Source of the DNA: Reinekea forsetii
Lineage (GTDB): Bacteria; Pseudomonadota; Gammaproteobacteria; Pseudomonadales; Natronospirillaceae
Assembly: GCF_018860385.1 (NCBI RefSeq)
Contig: NZ_JAHKPH010000008.1
Location: 124,001-188,000 of the forward strand
Direction of reading: 5' to 3'
Length of the DNA: 64,000 nucleotides
The position numbers and the translations under genes were made by a program. The notes beneath the pieces are model-generated. The model saw only the letters and a program-made list of their open reading frames with translations. It was not told the DNA's origin and did no database searches. Of the stretch, positions 1-64,000 are shown in pieces. Each line of letters begins with the position of its first letter. The stretch's first letter is position 1.

Positions 1-112
1 CATTGTGACCAAATGCGGAAACAATAGGCGTTTGCCGGCCTTTGTACTTTAAAGTCGCCGCCTGCGTGTTGGTTTGCTCCGGCTGTTCATCCGTACGGCT
101 GTGATCGCTCAT
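1..112 (-). CDS. FlhB-like C-terminal domain protein (partial, runs off the left edge)
   Basis: Only the first 37 codons are in the window. The ATG at 112-110 overlaps the fliK stop as ATGA. After a short hydrophilic lead the protein reads LKYKGRQTPIVSAFGHN, which resembles the start of the cytoplasmic domain of FlhB/EscU-type export-switch proteins (KY.G..AP.v.A.G). Small stand-alone versions of this domain are commonly encoded next to fliK in gammaproteobacteria. A role in substrate switching of the flagellar export apparatus is inferred from that context. The N-terminal membrane part of true FlhB is absent, since the homology begins about 20 residues from the start. Confidence 0.75.
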   Translation of the reverse strand, partial: MSDHSRTDEQPEQTNTQAATLKYKGRQTPIVSAFGHN

Positions 113-2088
113 GTTTTAATATCCACTAAGTGGTGATTGGTTTGCTGCAATTGTTGTTTGCTGACTTTTTTTGGCATTCCGTGCCGAGTTTGTATCACAC
201 TTTCATCACTGAGCCCTTGAGTCCAACTGGTTAAAGTGGGTATGAGTTGATTGAGGTGCGATAACGTTGCGGCATCTTCTGACCAAAAAACAAGCTGGGT
301 GTCATTGCTATGCCAATCAATATCGGCACAAAATTCTGAAAGCGGGTCTACGTTAAGGTAGATTCGCATGCGCCAGCGGCGATCTCTTTCTTCTTTTTCT
401 TGGCTGGCTTGATTCTTCTTTTTCTCTTGCCACCATTCTATATCGGCCCAGGATGTTAATCCCAACCATATGAGAGGCAGTTGAAGCTGTTGTACTGGCG
501 GCAATTCGGGTAACTGCCATTGTGTTGCTGCAGACTGAACCGCCTGATGAAAAACCTTTGCCTGAGCCGATTCTAACCAACTTCTTAACTGGCTTAATGG
601 ATCGTCTTTAGTTGCCTGTGACTGGAGCAGTTTTGGATCAATTTGAATTTTTTCTGCGGCACTTTGACCTTCGTTAATTAGAGCCATCGCTTTAGATTTT
701 AATAGCTGGGAGAGGTCGGCTTGAGTTTTAGTTTGTGTTTGCTCAATCAGCCCAATCCATTGGCTTAATTTAACCTCTATTAAATCAGTAACTGGCTTTG
801 GTAAGATCGATTGAGAAGGTTTTAGCGGGTGAGATTGCGTTGAAAACAAGTCACTCGAGATCTGTTTAAAGACTGTAAAAGCTGAGCTCCGTACATTAGT
901 TTGTTGGGTTGGGCTTGGTAGGCTTGCCGTTAAGGCTTGAGCGCTATTACCTAAAACCTCATTAGCTCCCTTGGGTGTACCTGGAGCTTGCGTGGCTTGC
1001 TGCGTAAATGTTGGCGCGCTGGTTATGTTAGGCGATAGCACTAATTGAGCTATATTTGTGGGCAGGGCTTTCGCGTTAAGACCAATCATCGGCGTGAGTT
1101 GTTTGGCTCGAAATACCGCCGATTGTATTGATTCGTTGCGATTCAATAACGGGGTTTCTTTTGAATTTGTAAGTGTAGGCTTAGTGTTTTTTACGGCTGT
1201 ATCGGCATGCGCTCCAAAAGTTATTTTTCCTATCAGCGTCAATATTGGGTGTTTTACCGGAGGTTGTTGTATTTGCTCTGGCGCTAAACGGGTTGTGGGT
1301 TGCGCAGTAAAAGCAGTGGACGTTGTTAACGGCTGCAGTGGCGCATTGCTATGAGCGCCTGTCGTGACGGGTTGTGTCGGTTGCGCTGGCTGAAATAAAT
1401 TCGACCCTAATGAGCTGTTAGGTATTTTAGCTGTACTGTTATGAGGGGCAGTGCCGCTATGACCTGAAGTACTTGAGGTTGCTAAGTTAAACGCTTTACT
1501 TGAAGGCGCTGTAGTATTTTCTCTAAGTACGCTCAAAGGGCTGAATTCTTGCAGCCATTTTTGAATTTGCTGGCCCGTCAGCTGGCTGGGTCTTTGAGTG
1601 AGCCATTGAACCAGTGGTTTGAGTTCAGGGTAGTTTTTTGCCAATACTTCTAATGCTTGAGCACTGGGGAGTGTAGGCGAAGTTTTTACCGCAGCTTTCG
1701 GGTAGAGGTGTGCCTGCCAAAACTCTAACTCCAATGTGACCAGCTTTGTGATTTGCGCTTGGGTTAAACGGTCGGCCGGCTGGTATTGGCCATTCTCATC
1801 GAGCTCAACAAGCAGTGGGGTACCTAGCTTTATATTTGAATCGGCGACCACTTTAATTGGCGGTTCACTCTTAGGGTCGTTTTGTAGAATGAGCTGAAAC
1901 AGCCCGCCTTTTTGCCCTTCGATAATGGGTATCGATTGCAACACGATGGTCGCTAAAGGGTTGGGTGGCGGACGATTGGATGAATTAACCGTTCGTTCAG
2001 TCGATTCCAAAGGGGCAGAAGCATTCCGACGCACCCCTTGGCTGGCTACGGTAGTGTCACTGGGCAATTTTATGCCGTCTGGAGCCAT
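109..2088 (-). CDS. fliK: Flagellar hook-length control protein FliK-type
   Basis: A 659-residue protein with a long low-complexity middle rich in Ser, Thr, Pro, Gln and Ala (about residues 180-430). The compact C-terminal domain around 540-640 contains RRWRMRIYLNVDPLSEFCAD, the pattern of the FliK C-terminal domain. FliK proteins are secreted by the flagellar export apparatus, measure hook length and trigger the switch to filament substrates by contacting FlhB. The following gene on the same strand encodes an FlhB-like domain and overlaps by 4 nt (ATGA), which supports the assignment. The start at 2088 has a GGCAG-type ribosome site a few bases upstream. FliK variants that lie outside the main flagellar cluster are known, so which hook system it serves is not certain. 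Confidence 0.8.
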   Translation of the reverse strand: MAPDGIKLPSDTTVASQGVRRNASAPLESTERTVNSSNRPPPNPLATIVLQSIPIIEGQKGGLFQLILQNDPKSEPPIKVVADSNIKLGTPLLVELDENGQYQPADRLTQAQITKLVTLELEFWQAHLYPKAAVKTSPTLPSAQALEVLAKNYPELKPLVQWLTQRPSQLTGQQIQKWLQEFSPLSVLRENTTAPSSKAFNLATSSTSGHSGTAPHNSTAKIPNSSLGSNLFQPAQPTQPVTTGAHSNAPLQPLTTSTAFTAQPTTRLAPEQIQQPPVKHPILTLIGKITFGAHADTAVKNTKPTLTNSKETPLLNRNESIQSAVFRAKQLTPMIGLNAKALPTNIAQLVLSPNITSAPTFTQQATQAPGTPKGANEVLGNSAQALTASLPSPTQQTNVRSSAFTVFKQISSDLFSTQSHPLKPSQSILPKPVTDLIEVKLSQWIGLIEQTQTKTQADLSQLLKSKAMALINEGQSAAEKIQIDPKLLQSQATKDDPLSQLRSWLESAQAKVFHQAVQSAATQWQLPELPPVQQLQLPLIWLGLTSWADIEWWQEKKKNQASQEKEERDRRWRMRIYLNVDPLSEFCADIDWHSNDTQLVFWSEDAATLSHLNQLIPTLTSWTQGLSDESVIQTRHGMPKKVSKQQLQQTNHHLVDIKT

Positions 2089-2201
2089 ATCGCTTCTGCC
2101 TTTAAATGACCGAACCTGAGTTTAGTTTACGTCTAATTTGCCTACTTTATAGTGTATCGGCAAACTTTACCGAAACTTGATGAAACAGTCATCGCTAATA
2201 T

Positions 2202-2232
2202 TTGCCTTTACCCCATGGAGCGCCGTTATAAT
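2202..2232 (+). promoter_or_regulatory. Candidate sigma70 promoter for the ccm operon
   Basis: A perfect -10 box TATAAT at 2227-2232 lies 28 nt before the ccmA start chosen here. The best -35 is TTGCCT at 2202-2207, with a long 19-nt spacer, so the -10 carries most of the signal. Confidence 0.45.
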
Positions 2233-2259
2233 AGGCGCTTATTTTTCGATGGAAGTTTT

Positions 2260-2895
2260 ATGGGCCAGTTGCTCAGTGCGAAAGGGTTGTATTGTGAGCG
2301 CGACGAACGCGTGTTGTTTCAAGACCTTGAGTTTACTGTAAACCAAGGCGATATTTTGCACATAAAAGGTCCAAATGGCTCGGGTAAAACAACGCTACTT
2401 AGACGTATCGTTGGCTTAAGCGCCGTCGTTGAAGGTGAATTGCATTGGCCAGAACCTCTAAGCCAGCAAAGTGGGCGCTTGAGTGCCGATTTGTGTTGGT
2501 ATTTAGCGCATCGTCCAGCCGTTACTCTATTGCAAACCCCGCTCGAAAACCTAGCCTTTAGTTTAGCTTTGCATAATGTCATTCCTAAGCCTGAAGAGCT
2601 GTGGCACGCCTTGGAGACGGTAGGCTTAAGAGGTTACGAGGATGTTCCAGCGGGCAGTTTATCCGCGGGTCAGCAAAGACGAGTCGCTCTTTCGAAGCTG
2701 TATGTTAATGTTCCCAATATTCAACTTTGGGTGCTAGATGAGCCTTTTACAGCGTTAGATGTACAGGCTGTTGCTCAGTTAGAAGCCCGAATAGAGCAAT
2801 TTGCTGAGGCTGGAGGCACGGTTATTATGACCAGCCATCATGGTTTAAAGCACACTGCGGTGAAATGGTTAGAGTTAGGAGGTAAGCAAGCGTGA
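2260..2895 (+). CDS. ccmA: Heme exporter ATP-binding protein CcmA
   Basis: ATPase subunit of the CcmAB(C) ABC complex of System I cytochrome c maturation, which powers release of holo-CcmE from CcmC at the inner membrane. The sequence shows Walker A GPNGSGKT (residues 37-44), the signature LSAGQQRRVAL and Walker B LWVLDEPFTALD. The frame is open from 2152, but the start is placed at ATG 2260. That gives the usual length (211 residues), has GGAAG upstream and lies behind the TATAAT box. The gene's stop overlaps the ccmB GTG start by 4 nt. Confidence 0.93.
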   Translation: MGQLLSAKGLYCERDERVLFQDLEFTVNQGDILHIKGPNGSGKTTLLRRIVGLSAVVEGELHWPEPLSQQSGRLSADLCWYLAHRPAVTLLQTPLENLAFSLALHNVIPKPEELWHALETVGLRGYEDVPAGSLSAGQQRRVALSKLYVNVPNIQLWVLDEPFTALDVQAVAQLEARIEQFAEAGGTVIMTSHHGLKHTAVKWLELGGKQA

Positions 2896-3563
2896 TCTCC
2901 GTGTTAAGGCAGACGTTTCAGCGCGAGCTTTTATTAGCGTTTCGGCGCAGGGCTGATCTAGCCAATCCATTGTTTTTCTTTTTGATCGTGGTTGCATTGT
3001 TCCCAATTGGTGTCACACCTAATTTAGAGGTGCTAGCAGGCATGGCACCTGGAGTACTTTGGGTGGCCGCACTATTAGCAGCGTTGTTATCGCTCGATTT
3101 AATGTTTAAGCACGATTACGAAGATGGAACCTTAGAGCAATTGCTGATCTCGTCAGTTCCGCCTCAATTGTTAGTGTTGTGCAAAATTGTCTGTCATTGG
3201 TTAGTAACTGGGTTACCTTTAGCGCTGATATCACCTTTATTATCAATAATGTTGGCATTGCCAAGCCATGCCATACCGATTTTAGTGGTCTCGTTGTGCA
3301 TAGGTACCTTTACTTTGAGTTTAATAGGCAGTGTTGGTGCCGCTTTAACCGTCAGTTTACGAAAAGGTGGCCTTTTATTGACAGTGCTCATAATGCCGAT
3401 GTTTGTGCCGGTTATTATTTTTGGTACGGCCGCGGTGCAGGGCATGGCGGCGGGTGAACAATGGAGTGCTCAGCTAGCGTTGTTAGCCGCCATTTGTGCC
3501 GGTGCATTTGCATTTGTACCCTGGCTTACAGTTGCGGCTTTGCAAATAGCCGTGGGTGATTAA
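2892..3563 (+). CDS. ccmB: Heme exporter membrane protein CcmB
   Basis: Membrane permease of the CcmAB transporter. It has 223 residues with about six hydrophobic segments and the family-typical start (FQRELLLAFRRRADLANPLFFF) that carries a cytoplasmic Arg cluster before the first membrane helix. It starts with GTG inside the ccmA stop (GTGA), so translational coupling is likely. A 26-nt gap follows before ccmC. Confidence 0.93.
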   Translation: MISVLRQTFQRELLLAFRRRADLANPLFFFLIVVALFPIGVTPNLEVLAGMAPGVLWVAALLAALLSLDLMFKHDYEDGTLEQLLISSVPPQLLVLCKIVCHWLVTGLPLALISPLLSIMLALPSHAIPILVVSLCIGTFTLSLIGSVGAALTVSLRKGGLLLTVLIMPMFVPVIIFGTAAVQGMAAGEQWSAQLALLAAICAGAFAFVPWLTVAALQIAVGD

Positions 3564-3589
3564 GAATTCTTTTACGTTGGAGTGATTTT

Positions 3590-4357
3590 ATGTGGCAATG
3601 GTTCGTAAGGTGGTTTCATAAATGGAGCTCACCGAAGTGGTTTTACCAGTTGTCAAAACGCTGGAGCTTGATTCTAGGTATCTTAGCTGCAGTTTTAGTG
3701 AGCGTGTCTCTAATTTGGGGGTTAGGCTTTGCTCCTGTTGAGCGCCTTCAAGGCAACAGCTACCGAATAATCTTTTTACACGTTCCTTCGGCATTTATGT
3801 CGCAAGCTATTTACGTTGCCATCGCATTTACAGGCGCAGTAGGCTTAATTTGGCGTATAAAATTAGCGTTTTACGTCGCTAAACAGTGTATTCCCATTGG
3901 CGCGAGTATGGCGGTATTAGCGCTATTGACGGGCGCAATTTGGGGTAAGCCGACCTGGGGCGCATGGTGGGTTTGGGACGCTCGCCTCACCTCTATGTTG
4001 ATCTTGTTACTGCTTTATTTAGGGCTTTGGGCATTACAAAGTGCCATGGAACGAGAAGAGAGTGGCGATAAAGCCGCCGCAATTTTAGCGTTGGTAGGTG
4101 TCGTAAATATCCCGATCATTAAGTTTTCAGTAAATTGGTGGAATACGCTCCATCAACCTGCCACGCTTAAAATAACCGAAGCACCTCCGATGCATATTTC
4201 AATGTTATTGCCGTTGCTAGGTTCCATTTTAGGATTCTATCTAGCATTTATTGCCTTAGTGTTTGTTCGTACTCGATTAGAAATATTGCACCGAGAGCGA
4301 AAGGCGGCTTGGGTGAAAGAAGAGTTAAACCGTCTTGGAGGTCACAATGGCGTTTGA
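3590..4357 (+). CDS. ccmC: Heme handling protein CcmC
   Basis: Inner-membrane protein that loads heme onto CcmE. The tryptophan-rich heme-handling motif WGAWWVWD is at residues 123-130, and candidate axial histidines are H64 (in HVPSAF) and H188 (in NTLHQP). It has 255 residues and six predicted membrane spans, normal for the family. The 3' end overlaps ccmD by 11 nt, and the TTGGAGG in its last codons is the ribosome site for ccmD. Confidence 0.95.
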   Translation: MWQWFVRWFHKWSSPKWFYQLSKRWSLILGILAAVLVSVSLIWGLGFAPVERLQGNSYRIIFLHVPSAFMSQAIYVAIAFTGAVGLIWRIKLAFYVAKQCIPIGASMAVLALLTGAIWGKPTWGAWWVWDARLTSMLILLLLYLGLWALQSAMEREESGDKAAAILALVGVVNIPIIKFSVNWWNTLHQPATLKITEAPPMHISMLLPLLGSILGFYLAFIALVFVRTRLEILHRERKAAWVKEELNRLGGHNGV

Positions 4358-4520
4358 ATCTTTAAGTGAATTTATCAATATGGGCGGTCATGGTCTTTAT
4401 GTATGGGCTGCCTATGCCATCGGTGGCGCGGTAATTACTTTTAACCTGCTTAGCCCAAGGTTATACCGCAAAAAATTAATCAAAGATCATCAACGCAGAC
4501 AGCGTCGGGAGCAGTCATGA
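4347..4520 (+). CDS. ccmD: Heme exporter small subunit CcmD
   Basis: A 57-residue single-span membrane protein of the CcmABCD complex, needed for release of heme-loaded CcmE. The hydrophobic segment YVWAAYAIGGAVITFNLLS is followed by a basic tail, the usual CcmD layout. The open frame could begin at TTG 4335, but ATG 4347 has a good ribosome site (TTGGAGG at 4335-4341) and gives the family length. It overlaps ccmC at its start and ccmE at its end. Confidence 0.9.
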   Translation: MAFESLSEFINMGGHGLYVWAAYAIGGAVITFNLLSPRLYRKKLIKDHQRRQRREQS

Positions 4521-4963
4521 ATCCAAAACGAAAACAACGATTAATGCTAATTTTGTTGGGGGTCGCTGGCGTTTCTGCGGCTGTCTTATTGGTGTTGTTT
4601 GCGATGGGGAAAAACGTTAACTATTTTTACACACCTTCTGAATTAAGTGCGGGTAATGTTAAGCCGGGTGCAACGGTTCGCGCTGGTGGGATGGTTTCGG
4701 TTGGGTCTGTGGTGCGCTCGGATGAATCGTTAAAAGTTCAATTTAAAATTAACGATACCGCCAAAGAAGTGGGCGTAGAGTATGAAGGTATTTTACCCGA
4801 TTTATTCCGCGAAGGTGATGGCGTTGTTGTTGTCGGTCAAATGAATAAAGACAATGTACTCGTAGCACAGGAAGTGCTTGCTAAACATGACGAAACCTAT
4901 ATGCCGCCAGAAGTAACAGAGGCAATAGAGCAAGCCCATCAAAATTCGACCAACAATAATTAG
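4517..4963 (+). CDS. ccmE: Cytochrome c-type biogenesis heme chaperone CcmE
   Basis: Periplasmic heme chaperone anchored by one N-terminal helix (residues about 10-30). It binds heme covalently through the histidine of the motif HDETYMPPE (H124, with Y128 as the usual axial ligand). It has 148 residues, a normal length, and starts with ATGA overlapping the ccmD stop. The C-terminal tail is short and polar, as is typical. Confidence 0.95.
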   Translation: MNPKRKQRLMLILLGVAGVSAAVLLVLFAMGKNVNYFYTPSELSAGNVKPGATVRAGGMVSVGSVVRSDESLKVQFKINDTAKEVGVEYEGILPDLFREGDGVVVVGQMNKDNVLVAQEVLAKHDETYMPPEVTEAIEQAHQNSTNNN

Positions 4964-4974
4964 CGGAGCCCTAG

Positions 4975-6933
4975 ATGTTACCTGAATTTGGATTATTCTC
5001 ACTGATCCTAGCCATGTGCTTATCATTGCTGTTGGCAGTCTTCCCTTTATACGGGCTAAAAACAGGCAGTGCTGGGTTAATGCGTATGGCATCTCCTTTA
5101 ACATGGGGTGTGTTCTTTTTTCTCGTTGTCGCCTTTGCGATTTTAGTGCGTGCGTTTTTGCTCGACGATTTCTCAGTGACTATTGTGAGTCAAAACTCTA
5201 ATTCCGCCTTACCGTGGTACTACAAATTTTCAGCCACGTGGGGCAATCACGAAGGTTCCATGGCCCTTTGGATCTTGTTACTCAGTGCGTGGGCGTGCGC
5301 GGTTAGTGTCTTTGCTCGTTCTTTAACGTTGGAGTTAAAAAGTTCCGTTTTAGCGGTGCTTGGCATTATTGCTTTCTGTTTTTTAGCCTTTCTTATATTT
5401 ACTTCAAACCCATTTGATCGGCTATTGCCAATCCCGCCAACCGATGGCACCGACTTAAATCCGTTGCTGCAAGACATTGGCTTAATTTTGCACCCTCCTA
5501 TGCTTTACATGGGGTATGTGGGGTTCTCAGTTGCCTTTGCATTCGCAGTGGCGGCGTTGTTGACAGGACGTTTTGATGCCGGTTGGGTGCAGTGGTCTCG
5601 CCCTTGGACCAATGTTGCGTGGGCTTTTTTAACTGTTGGAATCGCTCTTGGCAGCTGGTGGGCTTATTATGAATTAGGTTGGGGTGGCTGGTGGTTCTGG
5701 GACCCTGTTGAAAATGCCTCATTTATGCCATGGCTAATTGGCACGGCACTTATTCACTCCCAGGCCGTTACTGAAAAGCGCGGTCTGTTTAAAGGCTGGT
5801 CACTGCTGTTGGCAATTATGGCCTTTTCTTTCAGTCTTTTAGGTACATTTTTAGTTCGCTCAGGTGTACTGACCAGTGTGCATGCCTTCGCCTCTGATCC
5901 TGAGCGAGGTATTTTTATATTAGCAATTTTAATGCTGACCATTGGTGGCAGCTTGGTGCTCTACGCGCTCAACGTTTCGAAGATAAAATCAGTCGGGCAA
6001 TTTAAGGGGGTCTCTCGTGAGTCCTTTTTATTAATGAATAACATTATTCTGGTCGTGATCACGTTTGCGGTTTTATTCGGAACACTTTTACCGTTGATTG
6101 CCGATGCGTTCTCGCTGCGGAAAATGTCTGTTGGTGCCCCGTTTTTTAATCTCATTTTTAATTTGTTGATGGTTATATTGTTGAGTTTGCTGGGTATTGG
6201 TCAGCTGTTGCGTTGGAAGCAAAATAACCTTAAAACTTGGAAGTCTTTTTTTGTTGTAGCCATTCCTGCTGCTATCGGTATCGCGCTGTTACTGCCCATT
6301 GCGCTCACTGGAAAGTTCCATTGGCAAGTATGGTTAGGGCTAGCATTGGTATTTTGGACAGCTGCCGGGCTTATTCGCATGTTATTGGAGCGTACTAAAA
6401 ATAGTTCAACGCCTTTCAAAACTCTGCGTCGTGCCGGTGTTGGCTTTTGGGGAATGTGGACAGCACACCTTGGCTTAATTGTTTGCGCAACGGGAGTCGT
6501 GTTAGTGTCGAATTACGACATAGAACGTGATTTTAGAATGAGCGCGGGTGAAAGCGTGACCATGAATAACTACCGTTTTGAATTACAGGAAATTGAACAA
6601 CTCAATGGGCCGAACTACATCACCGATCATGCGGTGATCAATGTATTTAAAAACGATCAATTTGTGACGGTCCTGAATCCTGAGAAACGGTTTTATCAAG
6701 TTGCTTCCAATGTAATGACTGAGGCCGGCATCTCTGGGAATTTAACTCGAGATTTATATGCCTCGTTAGCGGAACCACTAGATGAAGAGCGTCAAACTTG
6801 GTCTATCAGACTGCAAGTTAAGCCATTTGTTCGTTGGCTTTGGATCGGTGCCTTGTTAATGGCGTTGGGCGCTATTTTAAGTATCACGGATAAGCGATAT
6901 CGCAGTATTTCAAAGAGGAAGAGTCATGCCTAA
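4975..6933 (+). CDS. ccmF: Heme lyase subunit CcmF
   Basis: Large inner-membrane component of the holocytochrome c synthase (CcmFHI), which attaches heme to CXXCH apocytochromes. It has 652 residues, many membrane segments and the WWD heme-binding motif WGGWWFWDP at 236-244. Conserved histidines include those in WGNHEGS (H92) and LHPPMLYMG (H173). A periplasmic domain of about residues 510-610 precedes the last helix. Its 3' end overlaps ccmG by 8 nt. Confidence 0.95.
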   Translation: MLPEFGLFSLILAMCLSLLLAVFPLYGLKTGSAGLMRMASPLTWGVFFFLVVAFAILVRAFLLDDFSVTIVSQNSNSALPWYYKFSATWGNHEGSMALWILLLSAWACAVSVFARSLTLELKSSVLAVLGIIAFCFLAFLIFTSNPFDRLLPIPPTDGTDLNPLLQDIGLILHPPMLYMGYVGFSVAFAFAVAALLTGRFDAGWVQWSRPWTNVAWAFLTVGIALGSWWAYYELGWGGWWFWDPVENASFMPWLIGTALIHSQAVTEKRGLFKGWSLLLAIMAFSFSLLGTFLVRSGVLTSVHAFASDPERGIFILAILMLTIGGSLVLYALNVSKIKSVGQFKGVSRESFLLMNNIILVVITFAVLFGTLLPLIADAFSLRKMSVGAPFFNLIFNLLMVILLSLLGIGQLLRWKQNNLKTWKSFFVVAIPAAIGIALLLPIALTGKFHWQVWLGLALVFWTAAGLIRMLLERTKNSSTPFKTLRRAGVGFWGMWTAHLGLIVCATGVVLVSNYDIERDFRMSAGESVTMNNYRFELQEIEQLNGPNYITDHAVINVFKNDQFVTVLNPEKRFYQVASNVMTEAGISGNLTRDLYASLAEPLDEERQTWSIRLQVKPFVRWLWIGALLMALGAILSITDKRYRSISKRKSHA

Positions 6934-7456
6934 AGCATTGATTATTGTGCCCTTAGTATTAGTGGCATTGTTATTTTCATTATTTGGCTACGCCTTAATG
7001 ACGGGCGTTGACCCTAAAAATGTACCCTCGGCTTTAACTGGAAAAGAATTTCCCAGTTTTAAACTCACCGATGTTAATAATGAAGCCGAATTTTTAAATC
7101 GGCAGGATGTTATTGGCGAGCCGATGTTAGTGAACGTTTGGGCGACCTGGTGTACTTCGTGCAAATATGAACACCCCTTTTTAAACAGTTTGGCCGCCTC
7201 TGGTGTGAAAATTGTTGGTATTAATTACAAAGATGATCGAGAGTTAGCTTTGAAATGGCTAGCGGATTACGCCGACCCTTATGTTGTGGATTTGTACGAT
7301 CCTAATGGTGATCTCGGTTTTGATCTTGGCGTTACGGGAGCACCGGAAACGTTTTTTGTGAATTCAGCCGGGGAGATCATTCATCGTTTCCAAGGCCCCA
7401 TAAATGATAAACTTTGGCAAGATAAGTTAAAGGTCATCTATGATGAAATGGTATAG
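6926..7456 (+). CDS. ccmG: Thiol:disulfide interchange protein CcmG (DsbE)
   Basis: Membrane-anchored periplasmic thioredoxin-like protein that reduces the apocytochrome CXXCH cysteines, directly or through CcmH. The anchor is at residues 5-25 and the active site is WCTSC (C76 and C79); WCPTC is the more common form. It also has the cis-Pro region GAPETF and a total of 176 residues. Its last codons overlap the ccmH start. Confidence 0.93.
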   Translation: MPKALIIVPLVLVALLFSLFGYALMTGVDPKNVPSALTGKEFPSFKLTDVNNEAEFLNRQDVIGEPMLVNVWATWCTSCKYEHPFLNSLAASGVKIVGINYKDDRELALKWLADYADPYVVDLYDPNGDLGFDLGVTGAPETFFVNSAGEIIHRFQGPINDKLWQDKLKVIYDEMV

Positions 7457-7910
7457 CGTGCGTACATTTTTAGGGTTACTCAGTAGCTTGCTTGTTGCAG
7501 TGTCGATATTTGCAGCCGGTGAGCTCCTTACCTTCGATAATGAGTCACTAAGAGAGCGTTACACCGAGTTAACTTTTCAGTTGCGTTGCCCGAAATGTCT
7601 GAACCAAAATGTTGCTGATTCCAATGCGCCGATCTCAGAAGATATTCGGCAAAAAACCTACGAAATGCTGCATCAGGGTTATACCGACCAAGAGATCATC
7701 GATTATATGGTCGATCGCTACACTGAATTTGTAATCTACAAACCGCAAATGTCTTTTTTAACCGTTTGGCTATGGGTACTGCCTTTTGGGTTGTTGATCT
7801 CTGGTTTCTTGGTGGTTCGTCATTTAGTGGCTAATTCGAACAAAGCCGAACCTGAACAAATTTCAGAAGAAGATAACGAGCGCTTGAAAAAATTATTAGA
7901 GGAGCAGTAA
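7440..7910 (+). CDS. ccmH: Cytochrome c-type biogenesis protein CcmH
   Basis: Thiol-reducing subunit of the heme lyase complex. After a signal/anchor (about residues 8-26) comes the redox motif RCPKCLNQ (C50, C53), followed by the conserved acidic helical segment and a C-terminal membrane anchor around 105-125. At 156 residues it is the short form, without the TPR half found fused in E. coli; that half is the separate ccmI that follows directly. Two ATG codons (7440, 7443) are possible starts. Confidence 0.93.
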   Translation: MMKWYSVRTFLGLLSSLLVAVSIFAAGELLTFDNESLRERYTELTFQLRCPKCLNQNVADSNAPISEDIRQKTYEMLHQGYTDQEIIDYMVDRYTEFVIYKPQMSFLTVWLWVLPFGLLISGFLVVRHLVANSNKAEPEQISEEDNERLKKLLEEQ

Positions 7911-9122
7911 ATGCTAATCCTGAGTATTTGGTTGATCCCCATAGCGATCTTCATGCTCTTTGCCGTAAGGCACCAAAGTGGTTCTCAAACTGAAGTAGAC
8001 TCTGTTGAAGCGGCCATGGTTATTCACAAAGATCGCTTAGCCGCACTTCAGCAGCAATTCGAGGCGAACAGTATTTCTCAATCAGAATTCGACAGTCTTA
8101 GATTGGAAGTTGAGAAATCGATTTTAGCGGACACAGAAAAGCAACGAAGCACGCTGAAAACAACTGAGAAACTCCCTTGGTTGTGGGTGCCGTCATTATC
8201 CTTAATAGTTTTTGCAACGGCGTTTTGGCTCTATCAAAGTGTAGGTTCTTCAGATGCGGTCGATGTCCGCACTCAATTTCGACAACTGGCGGGTCAAACT
8301 CAGCTAGATGAAGCATCCGTGACCAATACGCTTCAGAGTTATCAAAAGCTTCTCGAAAAAGAACCTGAAAACATTGAAGGTTGGTTTCGCTTGGCGCGCA
8401 TGCAATTGGATATGGGCAGTTTTGAGCAAGCTTTAATTTCCTTTAATAACGTACTAACACAATTAAGGTCCGTTGAAAGAAATGCTGAAGACGAAGCGGC
8501 AATTTTGGCTTATTTGGGCCAAACCTATCTTTCGTTAAACCAACCCGAAGCTGCGCTCGCCTCGTTTGAGGAAGCACTAGAGTATTCCGCGGTGAATACC
8601 ATGGCTCTGGGTATGGCCGGAAGAATTCGTTTTGAGCTTGGCGATTACAAAGAAGCGATCGATCATTGGACAACCTTAAAGTTACAAAACCTGAACCCAG
8701 AAAATGCCGTCGTAATCGAAAGTTATATCGATCAGGCAAAAGCGGCATTGGCCGACATGGGAATAGATTATGAAACTGAGCAACCGCTTCGAATATTTGT
8801 AAAAATTGAGCTTCCATCCGCTTGGGAAGGCTTGCCTGAGCAGGCCAGCTTGTTTATTTACGCTCGCCCGATTGGCCAAAGAATGCCAATCGCAGCGAAG
8901 CGCGTGCGAGTGACCGACCAATCGATGGTAACGATCTTAAGCGACGCAGATGCTATGGGTCCAGCGGGTGTGCTAACCAATTACGAGCAAGTTGAAATTA
9001 CGGCCCGTGTTTCCATGAATGGTACGGCCAATACTTCGCCAGGCGATTGGCCAGGCGATGTTCGTATTGTTGAACTGGACAGCAAAGAAATCAGTGTTGA
9101 TATCGAAGTGCGCTTACCTTAA
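7911..9122 (+). CDS. ccmI: Cytochrome c-type biogenesis protein CcmI (TPR)
   Basis: Apocytochrome chaperone subunit of the heme lyase. Two membrane segments (about 1-20 and 83-103) flank a coiled-coil-like cytoplasmic loop. Periplasmic TPR repeats run from about 140 to 260 (for example LEKEPENIEGWFRLARMQLD), and a C-terminal beta-rich domain follows. The start codon directly abuts the ccmH stop. It is the last gene of the operon, followed by a strong terminator. Confidence 0.9.
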   Translation: MLILSIWLIPIAIFMLFAVRHQSGSQTEVDSVEAAMVIHKDRLAALQQQFEANSISQSEFDSLRLEVEKSILADTEKQRSTLKTTEKLPWLWVPSLSLIVFATAFWLYQSVGSSDAVDVRTQFRQLAGQTQLDEASVTNTLQSYQKLLEKEPENIEGWFRLARMQLDMGSFEQALISFNNVLTQLRSVERNAEDEAAILAYLGQTYLSLNQPEAALASFEEALEYSAVNTMALGMAGRIRFELGDYKEAIDHWTTLKLQNLNPENAVVIESYIDQAKAALADMGIDYETEQPLRIFVKIELPSAWEGLPEQASLFIYARPIGQRMPIAAKRVRVTDQSMVTILSDADAMGPAGVLTNYEQVEITARVSMNGTANTSPGDWPGDVRIVELDSKEISVDIEVRLP

Positions 9123-9144
9123 AGCGAACGGTTGATTCATTAGT

Positions 9145-9180
9145 AAGGGTCGCTGCTAATGCAGGAGCGACCCTTTCTTG
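9145..9180 (+). terminator. Rho-independent terminator of the ccm operon
   Basis: A perfect 10-bp stem AAGGGTCGCT (9145-9154) / AGCGACCCTT (9166-9175) with an 11-nt loop is followed by TTTCTTG. Confidence 0.8.
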
Positions 9181-9311
9181 CTTATGGTAGATCTTATTCT
9201 TGCTCTGTTTTTGCCACTTCAAATGGATCGTTTTTTGGCTGCTCGCTCAGTTTTTTTGTAAATTGTGATTAAGTTGTTGAATTTATAAGGAAAATTGCTT
9301 TGGTTTAGGTG

Positions 9312-9340
9312 TTTCACCCGAGCCTGAATGACGATAGAAT
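9312..9340 (+). promoter_or_regulatory. Candidate promoter for smc
   Basis: TTTCAC (9312-9317), a 17-nt spacer and TAGAAT (9335-9340). Transcription would begin near 9347, leaving a leader of about 28 nt to the ATG at 9375. This supports the shorter smc start. Confidence 0.4.
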
Positions 9341-9374
9341 CAAAGCTAATTACGAAAATCTAAGAACGGTCACT

Positions 9375-12300
9375 ATGCGTTTGAAAAGCATTAAATTAGC
9401 GGGTTTTAAATCTTTTGTTGACCCCACTAAAATTCCCTTTCCGACCAATTTATCAGCAATTGTCGGTCCCAACGGCTGTGGTAAGTCAAATACCATTGAT
9501 GCTGTACGTTGGGTGATGGGCGAATCAAACGCCAAGCATCTTCGAGGCGAGTCTAAAACAGACGTAATTTTTAATGGCAGTAATTCACGTAAACCCATCA
9601 GCCAAGCCAGTGTTGAATTGGTGTTCGATAATTCAGATCACACCTTAAGAGGTGAGTTTGCAGCGTACAACGAAATTTCTATACGCCGAAAGGTAACTCG
9701 AGATGGCGATTCCAGCTATTATTTGAACGGCACAAAATGTCGCCGTAAAGATGTTACCGATATTTTCTTAGGCACTGGGTTAGGTCCGCGCAGTTACGCC
9801 ATTATCGAACAGGGTATGATCTCTAGGCTTATTGAATCAAAGCCAGAAGAGCTGCGTGTTTATATTGAAGAAGCTGCGGGCATTTCACGTTATAAAGAAA
9901 GGCGTCGAGAAACCGAAAATCGGATGCGCCGTACACGTGAAAACCTAGAGCGGTTAACCGATTTACGAGAAGAGTTAGAGCGTCAATTGGCTCATTTGCA
10001 CCGCCAAGCTCAATCTGCAGAAAAGTATAAGACTTACAAGGCCGAAGAACGGCAAACTAAAGCTCAGCTCTCAGCGTTAAAGTGGCAGCGTTTAAATAGC
10101 GAAGTAGCCGCGCAAGAACTCACCATCGCTGAGTTAGAGACCAAGTATGAGGGTTTTGTTGCGCAACAGCGTTTCATTGACGCTGAATTAGAAACATTAC
10201 GCCAGCAGCATCATGAATCAACCGATGCGTTCAATCGGGTTCAAGAGCAGTTTTATCAGTTAGGTAATGAAATCGCTCGCTTTGAACAATCGATGCAACA
10301 TCAACAAGAACAGAGTGCTCAAATATTACAAGACATTCAAGAAGCTGAGCGCCAATTACAAGAGGCCATCAACGAAGCTGAAACCGATACGGACCGTGTT
10401 GAAGAAAAGCGTGAAACGCTGGATATGCTAGAGCCAGAAATAGAAGCCGCCAGTGAAAAGGTTGAAATGGCTGCAGAGAAGCTCGAAGGTTTAGAAGAAC
10501 GTCAACGTGGCTGGCAGAGTAAATGGGACGCCTTTAACCAAAATGCTCAAGGTCCAAAACGTCAAGCAGAAGTGGCTCAGTCTCGCATTCAGCATTTAGA
10601 AAAAGTGATCGAGCAGCACCACCAACGGCAAGAAACGTTGCATGCCGAACTTCGCGAAATTGCAGATAATCCCGAAGCTGAAAACTTAGCCATGCTCATG
10701 GAGCAAAGCGACACCTTAGAAATGAAAGGTGAAGAATTTGATCAGCGCTTAGAACAGTTATCGGAACGGTTTCAAAACCACCGTGAATTGGTGGAGCAAA
10801 AACGTTCAGGATTAGAAACCGCACGGCATTCGTTGCAACAGAAATTAGCACGTCAAGCTACAGTGAAAGCGTTAATTAAGGCCTCAAAAGGCGATGAATC
10901 GGAAGGGGTTCAGAATTGGCTGGCCAGTCATCAAATGAGAGAGGCCAAGCGATTAGCCGATGACATTCAAGTTGAAGCTGGCTGGGAGTCGGCGGTTGAA
11001 ACCGTTTTAGGCGATTCATTACAGGCGATCTCTGTAGAAAGCATTGAAACTATGTTGGAACCGTTAGAGCGCTTTAAAGACGGTGCTATGACATTGGTAT
11101 CAGCCCAAGCTGAATCGTTCCAAGGTGATGTAAGTGGGACCTTACTCGCCAAAGTGTCCAGTTCAACCGTGTTACAGAGTTGGTTAGCCCCTGTTAAAAC
11201 GGTAGAAACATTAGTAGAAGCGCTCGCGCTTAGAGGCACATTGAAGCCAGGCGAAAGCTGCATTACCAAAGATGGAGTGTGGGTTGGGGCGAACTGGGTT
11301 CGATTGCGACGTGGAGAAGACAGCGCCCAAGGCATCTTAAGTTTGCAACATGAGCTTGAGTCGTTAGCCGAAGAAATCGACGAACTTGAAGTAACCGAAG
11401 AAGATTTAGCGGTCAGTATGGAGTCGGCTCAATTACAGCTAAAATCCATTGAAGAAGAGCGTGAACAACTGCAGGTTGAAAATCAGCAGCTTGCTCGTCA
11501 ATTGGCTCAAGTAAATGCTGAGCTTAGCGGCAAAAAGGTTGAGGCTGAAAAGCTTAAAGAACGTCGGTCTCGTTTAGAACACGACATTCAAGAAGTGGAA
11601 GCTTTGATGGCCGAAGAGCGAGAAACTCTTGCCTTTAGCCGCGAAGAGTTACAAGAATCGTTAGATGCGATGGAAGAAGATGTTGATGAGCGCGAGGGTT
11701 TGCTCGCTGAAAGAGAGGAATTGCGCATTACAATTGATGAAATGCGCGATCAAGTTCGAGTTCTTAGAGATCAGCAACATCAGCTCCAATTAAAGCGCCA
11801 GCAATTGCAGGCCGAGGTCGATTCTTTCCAAACCGCATTTGAACGAGCCCAAGCTCAAAAGCAAAGAGCCACTGAGCGGTTAGAAAAATTGAAAGAAAAA
11901 TTAGGCGAACGCGAAGAACCCTCGGATGATGTGAAGCTAGAGCTCGAAGATCGACTTGAGCGGCGCATGATATTAGAAGAAACATTGGCCGAAAAGCGAA
12001 CCTTAGTGGAAGCCGCTGACGTAAAAATGCGCGAGTTCGAAAAAGAGCGATTAACCCTTGAGCAAAGTGCTACCGCAACCCGAAGTGACCTTGAGCAAAA
12101 CCGAATGGCGGCTCAATCTGTTATGACGCGGCGGTCAACACTTCAAGAGCAGCTAGCAGAACAGCAGTTCGACTTGGAAACAGTTTTAGCTAATTTGCCA
12201 GAAGACGCAAATGAAGAGCAGTGGGCAGAATCGTTAGAGCGCTTAGCCACTCGTATTCAAAGGTTAGGACCGATCAACTTAGCGGCCATCGAAGAATATC

Positions 12301-12878
12301 AAACGCAATCAGAAAGAAAGCGTTATCTTGATGAACAAAATGAAGACCTTGAACGGGCACTCGAAGTACTCGATAACGCGATTCGTAAAATTGATAAAGA
12401 AACTCGAACTCGGTTTAAAGAAACCTTTGATCGAGTGAATTCTGGCTTGCAAGAGCTGTTTCCAAAAGTATTTGGCGGTGGCCATGCTTATTTAGAATTA
12501 ACCAGTGAAGAGCTTTTAGATACGGGCGTATCGATTATGGCTCGGCCGCCCGGGAAAAAGAACAGCACAATTCATTTGTTATCCGGTGGTGAAAAAGCCT
12601 TAACTGCGATTGCATTAGTGTTTTCAATTTTTAGATTGAATCCAGCCCCATTTTGTATGCTTGATGAAGTAGATGCACCATTGGATGACGCCAACGTAGG
12701 TCGTTACGCCAAACTGGTCGAAGCGATGTCTGAGCATGTACAATTTATTTATATAACCCACAATAAGGGTGCGATGGAAATGGCGCATCAATTGATGGGG
12801 GTTACCATGAACGAGCCAGGTGTTTCTCGCTTAGTTACCGTAAATGTGGAAGAAGCAGCCGAATTGGCGGCGATGTAA
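9375..12878 (+). CDS. smc: Chromosome segregation ATPase SMC
   Basis: Condensin ATPase that compacts and segregates the chromosome. The N-terminal head has Walker A GPNGCGKS (residues 31-38). Long coiled coils flank a hinge at roughly 500-630. The C-terminal head has the ABC signature LLSGGEKALTAIAL and Walker B FCMLDEVDAPLDD. From ATG 9375 it is 1167 residues, normal for the family. The frame is open 66 nt upstream (9309), but family alignments begin at MRLKSIKLAGFKSF. Presence of SMC rather than MukB places the organism with pseudomonad-type gammaproteobacteria. zipA follows after 17 nt. Confidence 0.95.
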   Translation: MRLKSIKLAGFKSFVDPTKIPFPTNLSAIVGPNGCGKSNTIDAVRWVMGESNAKHLRGESKTDVIFNGSNSRKPISQASVELVFDNSDHTLRGEFAAYNEISIRRKVTRDGDSSYYLNGTKCRRKDVTDIFLGTGLGPRSYAIIEQGMISRLIESKPEELRVYIEEAAGISRYKERRRETENRMRRTRENLERLTDLREELERQLAHLHRQAQSAEKYKTYKAEERQTKAQLSALKWQRLNSEVAAQELTIAELETKYEGFVAQQRFIDAELETLRQQHHESTDAFNRVQEQFYQLGNEIARFEQSMQHQQEQSAQILQDIQEAERQLQEAINEAETDTDRVEEKRETLDMLEPEIEAASEKVEMAAEKLEGLEERQRGWQSKWDAFNQNAQGPKRQAEVAQSRIQHLEKVIEQHHQRQETLHAELREIADNPEAENLAMLMEQSDTLEMKGEEFDQRLEQLSERFQNHRELVEQKRSGLETARHSLQQKLARQATVKALIKASKGDESEGVQNWLASHQMREAKRLADDIQVEAGWESAVETVLGDSLQAISVESIETMLEPLERFKDGAMTLVSAQAESFQGDVSGTLLAKVSSSTVLQSWLAPVKTVETLVEALALRGTLKPGESCITKDGVWVGANWVRLRRGEDSAQGILSLQHELESLAEEIDELEVTEEDLAVSMESAQLQLKSIEEEREQLQVENQQLARQLAQVNAELSGKKVEAEKLKERRSRLEHDIQEVEALMAEERETLAFSREELQESLDAMEEDVDEREGLLAEREELRITIDEMRDQVRVLRDQQHQLQLKRQQLQAEVDSFQTAFERAQAQKQRATERLEKLKEKLGEREEPSDDVKLELEDRLERRMILEETLAEKRTLVEAADVKMREFEKERLTLEQSATATRSDLEQNRMAAQSVMTRRSTLQEQLAEQQFDLETVLANLPEDANEEQWAESLERLATRIQRLGPINLAAIEEYQTQSERKRYLDEQNEDLERALEVLDNAIRKIDKETRTRFKETFDRVNSGLQELFPKVFGGGHAYLELTSEELLDTGVSIMARPPGKKNSTIHLLSGGEKALTAIALVFSIFRLNPAPFCMLDEVDAPLDDANVGRYAKLVEAMSEHVQFIYITHNKGAMEMAHQLMGVTMNEPGVSRLVTVNVEEAAELAAM

Positions 12879-12895
12879 TATACAAGGGCGTTAGA

Positions 12896-14014
12896 ATGGA
12901 ATTTCGCGAAATTATCATTGTATTTGGATTGGTTGCGATTATCGTTATTCTTTGGGATGGCTTCCGGCGCATGAAAATGAAGCCTAAAAAGCCCAAAGCG
13001 AGAGTTGAGCCAGCAGAAGATTGGGTCGACCCAGATGAAGCGGCTAAAAAAGCGCAGATTGCGCGCGAGTTACCTAATGGTGGCGCTCGAACGCGTGAGA
13101 TGACCGAAGAAGAAAAGCAAGAAATTAGCAGTAAGTTTAAATTAAATCTGCGAGAGCGCGTGCCTATGTTAATGGAGCGCGTGGTTGTTGAAGGCGAAGA
13201 ATCTGATGCCGAGCGCCTTGAAAGTGAAGCGAAGACTACTGAAATAGAACAAGAAGCTGAAGACGCGGTTCAGTCTGAACTTGATTTTTCGATAGACCAA
13301 GCCGAAAAAGACCAAGTTGAAGTAGACTCTAACGTCGAAAATCAGCGCCCAGTAGAACAGTTGGATACTTCAGAAGATGTTATAGACGTTGGGCAAGAAA
13401 AAGACGATTTGTCATTCTCGGCGACTCAGGAAGATCAACTTGTAGAGCATGTAACTGAGCCTAAAGTTGAAGAAGTTCCCGTTGAGCAAGAATCACTTTC
13501 TGAATCCGACGTGAAACCCACTAGTCTAAATGATTCGGAAAGTACGACTCAAGATGAAGCAGATCTAGAGCAAGAGCCTGAGCCACCGATGCCCGTCGAA
13601 GACCTCATTGTTGTCCATGTGATGGCAAAAGACGGTGGGGAGATTAATGGGCAGGCCTTGTTAGAGCTACTGGTTCATTCTGGGTTACGTCATGGTCCAA
13701 TGGATATTTTTCATTACCGAAACCCTAATGGTAAAACTGAATTCTCTTTGGCGAATTGTGTACAGCCTGGCACGTTTAACCCAGATGCGATGGCCGATGT
13801 GAATACGCCAGGGGTTACCTTATTTTTGCAATTGCCGTGTACCGCTGATGCGATGGAATCTTTTGAACACATGATTGAGATGGCTCGCTTTATGGCAAGC
13901 CATTTAGGGGCAGAGCTATTAGATGAAGACCATAATGGTGTCACGCCTCAAGTAGTAGAATACTATCGAGAAAAATTGCGCGCCTTTACACGAAAACAAC
14001 TGATCCCATCTTGA
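12896..14014 (+). CDS. zipA: Cell division protein ZipA
   Basis: Inner-membrane anchor for FtsZ. An N-terminal helix (IIIVFGLVAIIVILWDGF, residues about 6-23) is followed by a short basic stretch. A long, strongly acidic, low-complexity linker covers about residues 90-235. The C-terminal ZipA domain (about 236-365) includes DLIVVHVMAKDG and FHYRNPNGKTEFSLAN. It has 372 residues. It lies between smc and ligA, the conserved order in Pseudomonas relatives. Confidence 0.92.
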   Translation: MEFREIIIVFGLVAIIVILWDGFRRMKMKPKKPKARVEPAEDWVDPDEAAKKAQIARELPNGGARTREMTEEEKQEISSKFKLNLRERVPMLMERVVVEGEESDAERLESEAKTTEIEQEAEDAVQSELDFSIDQAEKDQVEVDSNVENQRPVEQLDTSEDVIDVGQEKDDLSFSATQEDQLVEHVTEPKVEEVPVEQESLSESDVKPTSLNDSESTTQDEADLEQEPEPPMPVEDLIVVHVMAKDGGEINGQALLELLVHSGLRHGPMDIFHYRNPNGKTEFSLANCVQPGTFNPDAMADVNTPGVTLFLQLPCTADAMESFEHMIEMARFMASHLGAELLDEDHNGVTPQVVEYYREKLRAFTRKQLIPS

Positions 14015-14027
14015 TATTGAGACTTAA

Positions 14028-16052
<2,025 letters not shown>

Positions 16053-16151
16053 CCTTGTAGGATCAAAAAGCTGAGAAGCAGCGCACGGGATCGTTAATGA
16101 AAGCGAGTATACTGCGCGTATAAAATAAAAAATAAGGGAAGTGGCGACTTT

Positions 16152-16598
16152 ATGGCCCAACCAATGGATCAAGAAACAATTGTCTACGGCATTATTAAAG
16201 ATGTGCCCTCTAACGATCAGCAATTGCTTATTCGCAGTCGTTTGACCAATTGTGATGCCATTTTAGAGCTAAACGAAATCGATAGCTTTCCATACATGAC
16301 CAGCAGTATGTTTTCGATACCTTCGGAAGATTTAGAGCAAGGCACTTATCAAACTCAGGTGATTCATTTTGCTGCTTCGTATCAGGCGGTTGAGTATCAT
16401 TGGGAAGAGTGGATGGCTAAGTTTGAAGCCTTATTAAAGCAAATGTATTGGGTGTCGGCGACGGTGCACCTAGAAACAGAACTTTCAGGTAAGCATACTT
16501 TTATCTGGGAAAGTGCAGGAAGTTATCATTCACCCAGTGAAGAGCTCAGCGTACGTTGCGAGTGGGAGCAAGAAGTTGCATTTAAGGTTAATCGTTAA
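16152..16598 (+). CDS. Conserved hypothetical protein, 148 residues
   Basis: I do not recognise the family. The protein has no signal peptide or membrane segment and is rich in aromatic and acidic residues (for example EYHWEEWMAKFEALLKQMYW). AGGGAAG at 16134-16140 is a plausible ribosome site for ATG 16152. It lies 3 nt before the yheU-like gene, so the three small genes 16152-17310 probably form one transcript. Position downstream of ligA is shared with unnamed small genes in related genomes (from memory). Function is unknown. Confidence 0.7.
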   Translation: MAQPMDQETIVYGIIKDVPSNDQQLLIRSRLTNCDAILELNEIDSFPYMTSSMFSIPSEDLEQGTYQTQVIHFAASYQAVEYHWEEWMAKFEALLKQMYWVSATVHLETELSGKHTFIWESAGSYHSPSEELSVRCEWEQEVAFKVNR

Positions 16599-16601
16599 AA
16601 T

Positions 16602-16859
16602 ATGATCATTCCGCCAAAAAAACTCAATCCTGAGACACTGAATGCATTGATTGAAGATTGGTTGTCTCGTCAAGAGCAATCTTGGGCGTTTGACATGGAA
16701 AACCATGAACAATTGGTCGAGCGTGTTATTCAAAAACTCAATGAAAACGAGTTGCTTATAACCTGGGATGAAGAAGGCCAATCGCTTAATATTCTCGATA
16801 AAGCACGTTACGATCTCTATTTTTCTGAGCAACAAACGAATCAAGGTATTTATGATTAA
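16602..16859 (+). CDS. YheU/UPF0270 family protein
   Basis: An 85-residue protein whose start MIIPPKKLNPETLNALIEDW matches the UPF0270/YheU pattern (MIIPw..LspETL..LIE.fv.RegTdy). The middle differs: the usual REGTDYG is replaced by RQEQSWAF, but the ..LVW....e.vNI segment is present as LLITWDEEGQSLNI. A tail of about 13 residues extends past the usual end of about 72. The biochemical role of the family is unknown. It overlaps the next gene by 8 nt. Confidence 0.75.
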   Translation: MIIPPKKLNPETLNALIEDWLSRQEQSWAFDMENHEQLVERVIQKLNENELLITWDEEGQSLNILDKARYDLYFSEQQTNQGIYD

Positions 16860-17310
16860 TTGGATATTAATTTCAATCGCATTGGCGGTAATTGCCCTAC
16901 TTTCTGTAGTGGCCATTCGTATGACCCTGAAGGTGAGGGCAGTTGAAGCGGAGCGTAAGCGGGTGCTTCAAGAGCGAGCCAATAAAGAGCAAGCGCAAAG
17001 AAAATACTTAGTTGAGAGTTTAAATGTAATATCAGCGACGTTTCTTAAAGGTGAGCTGAATGCATCTGAGGCTGTTATTCGCTGCAAAGTGTTACTCGAT
17101 GGATTGGTCTTAAACGAGCAAGAAAGGGCCCCATATCAAATCATTGAAACGGTGTATCAATTAGTAAAAGAGTTTGATACTCATGCCGCGCGCAAAGCGC
17201 TCCCAGCAAACCAAAGAATGAAGCAAGATCTGCAACGAGAGCAAATTGAACATGACTATCATGACCGCCTCACACCGGCTTTTGAGCAATTAAAAGACGC
17301 TAAATTTTAG
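16852..17310 (+). CDS. DUF2489-type membrane-anchored protein
   Basis: The start is placed at ATG 16852, inside the yheU stop, because the encoded protein then begins with a membrane helix (WILISIALAVIALLSVVAI). The open frame from 16768 would put a basic stretch before it. A charged coiled-coil region and the segment YLVESLNVISATFLKGELNASEAVIRCKVLLDG follow, which I associate with DUF2489. It has 152 residues from this start. No biochemical function is known for the family. Confidence 0.65.
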   Translation: MINWILISIALAVIALLSVVAIRMTLKVRAVEAERKRVLQERANKEQAQRKYLVESLNVISATFLKGELNASEAVIRCKVLLDGLVLNEQERAPYQIIETVYQLVKEFDTHAARKALPANQRMKQDLQREQIEHDYHDRLTPAFEQLKDAKF

Positions 17311-17396
17311 TAAGCCACTAAATTATCACGCCAAAATGAATCTGTTTTGCGCTGATTGTTGTATTAGTTGTTATAAAACTCAATCAGGTAAGACAG

Positions 17397-18116
17397 ATGA
17401 CACAAACAATACTCATTACTGGCGCTAGCTCAGGCATAGGTTTGCAGTTAGCTAAAGACTACGCAAATCAAGGCCATAAAGTTATTGCCTGTGGCCGAGA
17501 TAAGCAAAAGCTCGAAACCGCTTTAGACGATAACCGAATCGATGCTGTTGTGTTTGATATTCAAGACGGCGCGTCGATAGAATCTGCTTTAAGCGCTTAT
17601 GACAGCTTAGATCTGGTCATTTTAAACGCGGGCACTTGCGAATATATTGACGACGCAAAGAAATTTGACGCTCAGCTGTTTAAGCGCGTAATCGATACCA
17701 ATGTATTGGGTACAGGGTATTGCTTGTCTGCCGTGCTTCCCAAGCTGCAGCGAGGCAGTCACTTAGCCATCGTCAGCTCGACAGTTACCTTTCTTCCGTT
17801 AACGCGTTCCGAAGCATACGGAGCCTCTAAGGCTGCCTTAGATTACTTAGCTCGTACACTCGCCATTGACCTTGCTGAATTTGGAATCGACGTGTCTTTA
17901 GTGCGCCCAGGCTTTGTTGAAACCCCGTTGACCGATAAAAATACGTTTAAAATGCCAGGTCGGATCAGCGTTCAACGTGCCAGTGAGATGATTCGACAAG
18001 GGTTGCACAAGCGGAAAAAGATCATCAACTTTCCGTTCGTTTTCCAAGCCACAATGCGCCTATTAGCACTATTGCCAAACGCTGTTTGGCATCGAATCGC
18101 TGTCCGAATGAACTAA
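17397..18116 (+). CDS. Short-chain dehydrogenase/reductase
   Basis: NAD(P)-dependent oxidoreductase of the classical SDR type: cofactor motif TGASSGIG (residues 8-15), NAG in LVILNAGTC, catalytic Ser in IVSSTVTF and YGASK with catalytic Tyr and Lys. It has 239 residues and a slightly hydrophobic C terminus. The substrate cannot be told from sequence. In many proteobacteria an SDR of this kind accompanies chalcone-isomerase-like and DUF3833 genes, as here. That gene set is often linked to modified fatty acids or photo-oxidative stress, so a lipid substrate is possible (inference). Confidence 0.85.
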   Translation: MTQTILITGASSGIGLQLAKDYANQGHKVIACGRDKQKLETALDDNRIDAVVFDIQDGASIESALSAYDSLDLVILNAGTCEYIDDAKKFDAQLFKRVIDTNVLGTGYCLSAVLPKLQRGSHLAIVSSTVTFLPLTRSEAYGASKAALDYLARTLAIDLAEFGIDVSLVRPGFVETPLTDKNTFKMPGRISVQRASEMIRQGLHKRKKIINFPFVFQATMRLLALLPNAVWHRIAVRMN

Positions 18117-18138
18117 GCCCAACGGCTACGAGGTGTTA

Positions 18139-18651
18139 ATGCCAAAGTTGAACTCGAACCATTGCATAGCCAGTGCTTTTTTAATCTTAGCCGGTTTATT
18201 TTTCAGCTCCGTTGCTCTGGCCGCTTCAGAAAGACTCGTGGTGGGGCAGGGTGCTATGAAGAAGTTTGGCTTTCACCTATACGATATAAGTCTCTACACC
18301 GAAACCGGGCAGTATTTACCGGAAGCGCCGCTCGACTTAGAGATTGTCTATAAAATCAATATTGCCCAAGAAAAGCTTGTAGAGATTAGTGCTTCCGAAG
18401 TAGCTCGAACGGGCGGTATCTGGCTTGATACTTGGTCAGAGCAATTAACTCGCATTTGGCCTGATATTCGAAAAGGTGATCATCTTACATTAACCATTCA
18501 AGATACTGGCGAAAGCTTATTTGTGTATAACGGAAAAGAAATCGGTCGCATCGTGGACACGCGTTTTGGCGTGGCGTTTTCAGCAATTTGGCTTTCCCCC
18601 GATACTCGCGAACCAAAATTAAGAGCAAAATTACTAGGACTGAAAAAATGA
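18139..18651 (+). CDS. Chalcone isomerase-like periplasmic protein
   Basis: A 170-residue exported protein: a signal peptide (ILAGLFFSSVALAASE) is followed by a domain with GQGAMKKFGFHLYDISLYT, typical of the bacterial chalcone-isomerase-like fold (PF16036 type). The plant catalytic function is not expected in bacteria; some fold members bind fatty acids. The start is ATG 18139, with AGGTG just upstream; an in-frame GTG lies at 18133. Its stop overlaps the following DUF3833 gene (ATGA), so the two are translationally coupled. Confidence 0.75.
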   Translation: MPKLNSNHCIASAFLILAGLFFSSVALAASERLVVGQGAMKKFGFHLYDISLYTETGQYLPEAPLDLEIVYKINIAQEKLVEISASEVARTGGIWLDTWSEQLTRIWPDIRKGDHLTLTIQDTGESLFVYNGKEIGRIVDTRFGVAFSAIWLSPDTREPKLRAKLLGLKK

Positions 18652-19181
18652 AACTGAAACAAGGATTAATATGGATTATGTTAGTGTTGGCGGTCCTTGT
18701 GTCCTCTTGCGCTACAAAAATAACGGCCTACGAAGCAACAACACCAGAGATTAAACTAGAAGAGTTTTTTGACGGTGAACTGTTTGCTTATGGCATTGTT
18801 CAAAATAGGTTTGGAAAGGTTCAAAAGCGATTTACCGTCGATATGGTGGCTAACTGGGAGGGCAATGTTGGCATATTGGAAGAGGATTTTTATTACGCAG
18901 ACGGTACGACAGATCGACGGGTTTGGCGGTTAGTGAAAGAAGGTAATGGTGTATATTCAGGTACCGCCAGTGATGTATCCAGCGATGCAATCGGGGTTAC
19001 GCAGGGCTTTGCTTTTCAGTGGGGTTATACACTTGATGTGCCTATCGATGGAAAAACTTGGTCATTCAAATTAAATGATTGGATGTATTTGGTCGATAAA
19101 AAAAGGCTCGTTAACCGGGCTGAGATGAAAAAATTTGGTTTTGTTGTTGGCGAAATAACACTCGTTATAGAAAAACTATAA
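18648..19181 (+). CDS. DUF3833 family lipoprotein
   Basis: A 177-residue protein with an N-terminal lipoprotein signal ending in LVSSC (lipobox; lipidated Cys about residue 22). The mature part contains FFDGELFAYGIVQNRFG and FYYADGTTDRRVWRL, which I recognise as DUF3833. ATG 18648 overlaps the upstream stop; the frame is open further upstream but the lipobox fixes this start. The function of the family is unknown. It is repeatedly found with chalcone-isomerase-like and SDR genes. Confidence 0.8.
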   Translation: MKLKQGLIWIMLVLAVLVSSCATKITAYEATTPEIKLEEFFDGELFAYGIVQNRFGKVQKRFTVDMVANWEGNVGILEEDFYYADGTTDRRVWRLVKEGNGVYSGTASDVSSDAIGVTQGFAFQWGYTLDVPIDGKTWSFKLNDWMYLVDKKRLVNRAEMKKFGFVVGEITLVIEKL

Positions 19182-19186
19182 CGAGT
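19160..19186. terminator. Hairpin at the DUF3833 stop, possible bidirectional terminator
   Basis: A perfect 11-bp stem ACTCGTTATAG / CTATAACGAGT with loop AAAAA encloses the stop codon between two convergent genes. Neither strand has a good T-run, so termination efficiency is doubtful. Confidence 0.35.
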
Positions 19187-19192
19187 ATAGCG

Positions 19193-19927
19193 TCACTCTT
19201 TAATTTTAATTTGATAGCTGAGTCGAAGGGTGTCATTAATACCTAAAGAAAAGATCTGCCATTTAATATAGCGTATGTCTTTTGCTTCAATTTCAGTATC
19301 TGGCGGAAAATAAGTCTCGCCAGTCACGGAGATGCTGTAAAACCCTCGTTCAGAATCCAAGGTGACCGAATCTTTTAAAAATTCAACAGGACCCGTTGGG
19401 AGGGTATTCACCATTTCAACTTCTTTGACCGATTCATCACTCTTATTCGTCGCGGTCACCTCTATCTCGATTAAATCACCAGGATTAGCTTCTTGTGTGA
19501 TAGATTTTAGATAGGCATTTGAGGCCGCATCGAACTCAAGTAGGTAGTATCGTTCGGTGACTTCAATGACATTCACCTTCACTGTGTCGGGGTCATCTGT
19601 TGGAGGCGTTTGTTCCGTGGGCACTATTTCTTCGGTATTGAATTTAAAAACATCAGGAAGAGCCGCCTCTGGCATGTTTGGAACAGCCATCCCCGTATTG
19701 GTATTGGCAGAAGTATCTGACTTCGATTGTACGGATACATCATCAAGATCATCTAATTCTAAAACTTCACCATCAATCTCTAAAATTTCAATCACGTCAC
19801 CGTCGTCGGCCTGAACAGGCATACAAAATACAGTGGCTATTATAAATAGCGTTGAAAATGCACTCAGGCGTTTGTTTGAGCGCAGAGCCATATTATTTAA
19901 TAATAATTTTAGATTAAAAGTTTTCAA
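19193..19927 (-). CDS. Exported protein with a C-terminal DUF11-like repeat domain
   Basis: A 244-residue protein with a signal peptide (LSAFSTLFIIATVFCMPVQADD). An acidic, Pro/Thr-rich linker (about 45-115) precedes a beta-rich domain with NPGDLIEIEVTATNKSDESV and LPTGPVEFL. That resembles the DUF11 / TIGR01451 conserved repeat found in surface proteins. Met 13 (MALRSNKRL) is an alternative start closer to the signal peptide. It appears to be a single gene: rdgC lies 71 nt upstream on the same strand. Its role is not known; a cell-surface or periplasmic location is inferred. Confidence 0.7.
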   Translation of the reverse strand: MKTFNLKLLLNNMALRSNKRLSAFSTLFIIATVFCMPVQADDGDVIEILEIDGEVLELDDLDDVSVQSKSDTSANTNTGMAVPNMPEAALPDVFKFNTEEIVPTEQTPPTDDPDTVKVNVIEVTERYYLLEFDAASNAYLKSITQEANPGDLIEIEVTATNKSDESVKEVEMVNTLPTGPVEFLKDSVTLDSERGFYSISVTGETYFPPDTEIEAKDIRYIKWQIFSLGINDTLRLSYQIKIKE

Positions 19928-19998
19928 AAAAGCGTCTCTCTAACTTGTATCCATACAGTATGGAGCCTAAACACCCACATTACCAAATCAATTTGAGT

Positions 19999-20895
19999 TT
20001 ATACAATAGTTTGTTCGCCTTCATTGAGCTGCTTTTCAAGTTCAAGTAGCCATTGAGAAATGCTGTCTGACATGATTAGTGCATCTGTTCTTGGGTCATC
20101 TGAATCCCCCGCTTGCTCGACTAGTTTCTCTTGAAACTTAAGGCGCTTCATTTGGAACTTCTCATTGATGACAAATTGAAACTGATCTTCGAATGCGAGT
20201 GCCATTTGAATAATGCGCATTCCGCTGTCTAAGGAATGCTTAATTTCAGGTGCCTCTAGATCAAGGTTCTTATAGCGAGCTTTGACTGTCGAATCGGCTG
20301 CCATGGCCAATTCTAATTCGGCTTCCAGTTTGGTTCCGTTAGGGCGGTTATCGAGGTCTAAAAACCAATCCGTCAGCAAATCTGCGCCTGAGGTGTTTTT
20401 TCCTAAGGGTGTTACCAGTAAGGTGCCTAATGCTTCTCGCAATTGCGCGGTGAAATCGTCGGCTGTTTTTTCGCTCGCCGAATTAATAACCAGCCACTTT
20501 CGTTTAACATCTATCCAGGCGCTGATTCTTTTAGTCTTATGAAATGCCTTAGGGAGTAGGACGGCTCTGAGATCTTCCTTTAACTGCTCACGTTCCTTTT
20601 TGCCAGGTCGACGCCCTTCAGCTTCTTCGATGGCATCCAGTTTATCCGTTAATTGTTCATTTAATACGCTGGCAGGTAGTATTTTTTCTTGAATCTGTGC
20701 GCAAAAAAACAGTCGGCCACCAATGGGCTCTGCATATATTTCACTGTCTTTATAGGGCGGTACCCAACCAAATGTGGACTCTTGCATTTGGCTTAATGGG
20801 TTAAAGGGCTTGCTCGCAAGGGCATCATCGAGCTGATCGGCATTTAAATTAACTGATTCTGTGAATCGATAAACTTGTACATTTTTAAACCACAT
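19999..20895 (-). CDS. rdgC: Recombination-associated protein RdgC
   Basis: Ring-forming DNA-binding protein that modulates RecA activity. The N terminus MWFKNVQVYRFTE and FGWVPPY are characteristic, and KRISAWIDVKRKWLVINSAS lies in the middle. From ATG 20895 it has 298 residues, the usual length. The open frame extends 36 nt upstream but begins without homology. Confidence 0.93.
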   Translation of the reverse strand: MWFKNVQVYRFTESVNLNADQLDDALASKPFNPLSQMQESTFGWVPPYKDSEIYAEPIGGRLFFCAQIQEKILPASVLNEQLTDKLDAIEEAEGRRPGKKEREQLKEDLRAVLLPKAFHKTKRISAWIDVKRKWLVINSASEKTADDFTAQLREALGTLLVTPLGKNTSGADLLTDWFLDLDNRPNGTKLEAELELAMAADSTVKARYKNLDLEAPEIKHSLDSGMRIIQMALAFEDQFQFVINEKFQMKRLKFQEKLVEQAGDSDDPRTDALIMSDSISQWLLELEKQLNEGEQTIV

Positions 20896-21021
20896 AACGG
20901 ATGTCTCAAACCTAAAATAAAGTGGGTGCATCTTACTGGAATCTCGATTGCTTGCCTAATATTGTCTAACTCCGTTACTGTTAGACTTACTTTGAACACA
21001 CCCTAAAAGCGAATTGGTGTA

Positions 21022-21633
21022 ATGCAAACATCCATATCATTGGCAAACTTTAGATCCACCAAAGTTATTTGGTGTTTGATATTGGCCTTTTTCAGTCTGA
21101 TCGCAACCTTATTTTCATGGTCTGACCTTTTGTATTATGACGCTGAAAAGCTTGCCATAGGCGAGTATTGGCGTCCTTTTACGGCTTGGATTGTACAGGC
21201 CAATATCTCGCACTGGGCCATAAATCTATGGGGTTTGGTGATTATGGGTATTGTTTTACCTAACCAGCCAGGCCGCACAACCTTTTTAGCTTTTGCCGGC
21301 GTTTGGATATTCGCCAGTCTGTGCTTAATGTTCTCGGATTATGCTGCTTATGTAGGGTTATCGGGGGTTCTCTACGGCTGGTTGTTTTGGTCAATTGCGA
21401 TGTCACCGTTTTATCGGCCAACTTTAAAGGTTATCGTGCTGGGCTTAATCTCGGCAAAAGTAGTCATTGAAAATAGCCCGCTGCCGTGGTTAAAAGACAG
21501 CGCCGTGTCCACTTGGGTTGGTCACGATATCGCCTATGAATCGCACCTATGGGGGCTGTTAGGTGGGGTCATGACGTTGGCTTTATACTGTTTGTTTCGG
21601 CGATTTCAATCAAATGCCGCACACCACGGCTAG
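21022..21633 (+). CDS. rrtA: Rhombosortase-type intramembrane serine protease
   Basis: A 203-residue membrane protein of the rhomboid superfamily. The HxxxN element is in ISHWAINLWGL. The catalytic Ser is in GLSGVLYG and the catalytic His in ESHLWGLLGG. Small size, YVGLSGVLYG and the His motif near the C terminus fit rhombosortase, which processes proteins carrying a GlyGly-CTERM tail at the cell surface. No such tail is seen on any protein in the window. The last 65 nt overlap the convergent LysR gene. An ordinary rhomboid protease is the alternative. Confidence 0.7.
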   Translation: MQTSISLANFRSTKVIWCLILAFFSLIATLFSWSDLLYYDAEKLAIGEYWRPFTAWIVQANISHWAINLWGLVIMGIVLPNQPGRTTFLAFAGVWIFASLCLMFSDYAAYVGLSGVLYGWLFWSIAMSPFYRPTLKVIVLGLISAKVVIENSPLPWLKDSAVSTWVGHDIAYESHLWGLLGGVMTLALYCLFRRFQSNAAHHG

Positions 21634-22459
21634 GCGTCCGTTTACGGTGGTAAATGATCCCCAATTGACGGTTTAGCGCTACTTTATCGATGTTTAAGAT
21701 ACACAATTCATCATGTCCTATTAGGCTAGTCGGTAACAAGCTCCAACCTAAACCGTGTGTGACCAGCTCCTTGATTGTTTCTAAATAGTTGACCGTCAAC
21801 ACTCGATTCAATGGTATATGGTGGTTTTGAAACGTCTGCTCGATGATCTGAAACGTTGTGGTTTGCTTATCTGGCAAAATTGCGCGCACAGAAGCCAGTT
21901 GGTTGAGTCGCAATTTCCCCTGTCTCTGGGCTAATGGATGGTCTTTGGCGACAACAAAATGCAGAGTATCTGTCCACAAAGTCTTACCAATTAACGCTTT
22001 ATTTAGCGGGCTAGGAATAGTCGTGAGCGCCAGTTCAATGTCTCGCTTTAAGAGTGCATCGATAGCCTGTTCTGACTCAAGAAAATGAACGTCCAGTTGC
22101 GCATCGGGGTGTGCGGCGGAAAATTGCTTGAGAATTGGGCCTAAATAATGAAGCCCAATATGGTGACTGCTAGCCATAGAAAGCTCAGTTACATGATCCT
22201 CATTTAGCTGAACAACCGTTTGTTGAGCATCTTTTATATCATTTACGATTCGCGTTGCGCGCGTTTGGAGCAGTTTGCCGGCCTCGGTTAAGTAAACATC
22301 ACGGCCAATTCGATCGAAAAGAGGGGTAGCCAGTTGTTGCTCTAAATTGCTTACGCGCTTAGATATGGCGGGTTGAGTTAAAAATAACTTTTCACCTGCA
22401 CGGCTAAACGAGCCTGTTTCCGCTACGGCTAAAAAGGCTTCCAAACTGTGTAAATCCAT
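21569..22459 (-). CDS. LysR-family transcriptional regulator, divergent from leuC
   Basis: A 296-residue LysR-type regulator: N-terminal winged helix-turn-helix ([20 protein letters not shown], then [14 protein letters not shown]), linker helix, and a periplasmic-binding-protein-like effector domain (about 90-290). It is divergent from leuC with a T-N11-A palindrome between them, so control of leuCDB and of itself is likely. The family usually senses a pathway intermediate (for leucine, an isopropylmalate), but which one is not shown by sequence. The 3' end overlaps rrtA. Confidence 0.88.
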
Positions 22460-22464
22460 TATGT

Positions 22465-22479
22465 ATTCCTATTTGGAAT
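22465..22479. promoter_or_regulatory. LysR-type operator (T-N11-A palindrome)
   Basis: A perfect palindrome ATTCC-TATTT-GGAAT lies 5 nt outside the LysR start codon and about 50 nt before the leuC -10 box. This is the usual position for autoregulation together with activation of the divergent gene. Confidence 0.6.
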
Positions 22480-22517
22480 GGAATTAATAAAAATAATAAA
22501 TTTGTATTATTGATCGC

Positions 22518-22523
22518 TATAAT
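22518..22523 (+). promoter_or_regulatory. -10 box of the leuC promoter
   Basis: A perfect TATAAT without a recognisable -35. A weak -35 fits a promoter that needs an activator bound at 22465-22479. Confidence 0.45.
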
Positions 22524-22581
22524 TACAATCGCAACTATAGATTTACTTTGTTATTGGCCCTTTGCACAGGACGTCCAGATC

Positions 22582-23997
22582 ATGGCGAAAACGCTTTACG
22601 ATAAATTATGGGATGCTCATCTTGTTACTGAGCGTGAAGATGGCACAGCATTAATATATATAGATCGCCAACTCTTACACGAAGTGACCTCTCCACAGGC
22701 TTTTGAAGGCCTGCGTATTGCAGGTCGTCAGCCTTGGCGCCTAGATACCAATCTAGCAACCCCAGATCATAATGTCCCGACAACCAAAAACGAGCGCTTG
22801 TCAGGTATAGAGGGAATTGCAGATGAAGTTTCACGTATTCAAGTAAAAACATTGAATGAAAACTGCAATAGCTTCGGCATTCGTGAATTCAATATGGACG
22901 ATATTAACCAAGGGATTGTCCATGTGGTAGGCCCGGAGCAAGGAGCTACATTACCGGGCATGACTATTGTGTGTGGCGATTCCCATACCTCTACTCATGG
23001 TGCGATGGGGGCATTGGCTTTTGGCATTGGTACCTCAGAAGTTGAGCATGTATTGGCCACGCAATGTTTGATACAAAGAAAGATGAAAAACATGCGGGTG
23101 CGTGTAGAAGGCCAGGTTAAACCTGGGGTGACAGCCAAGGATATTGTGTTGTACATCATCGGTAAAATTGGTACCGCAGGTGGTACAGGCTATGCCATTG
23201 AGTTTGCAGGCAGTGCCATAGCATCGCTTTCTATGGAAGGCCGTATGACTGTGTGTAATATGGCTATTGAAGCGGGCGCGCGTGCAGGCATGGTTGCGGT
23301 GGATCAAACCACCATTGATTATTTTAAAGGGCGACCTTTTGCACCGACAGGCGATGTCTGGGATCAAGCTGAAGCCGCATGGCGAGACTTAGTCACAGAT
23401 GATGGAGCACATTTCGATCAAGACCTAGAATTGCGAGCTGAAGACATTGAGCCTCAAGTGACTTGGGGTACCTCACCAGAAATGGTGCTTGGGGTGAATG
23501 ATCAGGTGCCAAATCCGTCTGATGCGGCAAATGAGCAAGAAAAATCGGCTATTGAGCGTGCAATCGCCTACATGGGCTTAACGCCTTCCCAAAAAATTGC
23601 AGATATTAAGCTAGATCGTGTTTTTATTGGCTCTTGCACAAATTCCCGAATCGAAGATTTACGTGCCGCTGCTGAAGTAGCAAAAGGCAAACAAGTGGCC
23701 GCCAGTTTGAAGCAAGCCTTGGTCGTACCAGGCAGTGGTTTGGTAAAGCAGCAGGCAGAAGCCGAAGGTTTGCATGAAATTTTTCAAGCCGCTGGATTCG
23801 AATGGCGCGAACCAGGTTGCTCCATGTGCTTGGCTATGAATGCCGATAAGTTGGGGCAAGGTGAGCATTGCGCCTCTACGTCAAATAGAAACTTTGAAGG
23901 CCGGCAGGGTTTTGGTGGTAGAACCCATTTGGTTAGCCCTGCAATGGCCGCTGCGGCTGCCATTGCGGGCCATTTTGTCGACGTAAGTCACGCATAA
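22582..23997 (+). CDS. leuC: 3-isopropylmalate dehydratase large subunit LeuC
   Basis: Isomerises 2-isopropylmalate to 3-isopropylmalate in leucine biosynthesis, with LeuD, using a 4Fe-4S cluster. Cluster cysteines are visible in [13 protein letters not shown] and [11 protein letters not shown]; substrate-site motifs include [11 protein letters not shown]. The ATG 22582 start gives the standard start [13 protein letters not shown] (471 residues). The frame is open to 22510, but that stretch overlaps the promoter. leuD follows after 10 nt. Confidence 0.97.
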
Positions 23998-24007
23998 GGA
24001 GTAGATT

Positions 24008-24655
24008 ATGAAAGCATTAACTCGAGTGACCGGTGTTGTTGCGCCAATGGATAGAGCCAACGTCGATACCGATATGATTATTCCAAAGCAATTTTTAAAG
24101 TCGATTAAGCGCAGTGGATTTGGTCCAAATTTATTCGATGAGCTGCGTTATTTAGACGAAGGCCAGCCCGGTATGGATAACAGCAGTCGCCCACTGAACC
24201 CTGATTTCCCATTAAATCAGCCGCGTTATAAAGGCGCCAGTATATTATTAAGTCGGGCAAATTTTGGCTGCGGTTCAAGCCGAGAGCATGCGCCTTGGGC
24301 GCTTGAGGATTATGGATTTCGAGTTGTCATCGCCAGTAGTTTTGCGGATATTTTTTATAACAATTGCTTCAAAAACGGTGTTTTGCCCATTGTTGTCGAG
24401 GAGTCACAATTAGATGTCTGGTTTGAGGCATTGGCAAAAACTGAAGGCTTTTCATTAACCGTTGATTTAGAGCATCAAACCATTACCGATGCACAAGGGC
24501 AATCGGTTGCCTTTGAAGTGAATGAATTTCGCAAGCATTGCTTATTAAATGGTTTAGACGATATCGGTTTAACATTGCAAGACGCCGAAGCCATTAAAAC
24601 TTTTGAAAAGAAACGATTACAGCAAGCCCCTTGGGTGTTTGGCCATATTAATTAA
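24008..24655 (+). CDS. leuD: 3-isopropylmalate dehydratase small subunit LeuD
   Basis: The swivelling subunit that pairs with LeuC. It shows [15 protein letters not shown] and the active-site loop [15 protein letters not shown]. It has 215 residues, the bacterial full-length form. AAGGAG (23997-24002) precedes the ATG. leuB begins 10 nt after its stop. Confidence 0.97.
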
Positions 24656-24665
24656 GAGAGCTCTC

Positions 24666-25739
24666 ATGACTAAAAATGTTTTAATTTTACCGGGCGATGG
24701 AATTGGTCCAGAAATTGTGGCGCAAGCCGAACGCGTGTTAAATGCGGTGAACGACAAGTTTGGCCTGCAGATTGAAACGAGCCATGGCTTAATTGGTGGC
24801 AGCGCAATCGATGACAGTGGCGTACCGTTTCCAGATGAAACGTTAGCCAAGGCGAAATCGGCTGACGCAATTTTGCTAGGCGCAGTGGGTGGTCCTAAAT
24901 GGGATGCACTCGATATGGCCATTCGACCTGAAAAAGGGCTGTTAGCGATTCGCTCTCAACTCAATTTATTTGCAAACCTTCGGCCTGCAATTTTATACCC
25001 CCAGCTGGCCGATGCCAGTTCGTTAAAACCCGAACTTGTGTCTGGGCTAGATCTTTTGATCGTACGTGAACTGACGGGAGGTATTTACTTTGGTCAACCG
25101 CGAGGTATTCGCCAAACAGAATCCGGCGAGCGAGAAGGGTTTAACACCTATGTTTACAGTGAATCAGAAATTCGCCGAATCGCACATCAGGCGTTTCAGG
25201 CAGCACAAAAGCGCGGCAAGAAATTGTGCTCGGTTGATAAGGCGAATGTTTTAGAGGCAACCGTATTGTGGCGTGAAGTGATGACCGAAGTCGGTAAAGA
25301 TTACCCCGATGTAGAGTTAAGCCACATGTACGTAGATAATGCCGCCATGCAGCTAGTAAAAGCGCCTAAGCAGTTCGATGTCATGGTCACCGGTAACATG
25401 TTTGGTGATATTTTGTCAGATTGCGCGGCCATGTTAACTGGCTCAATCGGTATGTTGCCTTCGGCTTCTTTAGATGAAAATGGCAAAGGAATGTATGAAC
25501 CAATTCATGGTTCTGCTCCTGATATAGCAGGGCAAAGCGTGGCCAACCCTCTGGCTACCATTTTGTCGGTTGCAATGATGTTACGCTACTCGCTCAATGC
25601 ACCCGACGCCGCTATGTCAATAGAAAAAGCAGTAGGTTCAGTGCTTGATCAAGGTTTACGAACGGCCGATATAAAATCTGACGGTTGTCAGGTTGTCTCC
25701 ACTCAAGCCATGGGTGATGCGGTTCTTGCGGCACTGTAA
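24666..25739 (+). CDS. leuB: 3-isopropylmalate dehydrogenase LeuB
   Basis: NAD-dependent oxidative decarboxylation of 3-isopropylmalate to 2-oxoisocaproate, the third leucine-specific step. Motifs: [11 protein letters not shown] at the start, [14 protein letters not shown] in the substrate site and [15 protein letters not shown] for metal and cofactor. It has 357 residues from ATG 24666; the frame is open to 24603 inside leuD. asd follows after 21 nt, as in pseudomonads. Confidence 0.97.
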
Positions 25740-25760
25740 ATTTTAAAAAAAGGTTTAATT

Positions 25761-26876
25761 ATGAGTTTAACAGTTGGTTTTGTAGGTTGGCGTGGCATGG
25801 TGGGTTCTGTTCTCATGCAGCGCATGCGCGAAGAAAATGATTTTAACGGAATAGCACCAATATTTTTTACGACCAGTCAAGCTGGGCAAGCGGCACCAGA
25901 TGTAGGGCAGGGTGCCTCTACCTTGCAAGATGCGAATGATGTCGCAGCGCTTTCACAGTGTGATGTGATCGTGACATGTCAAGGTGGCGATTATACCTCG
26001 GCCGTATATTCGTCTTTACGTGCAACGGGCTGGAGCGGTTACTGGATCGACGCGGCATCTACACTGCGCATGGCGGAAGAATCCATTATTGTTCTGGACC
26101 CAGTTAATAGAGCGAACATAGACAATGCTTTAAACGCCGGTGGTAAAACATTTGTAGGCGGGAACTGCACGGTGAGCCTAATGTTGATGGGCTTACACGG
26201 GTTGTTTGCAGAAGATTTAGTGGAATGGGTTTCGCCAATGACTTATCAGGCGGCTTCTGGTTCTGGTGCACGTCACATGCGAGAATTAATTTCTCAAATG
26301 GGGTCAATTCATCAGATATCTAAGCCGTACTTAGATGACCCGGCCAGTGCTATTTTAGAACTCGATAAAACCGTTGCAGATCATATTCGCTCTAACGAAT
26401 ACCCAAGCGATCAATTTGGCGTGCCCTTGGCGGGCAGTTTAATTCCTTGGATCGATAAGGCTGTAGAAAATGGTCAAAGTAAAGAAGAGTGGAAAGCACA
26501 GGTAGAGGCCAACAAAATTCTAGGTACTTCTCAACCGATTCCCATCGATGGTTTATGTGTTCGAGTAGGGGCGATGCGTTGCCATTCTCAAGCTATGACC
26601 ATTAAGTTGAAAAAAGATGTATCGGTGTCGAGTATAGAATCAATAATCGATAATGCGAATCAATGGGCTTCGTTGGTGCCGAATGATCGAGAGATTACTA
26701 TGAGAGATCTTTCTCCTGCTGCGGTGACCGGCACTATGAACATTCCAGTAGGGCGAGTAAGAAAGCTCGCCATGGGTGATCAGTACTTAGGTGCCTTTAC
26801 GGTAGGTGACCAATTACTTTGGGGTGCTGCTGAGCCACTGCGTAGAATGTTGGCAATTTTAAAGAAAGATTTATAA
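25761..26876 (+). CDS. asd: Aspartate-semialdehyde dehydrogenase
   Basis: Reduces aspartyl phosphate to aspartate semialdehyde for lysine/diaminopimelate, threonine and methionine synthesis. The N-terminal NADP site is [15 protein letters not shown]. The catalytic Cys is in [10 protein letters not shown], and the active-site segment [15 protein letters not shown] is present. It has 371 residues, the proteobacterial form. Located between leuB and fimV as in Pseudomonas. Confidence 0.96.
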
Positions 26877-26967
26877 AAATTTGAAATAAATTTAAATTAC
26901 GAAAAAGTGCTTGATTCAAAGCACTATTTTCCTGATTTTTCTTTGTATTTCATAAACTTGTCTCATC

Positions 26968-26993
26968 AGACGACCTTAATTGGTCGTCTTTTT
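26968..26993 (+). terminator. Rho-independent terminator after asd
   Basis: An 8-bp stem AGACGACC / GGTCGTCT with a 6-nt loop is followed by TTTT. A weaker hairpin (AGTGCTT/AAGCACT, 26906-26925, then ATTTT) lies just upstream and may act with it. Confidence 0.75.
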
Positions 26994-27136
26994 GTATGGG
27001 CTGTCACAAAAAAAGCTCAGAAATAAGACTTGAGTTCCAACCCTTGTATTGCTAAAAGTCCTTTTATACATAATACTTAGGCGTAGTTTTGAATGTTCTT
27101 TCTACGTTTTATTTGCATACATTTGAACGAACGATC

Positions 27137-27164
27137 AATAAGTGAGAACTGGTTCTCATTTATT
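27137..27164. promoter_or_regulatory. Palindromic operator-like site upstream of fimV
   Basis: The core TGAGAAC-TG-GTTCTCA (27143-27158) is a perfect inverted repeat. The arms extend outward with one mismatch to give a 28-bp imperfect palindrome ending in AATAA/TTATT. It lies 91-118 nt before the fimV start. The core resembles Fur-like boxes but has a 2-nt centre, which does not fit the 7-1-7 pattern. The regulator is unknown. Confidence 0.45.
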
Positions 27165-27209
27165 AATCTGGAGTTCTACAAAAGAGAGATTCCTCTTCAA
27201 TAATTGCTT

Positions 27210-27237
27210 TTCAAGCTTCCGTTTGGGAAGGGTTGAA
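27210..27237 (+). other. Hairpin in the fimV mRNA leader
   Basis: TTCAA (27210-27214) pairs with TTGAA (27233-27237), and CTTCC (27216-27220) with GGAAG (27226-27230), around a 5-nt loop. It ends just before the purine-rich ribosome site (AAAGG ... AAAGGA) of fimV. No T-run follows, so this is a leader structure and not a terminator. Confidence 0.4.
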
Positions 27238-27254
27238 GAAAGGGAAAAAGGATT

Positions 27255-30068
27255 ATGGTGAAAAAACAGGCGCTGGCAGTACTCATTTTATTAATGGCAT
27301 TTGCAGGATCAAGCTTCGGCTTAGGATTGGGTGACATTAAAGTTAATTCGAATCTGAACGATCCACTCGATGCTGAAATTAAAATCATTCAGCTGCAGGG
27401 TCTCACTTCAGGTGAAATTCTTCCTACACTCGCAAGTAATGATGACTTTCGACGTGCCGGTGTTGAACGAAGTTTTTTCTTATCGAATATCCAATTTAGG
27501 GTAAAGGAAAACGCAGCAGGTGAAGTGTTTATTACACTGACCACCAAGCAAGTCGTTCGTGAGCCGTTTTTGAATTTCTTGGTCGAAATTAATTGGCCTG
27601 GCGGACGCTTATTAAAAGAATACACCATTTTACTGGACCCTCCTGTATTTGATACCGGGTTGGCCGTTGACGCACTTGTGGTCGAAGGCAGTAATCAAGC
27701 CACTGAATTGGTTACCACCACGGTAATAGAAACGGCACCAACAGAAGAAACCGTTTCGGTAGCTACGCCAGTTGAGCCCCGTGACGATACCTTAGCTGCA
27801 GGTGAATATCGTGTTCAACGAAATGACACCTTGTGGGAAATTGCTATGAAAGTGCCTGCGCGCCAAGGTTACTCTCCTCAGCAGGTCATGTTAGCGATTC
27901 AGGATTTAAACTCTGAAGCCTTTCTAAATAACAACATTAACCGAGTGAAAGCCGGTAGTGTGTTAAAGCTTCCAGATGAATCTCAGATTGCACTACGCAG
28001 CTTCCAAGAAGCGATCGATGAAGTAAGAGCTCAAAATTCAGGAGCTGCACCAAACTTACGTGCACCGACTTCGGCCAATAGCGAAGCACAATTATCCGCG
28101 ACCGATACAACAGGGTCTGCACTTGAAGGTGCAGGTGATGAGAAAAACCCAGATGGTTATTTAGAGCTATCAGCTGATAGTAACTCGGGTATCAGTGGTG
28201 CCGGTGAAACCAGTGAAGACGTTCAACAGCTACTAGGGCAATTGTCTATTGCAGAAGAGTTGAACGATCAATACGCTCGTGAACGCGATGATTTATCGGA
28301 AAAAGTAGCGGAGCTTGAAGCGCAAATTGAAATTATGGAACGTTTATTAGACGTTCAAAACACCGATATGGCTCAGGTTCAACAAGCGCTTGAGCAATCT
28401 GGGGAAGCTCAAACAGAAGCGGCTCCAGAAGCTGACGCTTCAGAACAAGCTCCTGCAACGGAGACTACAACGCCAGCAGCAACGGCAACACCTACAACAC
28501 CGGTTAAAGCAACGCCTCCTGCGCCGATTAAGCAAGACTTCATGTGGTATGTAAATGAGTATACCGGCACTATTTCTAACTGGGTTATGGCGAGTGTTAC
28601 AAACATGGCCATTGTTGGCGGCGGATTACTGTTAATTTTGCTCATTCCATTCTACCTAAGAAGTAAGCGATCAGGCAGCGATCAAGTACTCAGTGAAATG
28701 ACTGAGTCTTCTAATTCTTTTGCTGAAGAAACAGATGACATCAGCGCTGACTTAGATGAAGACCTATTAAGTGATGTGGAAGATGATTCTTTTGAAGAAG
28801 TTGAAGAAGAGTCTGAGCAGATCGATGCTGTAATGGAAGCCGAAATGTATATGGCATACCAGAAGTACGATCAAGCAGAAGAAAAGCTTAAAGAAGCATT
28901 TGCTGATTACCCGGGCCGAGCTGATATTGGTTTAAAGTTAATGGAAGTATTTGCTGAGACAGGTAATGCTTCTGGGTTTAACGATATAGAAAGCCGAATT
29001 TCGATGACGCCTGCACAGCAAGAAGAAGCTGAAGCTTTGCGAGCGAAATTACCTATCGATCAACTTGATTCAGATGACAGCAATATGTTGTCTGCTGATA
29101 GTAACGACGATTTTGATCTTGATTTAAGCGACACCCTGACGGAAGGTGGTGATTCTTCTGATCTCGGCTTTGAACTGGATTTAGGCGAAGACGATTCTGC
29201 CGAACCTATGTTGACTGAAAGCAGCGAGTCTGAAGATTTATCGTTTGATTTGAATCTTGACAGCGAAGAATCCGAATCAGAATCTTTACTAGATAACAGC
29301 CAAGCCGAGGCTGAATCTGAAGAGTTGTCTACAGATTTAGATTTCAGCTTAGATCTGGGTGATTTAGATGTAGATCTTTCCAGTGATGAAGGTGAGACCT
29401 TAGACTTCTCATTAGATGAAGAAACCACTAGTACAGAGAGTGACGAAGCTGAGCCTTCATCTGAGTTAGACTTCTCGTTAGATTTCAGTGAAGAAGAAAC
29501 CAGTACTGATGACTCTGCATTCGACCTTAATTTAGAAAGCGATTTAGATGCGCCATTAGAGCTCAATGAAGAATTGGTAGAAATTGATGAGGCTGATGGT
29601 CTTGATCTAGATCTTGGTGAGGCCGATTCCGCCGAAGAAAGTATTCCTGAGCTAGATATGGAAGACGAACTACCTTCATTAGAGATAGAAGAGACACCGT
29701 CTTTAGATGACGCTGAAGACTTTTCTTTAAATCTAGATGAAGAAGCAAATACCGAAGTTGAAACACCTGATAACGCCGGTGATGACGACTTTGATATCGA
29801 CTTCTCCGAAGGTGAAACGTCGAATGAGGCGCCTAATGATGATCCGCTGCAGCAATTGGCTGATTCTTTAGATAGCGATGCTGATTTAGACGACGATGAG
29901 TTTGACTTCCTTTCGGGTAGTGATGAGATAAGCACCAAGTTAGATCTAGCTCGTGCTTACATTGAAATGGAAGATAAAGACGGTGCTCGTGATATTCTGG
30001 ACGAAGTCGTTCAAGAAGGTAATGACGAACAAAAATCACAGGCTGAAGCGTTGATACAACAATTGTAA
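27255..30068 (+). CDS. fimV: FimV/HubP-type polar peptidoglycan-binding protein
   Basis: Organises the cell pole and type IV pilus or flagellar functions in gammaproteobacteria. Order of parts: signal peptide (about 1-22); FimV N-terminal domain (LGLGDIKVNSNLNDPLDAEI onward); LysM around 178-238 (YRVQRNDTLWEIA); coiled coil (about 325-375); Pro/Thr/Ala linker; membrane helix (VGGGLLLILLIPFYL, about 455-470). A cytoplasmic, extremely acidic region with repeated LDFSLDL-like units follows, ending in the conserved FimV C-terminal TPR (KLDLARAYIEMEDKDGARDILDE). It has 937 residues, in the family range. It is followed by its own terminator. Confidence 0.93.
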   Translation: MVKKQALAVLILLMAFAGSSFGLGLGDIKVNSNLNDPLDAEIKIIQLQGLTSGEILPTLASNDDFRRAGVERSFFLSNIQFRVKENAAGEVFITLTTKQVVREPFLNFLVEINWPGGRLLKEYTILLDPPVFDTGLAVDALVVEGSNQATELVTTTVIETAPTEETVSVATPVEPRDDTLAAGEYRVQRNDTLWEIAMKVPARQGYSPQQVMLAIQDLNSEAFLNNNINRVKAGSVLKLPDESQIALRSFQEAIDEVRAQNSGAAPNLRAPTSANSEAQLSATDTTGSALEGAGDEKNPDGYLELSADSNSGISGAGETSEDVQQLLGQLSIAEELNDQYARERDDLSEKVAELEAQIEIMERLLDVQNTDMAQVQQALEQSGEAQTEAAPEADASEQAPATETTTPAATATPTTPVKATPPAPIKQDFMWYVNEYTGTISNWVMASVTNMAIVGGGLLLILLIPFYLRSKRSGSDQVLSEMTESSNSFAEETDDISADLDEDLLSDVEDDSFEEVEEESEQIDAVMEAEMYMAYQKYDQAEEKLKEAFADYPGRADIGLKLMEVFAETGNASGFNDIESRISMTPAQQEEAEALRAKLPIDQLDSDDSNMLSADSNDDFDLDLSDTLTEGGDSSDLGFELDLGEDDSAEPMLTESSESEDLSFDLNLDSEESESESLLDNSQAEAESEELSTDLDFSLDLGDLDVDLSSDEGETLDFSLDEETTSTESDEAEPSSELDFSLDFSEEETSTDDSAFDLNLESDLDAPLELNEELVEIDEADGLDLDLGEADSAEESIPELDMEDELPSLEIEETPSLDDAEDFSLNLDEEANTEVETPDNAGDDDFDIDFSEGETSNEAPNDDPLQQLADSLDSDADLDDDEFDFLSGSDEISTKLDLARAYIEMEDKDGARDILDEVVQEGNDEQKSQAEALIQQL

Positions 30069-30098
30069 TAGCCAATGATAAGTCTTAAATAGTAAAAT

Positions 30099-30127
30099 AG
30101 CCGTTCTAATTAGAGCGGCTTTTTTTT
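30099..30127 (+). terminator. Rho-independent terminator after fimV
   Basis: A 9-bp stem AGCCGTTCT / AGAGCGGCT (one G-T pair) with loop AATT is followed by eight T. The T-run ends 2 nt before the truA start codon. Confidence 0.85.
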
Positions 30128-30129
30128 GC

Positions 30130-30990
30130 ATGACCGAAATATTTCCATTTGAAGATCCATCCAAGACAAAGCGAATTGTGATGGCCGTTGAATATAAAGG
30201 CCAGAACTACCGAGGCTGGCAGATTCAGCGATCAGGAGTTTCAACCATTCAAGAAACGCTTGAAAAGGCATTGTCCAAAATAGCGAATCAGGAAATCAGT
30301 ACGATTGTTGCAGGTCGAACGGATGCGGGTGTTCATGCGACGAATCAAATTATTCATTTTGATACATCGGCACAGCGCAGTATGTATGGCTGGACAATGG
30401 GCGTTAATGGCGCATTACCCAACGATATTAGTATTAAGTGGGCGCATGAAGTAGATGAATCATTCCACGCGCGTTTTACGGCAAAAGAGCGAGCCTACCG
30501 CTTTGTCATTCATAATAATTGGGTTCGCAGCGCCGCCCTAGAAGGATTAGTCACCTGGGAGCAATACGAGTTAGATGTAGATTTGATGCAAGAAGCTGCG
30601 AACTTGTTATTAGGCACGCATGATTTTAGCTCTTTCCGAGCGTCCGAATGTCAGGCTCACTCCCCTGTGAAAACCTTGCGAGAATTAACACTTAAGCGTT
30701 ATGGTGAGTTTATTGTTATTCAAACACGTGCCGATGGGTATTTGCACCACATGGTTCGAAATCTTGTCGGGGTCTTGTTACCAATAGGTCGGGGTCGAAA
30801 ACCGATAAGCTATGCTACTCAAGTTTTGGAAGCAAAAAATAGGAATAAGGGTGGTGTAACGGCCAAGGGCGATGGTTTGTATTTCGTCAGGGCTCAATAT
30901 GAGCGTGATGATTTGCCCTGCGAAAAAGCAGGTCCCGTTTTTATTCAGCCGCTTATAGACAGTGATGGCGCAGTCTTTTCACCTATTTAA
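30130..30990 (+). CDS. truA: tRNA pseudouridine synthase A
   Basis: Isomerises U38-U40 in tRNA anticodon stems. The catalytic Asp is in AGRTDAGVHATNQIIHF, and the RAYRFVIHN and HHMVRNLVG motifs are present. It has 286 residues, slightly long. The chosen ATG directly follows the fimV terminator T-run and has no visible ribosome site. A later ATG (30181) would remove the conserved KRIVMAVEY start, so 30130 is kept. Confidence 0.93.
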   Translation: MTEIFPFEDPSKTKRIVMAVEYKGQNYRGWQIQRSGVSTIQETLEKALSKIANQEISTIVAGRTDAGVHATNQIIHFDTSAQRSMYGWTMGVNGALPNDISIKWAHEVDESFHARFTAKERAYRFVIHNNWVRSAALEGLVTWEQYELDVDLMQEAANLLLGTHDFSSFRASECQAHSPVKTLRELTLKRYGEFIVIQTRADGYLHHMVRNLVGVLLPIGRGRKPISYATQVLEAKNRNKGGVTAKGDGLYFVRAQYERDDLPCEKAGPVFIQPLIDSDGAVFSPI

Positions 30991-31004
30991 GGATTTAGAT
31001 CGCA

Positions 31005-31628
31005 ATGAGAACTCGGATTAAAATGTGCGGAATGACGCGCATTGAAGACATACAATGTGCTGCAAGTTTGGGGGTCGATGCGATAGGGCTGGTTTTTTAT
31101 CCTCCTAGTCCGCGTGCCGTGTCACTTGAGCAGGCATCTACGTTAGCTAAAGCTTGCCCTGTGCTTGTTGATAAGGTGGCTTTGTTCGTTAACCCAGAAA
31201 AGAGCTTGGTAAAAGAGGTTATTGACGCAACCGGCGCTACTTTATTGCAGTTTCACGGCGATGAAACGCCTGAGTTTTGCCAGCAGTTTGGCATGCCGTA
31301 TTTAAAAGCACTTCGCGTGTCAGATAAACATCGTTTAACGACCGCACTTAACGAGCATCACGAAGCGCCTGCAATATTGCTCGATGCCTATGTTGCAGGC
31401 ACACCCGGCGGCACAGGCCAGCAATTTGACTGGTCATTAATTCCTAAGGGGTTAATGCAGCGGCTCTTTTTAGCGGGAGGCATTAATGCCACTAACGTGG
31501 CTGATGCAATAAGCAGCGCGAACCCTTATGCAGTAGACGTAAGTGGTGGAATTGAGTCTGCCAAGGGAATTAAGTCGGCGCAAAAAATGACCGATTTTGT
31601 TGCAGCGGTCCGTGAAATTTCTTCATAA
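31005..31628 (+). CDS. trpF: Phosphoribosylanthranilate isomerase
   Basis: Converts N-(5-phosphoribosyl)anthranilate to its carboxyphenylamino-deoxyribulose phosphate in tryptophan synthesis; a TIM-barrel enzyme. Catalytic Cys is in KMCGMTR at the start and catalytic Asp in LLDAYVAGTPGGTG; the phosphate site is LAGGINATNV followed by VDVSGGIES. It has 207 residues. The position between truA and accD, away from trpAB, is the pseudomonad arrangement with trpBA presumably elsewhere. Confidence 0.95.
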   Translation: MRTRIKMCGMTRIEDIQCAASLGVDAIGLVFYPPSPRAVSLEQASTLAKACPVLVDKVALFVNPEKSLVKEVIDATGATLLQFHGDETPEFCQQFGMPYLKALRVSDKHRLTTALNEHHEAPAILLDAYVAGTPGGTGQQFDWSLIPKGLMQRLFLAGGINATNVADAISSANPYAVDVSGGIESAKGIKSAQKMTDFVAAVREISS

Positions 31629-31714
31629 CTGTGTCCGTTAGTGAACCATTAAAAAGCCCATTTTTATAGTTCATAATAGGATGATATTCATAAATTTATT
31701 AGTGTGGGGTTAAC

Positions 31715-32578
31715 ATGAGCAGTTGGTTGGAAAAAATCGTACCGTCAATCGTTAGGTCCGATTCGAAGAACCGGGCTAACGTCCCTGAAGGCCTATGGAA
31801 GAAGTGCCCTAAATGTGCGGCCGTTCTGTATCGACCTGAGCTAGAAAAGAATATGGATGTTTGTCCTAAGTGCGACCATCACATGCGAGTAGGCGCTCGT
31901 CGGCGTATCGATCTTTTCTTAGACCAAGAAGGCCGAGTTGAAATCGCAACAGATGTACGCCCAGTAGATCGATTAAAGTTTAAAGACGGGAAGCGATACA
32001 AAGACCGTATAGTGGCAGCCCAAAAGCAAACCGGCGAAAACGATGCCTTCGTTGCAATGGAAGGTACGGTAGAAGGTCAGCCTGTCGTCGTAGGTGCTTT
32101 TGACTTTAACTTCATGGGCGGCTCCATGGGCTCAGTGGTTGGTGAAAAATTCGTACAAGCTGCAAATCTCGCGATGGAAAAGAACATCCCTTACGTATGT
32201 TTTGCAACCTCTGGCGGCGCTCGTATGCAAGAAGCGTTGTTTTCGTTAATGCAAATGGCAAAAACCAGTGCAGCATTAGAAAAAATGCGCTTACAAGGTG
32301 TTCCGTACATCTCAGTGATGATTGATCCTTGTTTTGGCGGCGTTTCAGCTTCGTTGGCATTGTTAGGCGACCTAAATATTGCTGAGCCCCATGCATTAAT
32401 CGGCTTTGCCGGACCACGCGTTATTGAGCAAACGGTGCGAGAAAAGCTTCCGGAAGGCTTTCAGCGCAGCGAGTTTTTACTTGAAAAGGGCGCAGTAGAT
32501 ATGATTATTCGACGACAGGATATGCGCTCTAAATTAGCTGGAGTTCTAAAAAAGTTGATGCATGCACCCGTCAATTAA
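31715..32578 (+). CDS. accD: Acetyl-CoA carboxylase carboxyltransferase subunit beta
   Basis: Beta subunit of the carboxyltransferase that makes malonyl-CoA with AccA. An N-terminal zinc ribbon CPKC ... CPKC (about residues 28-50) precedes the crotonase-like domain with [20 protein letters not shown] and [12 protein letters not shown]. It has 287 residues. Its last 17 nt overlap folC. Confidence 0.96.
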
Positions 32579-33782
32579 TGATGCGTTAGAGGATTGGTTG
32601 GCCTATATTGAGTCAATCCATCCCTCAGAAATAGAATTGGGTCTACAGCGTGTCAGCGCGGTGGCCCAAAAGCTACTTTCCAAAAATGAATACAAACCGA
32701 CCGTTTTTACTGTGGCAGGTACTAATGGCAAAGGCACTACTACAGCTGCACTCAGTGCTCTAGCGTGTGAAGCAGGCTTAGAAACTGGGTGGTATTCCTC
32801 CCCTCATTTATTTGAATTTAACGAACGTATCCGTATTAACGGCAAACCGGTGTCTAATCAGCGCATTGTTGAAGCGTTGCATGCTATTGAAATAGGTCGG
32901 GGCGACATCAGTCTTTCCTATTTTGAATATACGACTCTGGCGGCTCTTTGGTTGTTTGATCAGGCAAAGCTTAAGGTTTGGGTGCTTGAAGTTGGCTTAG
33001 GTGGCCGGTTAGATGCGGTAAACATAGTTGATGCCGACGTTGCAGTCATTACAACCATTGGAATCGATCATGAGGCATTTCTTGGCTCGGATACCAATGT
33101 GATTGGTTACGAAAAAGCCGGCATCTGCCGCCCAGAAAAGCCTGCTGTACTAGGTAGCGCAAACCTTCCACAGGGCTTGTATGACGAAGTTGCAAATCGA
33201 TCTGCGATTGAGTATCGGTTTGGTGAGCAACACGGTGTAAAAGAGGCAACTGTATTTTGGCAAGGGGGGCAAATTGATGCTGGCCAAATCAGAATTCCTC
33301 ATGATAATGCTGCCAGTGCCTGTCAGGCCTTTTATTTGTCGGGAATTCAGTTAAGTACAGATGCCGTACAACATGCGTTGGAGGGTATTCAAATGCCCGG
33401 GCGAATGCAGAAAGTGAACTGGCAAGGGCACGAAATTATTGTCGATGTTGGGCATAACCCTCATGCTGGTGCTTATATCGCCAAGCAATTGGGTAGCCAA
33501 AAAGTTAACGTGCTGCTTGGTATGCTGGCAGACAAAGACGTCCATGGGTTCGTTCAGGCGTTAGCCCCTGTTTCAAAGCAAATGCACGCTGTCTCCTTGG
33601 CCGTTCCTCGAGGGCTTAGCGCTCAAGAGTTAGTTGCTCGAACCGATTACCCGTTTGAATCGACGTTTGACTCTATGGCTCAGGCCATTCGTGAGCTTAT
33701 TCAAACAATGCCTGACACCCCCTTGTTTATTGGTGGGTCTTTCTATACCGTTTGCGACGCGTTGACCTTTTTGGAGAAGTAA
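32562..33782 (+). CDS. folC: Bifunctional folylpolyglutamate/dihydrofolate synthase
   Basis: Adds glutamate to dihydropteroate and to folates. The ATP-binding loop GTNGKGTT is at about residues 52-59, with [16 protein letters not shown] and the carbamylated-lysine region further on ([12 protein letters not shown]). The C-terminal Mur-ligase-like domain carries [10 protein letters not shown]. It has 406 residues. The start lies inside the accD 3' end. Confidence 0.94.
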
Positions 33783-34301
33783 GTGGACCGTGCATTACAA
33801 CAAAGATTAGTGGGTATCTTAGTATTAACAGCCGTCATTCTGTTAATAGCACCTGTATTGTTTGATGCTCAAGGTCGTATTCCGGAAAAAATCACTAACA
33901 TTCCACCTCAGCCAAAACTGCCAGATTTATCTCACATCGAATTTAAAATGCCAAATACCGATAGCTTGCCTGCGGAAGTTGCTCCTGAAGCTGTGGTTGA
34001 GCAACCAACAGGCTTTGCGGCAATTTCACAGCCCAATGTAGTGCCCACGGCGACCGCTTCTGGTATCTGGAGTGTTCAAGTGGCCAGTTTCAAAGACTCA
34101 GCCAAAGCACTGTCGTTAATTGATACATTGAAACAAGACAATTTCGAAGTCTACAGCCGTGAAAAAGTGTTATCCGACGGAACTCTATTTACCCAAGTGT
34201 TTGTGGGGCCGGTTGCTAAAAAAGAACAGGCAGAAGAACAGAAAGCAAACATTAAAAAACAGTATAACTTGCAGGGATTGGTCGTTAAGTTCTCGAAATA
34301 G
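33783..34301 (+). CDS. SPOR-domain protein, DedD type
   Basis: A 172-residue single-span membrane protein: N-terminal cytoplasmic segment, helix LVGILVLTAVILLIAPVLF, Pro-rich periplasmic linker and C-terminal SPOR domain (WSVQVASFKDSAKALSLIDTL to the end). SPOR domains bind denuded glycan at the septum; DedD contributes to cell division. It begins with GTG directly after the folC stop. Gene order folC-dedD-cvpA-purF is conserved in gammaproteobacteria. Confidence 0.88.
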   Translation: MDRALQQRLVGILVLTAVILLIAPVLFDAQGRIPEKITNIPPQPKLPDLSHIEFKMPNTDSLPAEVAPEAVVEQPTGFAAISQPNVVPTATASGIWSVQVASFKDSAKALSLIDTLKQDNFEVYSREKVLSDGTLFTQVFVGPVAKKEQAEEQKANIKKQYNLQGLVVKFSK

Positions 34302-34342
34302 TTCGATAAAATTGACCATCTGGTCTAATTGAGAATAACGAT

Positions 34343-34369
34343 TCACAAAACTGATTTCTCTGTTAGAAT
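34343..34369 (+). promoter_or_regulatory. Candidate promoter for cvpA-purF
   Basis: TTCACA (34342-34347), 16-nt spacer, TAGAAT (34364-34369), then a GC-rich start region (GCCCGCG), leaving a short leader before cvpA. A GACCATCTGGTC palindrome (34314-34325) lies upstream and could be an operator; it is not a recognisable PurR box. Confidence 0.4.
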
Positions 34370-34396
34370 GCCCGCGATTTCCACAGTGAGTGAACT

Positions 34397-34891
34397 ATGA
34401 CCTTTATTGATTGGACAATAATTACCATTCTCGTTGTTTCAGCGTTAATTAGCATTAAGCGAGGTTTCACCAAAGAAGCTATGTCTTTAGTTTCCTGGTT
34501 AGCGGCGCTGTTTGTTGCTCGATTGTTTAGCGCTAATTTAGCGACGTTGATGACTTCTATGATCGAAAATGAGGCGTATCGTTATACCGCCGCCTTTGCG
34601 ATTCTATTTATTGTGACGTTAATTGTTGGTTCTCTCGTTAATCATTTATTAGGTGAGTTTATTCGCATGACCGGGCTGACCGGCACCGACAGAGTGTTAG
34701 GTGTTGTCTTTGGTCTACTGCGTGGCTTGGTGATCGTTGTGGCCATTCTTGCAATGGGACGATTATTTGCACTCGACCAGTTTTGGCAAGACTCGGTACT
34801 TGTACCGTACTTTGAACCTGTTATTCGATGGACAGGGGATTCTATTCATAAAGCATCCGGTGCAATATTGTCGGTTGGGGGAGAAAATTAA
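34397..34891 (+). CDS. cvpA: CvpA family membrane protein
   Basis: A 164-residue protein with four predicted membrane helices (for example WTIITILVVSALISI and YTAAFAILFIVTLIVGSLV) and the family pattern RGFTKEAMSLVSWLAALFVA. CvpA is needed for colicin V production and envelope robustness in E. coli; its molecular role is not established. It directly abuts purF, the conserved pairing. Confidence 0.92.
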   Translation: MTFIDWTIITILVVSALISIKRGFTKEAMSLVSWLAALFVARLFSANLATLMTSMIENEAYRYTAAFAILFIVTLIVGSLVNHLLGEFIRMTGLTGTDRVLGVVFGLLRGLVIVVAILAMGRLFALDQFWQDSVLVPYFEPVIRWTGDSIHKASGAILSVGGEN

Positions 34892-36415
34892 ATGTGCGGT
34901 GTAGTAGGTATTTTTGGCAGCTCTCCAGTAAATCAACAACTCTATGATGCGTTAACCGTACTTCAGCACCGAGGCCAAGATGCCGCTGGTATCGTTACTG
35001 AAGAAAACGAAAAGTTTTTTCTTCGTAAAAGTAATGGCTTAGTGAGAGACGTATTCCATACGCGTCACATGCAATCATTGCGAGGCAATATTGGAATAGG
35101 GCATGTGCGCTACCCAACGGCCGGTACGAGCAGTAATGCAGAAAGCCAACCTTTTTACGTTAACTCTCCTTATGGCATTGTGTTAGCGCATAACGGAAAT
35201 TTGACCAATGCCGCCGAGTTAAATAAATCGCTTTATCAATCCGATCTTAGGCATGTAAACACCACATCCGATTCAGAAGTTTTGCTGAATGTATTTGCCC
35301 ATGAATTGCAGGTTCAAGGCAAGCTCAAGCCAACCGCAGACGATATTTTTACGGCTGTGAAAGGTGTTCATAAGCGCTGTAAAGGTGCTTATGGTGTGGT
35401 CGCCCTTATTTCAGGTTACGGATTGGTGGCCTTTCGAGATCCGCACGGAATTCGTCCTTTAGTTTATGGCAAACGAATCGCTGAAAATGGCAATGCTGAA
35501 TATATGGTGGCGTCTGAAAGTGTGGCACTTGACGTTCAAGGGTACGAGTTGATAGACGATGTTCAACCAGGGCAAGCAATCTTTGTTGATTATCAAGGTA
35601 AGCTGCACATTCAGCAATGTGCTGAAAACACCGTAAAAACGCCGTGTATTTTCGAGTATGTATATTTCGCAAGACCCGATTCAATCATAGATGGCATTTC
35701 AGTTTATAAAGCCCGCCTTCGGATGGGCGATGTATTAGGCGATAAAATTTTAGCTGAACGCCCCAACCACGATATTGATGTGGTTATTCCGATTCCAGAC
35801 ACCAGTCGTACATCTGCTTTGCAACTTGCGAATCGAATCGGCGTAAACTTTCGTGAAGGGTTTATGAAAAATCGCTACATTGGCCGAACCTTTATTATGC
35901 CCGGCCAAAAGCAACGAAAAAAATCAGTTCGTCAAAAACTCAATGCCATCGGTTTGGAGTTTAAAGGTAAGAACGTTCTGTTAGTCGATGACTCGATTGT
36001 CCGTGGGACAACCTGCAATGAGATCATTGAAATGGCCCGTGATGCTGGTGCTAAAAAAGTATACTTTGCATCGGCGGCCCCAGAAGTCGTTTTTCCTAAC
36101 GTTTATGGCATAGATATGCCGGCTGCTGAAGAGTTGATTGCGCATGGTCGAAGTAATGAAGAAATTAGGCAATCCATTGGTGCTGATTGGCTAATCTATC
36201 AAGATTTAGAAGATTTAAAAGAAGCGACTCGCATTCATAAGGACGATAAACAAGATTTTGACTGCTCTGTATTTAATGGTTGTTATGTCACAGGTGATGT
36301 TGATGAAGCTTATTTGAAGGCCTTAGAGGCTGCTCGAAGTGATGCCAAAAAAGTGACCAACAGTGTCACCGATTCTTCAATGATCGATCTTCATAATGAT
36401 GAAGACGACGGTTAA
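34892..36415 (+). CDS. purF: Amidophosphoribosyltransferase
   Basis: First committed step of purine synthesis (PRPP plus glutamine to phosphoribosylamine). The N-terminal nucleophile Cys2 is in MCGVVGIFG (exposed after Met removal), and [12 protein letters not shown] belongs to the glutaminase domain. The phosphoribosyltransferase loop is [13 protein letters not shown]. It has 507 residues, normal. Start abuts the cvpA stop. Confidence 0.97.
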
Positions 36416-36440
36416 ACTTTTGGGGTTGTCGCTTATTTGA

Positions 36441-36468
36441 AAAGACGCTCCGCTAGCGTCTTTTTTTT
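36441..36468 (+). terminator. Rho-independent terminator after purF
   Basis: A 9-bp stem AAAGACGCT / AGCGTCTTT with loop CCGCT runs into a T-run of eight. Confidence 0.9.
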
Positions 36469-36505
36469 GCTATAAATAAATGGCAAACAATCAAAAGGGG
36501 TTAAC

Positions 36506-37432
36506 ATGCAAAAGGCGGCCGCAACGTCAGCTCAACTAATTGAGCAAGCCAATCGTGTTATTGCAGGAAAAACGGATCAAATAAAACTTATTTGGGTGGC
36601 CATTCTTTGTAATGGTCACGTGCTACTAGAAGATTTACCTGGCGTTGGAAAAACAACCTTAGCTCAAACGCTCGCAACCCTACTCGGATTAAACTATCAA
36701 CGCGTGCAATTTACCGCTGATTTATTGCCTTCTGATGTGATTGGAGCGCAAATCTATGATCGTGAGAAGCAATCCTTCTACTTTCATAAAGGTCCGGTTT
36801 TTACTCAGCTTTTGCTAGCCGATGAATTAAACAGAGCGACGCCCAAAGCACAATCGGCACTACTAGAAGCGATGGAGGAGCGGCAAGTCACGATTGACGG
36901 GGTTGCTCAAACATTGCCGAAGCCGTTTTTCGTTATTGCTACTCAAAACCCGCAGAACCAGTCGGGCACTTACCCTTTACCAGAATCTCAATTGGATCGT
37001 TTTTTCGTTCGCATTAGCTTAGGCTACCCCAGTGAAGAAGTAGAAAAGGAGTTGTTATTAGGCCATATCGGGCGAAGCAAAATTGACGATCTCAAAGCAA
37101 TCGTCGATCCCACTCAATGGCAATCCATTCAAAATGAAGTCGAATCGGTTCGCATTGCAGCACCCGTGATTAACTACATCATGCGTTTGGTGAATCGAAC
37201 CAGAGATGGCGAGCTGTGTGCGGTAGGGTTATCGCCAAGGGCGTCGCAGCAATTAGCGCAAGCATCAAAAGCCCATGCATTAATTGATCAAAGAGATTAT
37301 GTGATCCCAGATGATGTTCAATCGGTATTCCCAGCGGTGGCGGGGCATCGCCTCAAAGCACTAAAAAACCAACATTCGGATTTGCTCGTACAGTCGATAC
37401 TAAGTTCCGTTGCTGTCATTGAGGGTGCGTAG
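36506..37432 (+). CDS. MoxR-family AAA+ ATPase
   Basis: A 308-residue AAA+ ATPase of the MoxR class: Walker A LPGVGKTTLAQ, Walker B LLADELNRATPKAQSALLEAMEE, sensor 1 VIATQNPQ. MoxR proteins act as chaperone-like partners of VWA or DUF58 proteins. Here it is 2 nt from a DUF58 gene and then a transglutaminase gene, the three-gene arrangement seen in pseudomonads. AAAGGGG precedes the ATG. Confidence 0.92.
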   Translation: MQKAAATSAQLIEQANRVIAGKTDQIKLIWVAILCNGHVLLEDLPGVGKTTLAQTLATLLGLNYQRVQFTADLLPSDVIGAQIYDREKQSFYFHKGPVFTQLLLADELNRATPKAQSALLEAMEERQVTIDGVAQTLPKPFFVIATQNPQNQSGTYPLPESQLDRFFVRISLGYPSEEVEKELLLGHIGRSKIDDLKAIVDPTQWQSIQNEVESVRIAAPVINYIMRLVNRTRDGELCAVGLSPRASQQLAQASKAHALIDQRDYVIPDDVQSVFPAVAGHRLKALKNQHSDLLVQSILSSVAVIEGA

Positions 37433-37434
37433 CC

Positions 37435-38403
37435 GTGTTGTCGGCGATTAAACAGCGTTTGCGCCTTAGATTTAACCGTTGGATACAAACTCGGTTGCCT
37501 GAGCAATCGTCGGTAACTCTCAACCAATCTCGAATATTCATAGTGCCAACGAAACAAGGGCTCATGCTATTGGTTGTGTCGATAGGCTTGCTGCTGCTGG
37601 CCATTAATTTTGAAGCTCCACTCAATTTTGCATTGGCATTTTGGCTTATTGCTGTGTTGTTTGTAGCGGTGCAGTTAACTTATCGAAATTTATCTGGGGT
37701 AAAATTAACGGCCTTGCCGGGCAGTTTAATTGAAGTCGGCGACTCTACCATTATTCCCATTCAATTGGAGTCTGACTCTAAGAGACCTCGAGGCAGTTTA
37801 GAGCTAATTCACCCCAGTTGGGGGGTCGTGCATGTGCATCTCGATAACGGGCGAGGTCATTGTGTTTTGCCTGTTGAAGCAAAAGCACGCGGCCCAGTAA
37901 AGTTACCAAGATTTCGAATAGAAAGCCGTTACCCCTTTGGATTAGTTGTGGCTTGGTCTCATATTCAATTATCGGGGTGTGGGTGGGCTTACCCCAATGG
38001 AATCGAAGCTCGACGAATTGTTGATAGTGGGCAAGGTAGCTCAGAAGATGATCACTTAGATGATCACCTTTTAATTGCCGGCAGCGAAGATTTTTATCAA
38101 CTTCAAGAATATGCCCCCGGCGATGCCATCGGTAGGTTGCACTGGCCTTCTTTTTCTAAAGACCTGCTCGTGGTTAAAAAATTCACAAACTATCAACCGG
38201 CCGATGAATGGTTAGATTGGTTTCATTACCCCCACTTATCCAATGAAGACAAACTTAAGGCGTTAGCTTATTTAGCCGAGCGGTATGAAAAAGAACAACG
38301 AGCATTTGGATTAAAACTTCCCCATTTAGAACTTGAAGTGAACCAAGGTTTTGAGCAACTTCAAAGTGTTAGGCAGGCGTTAGCGGAGTTTGGTTATGAA
38401 TAA
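37435..38403 (+). CDS. DUF58 domain membrane protein
   Basis: A 322-residue protein with two N-terminal membrane helices (GLMLLVVSIGLLLLAINFEA and NFALAFWLIAVLFVAVQL), a beta-rich region, then the DUF58 core with EDFYQLQEYAPGDAIGRLHWPSFSK. It is a partner of MoxR ATPases, with no enzymatic activity established. It overlaps the transglutaminase gene by 8 nt. Confidence 0.9.
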   Translation: MLSAIKQRLRLRFNRWIQTRLPEQSSVTLNQSRIFIVPTKQGLMLLVVSIGLLLLAINFEAPLNFALAFWLIAVLFVAVQLTYRNLSGVKLTALPGSLIEVGDSTIIPIQLESDSKRPRGSLELIHPSWGVVHVHLDNGRGHCVLPVEAKARGPVKLPRFRIESRYPFGLVVAWSHIQLSGCGWAYPNGIEARRIVDSGQGSSEDDHLDDHLLIAGSEDFYQLQEYAPGDAIGRLHWPSFSKDLLVVKKFTNYQPADEWLDWFHYPHLSNEDKLKALAYLAERYEKEQRAFGLKLPHLELEVNQGFEQLQSVRQALAEFGYE

Positions 38404-40387
38404 TCAAGCTTATATTGCGCCATCGATGCGGGCTTTATCGCGGCAGGCGTTGCAAATTCTGTTCGTCGTTCAATTTATCACCGTATTGCCGTTTTTAGCC
38501 GATTTACCGAAGTGGCTACTCTTAGTTCTAGCCTTAGTTGTTGGCTGGCGGTGGCAGGTTATGCACGGTCGTATGCAACGACCACCTAGATTATTAGTTT
38601 TAACGGCGATCGTGGCGGGCTTAGCGTCACTTTATTTATCGGGTCTCGATCAATACTCGCTAGATACCGCCGTGGCTTTATGCCTATTAGGATATTTACT
38701 TAAGTCTTTAGAAGTATTGCGACGCCGTGATGGCGTCTTTCAAATTTACTTAGGGCTTTTTTTAGCGGGCGTTTATTTCTTATATCACAGTAGCCCTTTA
38801 TCAATGTTGCTTGTTACTCTGCTGTTGTTTGCAAATTTGTTAGCCTTACAAGCCGTAACTTGCCATGCCGACTTTTCTTGGCGATATGCCCTGCGTCAGT
38901 CCACAGTCATTGTTGTTGCAGCCATTCCTGTCATGGTTTTGGGGTATTTATTTTTTCCGCGTATTCCGCCTTTATGGAGCATACCTAATAATGAACGGGG
39001 CTCTGTGACCGGTATGACAGATTCGATAACACCTGGAGAAATAGCCGAGCTGGCTCGAAGCGAAAAACCGGCCTTTAGGGTTAATTTCGAGGGCGATGTT
39101 CCGCCTAAAAATCTCTGGTATTGGCGAGGTAATACCTTAAGCGAATTTGACGGACGCAGTTGGACGGCTAAATATCGAGCCGGATCTTGGTTGGGGTCAG
39201 TTGATAGCGAAACCAGTTTGCCGCAAGCGCAAGAGAGTAGTTGGGATTATTCAATTATTATTGAGCCTACACGTCAGCAGTGGCTGTATTTTATGGACTG
39301 GCCAACCCAAGCCTCAGTTAATAATGGTGTACTGCTGCCCGATGCCAGATATGCCTTAACCGCACCGCTAACGCAGGCCATTCAATACAAAGCTAGCAGT
39401 GCTCAAGAAGTATCTTGGCCAGCCTTGAGTGATTTCGAACGACAAGAGTATGTGCGGTTGCCAAGCCAAGGAAACGAGGCGCTCAGGCGGTGGGCGCTGT
39501 CGTTTAGGGAAGGTAGGCCCGACAATGCCAAGTTTATGGTCGATTTGGCCGACTATATCCGTTCAAACCCTTATTTTTACAGTTTAACACCACCTCAGTA
39601 TGTGGCATCGGATAGCTTGGCTGATTTCTGGTTGTTGGGTAAGCGTGGATTTTGCAGTCATTATGCGAGTGCGACGGCTTATATATTAAGGGCCGTTGGA
39701 ATACCAACAAGGTTGGTTGGTGGGTATTTGGGTGGCGTCTACAACGAATCTGCAAACTATATCCAAGTAAGGCAGATGGAGGCGCATGTTTGGGTCGAAG
39801 TATGGCTCAATGGTGGGTGGGTTCGTTTTGATCCGACCGCGGCTGTGGCGCCTAATAGGGTTGAGCAATCTCTCGATGATTTGCTCGCTGAAGATCAAGC
39901 CAGCGAGCTGCCTATTTTTTCTCGTATGCGTAATCAATTGTCTATGTTGAAATCGGCTTCGCTTTGGTGGGACTCAGTTCAATATCAATGGCAAATAATG
40001 GTGCTAGACTATAAAAGCACGCAGGCGATCGGGTGGTTTGAATCGCACTTCGGCCGGTTAACTCCGTGGAAGGCCGCCATGGCTATTATTATTTTTATGG
40101 CGTTGATTTCGTTACTGATGGCCTTCAGTTTGGGTTTATTGGTTATCCCTAGGCGGAAAGCGGAGCCGTATCGAAGCCTAGCCAAAATTGAAAAAATATT
40201 GGGTAAACGCGAGCCCGATGAGACCATACGTCAGTATTTTGACCGAATGTCGAAAAATAATGACAATTTAACCATTTTGATAAGTTTAGCTGGCCTATTT
40301 GAGCGATATCTATATAGTTCGAAACCGAAGAATTTAAAGCTAATTCGTCATTCAGTATTAAGCTTACAAAAACAAAAAAATCGATAA
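38396..40387 (+). CDS. tgpA: Transglutaminase-like membrane protein, TgpA type
   Basis: A 663-residue protein: about six N-terminal membrane helices (DUF3488-like), a periplasmic transglutaminase core, then a C-terminal helix (AAMAIIIFMALISLLMAFSLG) and a short DUF4129-like cytoplasmic tail. The catalytic triad is visible: Cys in KRGFCSHYASATAYILRAVG, His in MEAHVWVEVW and Asp in VRFDPTAA. The Pseudomonas homologue TgpA is essential there. Start placed at ATG 38396, overlapping the DUF58 stop. Confidence 0.9.
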   Translation: MNNQAYIAPSMRALSRQALQILFVVQFITVLPFLADLPKWLLLVLALVVGWRWQVMHGRMQRPPRLLVLTAIVAGLASLYLSGLDQYSLDTAVALCLLGYLLKSLEVLRRRDGVFQIYLGLFLAGVYFLYHSSPLSMLLVTLLLFANLLALQAVTCHADFSWRYALRQSTVIVVAAIPVMVLGYLFFPRIPPLWSIPNNERGSVTGMTDSITPGEIAELARSEKPAFRVNFEGDVPPKNLWYWRGNTLSEFDGRSWTAKYRAGSWLGSVDSETSLPQAQESSWDYSIIIEPTRQQWLYFMDWPTQASVNNGVLLPDARYALTAPLTQAIQYKASSAQEVSWPALSDFERQEYVRLPSQGNEALRRWALSFREGRPDNAKFMVDLADYIRSNPYFYSLTPPQYVASDSLADFWLLGKRGFCSHYASATAYILRAVGIPTRLVGGYLGGVYNESANYIQVRQMEAHVWVEVWLNGGWVRFDPTAAVAPNRVEQSLDDLLAEDQASELPIFSRMRNQLSMLKSASLWWDSVQYQWQIMVLDYKSTQAIGWFESHFGRLTPWKAAMAIIIFMALISLLMAFSLGLLVIPRRKAEPYRSLAKIEKILGKREPDETIRQYFDRMSKNNDNLTILISLAGLFERYLYSSKPKNLKLIRHSVLSLQKQKNR

Positions 40388-40477
40388 AAACCGTTCGGCT
40401 ACACTTACAGGTGCACAAGCATTTTAAAGTCGAATCGTGCTTTATTAGCAAATTTTGAAAATACTATTAGAGATCAA

Positions 40478-42079
40478 ATGAATAGTAAATCTGAACAGTT
40501 GGCAAATTTAAAGAAGCACTTTGGTCGCCGTGTGCACGAGCAGGCCCGATCGATTGTGAACAGCTGGTCCATATTGGAAGAAGTTCACTGGAGTGAAGGC
40601 TGGTTTAATGAATTTATCGGCCTTGCAAAGAAACTTCAAAAACTCTCCAGTCGCTATGATTTCGCCGACCTTACTCAGTCTTCTAGTGCGTTAATCAGCC
40701 TATTAGAGCAGTGTTCCCCTGCTCAAGCCCCTAAAACCGATGCGTTAGAGCGGTTAAATGATCAAGTGTCGGCTATTGCTCAAGCATGCTCAAGAGCCAA
40801 CGATAACGTACCTGTTGAAGAAATGTCGGCAGGGCGAAAACCTGTTTACCTTTGCTTTTCTGACCCGCTACAAGGCAATGTTTTAAAAGAGCAGTTAAGT
40901 TTTTTTGGTATTCCGGTGTCTTGTTATCAAGATGCTTCAGAACTAGAGCGATCTATCAGTTATCGTATTCCAGCGGCAATCGTTGTGGACACACAATTTG
41001 AAGGGCAGGGAATAGCGGTCGTCACAGCGATACAAAAAGAATTACGCCAGGCGATACCTGTTTTATTTTATGCCAAAGAAGAACCTACTATTGAAGATAG
41101 GCTTCAGGTTGTGCGAGCACACGGTGTGGCCTTTTATACGGGGCAACTCGATTTTGGCTTACTGGTAGAGTCCTTAATGGGAATCTACGCCATGCGAAAC
41201 GAAGCGCACTTTAAGGTTTTAGTGGTCGATGATTCAAAATCACAAGCATTGTACGCCGAAAAAACGTTAAACCAAGCTGGCATATTCACTCGGGCTGTCA
41301 TTAAACCTCTAGAAGTATTAAGAGCCATTGAAGAATTTTCACCCGATGCTATTTTGATGGACATGTATATGCCTGGCTGCACAGGACCAGAAATTGCTCA
41401 GGTCATCCGTCAGCAAACAAAATACGATGCTATACCAATTCTATATCTCTCGGCCGAATCTGATGTCGATAAACAGCTAGATGCCGTAGGGTTAGGGGGC
41501 GATGACTTCCTAACCAAACCTGTTCCTAAAGAAGTTCTTATTTCAACCGTTCGTAATCGTTGCCGAAGGCATCGAGGTCTGCGCGACCAGATGGTGCGAG
41601 ATGGCTTAACAGGCTTGTTTGATCATAATCATATTTTAGAAACACTAAAACAAGAGGTCGGACTTGCTAATGCCAATGCGCAACCTCTGTGCTTTGTTAT
41701 GATCGACATAGATCGTTTTAAACAGGTCAATGATCAGTATGGTCACTCGATGGGCGACCGTGTCATACGAGCTCTTGCGTTGTATATGAGACAACGATTC
41801 CGCATAACCGATACCATCGGTCGCTATGGTGGTGAGGAGTTTGCGTTGGTGCTACCAAATACCAGTGCAGACAACGCAAGGAACTTACTCGAAGAAGTTC
41901 GCCACGGCTTCGAACAGCTAGTGCATCAAGATGGTCAACACCAAATTCGGGTGACTTTCAGTTGTGGAATAGCGCAGTTGCAAGATAAAGAAGAAGCAGC
42001 GCTCTTGTCGCAACGTGCCGATTTAGCCATGTATAAAGCAAAAGATGCCGGCCGAAACCGAGTGGAAGTAGCAGATTAG
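40478..42079 (+). CDS. Two-receiver diguanylate cyclase (GGDEF) response regulator
   Basis: A 533-residue cytoplasmic protein. Residues 1-100 form an Hpt-like helical region with no clear phospho-His. Residues 121-235 form a receiver-like domain, probably degenerate. A full receiver follows at 246-365 (D251/D252, phospho-acceptor D295 in LMDMYMPG, K348). The GGDEF domain is at 372-533 with active site GGEEF (451-455). An inhibitory I-site RITD (442-445) sits the usual five residues before it. It is predicted to make c-di-GMP under phosphorylation control. No histidine kinase gene is adjacent. Its stop overlaps the convergent degV stop. Confidence 0.92.
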   Translation: MNSKSEQLANLKKHFGRRVHEQARSIVNSWSILEEVHWSEGWFNEFIGLAKKLQKLSSRYDFADLTQSSSALISLLEQCSPAQAPKTDALERLNDQVSAIAQACSRANDNVPVEEMSAGRKPVYLCFSDPLQGNVLKEQLSFFGIPVSCYQDASELERSISYRIPAAIVVDTQFEGQGIAVVTAIQKELRQAIPVLFYAKEEPTIEDRLQVVRAHGVAFYTGQLDFGLLVESLMGIYAMRNEAHFKVLVVDDSKSQALYAEKTLNQAGIFTRAVIKPLEVLRAIEEFSPDAILMDMYMPGCTGPEIAQVIRQQTKYDAIPILYLSAESDVDKQLDAVGLGGDDFLTKPVPKEVLISTVRNRCRRHRGLRDQMVRDGLTGLFDHNHILETLKQEVGLANANAQPLCFVMIDIDRFKQVNDQYGHSMGDRVIRALALYMRQRFRITDTIGRYGGEEFALVLPNTSADNARNLLEEVRHGFEQLVHQDGQHQIRVTFSCGIAQLQDKEEAALLSQRADLAMYKAKDAGRNRVEVAD

Positions 42080-42993
42080 TCTTTCCACTCGTACGGTGTT
42101 GTTGCAAACCCAACCGATAAGGTGCCTGGACCTAAATTAACGCCGCCAGACAATGACATTGGTGTGGTTATTAATTGGTACTTACGAGCCTTAATCGCAA
42201 GTTTTAATTCATTGAAGCCAGCCAGTTTATGAAGTTCTTTTGGATCACCCGCATAGCTGATGCAGACAAAGGGTGATAGCAACCCTTGCTCAACTTTTTC
42301 TAGCGTATGAGCCAGTAATTTATTCGCCGCGTTGTTAAATCCGCGTATTTTGGTGACAGGGAAGGTTTTGTCATCTAAGGCCAGCACAATGGGGCTAATA
42401 TTCAACAAGCTGCCTACTTTTGCACCTAACCAACTTATACTGTTGTCGCCTTTTTTACGGCTGCGTTCTCGCAAGTAAAATACATCGGCAGGCACTTGGT
42501 AAGCATGTACGTTAGAACTCAGTGAATCTATTATTCTGCGAAGTTTTGTTCCGCCGATGCCTTTGTCGATCAAGGCTAAAGTGTGGGCAGCCAAAACAGC
42601 TTGGCCTGTAAAAACCGTGCGACTGTCTTGAACTCGAATGCTCACATTTTGGCTGGCATAGCGTTTCGATAATAAAGTGGCAGACTCAACAGCGTTCTCG
42701 TAAGTTGGGCTGCGCACACGATTAACCGTTTGAATGACTAAATCGGTGTGCCCATTTGCAATGGTTTGCTCAAGAATTCGAGTAATGTCTTTTGTAGAGG
42801 TTGGTTGAGATTCACTGTCATGATCTTTATTTAAGATCGCACTTTCATACATGCTAATGGTTTGCTCAGGATCTCTAAAGTCTTGAAGTATATTCTTGTC
42901 ATAAATTATGGTCGCTGGTAGCAATTGCACATTTTTCTTTTCGATAAGTGCCTTCGGTAAATCGCACGCAGAGTCGACGATGAGAGTAGTCAT
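42076..42993 (-). CDS. DegV family fatty-acid-binding protein
   Basis: A 305-residue protein starting TTLIVDSACDLP, the DegV signature, with SQPTS in the first domain and GPGTLSVGF near the end. DegV (FakB-like) proteins bind a single fatty acid and in Firmicutes feed it to a fatty acid kinase. No FakA-like kinase is in the window, so the partner is unknown. Start placed at ATG 42993; 33 nt of open frame upstream lack family homology. Confidence 0.85.
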   Translation of the reverse strand: MTTLIVDSACDLPKALIEKKNVQLLPATIIYDKNILQDFRDPEQTISMYESAILNKDHDSESQPTSTKDITRILEQTIANGHTDLVIQTVNRVRSPTYENAVESATLLSKRYASQNVSIRVQDSRTVFTGQAVLAAHTLALIDKGIGGTKLRRIIDSLSSNVHAYQVPADVFYLRERSRKKGDNSISWLGAKVGSLLNISPIVLALDDKTFPVTKIRGFNNAANKLLAHTLEKVEQGLLSPFVCISYAGDPKELHKLAGFNELKLAIKARKYQLITTPMSLSGGVNLGPGTLSVGFATTPYEWKD

Positions 42994-43421
42994 GAAGGTA
43001 GCGGCCTTTGTTATTTTTTTATCCAATGAGAGTTTATCATTGGGTTGAACGATCTAAAAATTAGCATTTTCGACATTAAAGCGTTATTTGTGTGTCGGTA
43101 CAACCAAAAATAGAACCCTCGACAATAAATAATTTTCATTTTTGTTCTATATTTATTGGTTGGTTTCGGTATAAGTTTCCGTAAATTAGCTACATTTTGA
43201 GAAATAATTGCCCTTCGGAATACAGTTTTGCTGGTTTTGTTGTAATTAAATACCATTCCCCTGATTGCAATTGTTGAGTTGAATAAATTGGCAATTAAAT
43301 GCTGACAAACTATCTTATATCGACTCAAAGCCTTCTATATAGTGGCCTACCTATTAGCCTATCGGCACAAAATTCAAGACAATTTCGATTAATTTGTAAT
43401 TTTCGCTTACGAGGAACTACT
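42994..43421. other. 428-nt AT-rich intergenic region, degV / gap
   Basis: It holds the divergent leaders of degV and gap. A candidate gap promoter is described separately. A CCAATGA/TCATTGG inverted repeat (43023-43043) lies close to the degV start and could be an operator. I see no RNA gene or convincing small ORF. Confidence 0.4.
43288..43316 (+). promoter_or_regulatory. Candidate promoter for the GAPDH gene
   Basis: TTGGCA (43288-43293), a 17-nt spacer and TATCTT (43311-43316). It would leave a leader of about 100 nt before the GTG start. Confidence 0.4.
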
Positions 43422-44876
43422 GTGAATAAGGCCGCTGTTGATCAAACCCTATTGCGTTGGCAAGAAAAGGAAGCACTTGCAGAATCAATGATCCCAATTA
43501 TTGGTCGCTTGTACCGTAACAATAATGTGATTACTTCGATTTTTGGTCGCCAAATCATCAATCAGTCGACGATGGGATTATTAAAAACTCATCGCTTTGT
43601 GAAGCAGTTAGAAGGGCACGAGCTTTCATTAAATGAATCTCTCGCCGTTTTAGAATTACTCAATGAAATGAACCTTGGTGAAGCTCATATCGATGTGGGT
43701 AAGCTTGCGCTTAAGCACAAGCAGCAACCAATGGGCACGCCATTGCGCAGTTTTTTAAAGGACGAATTAACCGACATTATCGATAAATTCGACCCAAATC
43801 GACGTTACCAAGAAAGCCCTAAAGATGTTGTGTTATACGGTTTTGGCCGTATTGGACGTTTGTTAGCCCGTATTTTAATAGGCAAAGCGGGTGGTTCTCC
43901 ACTTCGATTGCGCGCTATTGTGGTACGAAAAGGTGGAGCCGAAAATGATTTGGTAAAACGCGCCAGCTTACTGCGTCGCGATTCAATCCACGGCAGTTTT
44001 GAAGGCACCATTAAAGTCGATGAAGAAAACAGCTGCTTAATAGTCAATGGCACCGCAATTCAGGTGATTTACGCCAGTTCTCCTTCGGAGATCGATTACA
44101 CCACCTACGGAATAAACAACGCACTTATCGTTGATAACACAGGTATTTGGCGTGATGAAGATGGTTTGTCTCAGCACTTGGCTTGTAAGGGCGCTGCAAA
44201 AGTTCTTTTAACGGCACCTGGTAAGGGCGACATTAAAAACGTTGTTTTCGGTATTAATAATGCCGATGTTGGAAGCGATGAAGCGATCGTTTCGGCGGCT
44301 TCCTGTACTACGAACGCCATTACGCCAGTACTTAAAGTATTAGAAGATAAGTTTGGTATTGAGCATGGTCACGTAGAAACAGTTCACTCTTATACCAATG
44401 ACCAAAACTTGATTGACAACTATCACAAAGGCGGTCGTCGTGGACGCAGTGCGCCATTAAATATGGTGATCACTGAAACGGGTGCAGCGAAAGCGGTAGA
44501 AAAGGCTTTGCCGGCCTTAAAAGGTAAGTTGTCGGGCAGCTCTATTCGTGTTCCAACTCCTAACGTTTCCTTGGCCATTTTAAATTTAACGCTTAAGAAT
44601 GAAACAGACTTAAAAGAGCTAAATGACCATTTACGTGAAATGTCACTCTATTCTGATCTTTCTAAGCAGATCGATTTCACTAACTCACCGGAAGCCGTTT
44701 CTAGTGACTTTGTTGGCAATCGTAAAACAGGGATCGTGGACAGCACCGCAAATATAGTCGACGGTAAACGTATTGTTTTATATGTTTGGTACGATAACGA
44801 AGCGGGTTACAGTGCTCAGGTTGTTCGTTTAATCTCGCAAATGGCGGGTGTACATTACACTCACTATCCAAAGTAA
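43422..44876 (+). CDS. gap: Glyceraldehyde-3-phosphate dehydrogenase, long form with N-terminal extension
   Basis: A 484-residue GAPDH. The dehydrogenase part begins near residue 130 with VVLYGFGRIGRLLARIL. The catalytic Cys is in SAASCTTNAITP, and HSYTNDQNLIDNYH and the C-terminal WYDNEAGYSAQVV are present. The first ~125 residues form a helical extension found in a long GAPDH class of marine gammaproteobacteria and pseudomonads. GTG 43422 with GAGGA 7 nt upstream is chosen over the open frame from 43299, whose extra 41 residues look non-coding. Direction in metabolism (glycolysis or gluconeogenesis) cannot be read from sequence. Confidence 0.9.
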   Translation: MNKAAVDQTLLRWQEKEALAESMIPIIGRLYRNNNVITSIFGRQIINQSTMGLLKTHRFVKQLEGHELSLNESLAVLELLNEMNLGEAHIDVGKLALKHKQQPMGTPLRSFLKDELTDIIDKFDPNRRYQESPKDVVLYGFGRIGRLLARILIGKAGGSPLRLRAIVVRKGGAENDLVKRASLLRRDSIHGSFEGTIKVDEENSCLIVNGTAIQVIYASSPSEIDYTTYGINNALIVDNTGIWRDEDGLSQHLACKGAAKVLLTAPGKGDIKNVVFGINNADVGSDEAIVSAASCTTNAITPVLKVLEDKFGIEHGHVETVHSYTNDQNLIDNYHKGGRRGRSAPLNMVITETGAAKAVEKALPALKGKLSGSSIRVPTPNVSLAILNLTLKNETDLKELNDHLREMSLYSDLSKQIDFTNSPEAVSSDFVGNRKTGIVDSTANIVDGKRIVLYVWYDNEAGYSAQVVRLISQMAGVHYTHYPK

Positions 44877-44926
44877 AAGCCTCAAACTAAGCGCGTCTAT
44901 TGGTTCTCATTAGGCGCGACTGTCGC

Positions 44927-44932
44927 TATAAT
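44927..44932 (+). promoter_or_regulatory. -10 box of a candidate gltX promoter
   Basis: A perfect TATAAT; the -35 at the 17-nt position is TTCTCA (44904-44909), which is weak. Confidence 0.4.
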
Positions 44933-44973
44933 GCCGGTCTTTATTTAATTGCAAAAAGAGACTGGCTTCTATT

Positions 44974-46467
44974 ATGAAAATTCGTACGCGTATTGCGCCT
45001 TCACCAACGGGTGACCCTCATGTAGGCACGGCTTACATTGCTTTATTCAATAAGGTTTTTGCGCAAAGCCAAGGCGGCGAATTCATACTTCGTATTGAAG
45101 ATACAGACCAGGCCCGTTCTACTCCAGAATCGGAGCAAGCCATTCTCGATAGCTTAAAGTGGCTGGGATTAAACTGGGCAGAAGGTCCTGATGTCGGTGG
45201 AGAGTATGGGCCGTATCGACAGTCTGATCGTAAAGATATCTACAAAAAATACACTCAACAATTGGTCGATGAAGGTCATGCATTCCCTTGTTTCTGTACA
45301 TCTGAGCGTTTAGATGCGTTGCGTGAAGAGCAGCGAGAAGCCGGTACCGACATAGGGTACGATGGTCATTGCATGCACCTAGACGCATCGGAAGTCGAAG
45401 ACAAAATAGCCGCTGGCGAAAGCCACGTTATTCGCATGAAGGTACCAGACGAGGGCGTTTGTGTTGTCGATGATCTGTTACGCGGTAAAGTTGAAATCGA
45501 CTGGAAACAGATCGACATGCAAGTGTTGATGAAGTCTGATGGTTTGCCAACCTACCATTTAGCCAGTGTAGTCGATGATCATCTGATGGAAATCAGCCAC
45601 ATCATGCGTGGTGAAGAATGGATTTCATCAACGCCTAAGCAGATTGCTTTATATCAGTACTTTAATTGGCAGCCACCCGTGTATGTGCATTTACCGCTAT
45701 TACGCAACGCCGATAAATCTAAGTTAAGCAAACGAAAAAACCCAACTTCAATTACTTACTATCGTGAGTTGGGTATTTTGCCAGAGGCTTTGGTTAATTT
45801 TTTAGGCATGATGGGTTGGACGCAGCCAGACGGTGCGGAAATATTCACCGTAGATGACATGGCAGCTACCTTTGATGTTTCGCGTATTTCTTTAGGTGGA
45901 CCGGTTTTTGACCAAGAAAAATTGAATTGGTTAAATGGTAAGTACCTGCGTGAACTTCACACGCCTGAGCAGTTGTTGCAAAAACTCGTAGATTGGAAGT
46001 TTAATGCTGAGTTTGCAACGCAATTAATGCCGTTAGCGCAAACCCGTGCTGAAACTCTAGGCGATATTGCTCCGCTGTTAAGCTTCTTCTTTGCGGGCAA
46101 CCCTGCTATTACTGAATCGAGCTTTGATGGTTTTAAGTTAGAAGGTGACGAGCTTAAACGCGTATTACAGTTGATCCTTTGGAAGCTGGAGGCGCAGCGG
46201 CATTGGGAAAAAGACAATATTTTCGCCGATGTTAAGACCATAGCTGAACATTGCGAGCTTAAGTTTAAAGATGTGAATGCACCTTTATTCGTGGCTATTA
46301 CGGGTTCAACGGCTTCTGTTTCGGTCATGGATGCCATGGCTATTCTAGGGCCCGATATGACCCGTGGTCGTATTCGCCATGCGCTTACTGTTTTAGGTGG
46401 GTTGGGCAAGAAGAAGCTTAAGTCTCTAGACAAAGAGTTTCGTCAAATCGCTAATCCGTTAGATTAA
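44974..46467 (+). CDS. gltX: Glutamyl-tRNA synthetase
   Basis: Class I aminoacyl-tRNA synthetase. The HIGH-type motif HVGT is at residues 16-19 in [16 protein letters not shown], and the KMSKS-type motif is [20 protein letters not shown] binds substrate. A zinc-site-like cluster CFCTSERL ... CMH is retained in the middle. It has 497 residues. It is followed at 81 nt by a stable RNA promoter and tRNA-Ala. Confidence 0.95.
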
Positions 46468-46501
46468 TTTCACTAAGCTATTGAATTAATTAGGAAAACA
46501 G

Positions 46502-46530
46502 TTGACAGGACGGGCGGCAATTATTAATAT
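46502..46530 (+). promoter_or_regulatory. tRNA-Ala promoter
   Basis: A perfect -35 TTGACA (46502-46507), 17-nt spacer and TAATAT (46525-46530), followed at once by a GC-rich CCCGCC discriminator typical of stringently controlled stable RNA genes. GACAGGACGGG (46504-46514) and CCCGCCTGTC (46531-46540) form an inverted repeat with one bulge that encloses the -10. Confidence 0.75.
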
Positions 46531-46548
46531 CCCGCCTGTCCAGATTGA

Positions 46549-46624
46549 GGGGCTATAGCTCAGCTGGGAGAGCGCCTGCATGGCATGCAGGAGGTCTGCG
46601 GTTCGATCCCGCATAGCTCCACCA
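46549..46624 (+). tRNA. tRNA-Ala (anticodon GGC)
   Basis: 76 nt including an encoded CCA. The acceptor GGGGCTA pairs with TAGCTCC (one G-T). The anticodon stem CCTGC/GCAGG holds loop ATGGCAT, anticodon GGC. T-loop TTCGATC is standard. The last 17 nt recur twice downstream. Confidence 0.97.
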
Positions 46625-46632
46625 AATTCTAA

Positions 46633-46660
46633 AAGCACGTAATTAATACGTGCTTTTTTT
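46633..46660 (+). terminator. Terminator 1 after tRNA-Ala
   Basis: 9-bp stem AAGCACGTA / TACGTGCTT with loop ATTAA, then a T-run. It is the first of three near-identical hairpins, one per 116-bp repeat. Confidence 0.9.
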
Positions 46661-46732
46661 ATGCCTAGAAGAAAGTCGACAGCGGGATCGAACCTAATCG
46701 GGTTCGTTCGGAATGCCGCACCACCCGCATAG
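46661..46732 (+). other. Possible 23-codon ORF in repeat copy 1
   Basis: ATG directly after the terminator T-run, reading MPRRKSTAGSNLIGFVR and ending in NAAPPA; its stop lies inside the repeated tRNA tail. It is basic at the N terminus. No ribosome site is visible, and the three differences from the copy at 46777 all change residues, so coding is unproven. Confidence 0.15.
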
Positions 46733-46748
46733 CTCCACCAAATTCTAA

Positions 46749-46776
46749 AAGCACGTATTTATTACGTGCTTTTTTT
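46749..46776 (+). terminator. Terminator 2 in the tRNA-Ala repeat tract
   Basis: Same 9-bp stem as terminator 1 with loop TTTAT and a T-run. The stem is unchanged while the loop differs, as expected if the hairpin is under selection, although the sample is very small. Confidence 0.8.
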
Positions 46777-46848
46777 ATGCCTAGAAGAAAGTTGAAAGCG
46801 GGATCGAACCTAGTCGGGTTCGTTCGGAATGCCGCACCACCCGCATAG
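46777..46848 (+). other. Possible 23-codon ORF in repeat copy 2
   Basis: Same frame as at 46661, reading MPRRKLKAGSNLVGFVR then NAAPPA. Compared with copy 1 the changes are S to L, T to K and I to V. No ribosome site is visible. Confidence 0.15.
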
Positions 46849-46864
46849 CTCCACCAAATTTAAG

Positions 46865-46892
46865 AAGCACGTATTCATTACGTGCTTTTTTT
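46865..46892 (+). terminator. Terminator 3 in the tRNA-Ala repeat tract
   Basis: Same 9-bp stem with loop TTCAT and a T-run of seven. After this hairpin the 116-bp repeat loses similarity. Confidence 0.8.
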
Positions 46893-46915
46893 ATGCCTAA
46901 AAACCAGCGCCAAAC

Positions 46916-47133
46916 TCGCTTTGATGGCTGGCTTTAGCTCCACGGGTCGCTGTTCGTGCATCCTGCACCGCTCAACTTCGCCATCCATGGCTCAGATGCC
47001 CGCTCCACTAAAGCCACCCACCAAAGCTAATTTCACTGGGTTAAGTAGGTGTGTTCGAAGCAAAGCGAAGACGCGACCATTCTGGCATCAAGCTTCGCTT
47101 TGATGGCTGGCTTTAGCTCCACGGGTCGCTGTT
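46916..47133. repeat. Non-coding repeat element with 39-bp terminal direct repeats
   Basis: An identical 39-nt sequence beginning TCGCTTTGATGGCTGGCTTT occurs at 46916-46954 and 47095-47133. Between them are TGGCTTTAG/CTAAAGCCA inverted copies and a perfect CAAAGCGAAG (47061-47070) / CTTCGCTTTG (47093-47102) hairpin. An open frame through it (from 46882) looks like the spurious short proteins produced by dispersed intergenic repeats. No transposase is present. It is probably a member of a dispersed non-coding repeat family (inference). Confidence 0.6.
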
Positions 47134-47207
47134 TGTAAATCTGGTAATGCTAAAGTTACCTTGCGAAGCTAATTCCTTCGACGATTGCTAGTCAGTTGGT
47201 GAAAGTT

Positions 47208-47216
47208 TGATATAAT
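47208..47216 (+). promoter_or_regulatory. Extended -10 promoter of pyrBI
   Basis: TGA followed by a perfect TATAAT (47211-47216) forms an extended -10 element. The nearest -35 (TTGCTA, 47185-47190) has a 20-nt spacer. Transcription would start near 47223, leaving about 20 nt of leader. Confidence 0.55.
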
Positions 47217-47242
47217 GCCGCAAATTCGACTAGAGCCCTGTC

Positions 47243-48181
47243 ATGGCGAACCCTTTATATCGGAAAAACATCGTTTCTATCTCTGACCTTTCTAAGTCTG
47301 ATCTCGAATTAATTGTCCAATTAGCCCAAAATTTTAAACACAAAGGTGCATCGCCGTATTTGGCCAGTAAGGTTATTGCGAGCTGTTTTTTTGAAGCGTC
47401 GACTCGAACTCGGTTGTCGTTTGAAACAGCTGTGCAAAGGCTGGGGGGGAGTTTAATAGGCTTCTCTGACGGTGCTAATACGTCGGTTAAAAAAGGTGAA
47501 ACCTTAACGGATTCAATCCACATGATTTCATCGTACGCTGATGCCATTATCATGAGGCACCCAAAGGAAGGGTCAGCGCGACTTGCTTCTGAGGTTTCTA
47601 CGGTTCCGATCATTAATGGCGGTGATGGTGCCAACCAACATCCTACTCAAACTTTGTTGGATCTTTTCACAATTTCAGAGTGCCAGGGTAGGTTAGATAA
47701 CTTAACCATAGCCTTTGTCGGCGATCTTAAATACGGGCGTACTGTGCACTCCTTGGCTCAGGCTTTGTCTTACTTTAAGCCGACTTTTTTGTTCGTTGCG
47801 CCCGATGTTCTCTCTATGCCTGGATACATTCTTGAAGGGTTGGAGCAGCATGATATAACCGTGAAGAATGTGAATTCTTTAGAAGAGGCTGTCGAGCAGG
47901 TTGATATTTTGTACATGACACGTGTTCAAAAGGAACGCTTTGACCCAACAGAATACATGCATATAGCCTCTCAATATGTGTTAACGGAGAGCATGTTAAA
48001 AAACGCTAAGCCAAATATGAGGGTAATGCACCCTTTACCTCGGGTAGATGAAATTCACCCTGATGTTGATTCAACTAAGCATGCTTATTACTTCGAACAA
48101 GCCGAAAATGGAGTTTACGCTCGCCAAGCTCTGCTGGCCTTAGTGATGAATGAAACCATAAAGGAGATTGATCATGCGTGA
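47243..48181 (+). CDS. pyrB: Aspartate carbamoyltransferase catalytic subunit
   Basis: Joins carbamoyl phosphate and aspartate in pyrimidine synthesis. The carbamoyl phosphate loop is [13 protein letters not shown], with [12 protein letters not shown] and [10 protein letters not shown] also present. It has 312 residues. Pairing with pyrI shows the allosteric class B enzyme of the E. coli type and not the PyrB-PyrC' form of pseudomonads. Its stop overlaps the pyrI start by 8 nt. Confidence 0.96.
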
Positions 48182-48626
48182 GACAATGGCTGTTGAGGCG
48201 ATTACAGAAGGCACGGTGATTGATCACATTCCTGCGGGTCAGGGCTTGAATATTTTGGCAAGAATTCAAAAACGTAATCCGGATGCTCGCTTAACCGTGG
48301 GGCTTAACTTACCTTCTAAAGGCAGTGGTTTAAAAGACATCGTTAAAGTAGAGGGTTGGTTGTTTTCTGAACAGGATGCAGCGGAGATGGCCTTATATGC
48401 GCCTTCCGCTACGGTAAATATTATCACCAATTACAAGGTTGATAAAAAATTTCAAATTGGCTTACCTGAGCACTTTGTCGGTATTTTTGAATGCCCGAAC
48501 TCTAATTGCATCAGTCATAGTGAGCCAACAGCAACGCGTTTTAGCGTGAGGCGAAAATCGGATCAAATAGCGTTGCGTTGTCACTATTGCGAGCGCAGTT
48601 TTTCAGACGCTCTGTTTAAGCACTAA
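48174..48626 (+). CDS. pyrI: Aspartate carbamoyltransferase regulatory subunit
   Basis: Nucleotide-binding regulatory chain that confers CTP/ATP control on PyrB. The N-terminal allosteric domain ([22 protein letters not shown]) is followed by a zinc domain with Cys pairs CPNSNC and CHYC. It has 150 residues from ATG 48174, which has AGGAG 7 nt upstream; ATG 48186 is a possible shorter start. Confidence 0.95.
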
Positions 48627-48662
48627 ATTACTGATTTATCAGCGATTTTAATCGATAATCTG

Positions 48663-48690
48663 TTGCTTATTTCATCATCATCTTTATAGT
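48663..48690 (+). promoter_or_regulatory. Candidate promoter for pheST
   Basis: TTGCTT (48663-48668), 16-nt spacer, TATAGT (48685-48690). The leader of about 40 nt has no Phe-rich reading frame, so pheM-type attenuation is not supported. Confidence 0.5.
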
Positions 48691-48714
48691 TAAAGGCTTT
48701 GCAAACCGACTTAG

Positions 48715-49752
<1,038 letters not shown>

Positions 49753-49772
49753 AACGGTAAGGAACAGAGTCA

Positions 49773-52148
49773 ATGAAAATCAGTGAAAAGTGGTTGCGTC
49801 AGTGGGTCAATCCAGCGATTACCGCTCAGGACATGATGGATCAAATTACAATGGCCGGTTTGGAAGTGGATGGGTTTGAACCCGTTGCTGAAAACTTTTC
49901 TGGTGTTGTTGTAGGTGAAATTTTAACGGCAAAGCAGCATCCAAATGCCGATAAACTGCAAGTTTGTGAAGTATCTAACGGTAGCGAAACCGTTCAAGTC
50001 GTGTGTGGCGCGCCAAACGCTCGTGCGGGTTTAAAAGTAGCTTTTGCCCAAGTAGGGGCGGTTTTACCTGGCGATTTTAAAATTAAAAAAGCCAAGTTAC
50101 GTCAAGAAGAAAGCAACGGCATGTTGTGCAGTGAAAAAGAGCTCGGGCTGTCAGAAAGCCACGATGGCATTATGGAGTTAGCTGCAGATGCGCCTTTAGG
50201 CGAAGACCTGCGTATTTATTTTGATTTAGACGATATCGCTATTGATATCGATTTAACACCGAACCGTGCCGATTGTTTAAGTGTTGCCGGTATTGCACGT
50301 GAAGTTGGTGTTTTAAATGATATCGCTGTTGAAGCACCCTCAATAGTGGCTGTTAAGCCAAGCCACGATGAAGTATTCGAGGTTGAGTTGGCCGATGGCA
50401 AAGGTTGCCCGCGTTATGTAGGGCGAGTGCTAAACGATGTAGATGTATCAGCCACTACGCCGTTGTGGATGGTCGAAAAGCTGCGCCGTGGTGGCATTCG
50501 TTCAATTGACCCAGTCGTTGATGTAACCAACTACGTGATGCTTGAACTCGGCCAGCCAATGCATGGTTTCGATTTAGACCAGCTAAATGGCAAAATTGTG
50601 GTTCGAAAAGCGCAAAAAGGCGAAAAAATCACCTTGCTAGATGGCCAAGAAATGACTCTAACGCCCGATATTTTGGTCATCGCGGATGAATCTGGTCCGC
50701 TGGCAATGGCCGGCATTATGGGTGGAGAAAACAGTGGCGTTTCGGCAAGTACTAAACGGGTTTTCTTAGAAAGTGCCTTCTTTGCGCCAATTGAAATAGC
50801 CGGTAAAGCGCGAGCTAATGGCCTTCATACCGATTCAAGCCATCGTTTTGAGCGCGGCGTTGATTATTCAGGCCAAGAGCGAGCTGTTGAGCGTGCAACG
50901 GCACTATTGGTCGATATTTGTGGAGCCAAGCCTGGTCCATTAGTGGTTCGTGAAGACACCTCAAATGTACCTGCGGCCGCTGAGATTGAACTTTACAGCG
51001 ATACAGTCACAAGCAGCCTAGGCATGGCGTTAGAAGATTCTGTGATTAAGCAGATTTTAATAGGCTTAGGGTTTGAATTAGTCAGCGAAAAATCAGGTTA
51101 CTGGAAAGTTAAAGCACCCACTTGGCGTTTTGACATGGCTATTCAGGCAGACTTAATTGAAGAAATTGCCCGTATCTATGGGTACAACAAACTTCCGGTA
51201 ACAGCGCCAACAGCGGCATTGAAGCCTCAAGGTAAAAAAGAGCAGCAAGTTGATACTAACGCCTTAGTTGATCGCATGGTGTCTTTAGGGTACCAAGAAG
51301 CCATAACCTACAGCTTTGTAGAGCCAGATATACAAAAAGCCATGTTCCCTAAACTAGAGAGCATTGCATTAGCAAACCCTATTTCAGCTGATATGGCGGT
51401 AATGCGGGTATCATTGTGGCCCGGATTGTTAAAAGCGGCACAACATAACTTGAACCGCCAAGCCGATCGTATTCGCCTGATTGAAACAGGCCAGCGCTTT
51501 ATTCAAGAAGAAAAGGGCTTAGAGCAAATCGATATGTTATCGGGTGTTGTTTCTGGCTCTCGATTGGCGAAAGGCTGGTATGAAAATGGTGAACTGGTCG
51601 ATTTTTATGATGTAAAAGGCGATTTAGAACAGCTATTATCCGCGATCAAAGGGGTGTCTTTTGACTTTGTTCCAGGAACGCATTCCGCTTTACATCCTGG
51701 CCAATGTGCTAGAATTGAGCGTGAAGGCAAGTTAGTTGGGTATGTAGGCGCTTTGCACCCATCCTTGGCTAAACAGTTTGGTATTAAACAAAGCGTTTTC
51801 TTGTTCGAATTGCGACTAGATCGAACGTTGACTGCTGAGCTCCCTGAATTTACGCCATTGTCGAAATTTCCATCAACTACACGAGATTTAGCCGTAGTGG
51901 TAGATGAAGAAAGCCCAGTCGAGGATGTGCTCAGTAGCGTTAGGGAAATGGCGGGTGAAGACCTAATTAGCCTCAACCTATTTGACATATATCGTGGCAA
52001 AGGTATTGATTCTAAACGAAAAAGCCTTGCAATGGGCTTGACGTGGCAGCATCCTTCACGCACTCTTACAGATGAAGAAATAAATCGATTCATGGAATCG
52101 ATCATCAACACCCTGCAGACCAGACATGATGCTGTGTTAAGGGGATAA
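49773..52148 (+). CDS. pheT: Phenylalanyl-tRNA synthetase beta subunit
   Basis: A 791-residue subunit for tRNA binding and editing: N-terminal EMAP-like tRNA-binding fold (about 40-150), B3/B4 editing domain, B5 domain, a degenerate class II core and a C-terminal ferredoxin-like anticodon-binding domain ([20 protein letters not shown]). Standard length and position. Confidence 0.97.
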
Positions 52149-52177
52149 CAAGAAAAAGTAAGCTAAGGAGCCCTTTA

Positions 52178-52480
52178 ATGGCGCTGACGAAAGCTGAAAT
52201 GGCAGAGCGTTTGTACGACGAATTAGGTCTTAACAAGCGAGAAGCGAAAGAAATGGTCGAGATTTTCTTTGAAGAAATTCGTGAAAGTCTCGTCAATAAT
52301 GAGCAGGTGAAGTTATCGGGGTTCGGTAACTTCGACCTACGGGACAAGCGGCAGCGTCCTGGAAGGAATCCAAAAACAGGCGAAGAAATCCCTATTTCTG
52401 CTCGTCGTGTGGTGACTTTTCGACCTGGCCAAAAACTTAAAGTGACCGTCGAAGCCTATGCTGGAACCGAGCCAGAATGA
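52178..52480 (+). CDS. ihfA: Integration host factor alpha subunit
   Basis: DNA-bending nucleoid protein forming a heterodimer with IhfB. It has 100 residues with the family motif [21 protein letters not shown] and [18 protein letters not shown]. Located behind pheT as in E. coli and Pseudomonas. TAAGGAG precedes the ATG. It overlaps the merR-type gene by 23 nt. Confidence 0.97.
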
Positions 52481-52820
52481 TGAACTCCCGGTAATTCCGG
52501 GGAAACGTTATTTTACCATTGGTGAAGTAAGTGAATTATGCGCCGTAAAGCCGCATGTTCTACGTTATTGGGAGCAAGAGTTCCCACAGTTAAGCCCTGT
52601 AAAGCGCCGTGGTAATCGACGCTATTATCAGCGTGAAGACGTCGTTTTGATCCGCCAAATTCGCCATCTTTTGTACGAAGACGGTTATACCATTGGTGGT
52701 GCTCGTCAAAAATTATCAGAACCTGAAGACGCTGAAGCGGTTCAGCAACAGCATCAAGCCCTGATTCGAGAAATGATTGACGAACTTGAAGCGGTACTTG
52801 AGTTATTAAAAATCAGCTAA
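52458..52820 (+). CDS. MerR-family transcriptional regulator
   Basis: A 120-residue protein with an N-terminal winged helix ([28 protein letters not shown], then RRYYQREDV) and a short coiled-coil C terminus. No effector-binding domain or Cys metal site is visible. This regulator next to ihfA is conserved in gammaproteobacteria, but its targets are unknown. The start lies inside ihfA. Confidence 0.92.
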
Positions 52821-52870
52821 TCTGAAGAAAACCTTTTATTTTTCAATAAGTTAAATTAGAATCTCCGTAT

Positions 52871-52947
52871 CGGGTATTAGCGCAGTCTGGTAGCGCACCG
52901 TTCTGGGGGAGCGGTGGTCGTCGGTTCAAATCCGGCATACCCGACCA
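52871..52947 (+). tRNA. tRNA-Pro (anticodon GGG)
   Basis: 77 nt with encoded CCA. Acceptor CGGGTAT / ATACCCG; anticodon stem CCGTT/AGCGG holds loop CTGGGGG, anticodon GGG; T-loop TTCAAAT. Position behind ihfA-merR matches Pseudomonas. Confidence 0.97.
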
Positions 52948-52965
52948 AATTATTCTTTCAAAATC

Positions 52966-52988
52966 AGCAGCTTAGAGCTGCTTTTTTT
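52966..52988 (+). terminator. Terminator after tRNA-Pro
   Basis: Stem AGCAGCT / AGCTGCT with loop TAG, followed by seven T. Confidence 0.9.
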
Positions 52989-53031
52989 GTGCCTGAAATA
53001 ACTCACTCAATATTCTCTACGTTTTGCAAAG

Positions 53032-53478
53032 TTATTCGAGGACGTTTGGCCAGTTCTTATCCGCTTCAGCGATAAACGCTTCTTTTTGCTGTAACCATTG
53101 TGACTGTATTTTTTGGCTGTAGTTTAAGTAGAGCTTACCTTCATGGATCGTAAATTGTGTTGGATCTACTCCGGCAACGCTATTTTTTGCAACAGCATAA
53201 GCGCAATAGCCGCCATACTGAGGGGCATAAGTTTCGGGTGATGCCACGAATAAAGCTTTATTCTCGGCGCTGCTAAATAACCAACTAGCGCCTTGCCATT
53301 CAAAAGAGAGTGAAGTGTCTCCTTTTATAGCTTTATTGAGTGTGAAATAGGCCACACTGTCATAGCCTTTTATCGCTAAATTATTATGCCAAGGTGTGTA
53401 AATTGCATCCGCAGCAAATGCAGTAGAAAAACCGATATAACTCAATAAAAATAGCATTTTTAGTTTTAGATTTTTCAT
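53032..53478 (-). CDS. Exported YHS-domain protein
   Basis: A 148-residue protein with a signal peptide (MLFLLSYIGFSTAFAADA) and a YHS-like domain: NLAIKGYDSVAYFTLNKA and YGGYCAYAVAKNS. YHS domains are often metal-associated; the periplasmic forms have no established activity. ATG 53478, with GGAG upstream, is chosen over the open frame to 53556, which would hide the signal peptide. It is the last gene of the minus-strand set that begins at 56844. Confidence 0.85.
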   Translation of the reverse strand: MKNLKLKMLFLLSYIGFSTAFAADAIYTPWHNNLAIKGYDSVAYFTLNKAIKGDTSLSFEWQGASWLFSSAENKALFVASPETYAPQYGGYCAYAVAKNSVAGVDPTQFTIHEGKLYLNYSQKIQSQWLQQKEAFIAEADKNWPNVLE

Positions 53479-53488
53479 AACGAGGCTC

Positions 53489-53989
53489 CTAAGCAGTCTT
53501 TTGGTAGTTGTATGTCGAAGGTGCAACGCCGATTGAGTCGGGAATGGAATGGCCATGTAATTTAGCTAAAAGCGCGGCGTAAGCTAGGTGGTGAACGGTG
53601 TGGTTGATCAGGTACAACAATTCGCGTTCGGCGGTCGATTCAATCGTAACGTTCGTTGGCCTACCAAGCTCCGTATCAGAGATGACCTTAATAACCTGTT
53701 TATCTAGATCTAGGTTCTTCAACCACAGGATAAAGTGGTTTGTTGATTCCAAAGCAAGAGGTCTTTGAAATTCTACTTGTGAGTCACGTGAACGATCATT
53801 GAAATTGATAAGCTGAGTTGGTAACCCACGCTCGAGACACTGATAGTGATCAAGAATATGCCTAACATGTTTACCAATGCTCGAAGGAGCATTAGGCAGA
53901 GTGCATTTATAGGTTTCGTCGTGGCAACAGGTTACGAATGTCATAACCTGTTTTAGAACGGCGATATTCGCTTTAATTAACTCGTTCAT
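53489..53989 (-). CDS. DinB-like four-helix protein
   Basis: A 166-residue protein of the DinB/YfiT-like superfamily. Possible metal-ligand histidines are in IGKHVRHILDHY and LLYLINHTVHHLAY. Members include thiol transferases and many proteins of unknown role. It overlaps the upstream olsF-like gene by 17 nt and lies 10 nt before the YHS gene, so it is translationally linked to the acyltransferase. Confidence 0.8.
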   Translation of the reverse strand: MNELIKANIAVLKQVMTFVTCCHDETYKCTLPNAPSSIGKHVRHILDHYQCLERGLPTQLINFNDRSRDSQVEFQRPLALESTNHFILWLKNLDLDKQVIKVISDTELGRPTNVTIESTAERELLYLINHTVHHLAYAALLAKLHGHSIPDSIGVAPSTYNYQKTA

Positions 53990-55727
53990 TTTGCTCCCAA
54001 TGTTGTTTAAAGAGTTCAGCGCCTTCCTTGGTAAGGTAGCGATTTAAATAGCGTTCTGGCATTTGGTGCAAATCAACCAAGATGAGACCATCGAGTGAAT
54101 CATTGAAACCACGATTAATGGAAAACCCAATGAATTTACCGTTCAGAGCAACATAGTGGCGAAGCAATACCGGGACTGTTTTACCGGGCTCACATAAGCC
54201 AACCAGTTTATTGAATACAGCAATATCTTGAATGGCCGCAAGCATCGCCTTTGTCCAAATTTTGTTTTTCACTTTTAGCGGCACCAGTGGCTTAACATCG
54301 TCTAAAAATCGCTGCTCTGCTCTATAGCTTTCCATCATGGCATCCGATATAAATGCTCGAGCCATGGTGCTGTGTTCTGAAGAAATACTGACGCAACCAA
54401 AGAGTTTTGAGTACTGCGGATGCTGAGCAACAAACCGTCCGATGCCTCGCCAGAGCAAGTCTAATGCAGAAGGGTGGCGTTGATAGGCTTGGGTCACAAA
54501 AGATCTCCCCACTTCCAGAGCACAACCAAACTTCTCCATATAACGTTCATCAAATTTGTACAGACTGCGACTGTATAAGCCAGAGACTCCTTGTTGCGCT
54601 ATGATTTTATCTGTCTTACCTAAGCGATAGCCGCCAACAATGGCGTTGTTTTTATGATCCCAAACAAATAGGTGAAGGTAATGTTTATCGTACTGATCAT
54701 GGTCATAAGGGTTGCCTGTACCTTCTCCGGCGGCTCGGAAGGTAATTTCACGTGCTTCGGCAAGAGCAAAAAAAACTGAATTCAACTCTTTAAACGGTGC
54801 GCAATAAACGCTAAATTCAGATTTTCTTAGCAACTGGAATGGAGCTAAATGCTCGATATCATTCAATAGTTGGCTTTGTTTAATACTGCTTTTGACCTCG
54901 GAAACGGGGGCTAGTTTTTTGCTTATCGATTGTTTCGTTGCCGCTAAAAAATAGGTCGACATTCTGAGCTGTAAAGTAAGGGCTTGCGCAGAGGCAGACT
55001 TAGCGCACTCCTTTTCGCTAAGCCGTTTGCCAATCGTCATTTTAAGATGAGATCCAATTTTGTTGCTCAATTGGCGTGGCAATAACAACGTTCGTAAGCG
55101 CTTGTGAATTAACCCCGCAGCATAAAAGTAAGCAGGGTTCCTACCATGTATATAAATGGGTAGGCATGAAGCGCGGTGCTTTAGTGCAAGCCTTCCTACC
55201 ATGCTGTTCCAACTTTTATCTTGAATAGAAAAATTGTTCCACCTTGCGGCACTGACCTCACCGGCGGGAAATACTATGAGTACACCGCCGCGAGCTAAGT
55301 GTTTATCGGCATGGCGAACGCTTTGTAAGTTATGTGCGGTGGCATTTTTTGAAAACACATCAACGCCTAGAAATACGTCATGAAACTCCGGAATACTGGA
55401 AAGCATTTGGTTGGTTAATACTTTAGTGTCTGGTCGAACAGACAAGACCGCGCGGGTAAGGGCGACACCATCCAAGCCACCAAATGGGTGGTTAGCAACA
55501 ACAATTACAGGTCCAGATTCTGGTAGTTCTTCATTTAATGAAGATCCTTGCTGGGTTACCTGAACCTTAAGCGAGGTTAGCGTATAATCTAAAAACTGTT
55601 CAGAAGTTAAATTCTCGCGACGAGAATCGTATGCAGATATAAGTGGCTGTAAACCCAGTGCCTTTTCTAACGTAGCAGCTATAAATTTAGAATGAATAGG
55701 CACACGAAATGGATTTGTGTCTTTCAT
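53973..55727 (-). CDS. olsF: Fused PlsC-type acyltransferase / GNAT N-acyltransferase, OlsF type
   Basis: A 584-residue two-domain protein. The N-terminal domain (about 1-260) is a lysophospholipid-acyltransferase type with the HX4D motif HPFGGLD (H80, D85) and FPAGEVSAARW. The C-terminal domain (about 300-500) is GNAT-like with the OlsB-type segment CALEVGRSFV and an acyl-ACP-type pocket. This domain order matches OlsF, which makes ornithine lipids in one protein: the GNAT part N-acylates ornithine and the PlsC part adds the second acyl chain. The amino acid used here cannot be read from sequence. It lies 1 nt downstream of an ATP-grasp gene. Confidence 0.75.
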   Translation of the reverse strand: MKDTNPFRVPIHSKFIAATLEKALGLQPLISAYDSRRENLTSEQFLDYTLTSLKVQVTQQGSSLNEELPESGPVIVVANHPFGGLDGVALTRAVLSVRPDTKVLTNQMLSSIPEFHDVFLGVDVFSKNATAHNLQSVRHADKHLARGGVLIVFPAGEVSAARWNNFSIQDKSWNSMVGRLALKHRASCLPIYIHGRNPAYFYAAGLIHKRLRTLLLPRQLSNKIGSHLKMTIGKRLSEKECAKSASAQALTLQLRMSTYFLAATKQSISKKLAPVSEVKSSIKQSQLLNDIEHLAPFQLLRKSEFSVYCAPFKELNSVFFALAEAREITFRAAGEGTGNPYDHDQYDKHYLHLFVWDHKNNAIVGGYRLGKTDKIIAQQGVSGLYSRSLYKFDERYMEKFGCALEVGRSFVTQAYQRHPSALDLLWRGIGRFVAQHPQYSKLFGCVSISSEHSTMARAFISDAMMESYRAEQRFLDDVKPLVPLKVKNKIWTKAMLAAIQDIAVFNKLVGLCEPGKTVPVLLRHYVALNGKFIGFSINRGFNDSLDGLILVDLHQMPERYLNRYLTKEGAELFKQHWEQNERVN

Positions 55728-55728
55728 A

Positions 55729-56844
55729 TTAATCCGTCTCCGGGTAGGTGAGAGTTAATTCCTTTTCTAAGCGCCAACGCCTTACTAACTCGCCGATAGT
55801 TGGAGTTTTTATACCTTGCTTTCGAATTAGTGATCCAATTCTAAAAAGCGTTTTATATTGAAAGAGCAGTGAAGATATCGCCTGTGAAAACGATGTGTTT
55901 GAATCCCAAATATGTAACGATTCAGAGCTGGCCGTATTAATTTCAACAATTTGTAAGGTCTTTCCGGCCTGCAAAGACGAAGAGTCTTTAAACTTGATAT
56001 CTAAGCGACCATAGTGAAAGTTGGGAAGATCCTGCATGAGCGAATCAACGGCGAGGGTAAGCTCAGGTGTTATAAATTGTGCCGCATCTTTGAATACAGC
56101 TCCTCGACAATGACTGGCCGAAAAAACCAATTTATAGGGTTCGCCTTTTGGTATGATTTTTTCCCAGGAGTCCTTATGCCTTTTTTCGTAAAGGTGCTTT
56201 AATTCCCTTGCGCGTCTATCTTGATCTATTAGCTGTGCCAGTGTGTGTTGGCCATCACCAACAATGTAAGGGCTGTATTTCAGTGCCAATGAGATAATTT
56301 TTCCCGTTGTTTGGCCCGGCTCGCGAACATAAAAAACCCCCGCTTCCGGTTCGTAGTCGGCCAATTGTTGTATCATGCAATTTGCCCCTGCAGGGTAGCA
56401 AGACAAACAGGTTGAAAGCTGATCGGCGCTATGAATTAACTTAACGCCCGCGCCACGACAACCAATATCGGGTTTACACACAAAAGGGTAGGCTAATTTA
56501 CGCGCTTTTAATTTTGCCTCAATGGAGTCAATTTGTTCCGAAATAGGGTGTGTAGAAACGGTATACGTAAACCAAGGCAATATATGGGCTTTTAGTAAAG
56601 GCCCTGCCTGAGCGAGTAATTCACTTTTGGGGACACCCACCATTCCAGATAAGGGTAGGTTAGGGTTTGCTATTAACGGAAGGGTTAGAGAGCGATGTCG
56701 TATAGAAAGCAGTAGCCATTGAATTAAGACGGGTAGGTACATTGCCCACGTGGGCCAAAACTCAAAAAAAGAGGTTGGTTTTGGTCCTTGCTGTAATGGC
56801 GGCATGCCATCGCATACATAAGGTTGGTTCTTAACGATAGACAT
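55729..56844 (-). CDS. ATP-grasp ligase (D-Ala-D-Ala ligase-like fold)
   Basis: A 371-residue protein whose ATP-grasp core is visible as FVCKPDIGCRGAGVKLI, then YIVGDGQHTLAQLI, with metal-ligand residues in YGRLDIKF and LQIVEINTASSES. A hydrophobic segment (AMYLPVLIQWLLLSI) near residue 40 suggests membrane association. ATP-grasp enzymes join a carboxylate to an amine or thiol via an acyl phosphate. The substrate is unknown. Coupling to the OlsF-like gene (1-nt gap) suggests a role in an amino-acid-containing lipid (inference). True D-Ala-D-Ala ligase is unlikely because the context and N-terminal domain differ. Confidence 0.75.
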   Translation of the reverse strand: MSIVKNQPYVCDGMPPLQQGPKPTSFFEFWPTWAMYLPVLIQWLLLSIRHRSLTLPLIANPNLPLSGMVGVPKSELLAQAGPLLKAHILPWFTYTVSTHPISEQIDSIEAKLKARKLAYPFVCKPDIGCRGAGVKLIHSADQLSTCLSCYPAGANCMIQQLADYEPEAGVFYVREPGQTTGKIISLALKYSPYIVGDGQHTLAQLIDQDRRARELKHLYEKRHKDSWEKIIPKGEPYKLVFSASHCRGAVFKDAAQFITPELTLAVDSLMQDLPNFHYGRLDIKFKDSSSLQAGKTLQIVEINTASSESLHIWDSNTSFSQAISSLLFQYKTLFRIGSLIRKQGIKTPTIGELVRRWRLEKELTLTYPETD

Positions 56845-56888
56845 AACAGGTCTTTCTTATTTGTGGTGTTAAATAAGTAGACCTTGTT
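56845..56888 (-). promoter_or_regulatory. Stem-loop directly upstream of the ATP-grasp start
   Basis: An inner perfect 7-bp stem (CTTATTT 56856-56862 / AAATAAG 56871-56877) and an outer 9-bp stem with one bulge (56845-56853 with 56879-56888). The structure ends at the base before the ATG of the ATP-grasp gene, so it would cover its weak ribosome site. No T-run follows on this strand. Confidence 0.4.
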
Positions 56889-56907
56889 AGTTTTTAAAAG
56901 TTCCAGA

Positions 56908-57138
56908 CTATTTTAGCGCGGAATTTAGCAATTTGATGTGGTTTAGAATTTCGATGCCGGCATCGGTAAGGTAGCCACCATCCGGAGAGTCGGTAAAGCC
57001 TTTCTCATACAGTCGCTTGGCCGCTTGTTGGACATTTGATTCAGCATCGCTGTGAATTTTCAAACCAGCCATAATGGTATCGGAAGGGAATTGAAGTAAT
57101 AAGTTAATTTCATCGAGCTTTTCTGCACTAAGAGACAT
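56908..57138 (-). CDS. TIGR02647-type small protein
   Basis: A 76-residue soluble protein resembling the TIGR02647 family (gammaproteobacterial, predicted DNA-binding or regulatory): the segment GYLTDAGIEILNHIKLL and the AAKRLYEKGFTD pattern agree with what I remember of the family. The function is unknown. An AGGATCC region lies upstream of the ATG. Confidence 0.7.
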   Translation of the reverse strand: MSLSAEKLDEINLLLQFPSDTIMAGLKIHSDAESNVQQAAKRLYEKGFTDSPDGGYLTDAGIEILNHIKLLNSALK

Positions 57139-57237
57139 ATAGGATCCTTTTTATTTATTAATAGTGTGAACCTAAATTCAGCATAGCGTAATTGAATAAG
57201 AAAAGCTCGACTGGCTTACCACCTATTTCATGTTAAT

Positions 57238-58353
57238 CTAACCTTTCGCTTCGTGATAAGCCCATTCTAGCCACGGCAGCATGGCTTCAATGTCACTTTG
57301 CTCTACGGTTGCTCCTGCCCATATGCGCAACCCAGCTGGAGCGTCTTTATAAGAACCAATATCGTATGCAACACCCTCATTGGCAAGTAGGGAGATCATT
57401 AATTTGATTTTTTCTGGTGGTAAATCAACGGTAAAGCAGACACTGGTATTGGATCGAATCGCCTTTTCTTGAGTTAAGAAGTGAAGCCAAGGCGTTTGTT
57501 CGACAAATGCCTCAAGCGACTTTAAGTTAGCAAGTGACTTTTCAATGGCTTGCTGAGTTCCGCCAATAGATTCTACCCAAGATAAAGCGTCTAAATAATC
57601 TGCAACACATAGCATAGAAGGGGTATTAATTGTTTCACCTCGGAATATACCTTCATTTAGCTTGCCATTGGTGGTTAGCCTAAATAGCTTTGGCAAGGGC
57701 CAAGGTGGCGTATAGGTTTCTAGCCTCTTTACAGCGCGTGGCGAAAGAATAAGCATGCCATGAGCGCCTTCGCTGCCAAGAACCTTTTGCCAAGAAAAAG
57801 TGACAACATCTAGCTTGTGCCAAGGTAATTCCATGGCAAACACGGCAGAAGTAGCATCACAAATGGTTAAGCCCTGGCGGTCATCCGCAATCCAGTCTCC
57901 ATTTGGCACCTTTGCTCCAGAGGTTGTGCCATTCCAAGTAAAAATAACATCATGCTCAAAATTTGCTTGGTCTAAATTAGGAAGAGTGCCATAGTCAGCC
58001 GTAATAGTTCGTACGTTATCTAGTTTTAGCTGGTTGGTCACATCGTTTATCCAGCCTTTGCCAAATGACTCCCAGCCGAAAATATCAACAGGGCGTTCAC
58101 CGAGCATCCCCCACATAGCCATTTCCATTGCGCCCGTATCAGAACCAGGAACAATGCCTACACGCCAGCCTTCGGGTAAGCCCAGCAATTCAGCGGTTTT
58201 TAGGCAAACTTTAGACAATACATCTTTACCCGCGCCGGAGCGGTGCGACCGACCTAACACAGATATATCGAGAGCATTTATGTTGTAACCAGGCCGTTTA
58301 CTGCACGGCCCAGAAGAAAAGTTTGGATTGTTAGGTTTAATGCTTGGCTTCAT
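57238..58353 (-). CDS. serC: Phosphoserine aminotransferase, alphaproteobacterial/archaeal type
   Basis: PLP enzyme converting 3-phosphohydroxypyruvate and glutamate to phosphoserine. The N terminus [17 protein letters not shown], the [10 protein letters not shown] segment and PLP-lysine region [16 protein letters not shown] match the TIGR01365 serC subtype and not the E. coli type. It has 371 residues from ATG 58353; an ATG at 58371 adds six residues, and neither has a clear ribosome site. It is a single gene here, away from gyrA-pheA, so it may be acquired or a second serC. Confidence 0.85.
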
Positions 58354-58514
58354 TGGGTCATGGATCCACATTACTTATTGATCGGAACAGTACTAGGCCT
58401 GTTAATGAATATCACTAATGGTACGATATTGAACAGAATTGAGCATTATTTATTGCAGTGGTTTTTATGGGAGAGTGTTTTTCATTATTAACAAGGCATT
58501 GCCTTTATCGGTGT

Positions 58515-58928
58515 TTAAGCGTGGTGAGTTGAATTAGTGGCTTTGGTGAGCTCGCTGTTTAACCAATGTAGCGCCTCTTTTTTATCAGAAAATGTCTTTA
58601 TATTTTGATCTTTTCTAGATTCAACTAAAGAATCTAATATTTTTAACTGGAGGTTAGATTTAAAGAGCATAGCCTTCGCAACCATGTATTGAGAGTTCAC
58701 CCATTGGTTAAATTCTTCAAGTGCTTGGTAAGCTTCTGGTGTGCCGCCCTGTATGTTTTTGTCGTCAATCAAGACGGCAAAGGGTTCGCCATTAAATGAT
58801 TCAATGACTTTACGTTGTTTGCTTAATCCGCTAGTTATACCTTCTAGATTAAATTGGCCGAAATAAGAAACCTGTAAAATGCGGCCACTTACGGATATTT
58901 CTGTTTGACCATGTGGTTGATTAATCAT
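58515..58928 (-). CDS. Hypothetical protein, possibly STAS/SpoIIAA-like
   Basis: A 137-residue soluble protein. The alternating strand/helix pattern (ISVSGRILQVSYFGQFNLEGI, later FAVLIDDKNIQGGTPEAY) is suggestive of the SpoIIAA-like or STAS-like fold seen in small single-domain proteins, but I do not recognise the family with certainty. It is a single gene with no obvious partner. Confidence 0.55.
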   Translation of the reverse strand: MINQPHGQTEISVSGRILQVSYFGQFNLEGITSGLSKQRKVIESFNGEPFAVLIDDKNIQGGTPEAYQALEEFNQWVNSQYMVAKAMLFKSNLQLKILDSLVESRKDQNIKTFSDKKEALHWLNSELTKATNSTHHA

Positions 58929-59002
58929 TGTGAGCCTAAAAGGATTTTATTATTTTTAGATTAGGGTATATGACGAGTGCCTACTAATGCAAATTGTAAT
59001 TT

Positions 59003-59452
59003 CTACCAACGCTTTCTGGGCTTAAATGAATTTCGCGCGTGACCTAACGTACGTTCACCTTTAAATTCAATATCTACTATAAACGTCTTCTCAATTAAAA
59101 CGTCCCCGTCAAGCTCAAGTACCATACGCCAATGGCCGAGCTTTGTATTTAAAGGCTGCCATAAGGTATCGCCTAAATAAAAATCCCAATCATTATTGCG
59201 AACGTAAACATTGCCCGTAAAAGGTTCAAGGATGGTTCCATGTTCATCAGGAATATCGGGATGATAGATAATATAACTGAATTTTAAGCCTTTGGCTTTT
59301 TTAAAGTTGGCGATGAACCCAAATTCAATGTTTTCACGAGCAGGAATGTCGGTAGTCACCTCAATGAGCTTTGGTAGTTGTTTACTTTTTTCATCCCACT
59401 GAGTGTAAATACCATGGTGCAGTAGCGTACAGCTAAATTTTGATCGTTTCAT
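59003..59452 (-). CDS. DUF3859 family protein
   Basis: A 149-residue protein with the DUF3859 pattern: HHGIYTQWDEKSKQLPKLIE, then IPARENIEFGFIANFKKAKG, IIYHPDIPDEHGTILEPF, and FYLGDTLWQPLNTKLGHWRM. A beta-sandwich fold is expected. No function is known. There is no signal peptide from this start. Confidence 0.8.
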   Translation of the reverse strand: MKRSKFSCTLLHHGIYTQWDEKSKQLPKLIEVTTDIPARENIEFGFIANFKKAKGLKFSYIIYHPDIPDEHGTILEPFTGNVYVRNNDWDFYLGDTLWQPLNTKLGHWRMVLELDGDVLIEKTFIVDIEFKGERTLGHARNSFKPRKRW

Positions 59453-59739
59453 AATATCGCTGCGCCTTGATCATGTTTAAAAAATTGATGAATGAAGATG
59501 TTATCAATCAAGTCAGTATAGTCAACCGAGTAAAGCCGTTAACATCGGCACTTTTTTGGTTCATTTTGACCATATAAACTCTAACCATGCTCGAAAATAA
59601 GGCACTATTGAACGTTGTAAAAAACCTATTCACTAATTCTTACTGTAAATATGCTGTCGGTATAGTAATTGCTGTACAAATGAATGCACCACAAGCAATA
59701 CCTTCAATTGTTAGCTCGTAACTACAAGAGAAAAAACCA
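59453..59739. other. Divergent intergenic region, 287 nt
   Basis: AT-rich sequence between the DUF3859 gene and the plus-strand small gene at 59740. TTGACC at 59566-59571 looks like a -35 but has no good -10 at the right distance. I see no RNA gene, repeat or terminator. Confidence 0.35.
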
Positions 59740-60075
59740 ATGATGTACAGCAAAGCTATTATTGATCTTATTAGGGAAACTCGCCGCCGAGTTTCAAGTG
59801 AGAAAAAACCCAGTATTAAATTAGCGAACCCCGAAGTCTTTGATGAACTCAATGAAATTTATCACCATACTAGCGATGCTATTTTGAAAGCGCTTGTTAA
59901 AGAACTTTTCCATTTAATGGGTGGAGATTGGCCCGAAAAACTCAAACCAACCGTTCAGTCGAGTGGAAGATTCTATCGAGGTGTAGAAATTCCGGTGGCT
60001 GATCTGAAAGAAAAAGTACAGGCGCCCAAGCAACTGCCAAAACGAATTTATAGGGGGCAAGCTATTCCGGATTAA
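59740..60075 (+). CDS. Small hypothetical protein with paired YRG motifs
   Basis: A 111-residue basic protein. It has a helical N-terminal half (KAIIDLIRETRRRVSSE, DAILKALVKELFHLMG). The C-terminal half carries two copies of a short motif, RFYRGVEIP and RIYRGQAIP, joined by a charged linker. GAGAAA upstream is a weak ribosome site. I do not recognise the family. Coding is supported by the repeated motif and by the absence of a better frame. It is convergent with the phosphorylase gene. Confidence 0.6.
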   Translation: MMYSKAIIDLIRETRRRVSSEKKPSIKLANPEVFDELNEIYHHTSDAILKALVKELFHLMGGDWPEKLKPTVQSSGRFYRGVEIPVADLKEKVQAPKQLPKRIYRGQAIPD

Positions 60076-60127
60076 TGCTAGCCCTCTCGTTCTAAAATAT
60101 CTTCGTTGATACTTAGAGAGTGTAGTT

Positions 60128-61888
60128 CTATAAATTGCTGAGCCATAGCGATTGATAAGGTACTAATGTTAAAGTGCTTTTCGTATTGTTCAATTGATCC
60201 CCTGAAATTAGATCCCGCCAGGCAACACCTTCAATTAAATTCAATTCATGGAAAGATAAACTCACTATTTGGTCCGTTATATTGTGTATGCAAAAAATGC
60301 TTTGCTTTCGATCTATCGATTGTCGCCAAACGCCAACCAGTTCATCGCTTAACTGCAGCGTAAATTGGGTAGCATTGGGGTGAAACGCCCTTTGTTGCCT
60401 TCGTATTCGTAGTAAGTCGGTAATGCGCTGGAAAACAGCGGAATGCGTACTGGTTTCCTTGTTGAGCTCTTTATTCAGAGCGTCGTAGTCCCACCTGTGT
60501 CGATTAATATGGCGATTATGTTGAGTATTTTCTAAGCGCTGGTAGTCGTTTCTTGTGCCCAATAAACTATGAATATAAATGGCAGGGATGCCCTCTAAAC
60601 TTAGCATGACTGCGTGAGCGCAAATAAAACGGTCTAAGCCGTACTTGTCAGGGCCAGAGGTGGTGCCTTGTAAAGCATCGAAAAGTGCAATATTAATTTC
60701 ATAGGGCCGTAATGAACCATCGGGCAGAGTGCGCATTGAAATTCGACCACCAAAATTCATCATGGTGCTGATAAGGGTATTAATCTCAGGTTCACTCAAA
60801 AGACCTTCGGCAGGGCGTAACCCGATGCCATCGTGCGATGCAATAAAATTAAAATAAACCGTGCCATCTTGGCATGGGGGCATACTCATAAGCCATTGGC
60901 GGAGGTGGCGGCTATTGCCGCAAATGAGTGTATTAACCAATAGTGGTGGGAGTGAAAAGTTATAAACACTGTGAGCTTCATTGGCGTTACCAAAATAACT
61001 TAAATTTTCTTGGTTAGGAATATTGGTCTCAGTAATGATCACTGCATCGTGGCAAGCGTGCTCTATCAGCGTTCGCAGTAATCGGATAATTTCATGTGTT
61101 TGGGGTAGGTTAACGCAACTTGTGCCGTTTGTTTTCCATAAAAAAGCGACTGCATCTAAGCGGAATATTTTTACACCTTCATCTAAATACTTTCTTAAAA
61201 TTCTAACAAATTCACACAGTACATCGGGGTTGCAAAAATCAAAGTCTACTTGATCGTGGCTAAACGTACACCAGACTAATTTTTGCCCAACTTTCGTTTG
61301 AGTTTCTCTTAAGAGTGGTGAAGCACGTGGCCGTGTTACTTCACTGTAATCGGCCTGAGCCTCTCCTGTTTTGAAAAATTTGTTCCCAGGGGGCTCATCT
61401 TTAATGAACTGGTCAAACCAAACACTTCGGCTAGAGCAATGGTTTATAACTAGGTCGGCCATTAATCGAAACTTGCCCGCAATGTTGTTGATATCAGACC
61501 AATCACCTAGTGATTCATTCACAGCCGTGTAGTTAATCACCGAAAAGCCGTCATCGGAGCTGTAAGGATAAAAGGGTAGAATATGGACACTGTTGAAGGC
61601 TTCTTGAACGGGTCCTTGTAAGAACTGATTAAGCGTTTGCAATGGGGGTTCTAGCACATTGTGACCTTCTTTTTTTTCTAAACTATCACCATAGGTAATT
61701 AAAACAGCATCTTGCTCAGACCAGTGATTAGTAAAAGGAACAGGTGCCTGTGTTTTAGAGTCTAACCGCATGATGCCGATGAGGTTGGATGCGAGTTGCA
61801 TGGGTGAAAGCGGAATACTGATGCCGTCATAAATAAAGCTAATTTGCTGATTGAGCTTTAACGTGAGCTTTTCAATAGTGTGCTGCAT
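60128..61888 (-). CDS. Glucosylglycerate phosphorylase (GH13 sucrose phosphorylase family)
   Basis: A 586-residue GH13_18-type phosphorylase. Catalytic residues visible are nucleophile D245 in FRLDAVAF, acid/base E287 in ITETNIPN and stabiliser D353 in [10 protein letters not shown]. Sucrose phosphorylase is the alternative. The two adjacent genes are glucosyl-3-phosphoglycerate synthase and phosphatase, which favours glucosylglycerate: phosphorolysis would return glucose 1-phosphate and glycerate. It is the last gene of the operon, 16 nt after gpgS. Confidence 0.82.
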
Positions 61889-61904
61889 AGTAGTATTGCC
61901 CTGT

Positions 61905-63131
61905 TTAAAGGTTTAAAAAATCTTCTCTATCGCCTTCGACTGCAGTGATTAACTGATCAAAGACATCAGGCATGGCACTGACGACTCGGTTCCAACTGGG
62001 AATAAAAGGGCGCTCCATAGGCGCGTCTAAAAATTGCTCTCCCGCCGACATGATATTTTTAGCAAACATTTCCACGGCCTTTTCTTCTTGATGAATATCA
62101 AGTGTGAGCCCATTCATAATGGCATCATTGTGGTAGGTTTCGACAAAGTCTAAAGCAATACGGTAGTAGGTTGCTTTTAACGAGCGAAAGGTTTCTGAGT
62201 TAAATGTTTCCCCTTGCGTGGCCAACTTTCTGAATATTGATTTAGTGATGTCTATCGACATTTTTGAAAGACCCGCGTTTGCATCTTCTAGGCTAAGATC
62301 TTGGTGTTTATGATCATAGTTTTTTGCAATATCGGCTTGGCACAATCGGTTGTTAGCATAGTTTCGATGCATTTCAGATAAAACACCGATTTCGAGACCC
62401 CAATCTGAAGGAATGCGAATGTCCTTTAAAACATCCTGACGAAAAGAAAATTCACCGGCAAGCGGGTAGCGAAAGCTGTCTATAAAATCTAAATATTCGT
62501 TGGTACCAACTACCCTTTTCAGCGCGCGTAGTAATGGCGTAACCAGTAAGCGAGAAACCCGACCGTTTATTTTTCCATTGGCTACTCGCGCATAATAGCC
62601 TTTGCAAAATTCGTAATTAAATTGGGGGTGTGCAACAGGGTAAAGCAGCCTTGCAAGCAATCCACGATCGTAAGTGAGAATGTCGCAATCGTGTAGGGCA
62701 ATAGATTCAGATTTTCCCGTTGCCAACATATAGCCCATGCAGTACCAAACATTGCGACCTTTACCCAGCTCTTTTGGTGCTACTTCTAGCTTTTGAAGTT
62801 TTTCATCGAGGGCTTTTAACCGAGGGCCATCATTCCATAACACACGGTGGTGTTGGGGCAGGGCAGCAAAAAACTCCATGGCTTTATGGTATTCATCTTT
62901 ATCGGCTCGATCTAACCCGATGACAATTTGCGATAAGTAAGGAACTTGTTTGAGTTCTTTAATAATGGCCGGTAGTGCACTGCCTTCTAATTCAGAATAT
63001 AAGGATGGCAATATTAGCCCTAACGGTCGGAATCTAGAAAAGTGCAATAGATCGTATTCTAAATCTTCTATAGACCGCTCAGATAAATTGTGAAGTGTGG
63101 TTACAATGCCATTTTGATGGAAATCAGCCAT
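61905..63131 (-). CDS. gpgS: Glucosyl-3-phosphoglycerate synthase
   Basis: A 408-residue GT81-type glycosyltransferase that joins glucose from a nucleotide sugar to 3-phosphoglycerate. The metal-binding DXD is DCD (148-150) in [13 protein letters not shown]; the donor region is [13 protein letters not shown] with [13 protein letters not shown]. Its neighbours gpgP (12 nt upstream) and a phosphorylase support the role. The product feeds glucosylglycerate, an osmolyte common in marine bacteria under salt stress or nitrogen limitation. Confidence 0.88.
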
Positions 63132-63142
63132 AGGTTTTTCCT

Positions 63143-63979
63143 TTAAAGTGAAGAGTTAAGTGCTGGAATAAGTTTGAACATTGCTTCATTCCAACCAGCG
63201 GGACCTACATTTTCAGTTCGTAAGCAAAGAGGGTGATCAAAAATTGGAAAATTGTGAGTTGGGGATTTAATTTGTACGGGCCAATCAACCACCTTCAACA
63301 TGGCAATATCATTTTCGCCGTCACCTAAGCCAATACTGCATAAGGTGGCGTTCTCTTGGGCTTGCAGTTGTTGATGCAACCAAGCTACAGATTCACCTTT
63401 ATTAGAGCCTTTCAGTAAATGAACAAAGCGGCCACCTTGTACAATTTCGATGTGCTTGTTCTGGCAAAACCTGGTGAGTTGAGCAAACTGTGCATCATTG
63501 CCGAACCAATATAGTGGGTCTGAAAATTCTCTTTGTTTGGCTAATTCAGCTTGCTTTGCATTCAAGCCCGTAATCTTTACCAATTCAGCCGTGCTCAACT
63601 GGCTAAACGGAGTAAAGGCGTTTGGTAAAACGTTAGACAATTCTTTAAATACAATGGCCCAGTAATGAATGCTAGGAGCAAAAGCCTTTACATAGTGGTG
63701 TTCTTGTTGAGTTAACTTCAACGTATCGAAATAAGCATAATCAGCCGTTTTAGGAATAAATACAGCCGCACCGTTTTCAACAATGAAGGGGGTATTTAAG
63801 CGAAGAGACTCCGAAAGTGGCTCTATTTCAGCGCGGGTTTTTGAACTAACCGGAATGACGGGAATATCGTGCGTTCTTAAAGCAGCAAGGGCAGGCACCG
63901 CTAAAGAGAAATCGTAACTGTGATGGTCTATTAAAGAGCCATCTAGATCGGTGTAGACAATATATCGAGTTGCATTCAA
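63143..63979 (-). CDS. gpgP: Glucosyl-3-phosphoglycerate (mannosyl-type) phosphatase
   Basis: A 278-residue HAD phosphatase of the MPGP/YedP subgroup: motif I DLDGSL (D11, D13), motif II region VSSKTRAEI, motif III/IV GLGDGENDIAML. It removes phosphate from glucosyl-3-phosphoglycerate to give glucosylglycerate. It is the first gene of the three-gene minus-strand operon. The promoter is outside the window or in the last 20 bases. Confidence 0.87.
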   Translation of the reverse strand: MNATRYIVYTDLDGSLIDHHSYDFSLAVPALAALRTHDIPVIPVSSKTRAEIEPLSESLRLNTPFIVENGAAVFIPKTADYAYFDTLKLTQQEHHYVKAFAPSIHYWAIVFKELSNVLPNAFTPFSQLSTAELVKITGLNAKQAELAKQREFSDPLYWFGNDAQFAQLTRFCQNKHIEIVQGGRFVHLLKGSNKGESVAWLHQQLQAQENATLCSIGLGDGENDIAMLKVVDWPVQIKSPTHNFPIFDHPLCLRTENVGPAGWNEAMFKLIPALNSSL

Positions 63980-64000
63980 TTTTATTACCTGAGACGAGGT

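Follow-up and report, generated by a model that had tools for sequence, protein, structure and literature searches.

Candidate rtT-like trailer units in tandem behind tRNA-Ala of Reinekea forsetii, and a similar plan behind other tRNA genes

Why should the 3' end of a tRNA be repeated, at a fixed distance, behind the gene that encodes it? The question arises at one locus in a 64,000-nt stretch of the Reinekea forsetii genome (the window; its genome is referred to below as G000), where a tRNA-Ala(GGC) gene is placed between gltX (44974-46467) and pyrB (from 47243), both identified by their Pfam families. The final 17 nt of the tRNA, CCCGCATAGCTCCACCA at 46608, return at 46724 and 46840 with a spacing of exactly 116 bp, and copy 2 departs from copy 1 at 5 of the 116 positions (96% identity), both as a preliminary description of the locus had reported. 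TRF places the array at 46608-46899, with 2.5 copies and a score of 526. Given the length of the 17-mer, its exact recurrence twice more within 250 bp can be taken as far beyond chance. The features of the locus are as follows.

46502..46530, + strand: promoter-like hexamers of the tRNA-Ala gene, TTGACA-17-TAATAT (10/12 consensus matches)
46549..46624, + strand: tRNA-Ala(GGC) with encoded CCA, the repeated tail being 46608-46624 (ARAGORN, Rfam)
46625..46740, + strand: unit 1, 116 bp, from the base after the tRNA CCA through the end of tail copy 1 (sequence, TRF)
46633..46655, + strand: terminator-like hairpin 1, 9 bp with loop ATTAA, then a T run (read from the sequence and folded; the scanner did not flag it)
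46682..46694, + strand: antisense block GCGGGATCGAACC, the reverse complement of the T-arm at 46600-46612 (inverted-copy search, specificity test)
46701..46706, + strand: sense copy of the T-arm 5' side, GGTTCG, the predicted P2 partner of 46689-46694 (folding, alignment)
46709..46723, + strand: P3 hairpin CGG-AATG-CCG with C and ACCA after it, an insertion at the point where the T-loop would otherwise run on (motif, covariation tests)
46724..46740, + strand: tail copy 1, 17/17, whose CCCGC is the predicted P1 partner of GCGGG at 46682-46686 (sequence, folding)
46741..46856, + strand: unit 2, with terminator-like hairpin 46749-46771, antisense block 46798-46810, P3 and ACCA 46825-46839, and tail copy 2 46840-46856
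46857..46899, + strand: partial third trailer with terminator-like hairpin 46865-46887, followed by no third core or tail

The preliminary description had assigned each unit the same terminator stem with a different loop. A 9-bp stem, AAGCACGTA/TACGTGCTT, does follow each of the three tails, with differing loops (ATTAA, TTTAT and TTCAT) and then a run of seven T; as terminators the hairpins are less secure, since a consensus terminator scanner flagged none of the three on the + strand and picked up solely the reverse reading of the third, we think because A-T pairs lengthen the stem into the T run. What had been overlooked is a 13-nt inverted copy of the T-arm in each full unit, GCGGGATCGAACC at 46682-46694 and again at 46798-46810. 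This sequence has three exact matches including the tRNA itself, against a chance mean of 0.07, and three or more were obtained in 1 of 100 shuffles.

Several other repeats were observed near the array or elsewhere in the sequences examined. Between the array and pyrB (46912-47157) lies a palindromic repeat of dispersed type, with 63-nt direct copies at 46916 and 47095 and an inverted partner at 47008, and at the same place G003, a genome listed as the same species, has a different, similar-looking palindromic stretch. A terminator-like hairpin at another locus of the window genome (L005 1501-1541, corresponding to G000:C16:462128-462168) has GCTTTTTTTATGCCTA in common with the array and the second Gly trailer has GGCTTTTTTTATGCCTG, raising the question of whether one terminator sequence serves several genes. 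A 21-bp tandem repeat of two copies is found at 19750-19790.

The array behind tRNA-Ala(GGC) is present in G000, G003 and G004 of the same genus, and also in G005, behind gltX, with tail copies that lack 3 nt. The junction pattern identified one locus in a collection of named genomes, in R. marinisedimentorum DSM 15388, and this corresponds to the G004 locus. In G008, which belongs to another genus, an array follows a tRNA reading Ala(TGC), and the upstream frame was recognised by eye as the end of GltX. Ala units behind gltX are thereby found in four species of two genera (G000/G003, G004, G005 and G008), while the Reinekea genomes G001, G002 and G006 have tRNA-Ala(GGC) behind gltX with no array. 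Random copy number between strains, which had been proposed as a mark of passive duplication, was not seen at this locus: the four array-bearing Reinekea genomes, two of which are of one species, have two units each, G008 has three, and the three other Reinekea genomes have none. Units resemble each other more within one genome than between genomes. A single short unit, in which the antisense block is absent, lies behind a tRNA-Ala(TGC) of G002, seemingly in an rRNA spacer. At the G008 locus (L015 1321-1782) the tRNA behind gltX is Ala(TGC), yet the tail copies (CCCGCTTA...) resemble the Ala(GGC) tails of G001, G002 and G005; an anticodon change or gene conversion is a possible explanation.

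Tail copies are not confined to tRNA-Ala. Among the 45 tRNA genes scanned in the window genome, exact tail copies without a whole tRNA lie behind Val(GAC), Asp(GTC), Gly(GCC), Arg(TCG) and Ala, and degenerate copies (13/17) with a 134-bp period lie behind Met(CAT). Scored at 14 or more of 17 positions within 600 nt, an own-tail copy was detected behind at least 25 of 165 tRNAs in G000, G002, G004 and G008; the tails of other tRNAs from the same genome fitted in 10 of 4559 tests. The scan covered 41 of 48 tRNAs in each of G002 and G004 and 38 of 45 in G008, with less than 200 nt of downstream sequence for some G000 tRNAs near contig ends. Because it is ungapped it misses, for example, the G005 Ala array with its 3-nt deletion, and the own-tail counts are lower bounds. 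Inverted tail copies were found downstream of none of the 165 tRNAs. Most tail copies start in or near the T-loop, and in the Met units the copied part starts past the T-stem. The Ala array is no isolated duplication, then, but belongs to a broader, conserved family whose units stand behind many different tRNAs.

Copy number ranges from 0 up to the 11 Asp cores of G002. In the tRNA-Val/Asp operon of G002 (L169), 11 near-identical Asp cores stand about 119 bp apart behind four tRNA-Asp genes, and with their several tail-copy versions they offer a good case for concerted evolution. A first Asp-core pattern was too strict and recovered G002 only. A covariance model built from tail-less Asp cores, searched over 390 genomes of the order with strict filters by which weak matches are lost, matched in eight genomes, six of them Reinekea, with no match in Reinekea G006. 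The two matches outside Reinekea come from one other family and both lie behind tRNA-Gly with tail copies: in G371 these stand at 50, 155 and 237 nt and match at 17, 16 and 17 of 17 positions, and in G122, where the contig ends within the tRNA-Gly and the gene was identified by eye, the tail copy has one change.

The parallel drawn in the preliminary description was with rtT, known chiefly as a curiosity of the E. coli tyrT operon (1991). Similarly to the E. coli repeats, the Ala units begin directly behind the tRNA on the same strand (from 46625, the base after CCA), occur in tandem, carry inserted hairpins and end in the tail of the upstream tRNA through to CCA (17/17 at 46724 and 46840). 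In E. coli an upstream antisense stretch pairs with the tail copy over 10 bp (GGGGAAGGAT/ATCCTTCCCC), against the 5 bp predicted for the window unit, and the annotated rttR RNA of tyrT-tyrV terminates at the CCA of a tail copy. The E. coli units differ in their tRNA (Tyr), 178-bp spacing, longer P1 and other hairpins, and have no run of five T. The likeness extends to tail copy, antisense block and hairpins and stops at the family model: Rfam RtT (RF00391) gave no match at E<=5 in eight Reinekea/G008 loci (L028, L030, L015, L058, L059, L066, L067 and L070), while four E. coli units in L079 score 132.9-137.5 bits against a gathering cut-off of 45, and we accordingly call the Reinekea units rtT-like and not members of RtT. 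The antisense block within the rtT units of L079 might itself bear on pairing or read mapping in E. coli.

RtT units in other genomes follow the same rule of position. RF00391 matched in at least 50 of 274 gammaproteobacterial genomes at E<=0.001 (18 above the cut-off; strict filters, with weak matches lost), and among 14 control genomes in E. coli only. Of 30 such loci checked, 24 have a same-strand tRNA within 80 nt upstream, and 21 of these 24 matches end in that tRNA's own tail (at least 15/17; 17 exact), the tRNAs being Tyr, Ser and Gln; the six loci without an upstream tRNA include L096, which overlaps its tRNA, and L086 and L100, which lie near contig ends. Compared with the Ala units, the RtT units behind Ser, Gln and Tyr have a longer P1, a complementary stretch placed mostly 81-112 nt before the tail and no hairpin-RCCA motif (0 of 23 arrays, E. 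coli included). One paper has RtT RNAs set free in the course of tRNA processing and acting on the stringent response (PMC4986893, citing Bosl and Kersten, 1991), and derives them from many tRNA operons. A second paper handles RtT as a structured RNA and gives covariation support for it (PMC7657543). The 3' external transcribed spacer of leuZ, a tRNA trailer described as a functional RNA (an sRNA sponge), offers a further likeness. We know of no tail copies or antisense block in the leuZ spacer.

What these arrays tend to have in common is layout and not sequence: the reverse complement of the host T-arm or acceptor strand is followed by a loop, the sense 5' strand of the T-arm, inserted hairpins and the tail copy to CCA. 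Taking the first unit of each of 43 arrays (74 units, with the 13/17 Met array of G000 added by hand), the mean of the longest antisense match is 8.79 nt with the own tRNA and 6.43 with permuted tRNAs; for the sense T-arm strand the values are 5.91 and 5.05, and in either case 0 of 20000 permutations come out as high. In 25 of the 43 arrays no dissimilar tRNA does as well as the own one; the other 18, which include the Pro and Met arrays of G002 and the Glu and Pro arrays of G004, fail this individual test. Such specificity for the own tRNA implies that units do not hop unchanged between tRNAs. In counts made with no foreign-tail control, a tail copy has a complementary upstream stretch with a score of at least 6 in 31 of 43 arrays, the score being 9-16 in 13 of 22 RtT arrays and 10 in E. 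coli. When tRNA and unit were folded together, pairing between T-arm and antisense block came to 11.87 versus 3.09 expected pairs.

An acceptor swap, in which the 5' acceptor strand of the tRNA pairs with the tail copy, was considered as well. It appeared in the foldings of 42 of 43 arrays; shuffling the unit interior still left the copy ahead in 325 of 344 cases, and substitutions in the acceptor part of the copy break that pairing in 10 of 15 rows, so the foldings provide no evidence for it, and of the pairings between tRNA and unit only that of T-arm with antisense stands up. Tail-copy substitutions, counted over the 42 distinct own/copy combinations that all units provide, show no concentration in any part of the tail (15/252, 15/294 and 10/168 sites), the acceptor part being changed as often as elsewhere.

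Folded with RNAfold, the Ala units of G000, G003 and G004 give a closing helix P1 with P2 and P3 inside it. The predicted form is a three-way junction in which the antisense block would pair with the tail copy (P1) and with the sense T-arm strand (P2), while P3 would be the hairpin with its ACCA, followed by an open strand to CCA. A P1 enclosing other helices was also obtained for the Arg unit of G000 and most E. coli units; no P1 was obtained in the Asp, Gly, Val, Met or G008 Ala units, and the Asp, Gly, Val and G008 Ala units have a P2-like helix. The Ala P1 is short, at 3-5 bp (5 bp predicted in the window unit versus 10 bp in E. coli), in G008 it has lost its outer counted pair, and G005 has one broken P2 pair. 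The fold energy of the window core is mildly unusual as RNA (z -1.33, 19/200 shuffles as good) and slightly more so as DNA (z -2.14, 5/200 shuffles as good).

In an alignment of 11 Ala units, with identity taken on one unit per species, the sense strand GGTTCG is 100% identical, the antisense GGGATCGAACC 95%, ACCA plus CCCG with the last hairpin base 92%; identity then falls from 80% in the remaining tail and 65% in the P3 hairpin to 54% in trailer and terminator, 39% in the P2 loop and 28% in the spacer. The 70 nt upstream of tRNA-Ala are 42% identical across these species. P3 varies in sequence with its pairing retained. In 20 P3 hairpins of Ala, Asp, Gly and Met units from eight genomes there are 17 cells with two-sided changes, a number reached in 0 of 500 shuffles, in a set picked by eye, for which the test leans towards structure; no Val, Arg, Glu or Reinekea Gly units entered it, and neither did the Pro units, whose stems have 3 bp. 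The same hairpins contain no G-U pair in 80 cells, which is odd for an RNA helix. The 11 Ala units taken by themselves give six two-sided cells (0/500 shuffles), and 13 Asp units give three (9/500), these 13 being drawn from 19 cores of which the other six are identical in sequence to rows kept.

The hairpin followed by RCCA was found in 8 of the 20 Reinekea/G008 arrays, where shuffling predicts 0.01, and in 0 of 23 RtT and E. coli arrays, counts that are descriptive since the motif was widened after the stems were known; restricted to a 3-bp stem, it occurs in 2 of 43 arrays. Among 78 tRNA genes without a tail copy the motif appears once, behind tRNA-Met at L129, in a unit with a partly changed tail. 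The module has the look of a minimal RNase P substrate.

The explanation that we favour, and to which we give an even chance, is that the Ala array consists of two rtT-like tRNA trailer units, structured and released as small RNAs from read-through transcripts. By sequence, each unit combines a tail copy, an antisense to its own tRNA and a hairpin-ACCA module between the two tRNA-derived segments; the core has been kept in both genera, P3 showing compensatory changes, and units of other sequence and similar plan stand behind other tRNAs. Some polymerases would read through the first terminator, and tRNA-processing enzymes would cut the resulting transcript and release a structured RNA with a tRNA-like 3' end, by analogy with what is reported for E. 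coli rtT RNA; the hairpin-RCCA module, as an RNase P substrate, would separate the units. Tail-tail recombination may create the tandem copies and even them out. A bolder form of the idea, which we consider unlikely as a whole, is that units behind many tRNAs are tRNA-specific antisense trailers: the read-through RNA would switch between a closed form, with the antisense held by its own tail copy and sense strand, and a form with the antisense on the tRNA T-arm, controlling the maturation of that tRNA, with rtT as one example.

Among the alternatives, a DNA-level element is the strongest, and we regard it, too, as unlikely. Tiny tRNA-anchored sites, resembling attachment sites or single-strand hairpins, would copy or recombine at the T-loop or CCA, and the structure would serve DNA recombination. 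P4-type integrases cross over at the tRNA T-loop, and tRNA-targeted att duplications leave a displaced tRNA 3' end from T-loop to CCA; most tail copies do begin in or near the T-loop, whereas the Met copies start past the T-stem. The Ala array differs from att duplications in that its tails are 116 bp apart, with antisense to the own tRNA in the units. A mobile-element test found 99 bp between tails, too short for a gene, and no integrase or cargo; the flanking genes tested (GAPDH-like, gltX, pyrB and pyrI) include no integrases, the array (46625-46899) has no match in plasmid and phage collections, and the junction pattern occurs in 0 viral contigs. Patchy presence among genomes would suit such an element, while the persistence of orthologous arrays across genera and the specificity of each antisense for its own tRNA would not. 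Two structural observations remain in its favour: the core folds better than shuffles as single-stranded DNA, and the two-sided P3 changes are all Watson-Crick.

Unlikely as well, in our estimate, and slightly more so, is a neutral tandem duplication of tail and trailer in which functionless units are kept alike by gene conversion. The closer likeness of units within genomes, the range from 0 to 11 cores, the three Reinekea genomes without an Ala array and the even spread of tail-copy substitutions are all as it would predict. Simple duplication makes no inverted copy of the T-arm, however, and conservation of the antisense and sense strands (95-100% over four species) against spacer and promoter region (28% and 42%), the compensatory P3 changes and the repetition of the plan at unrelated tRNAs argue further against it. 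A terminator cassette insulating pyrB from the strong tRNA promoter is very improbable, for although a stem of its own and a T run accompany each of the 11 Ala units in four species, with stem sequences that differ by species, the earlier notion of a terminator per unit fails class-wide (the Asp and Arg units of the window genome, like those of E. coli, have no run of five T), the terminator is among the less conserved parts (54% versus 92-100% for the best kept), and the tail, antisense and P3 would be left unexplained.

In the literature, searched mainly where openly available, we found no description of tail-copy units with own-tRNA antisense behind many tRNAs, or of the hairpin-RCCA variant, which escapes Rfam; given the paper on RtT RNAs from many operons, some of this generality may already be known. 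The comparison names base pairs for mutation, and tail copies and antisense stretches of this kind can mislead when reads from tRNAs, or antisense RNAs, are mapped. If the units do recur behind Ala, Asp, Gly, Arg, Met, Val, Tyr, Ser and Gln tRNAs, they would form a general class of tRNA trailers, and should the antisense-trailer switch prove true, rtT would be one example of a general system of tRNA autoregulation.
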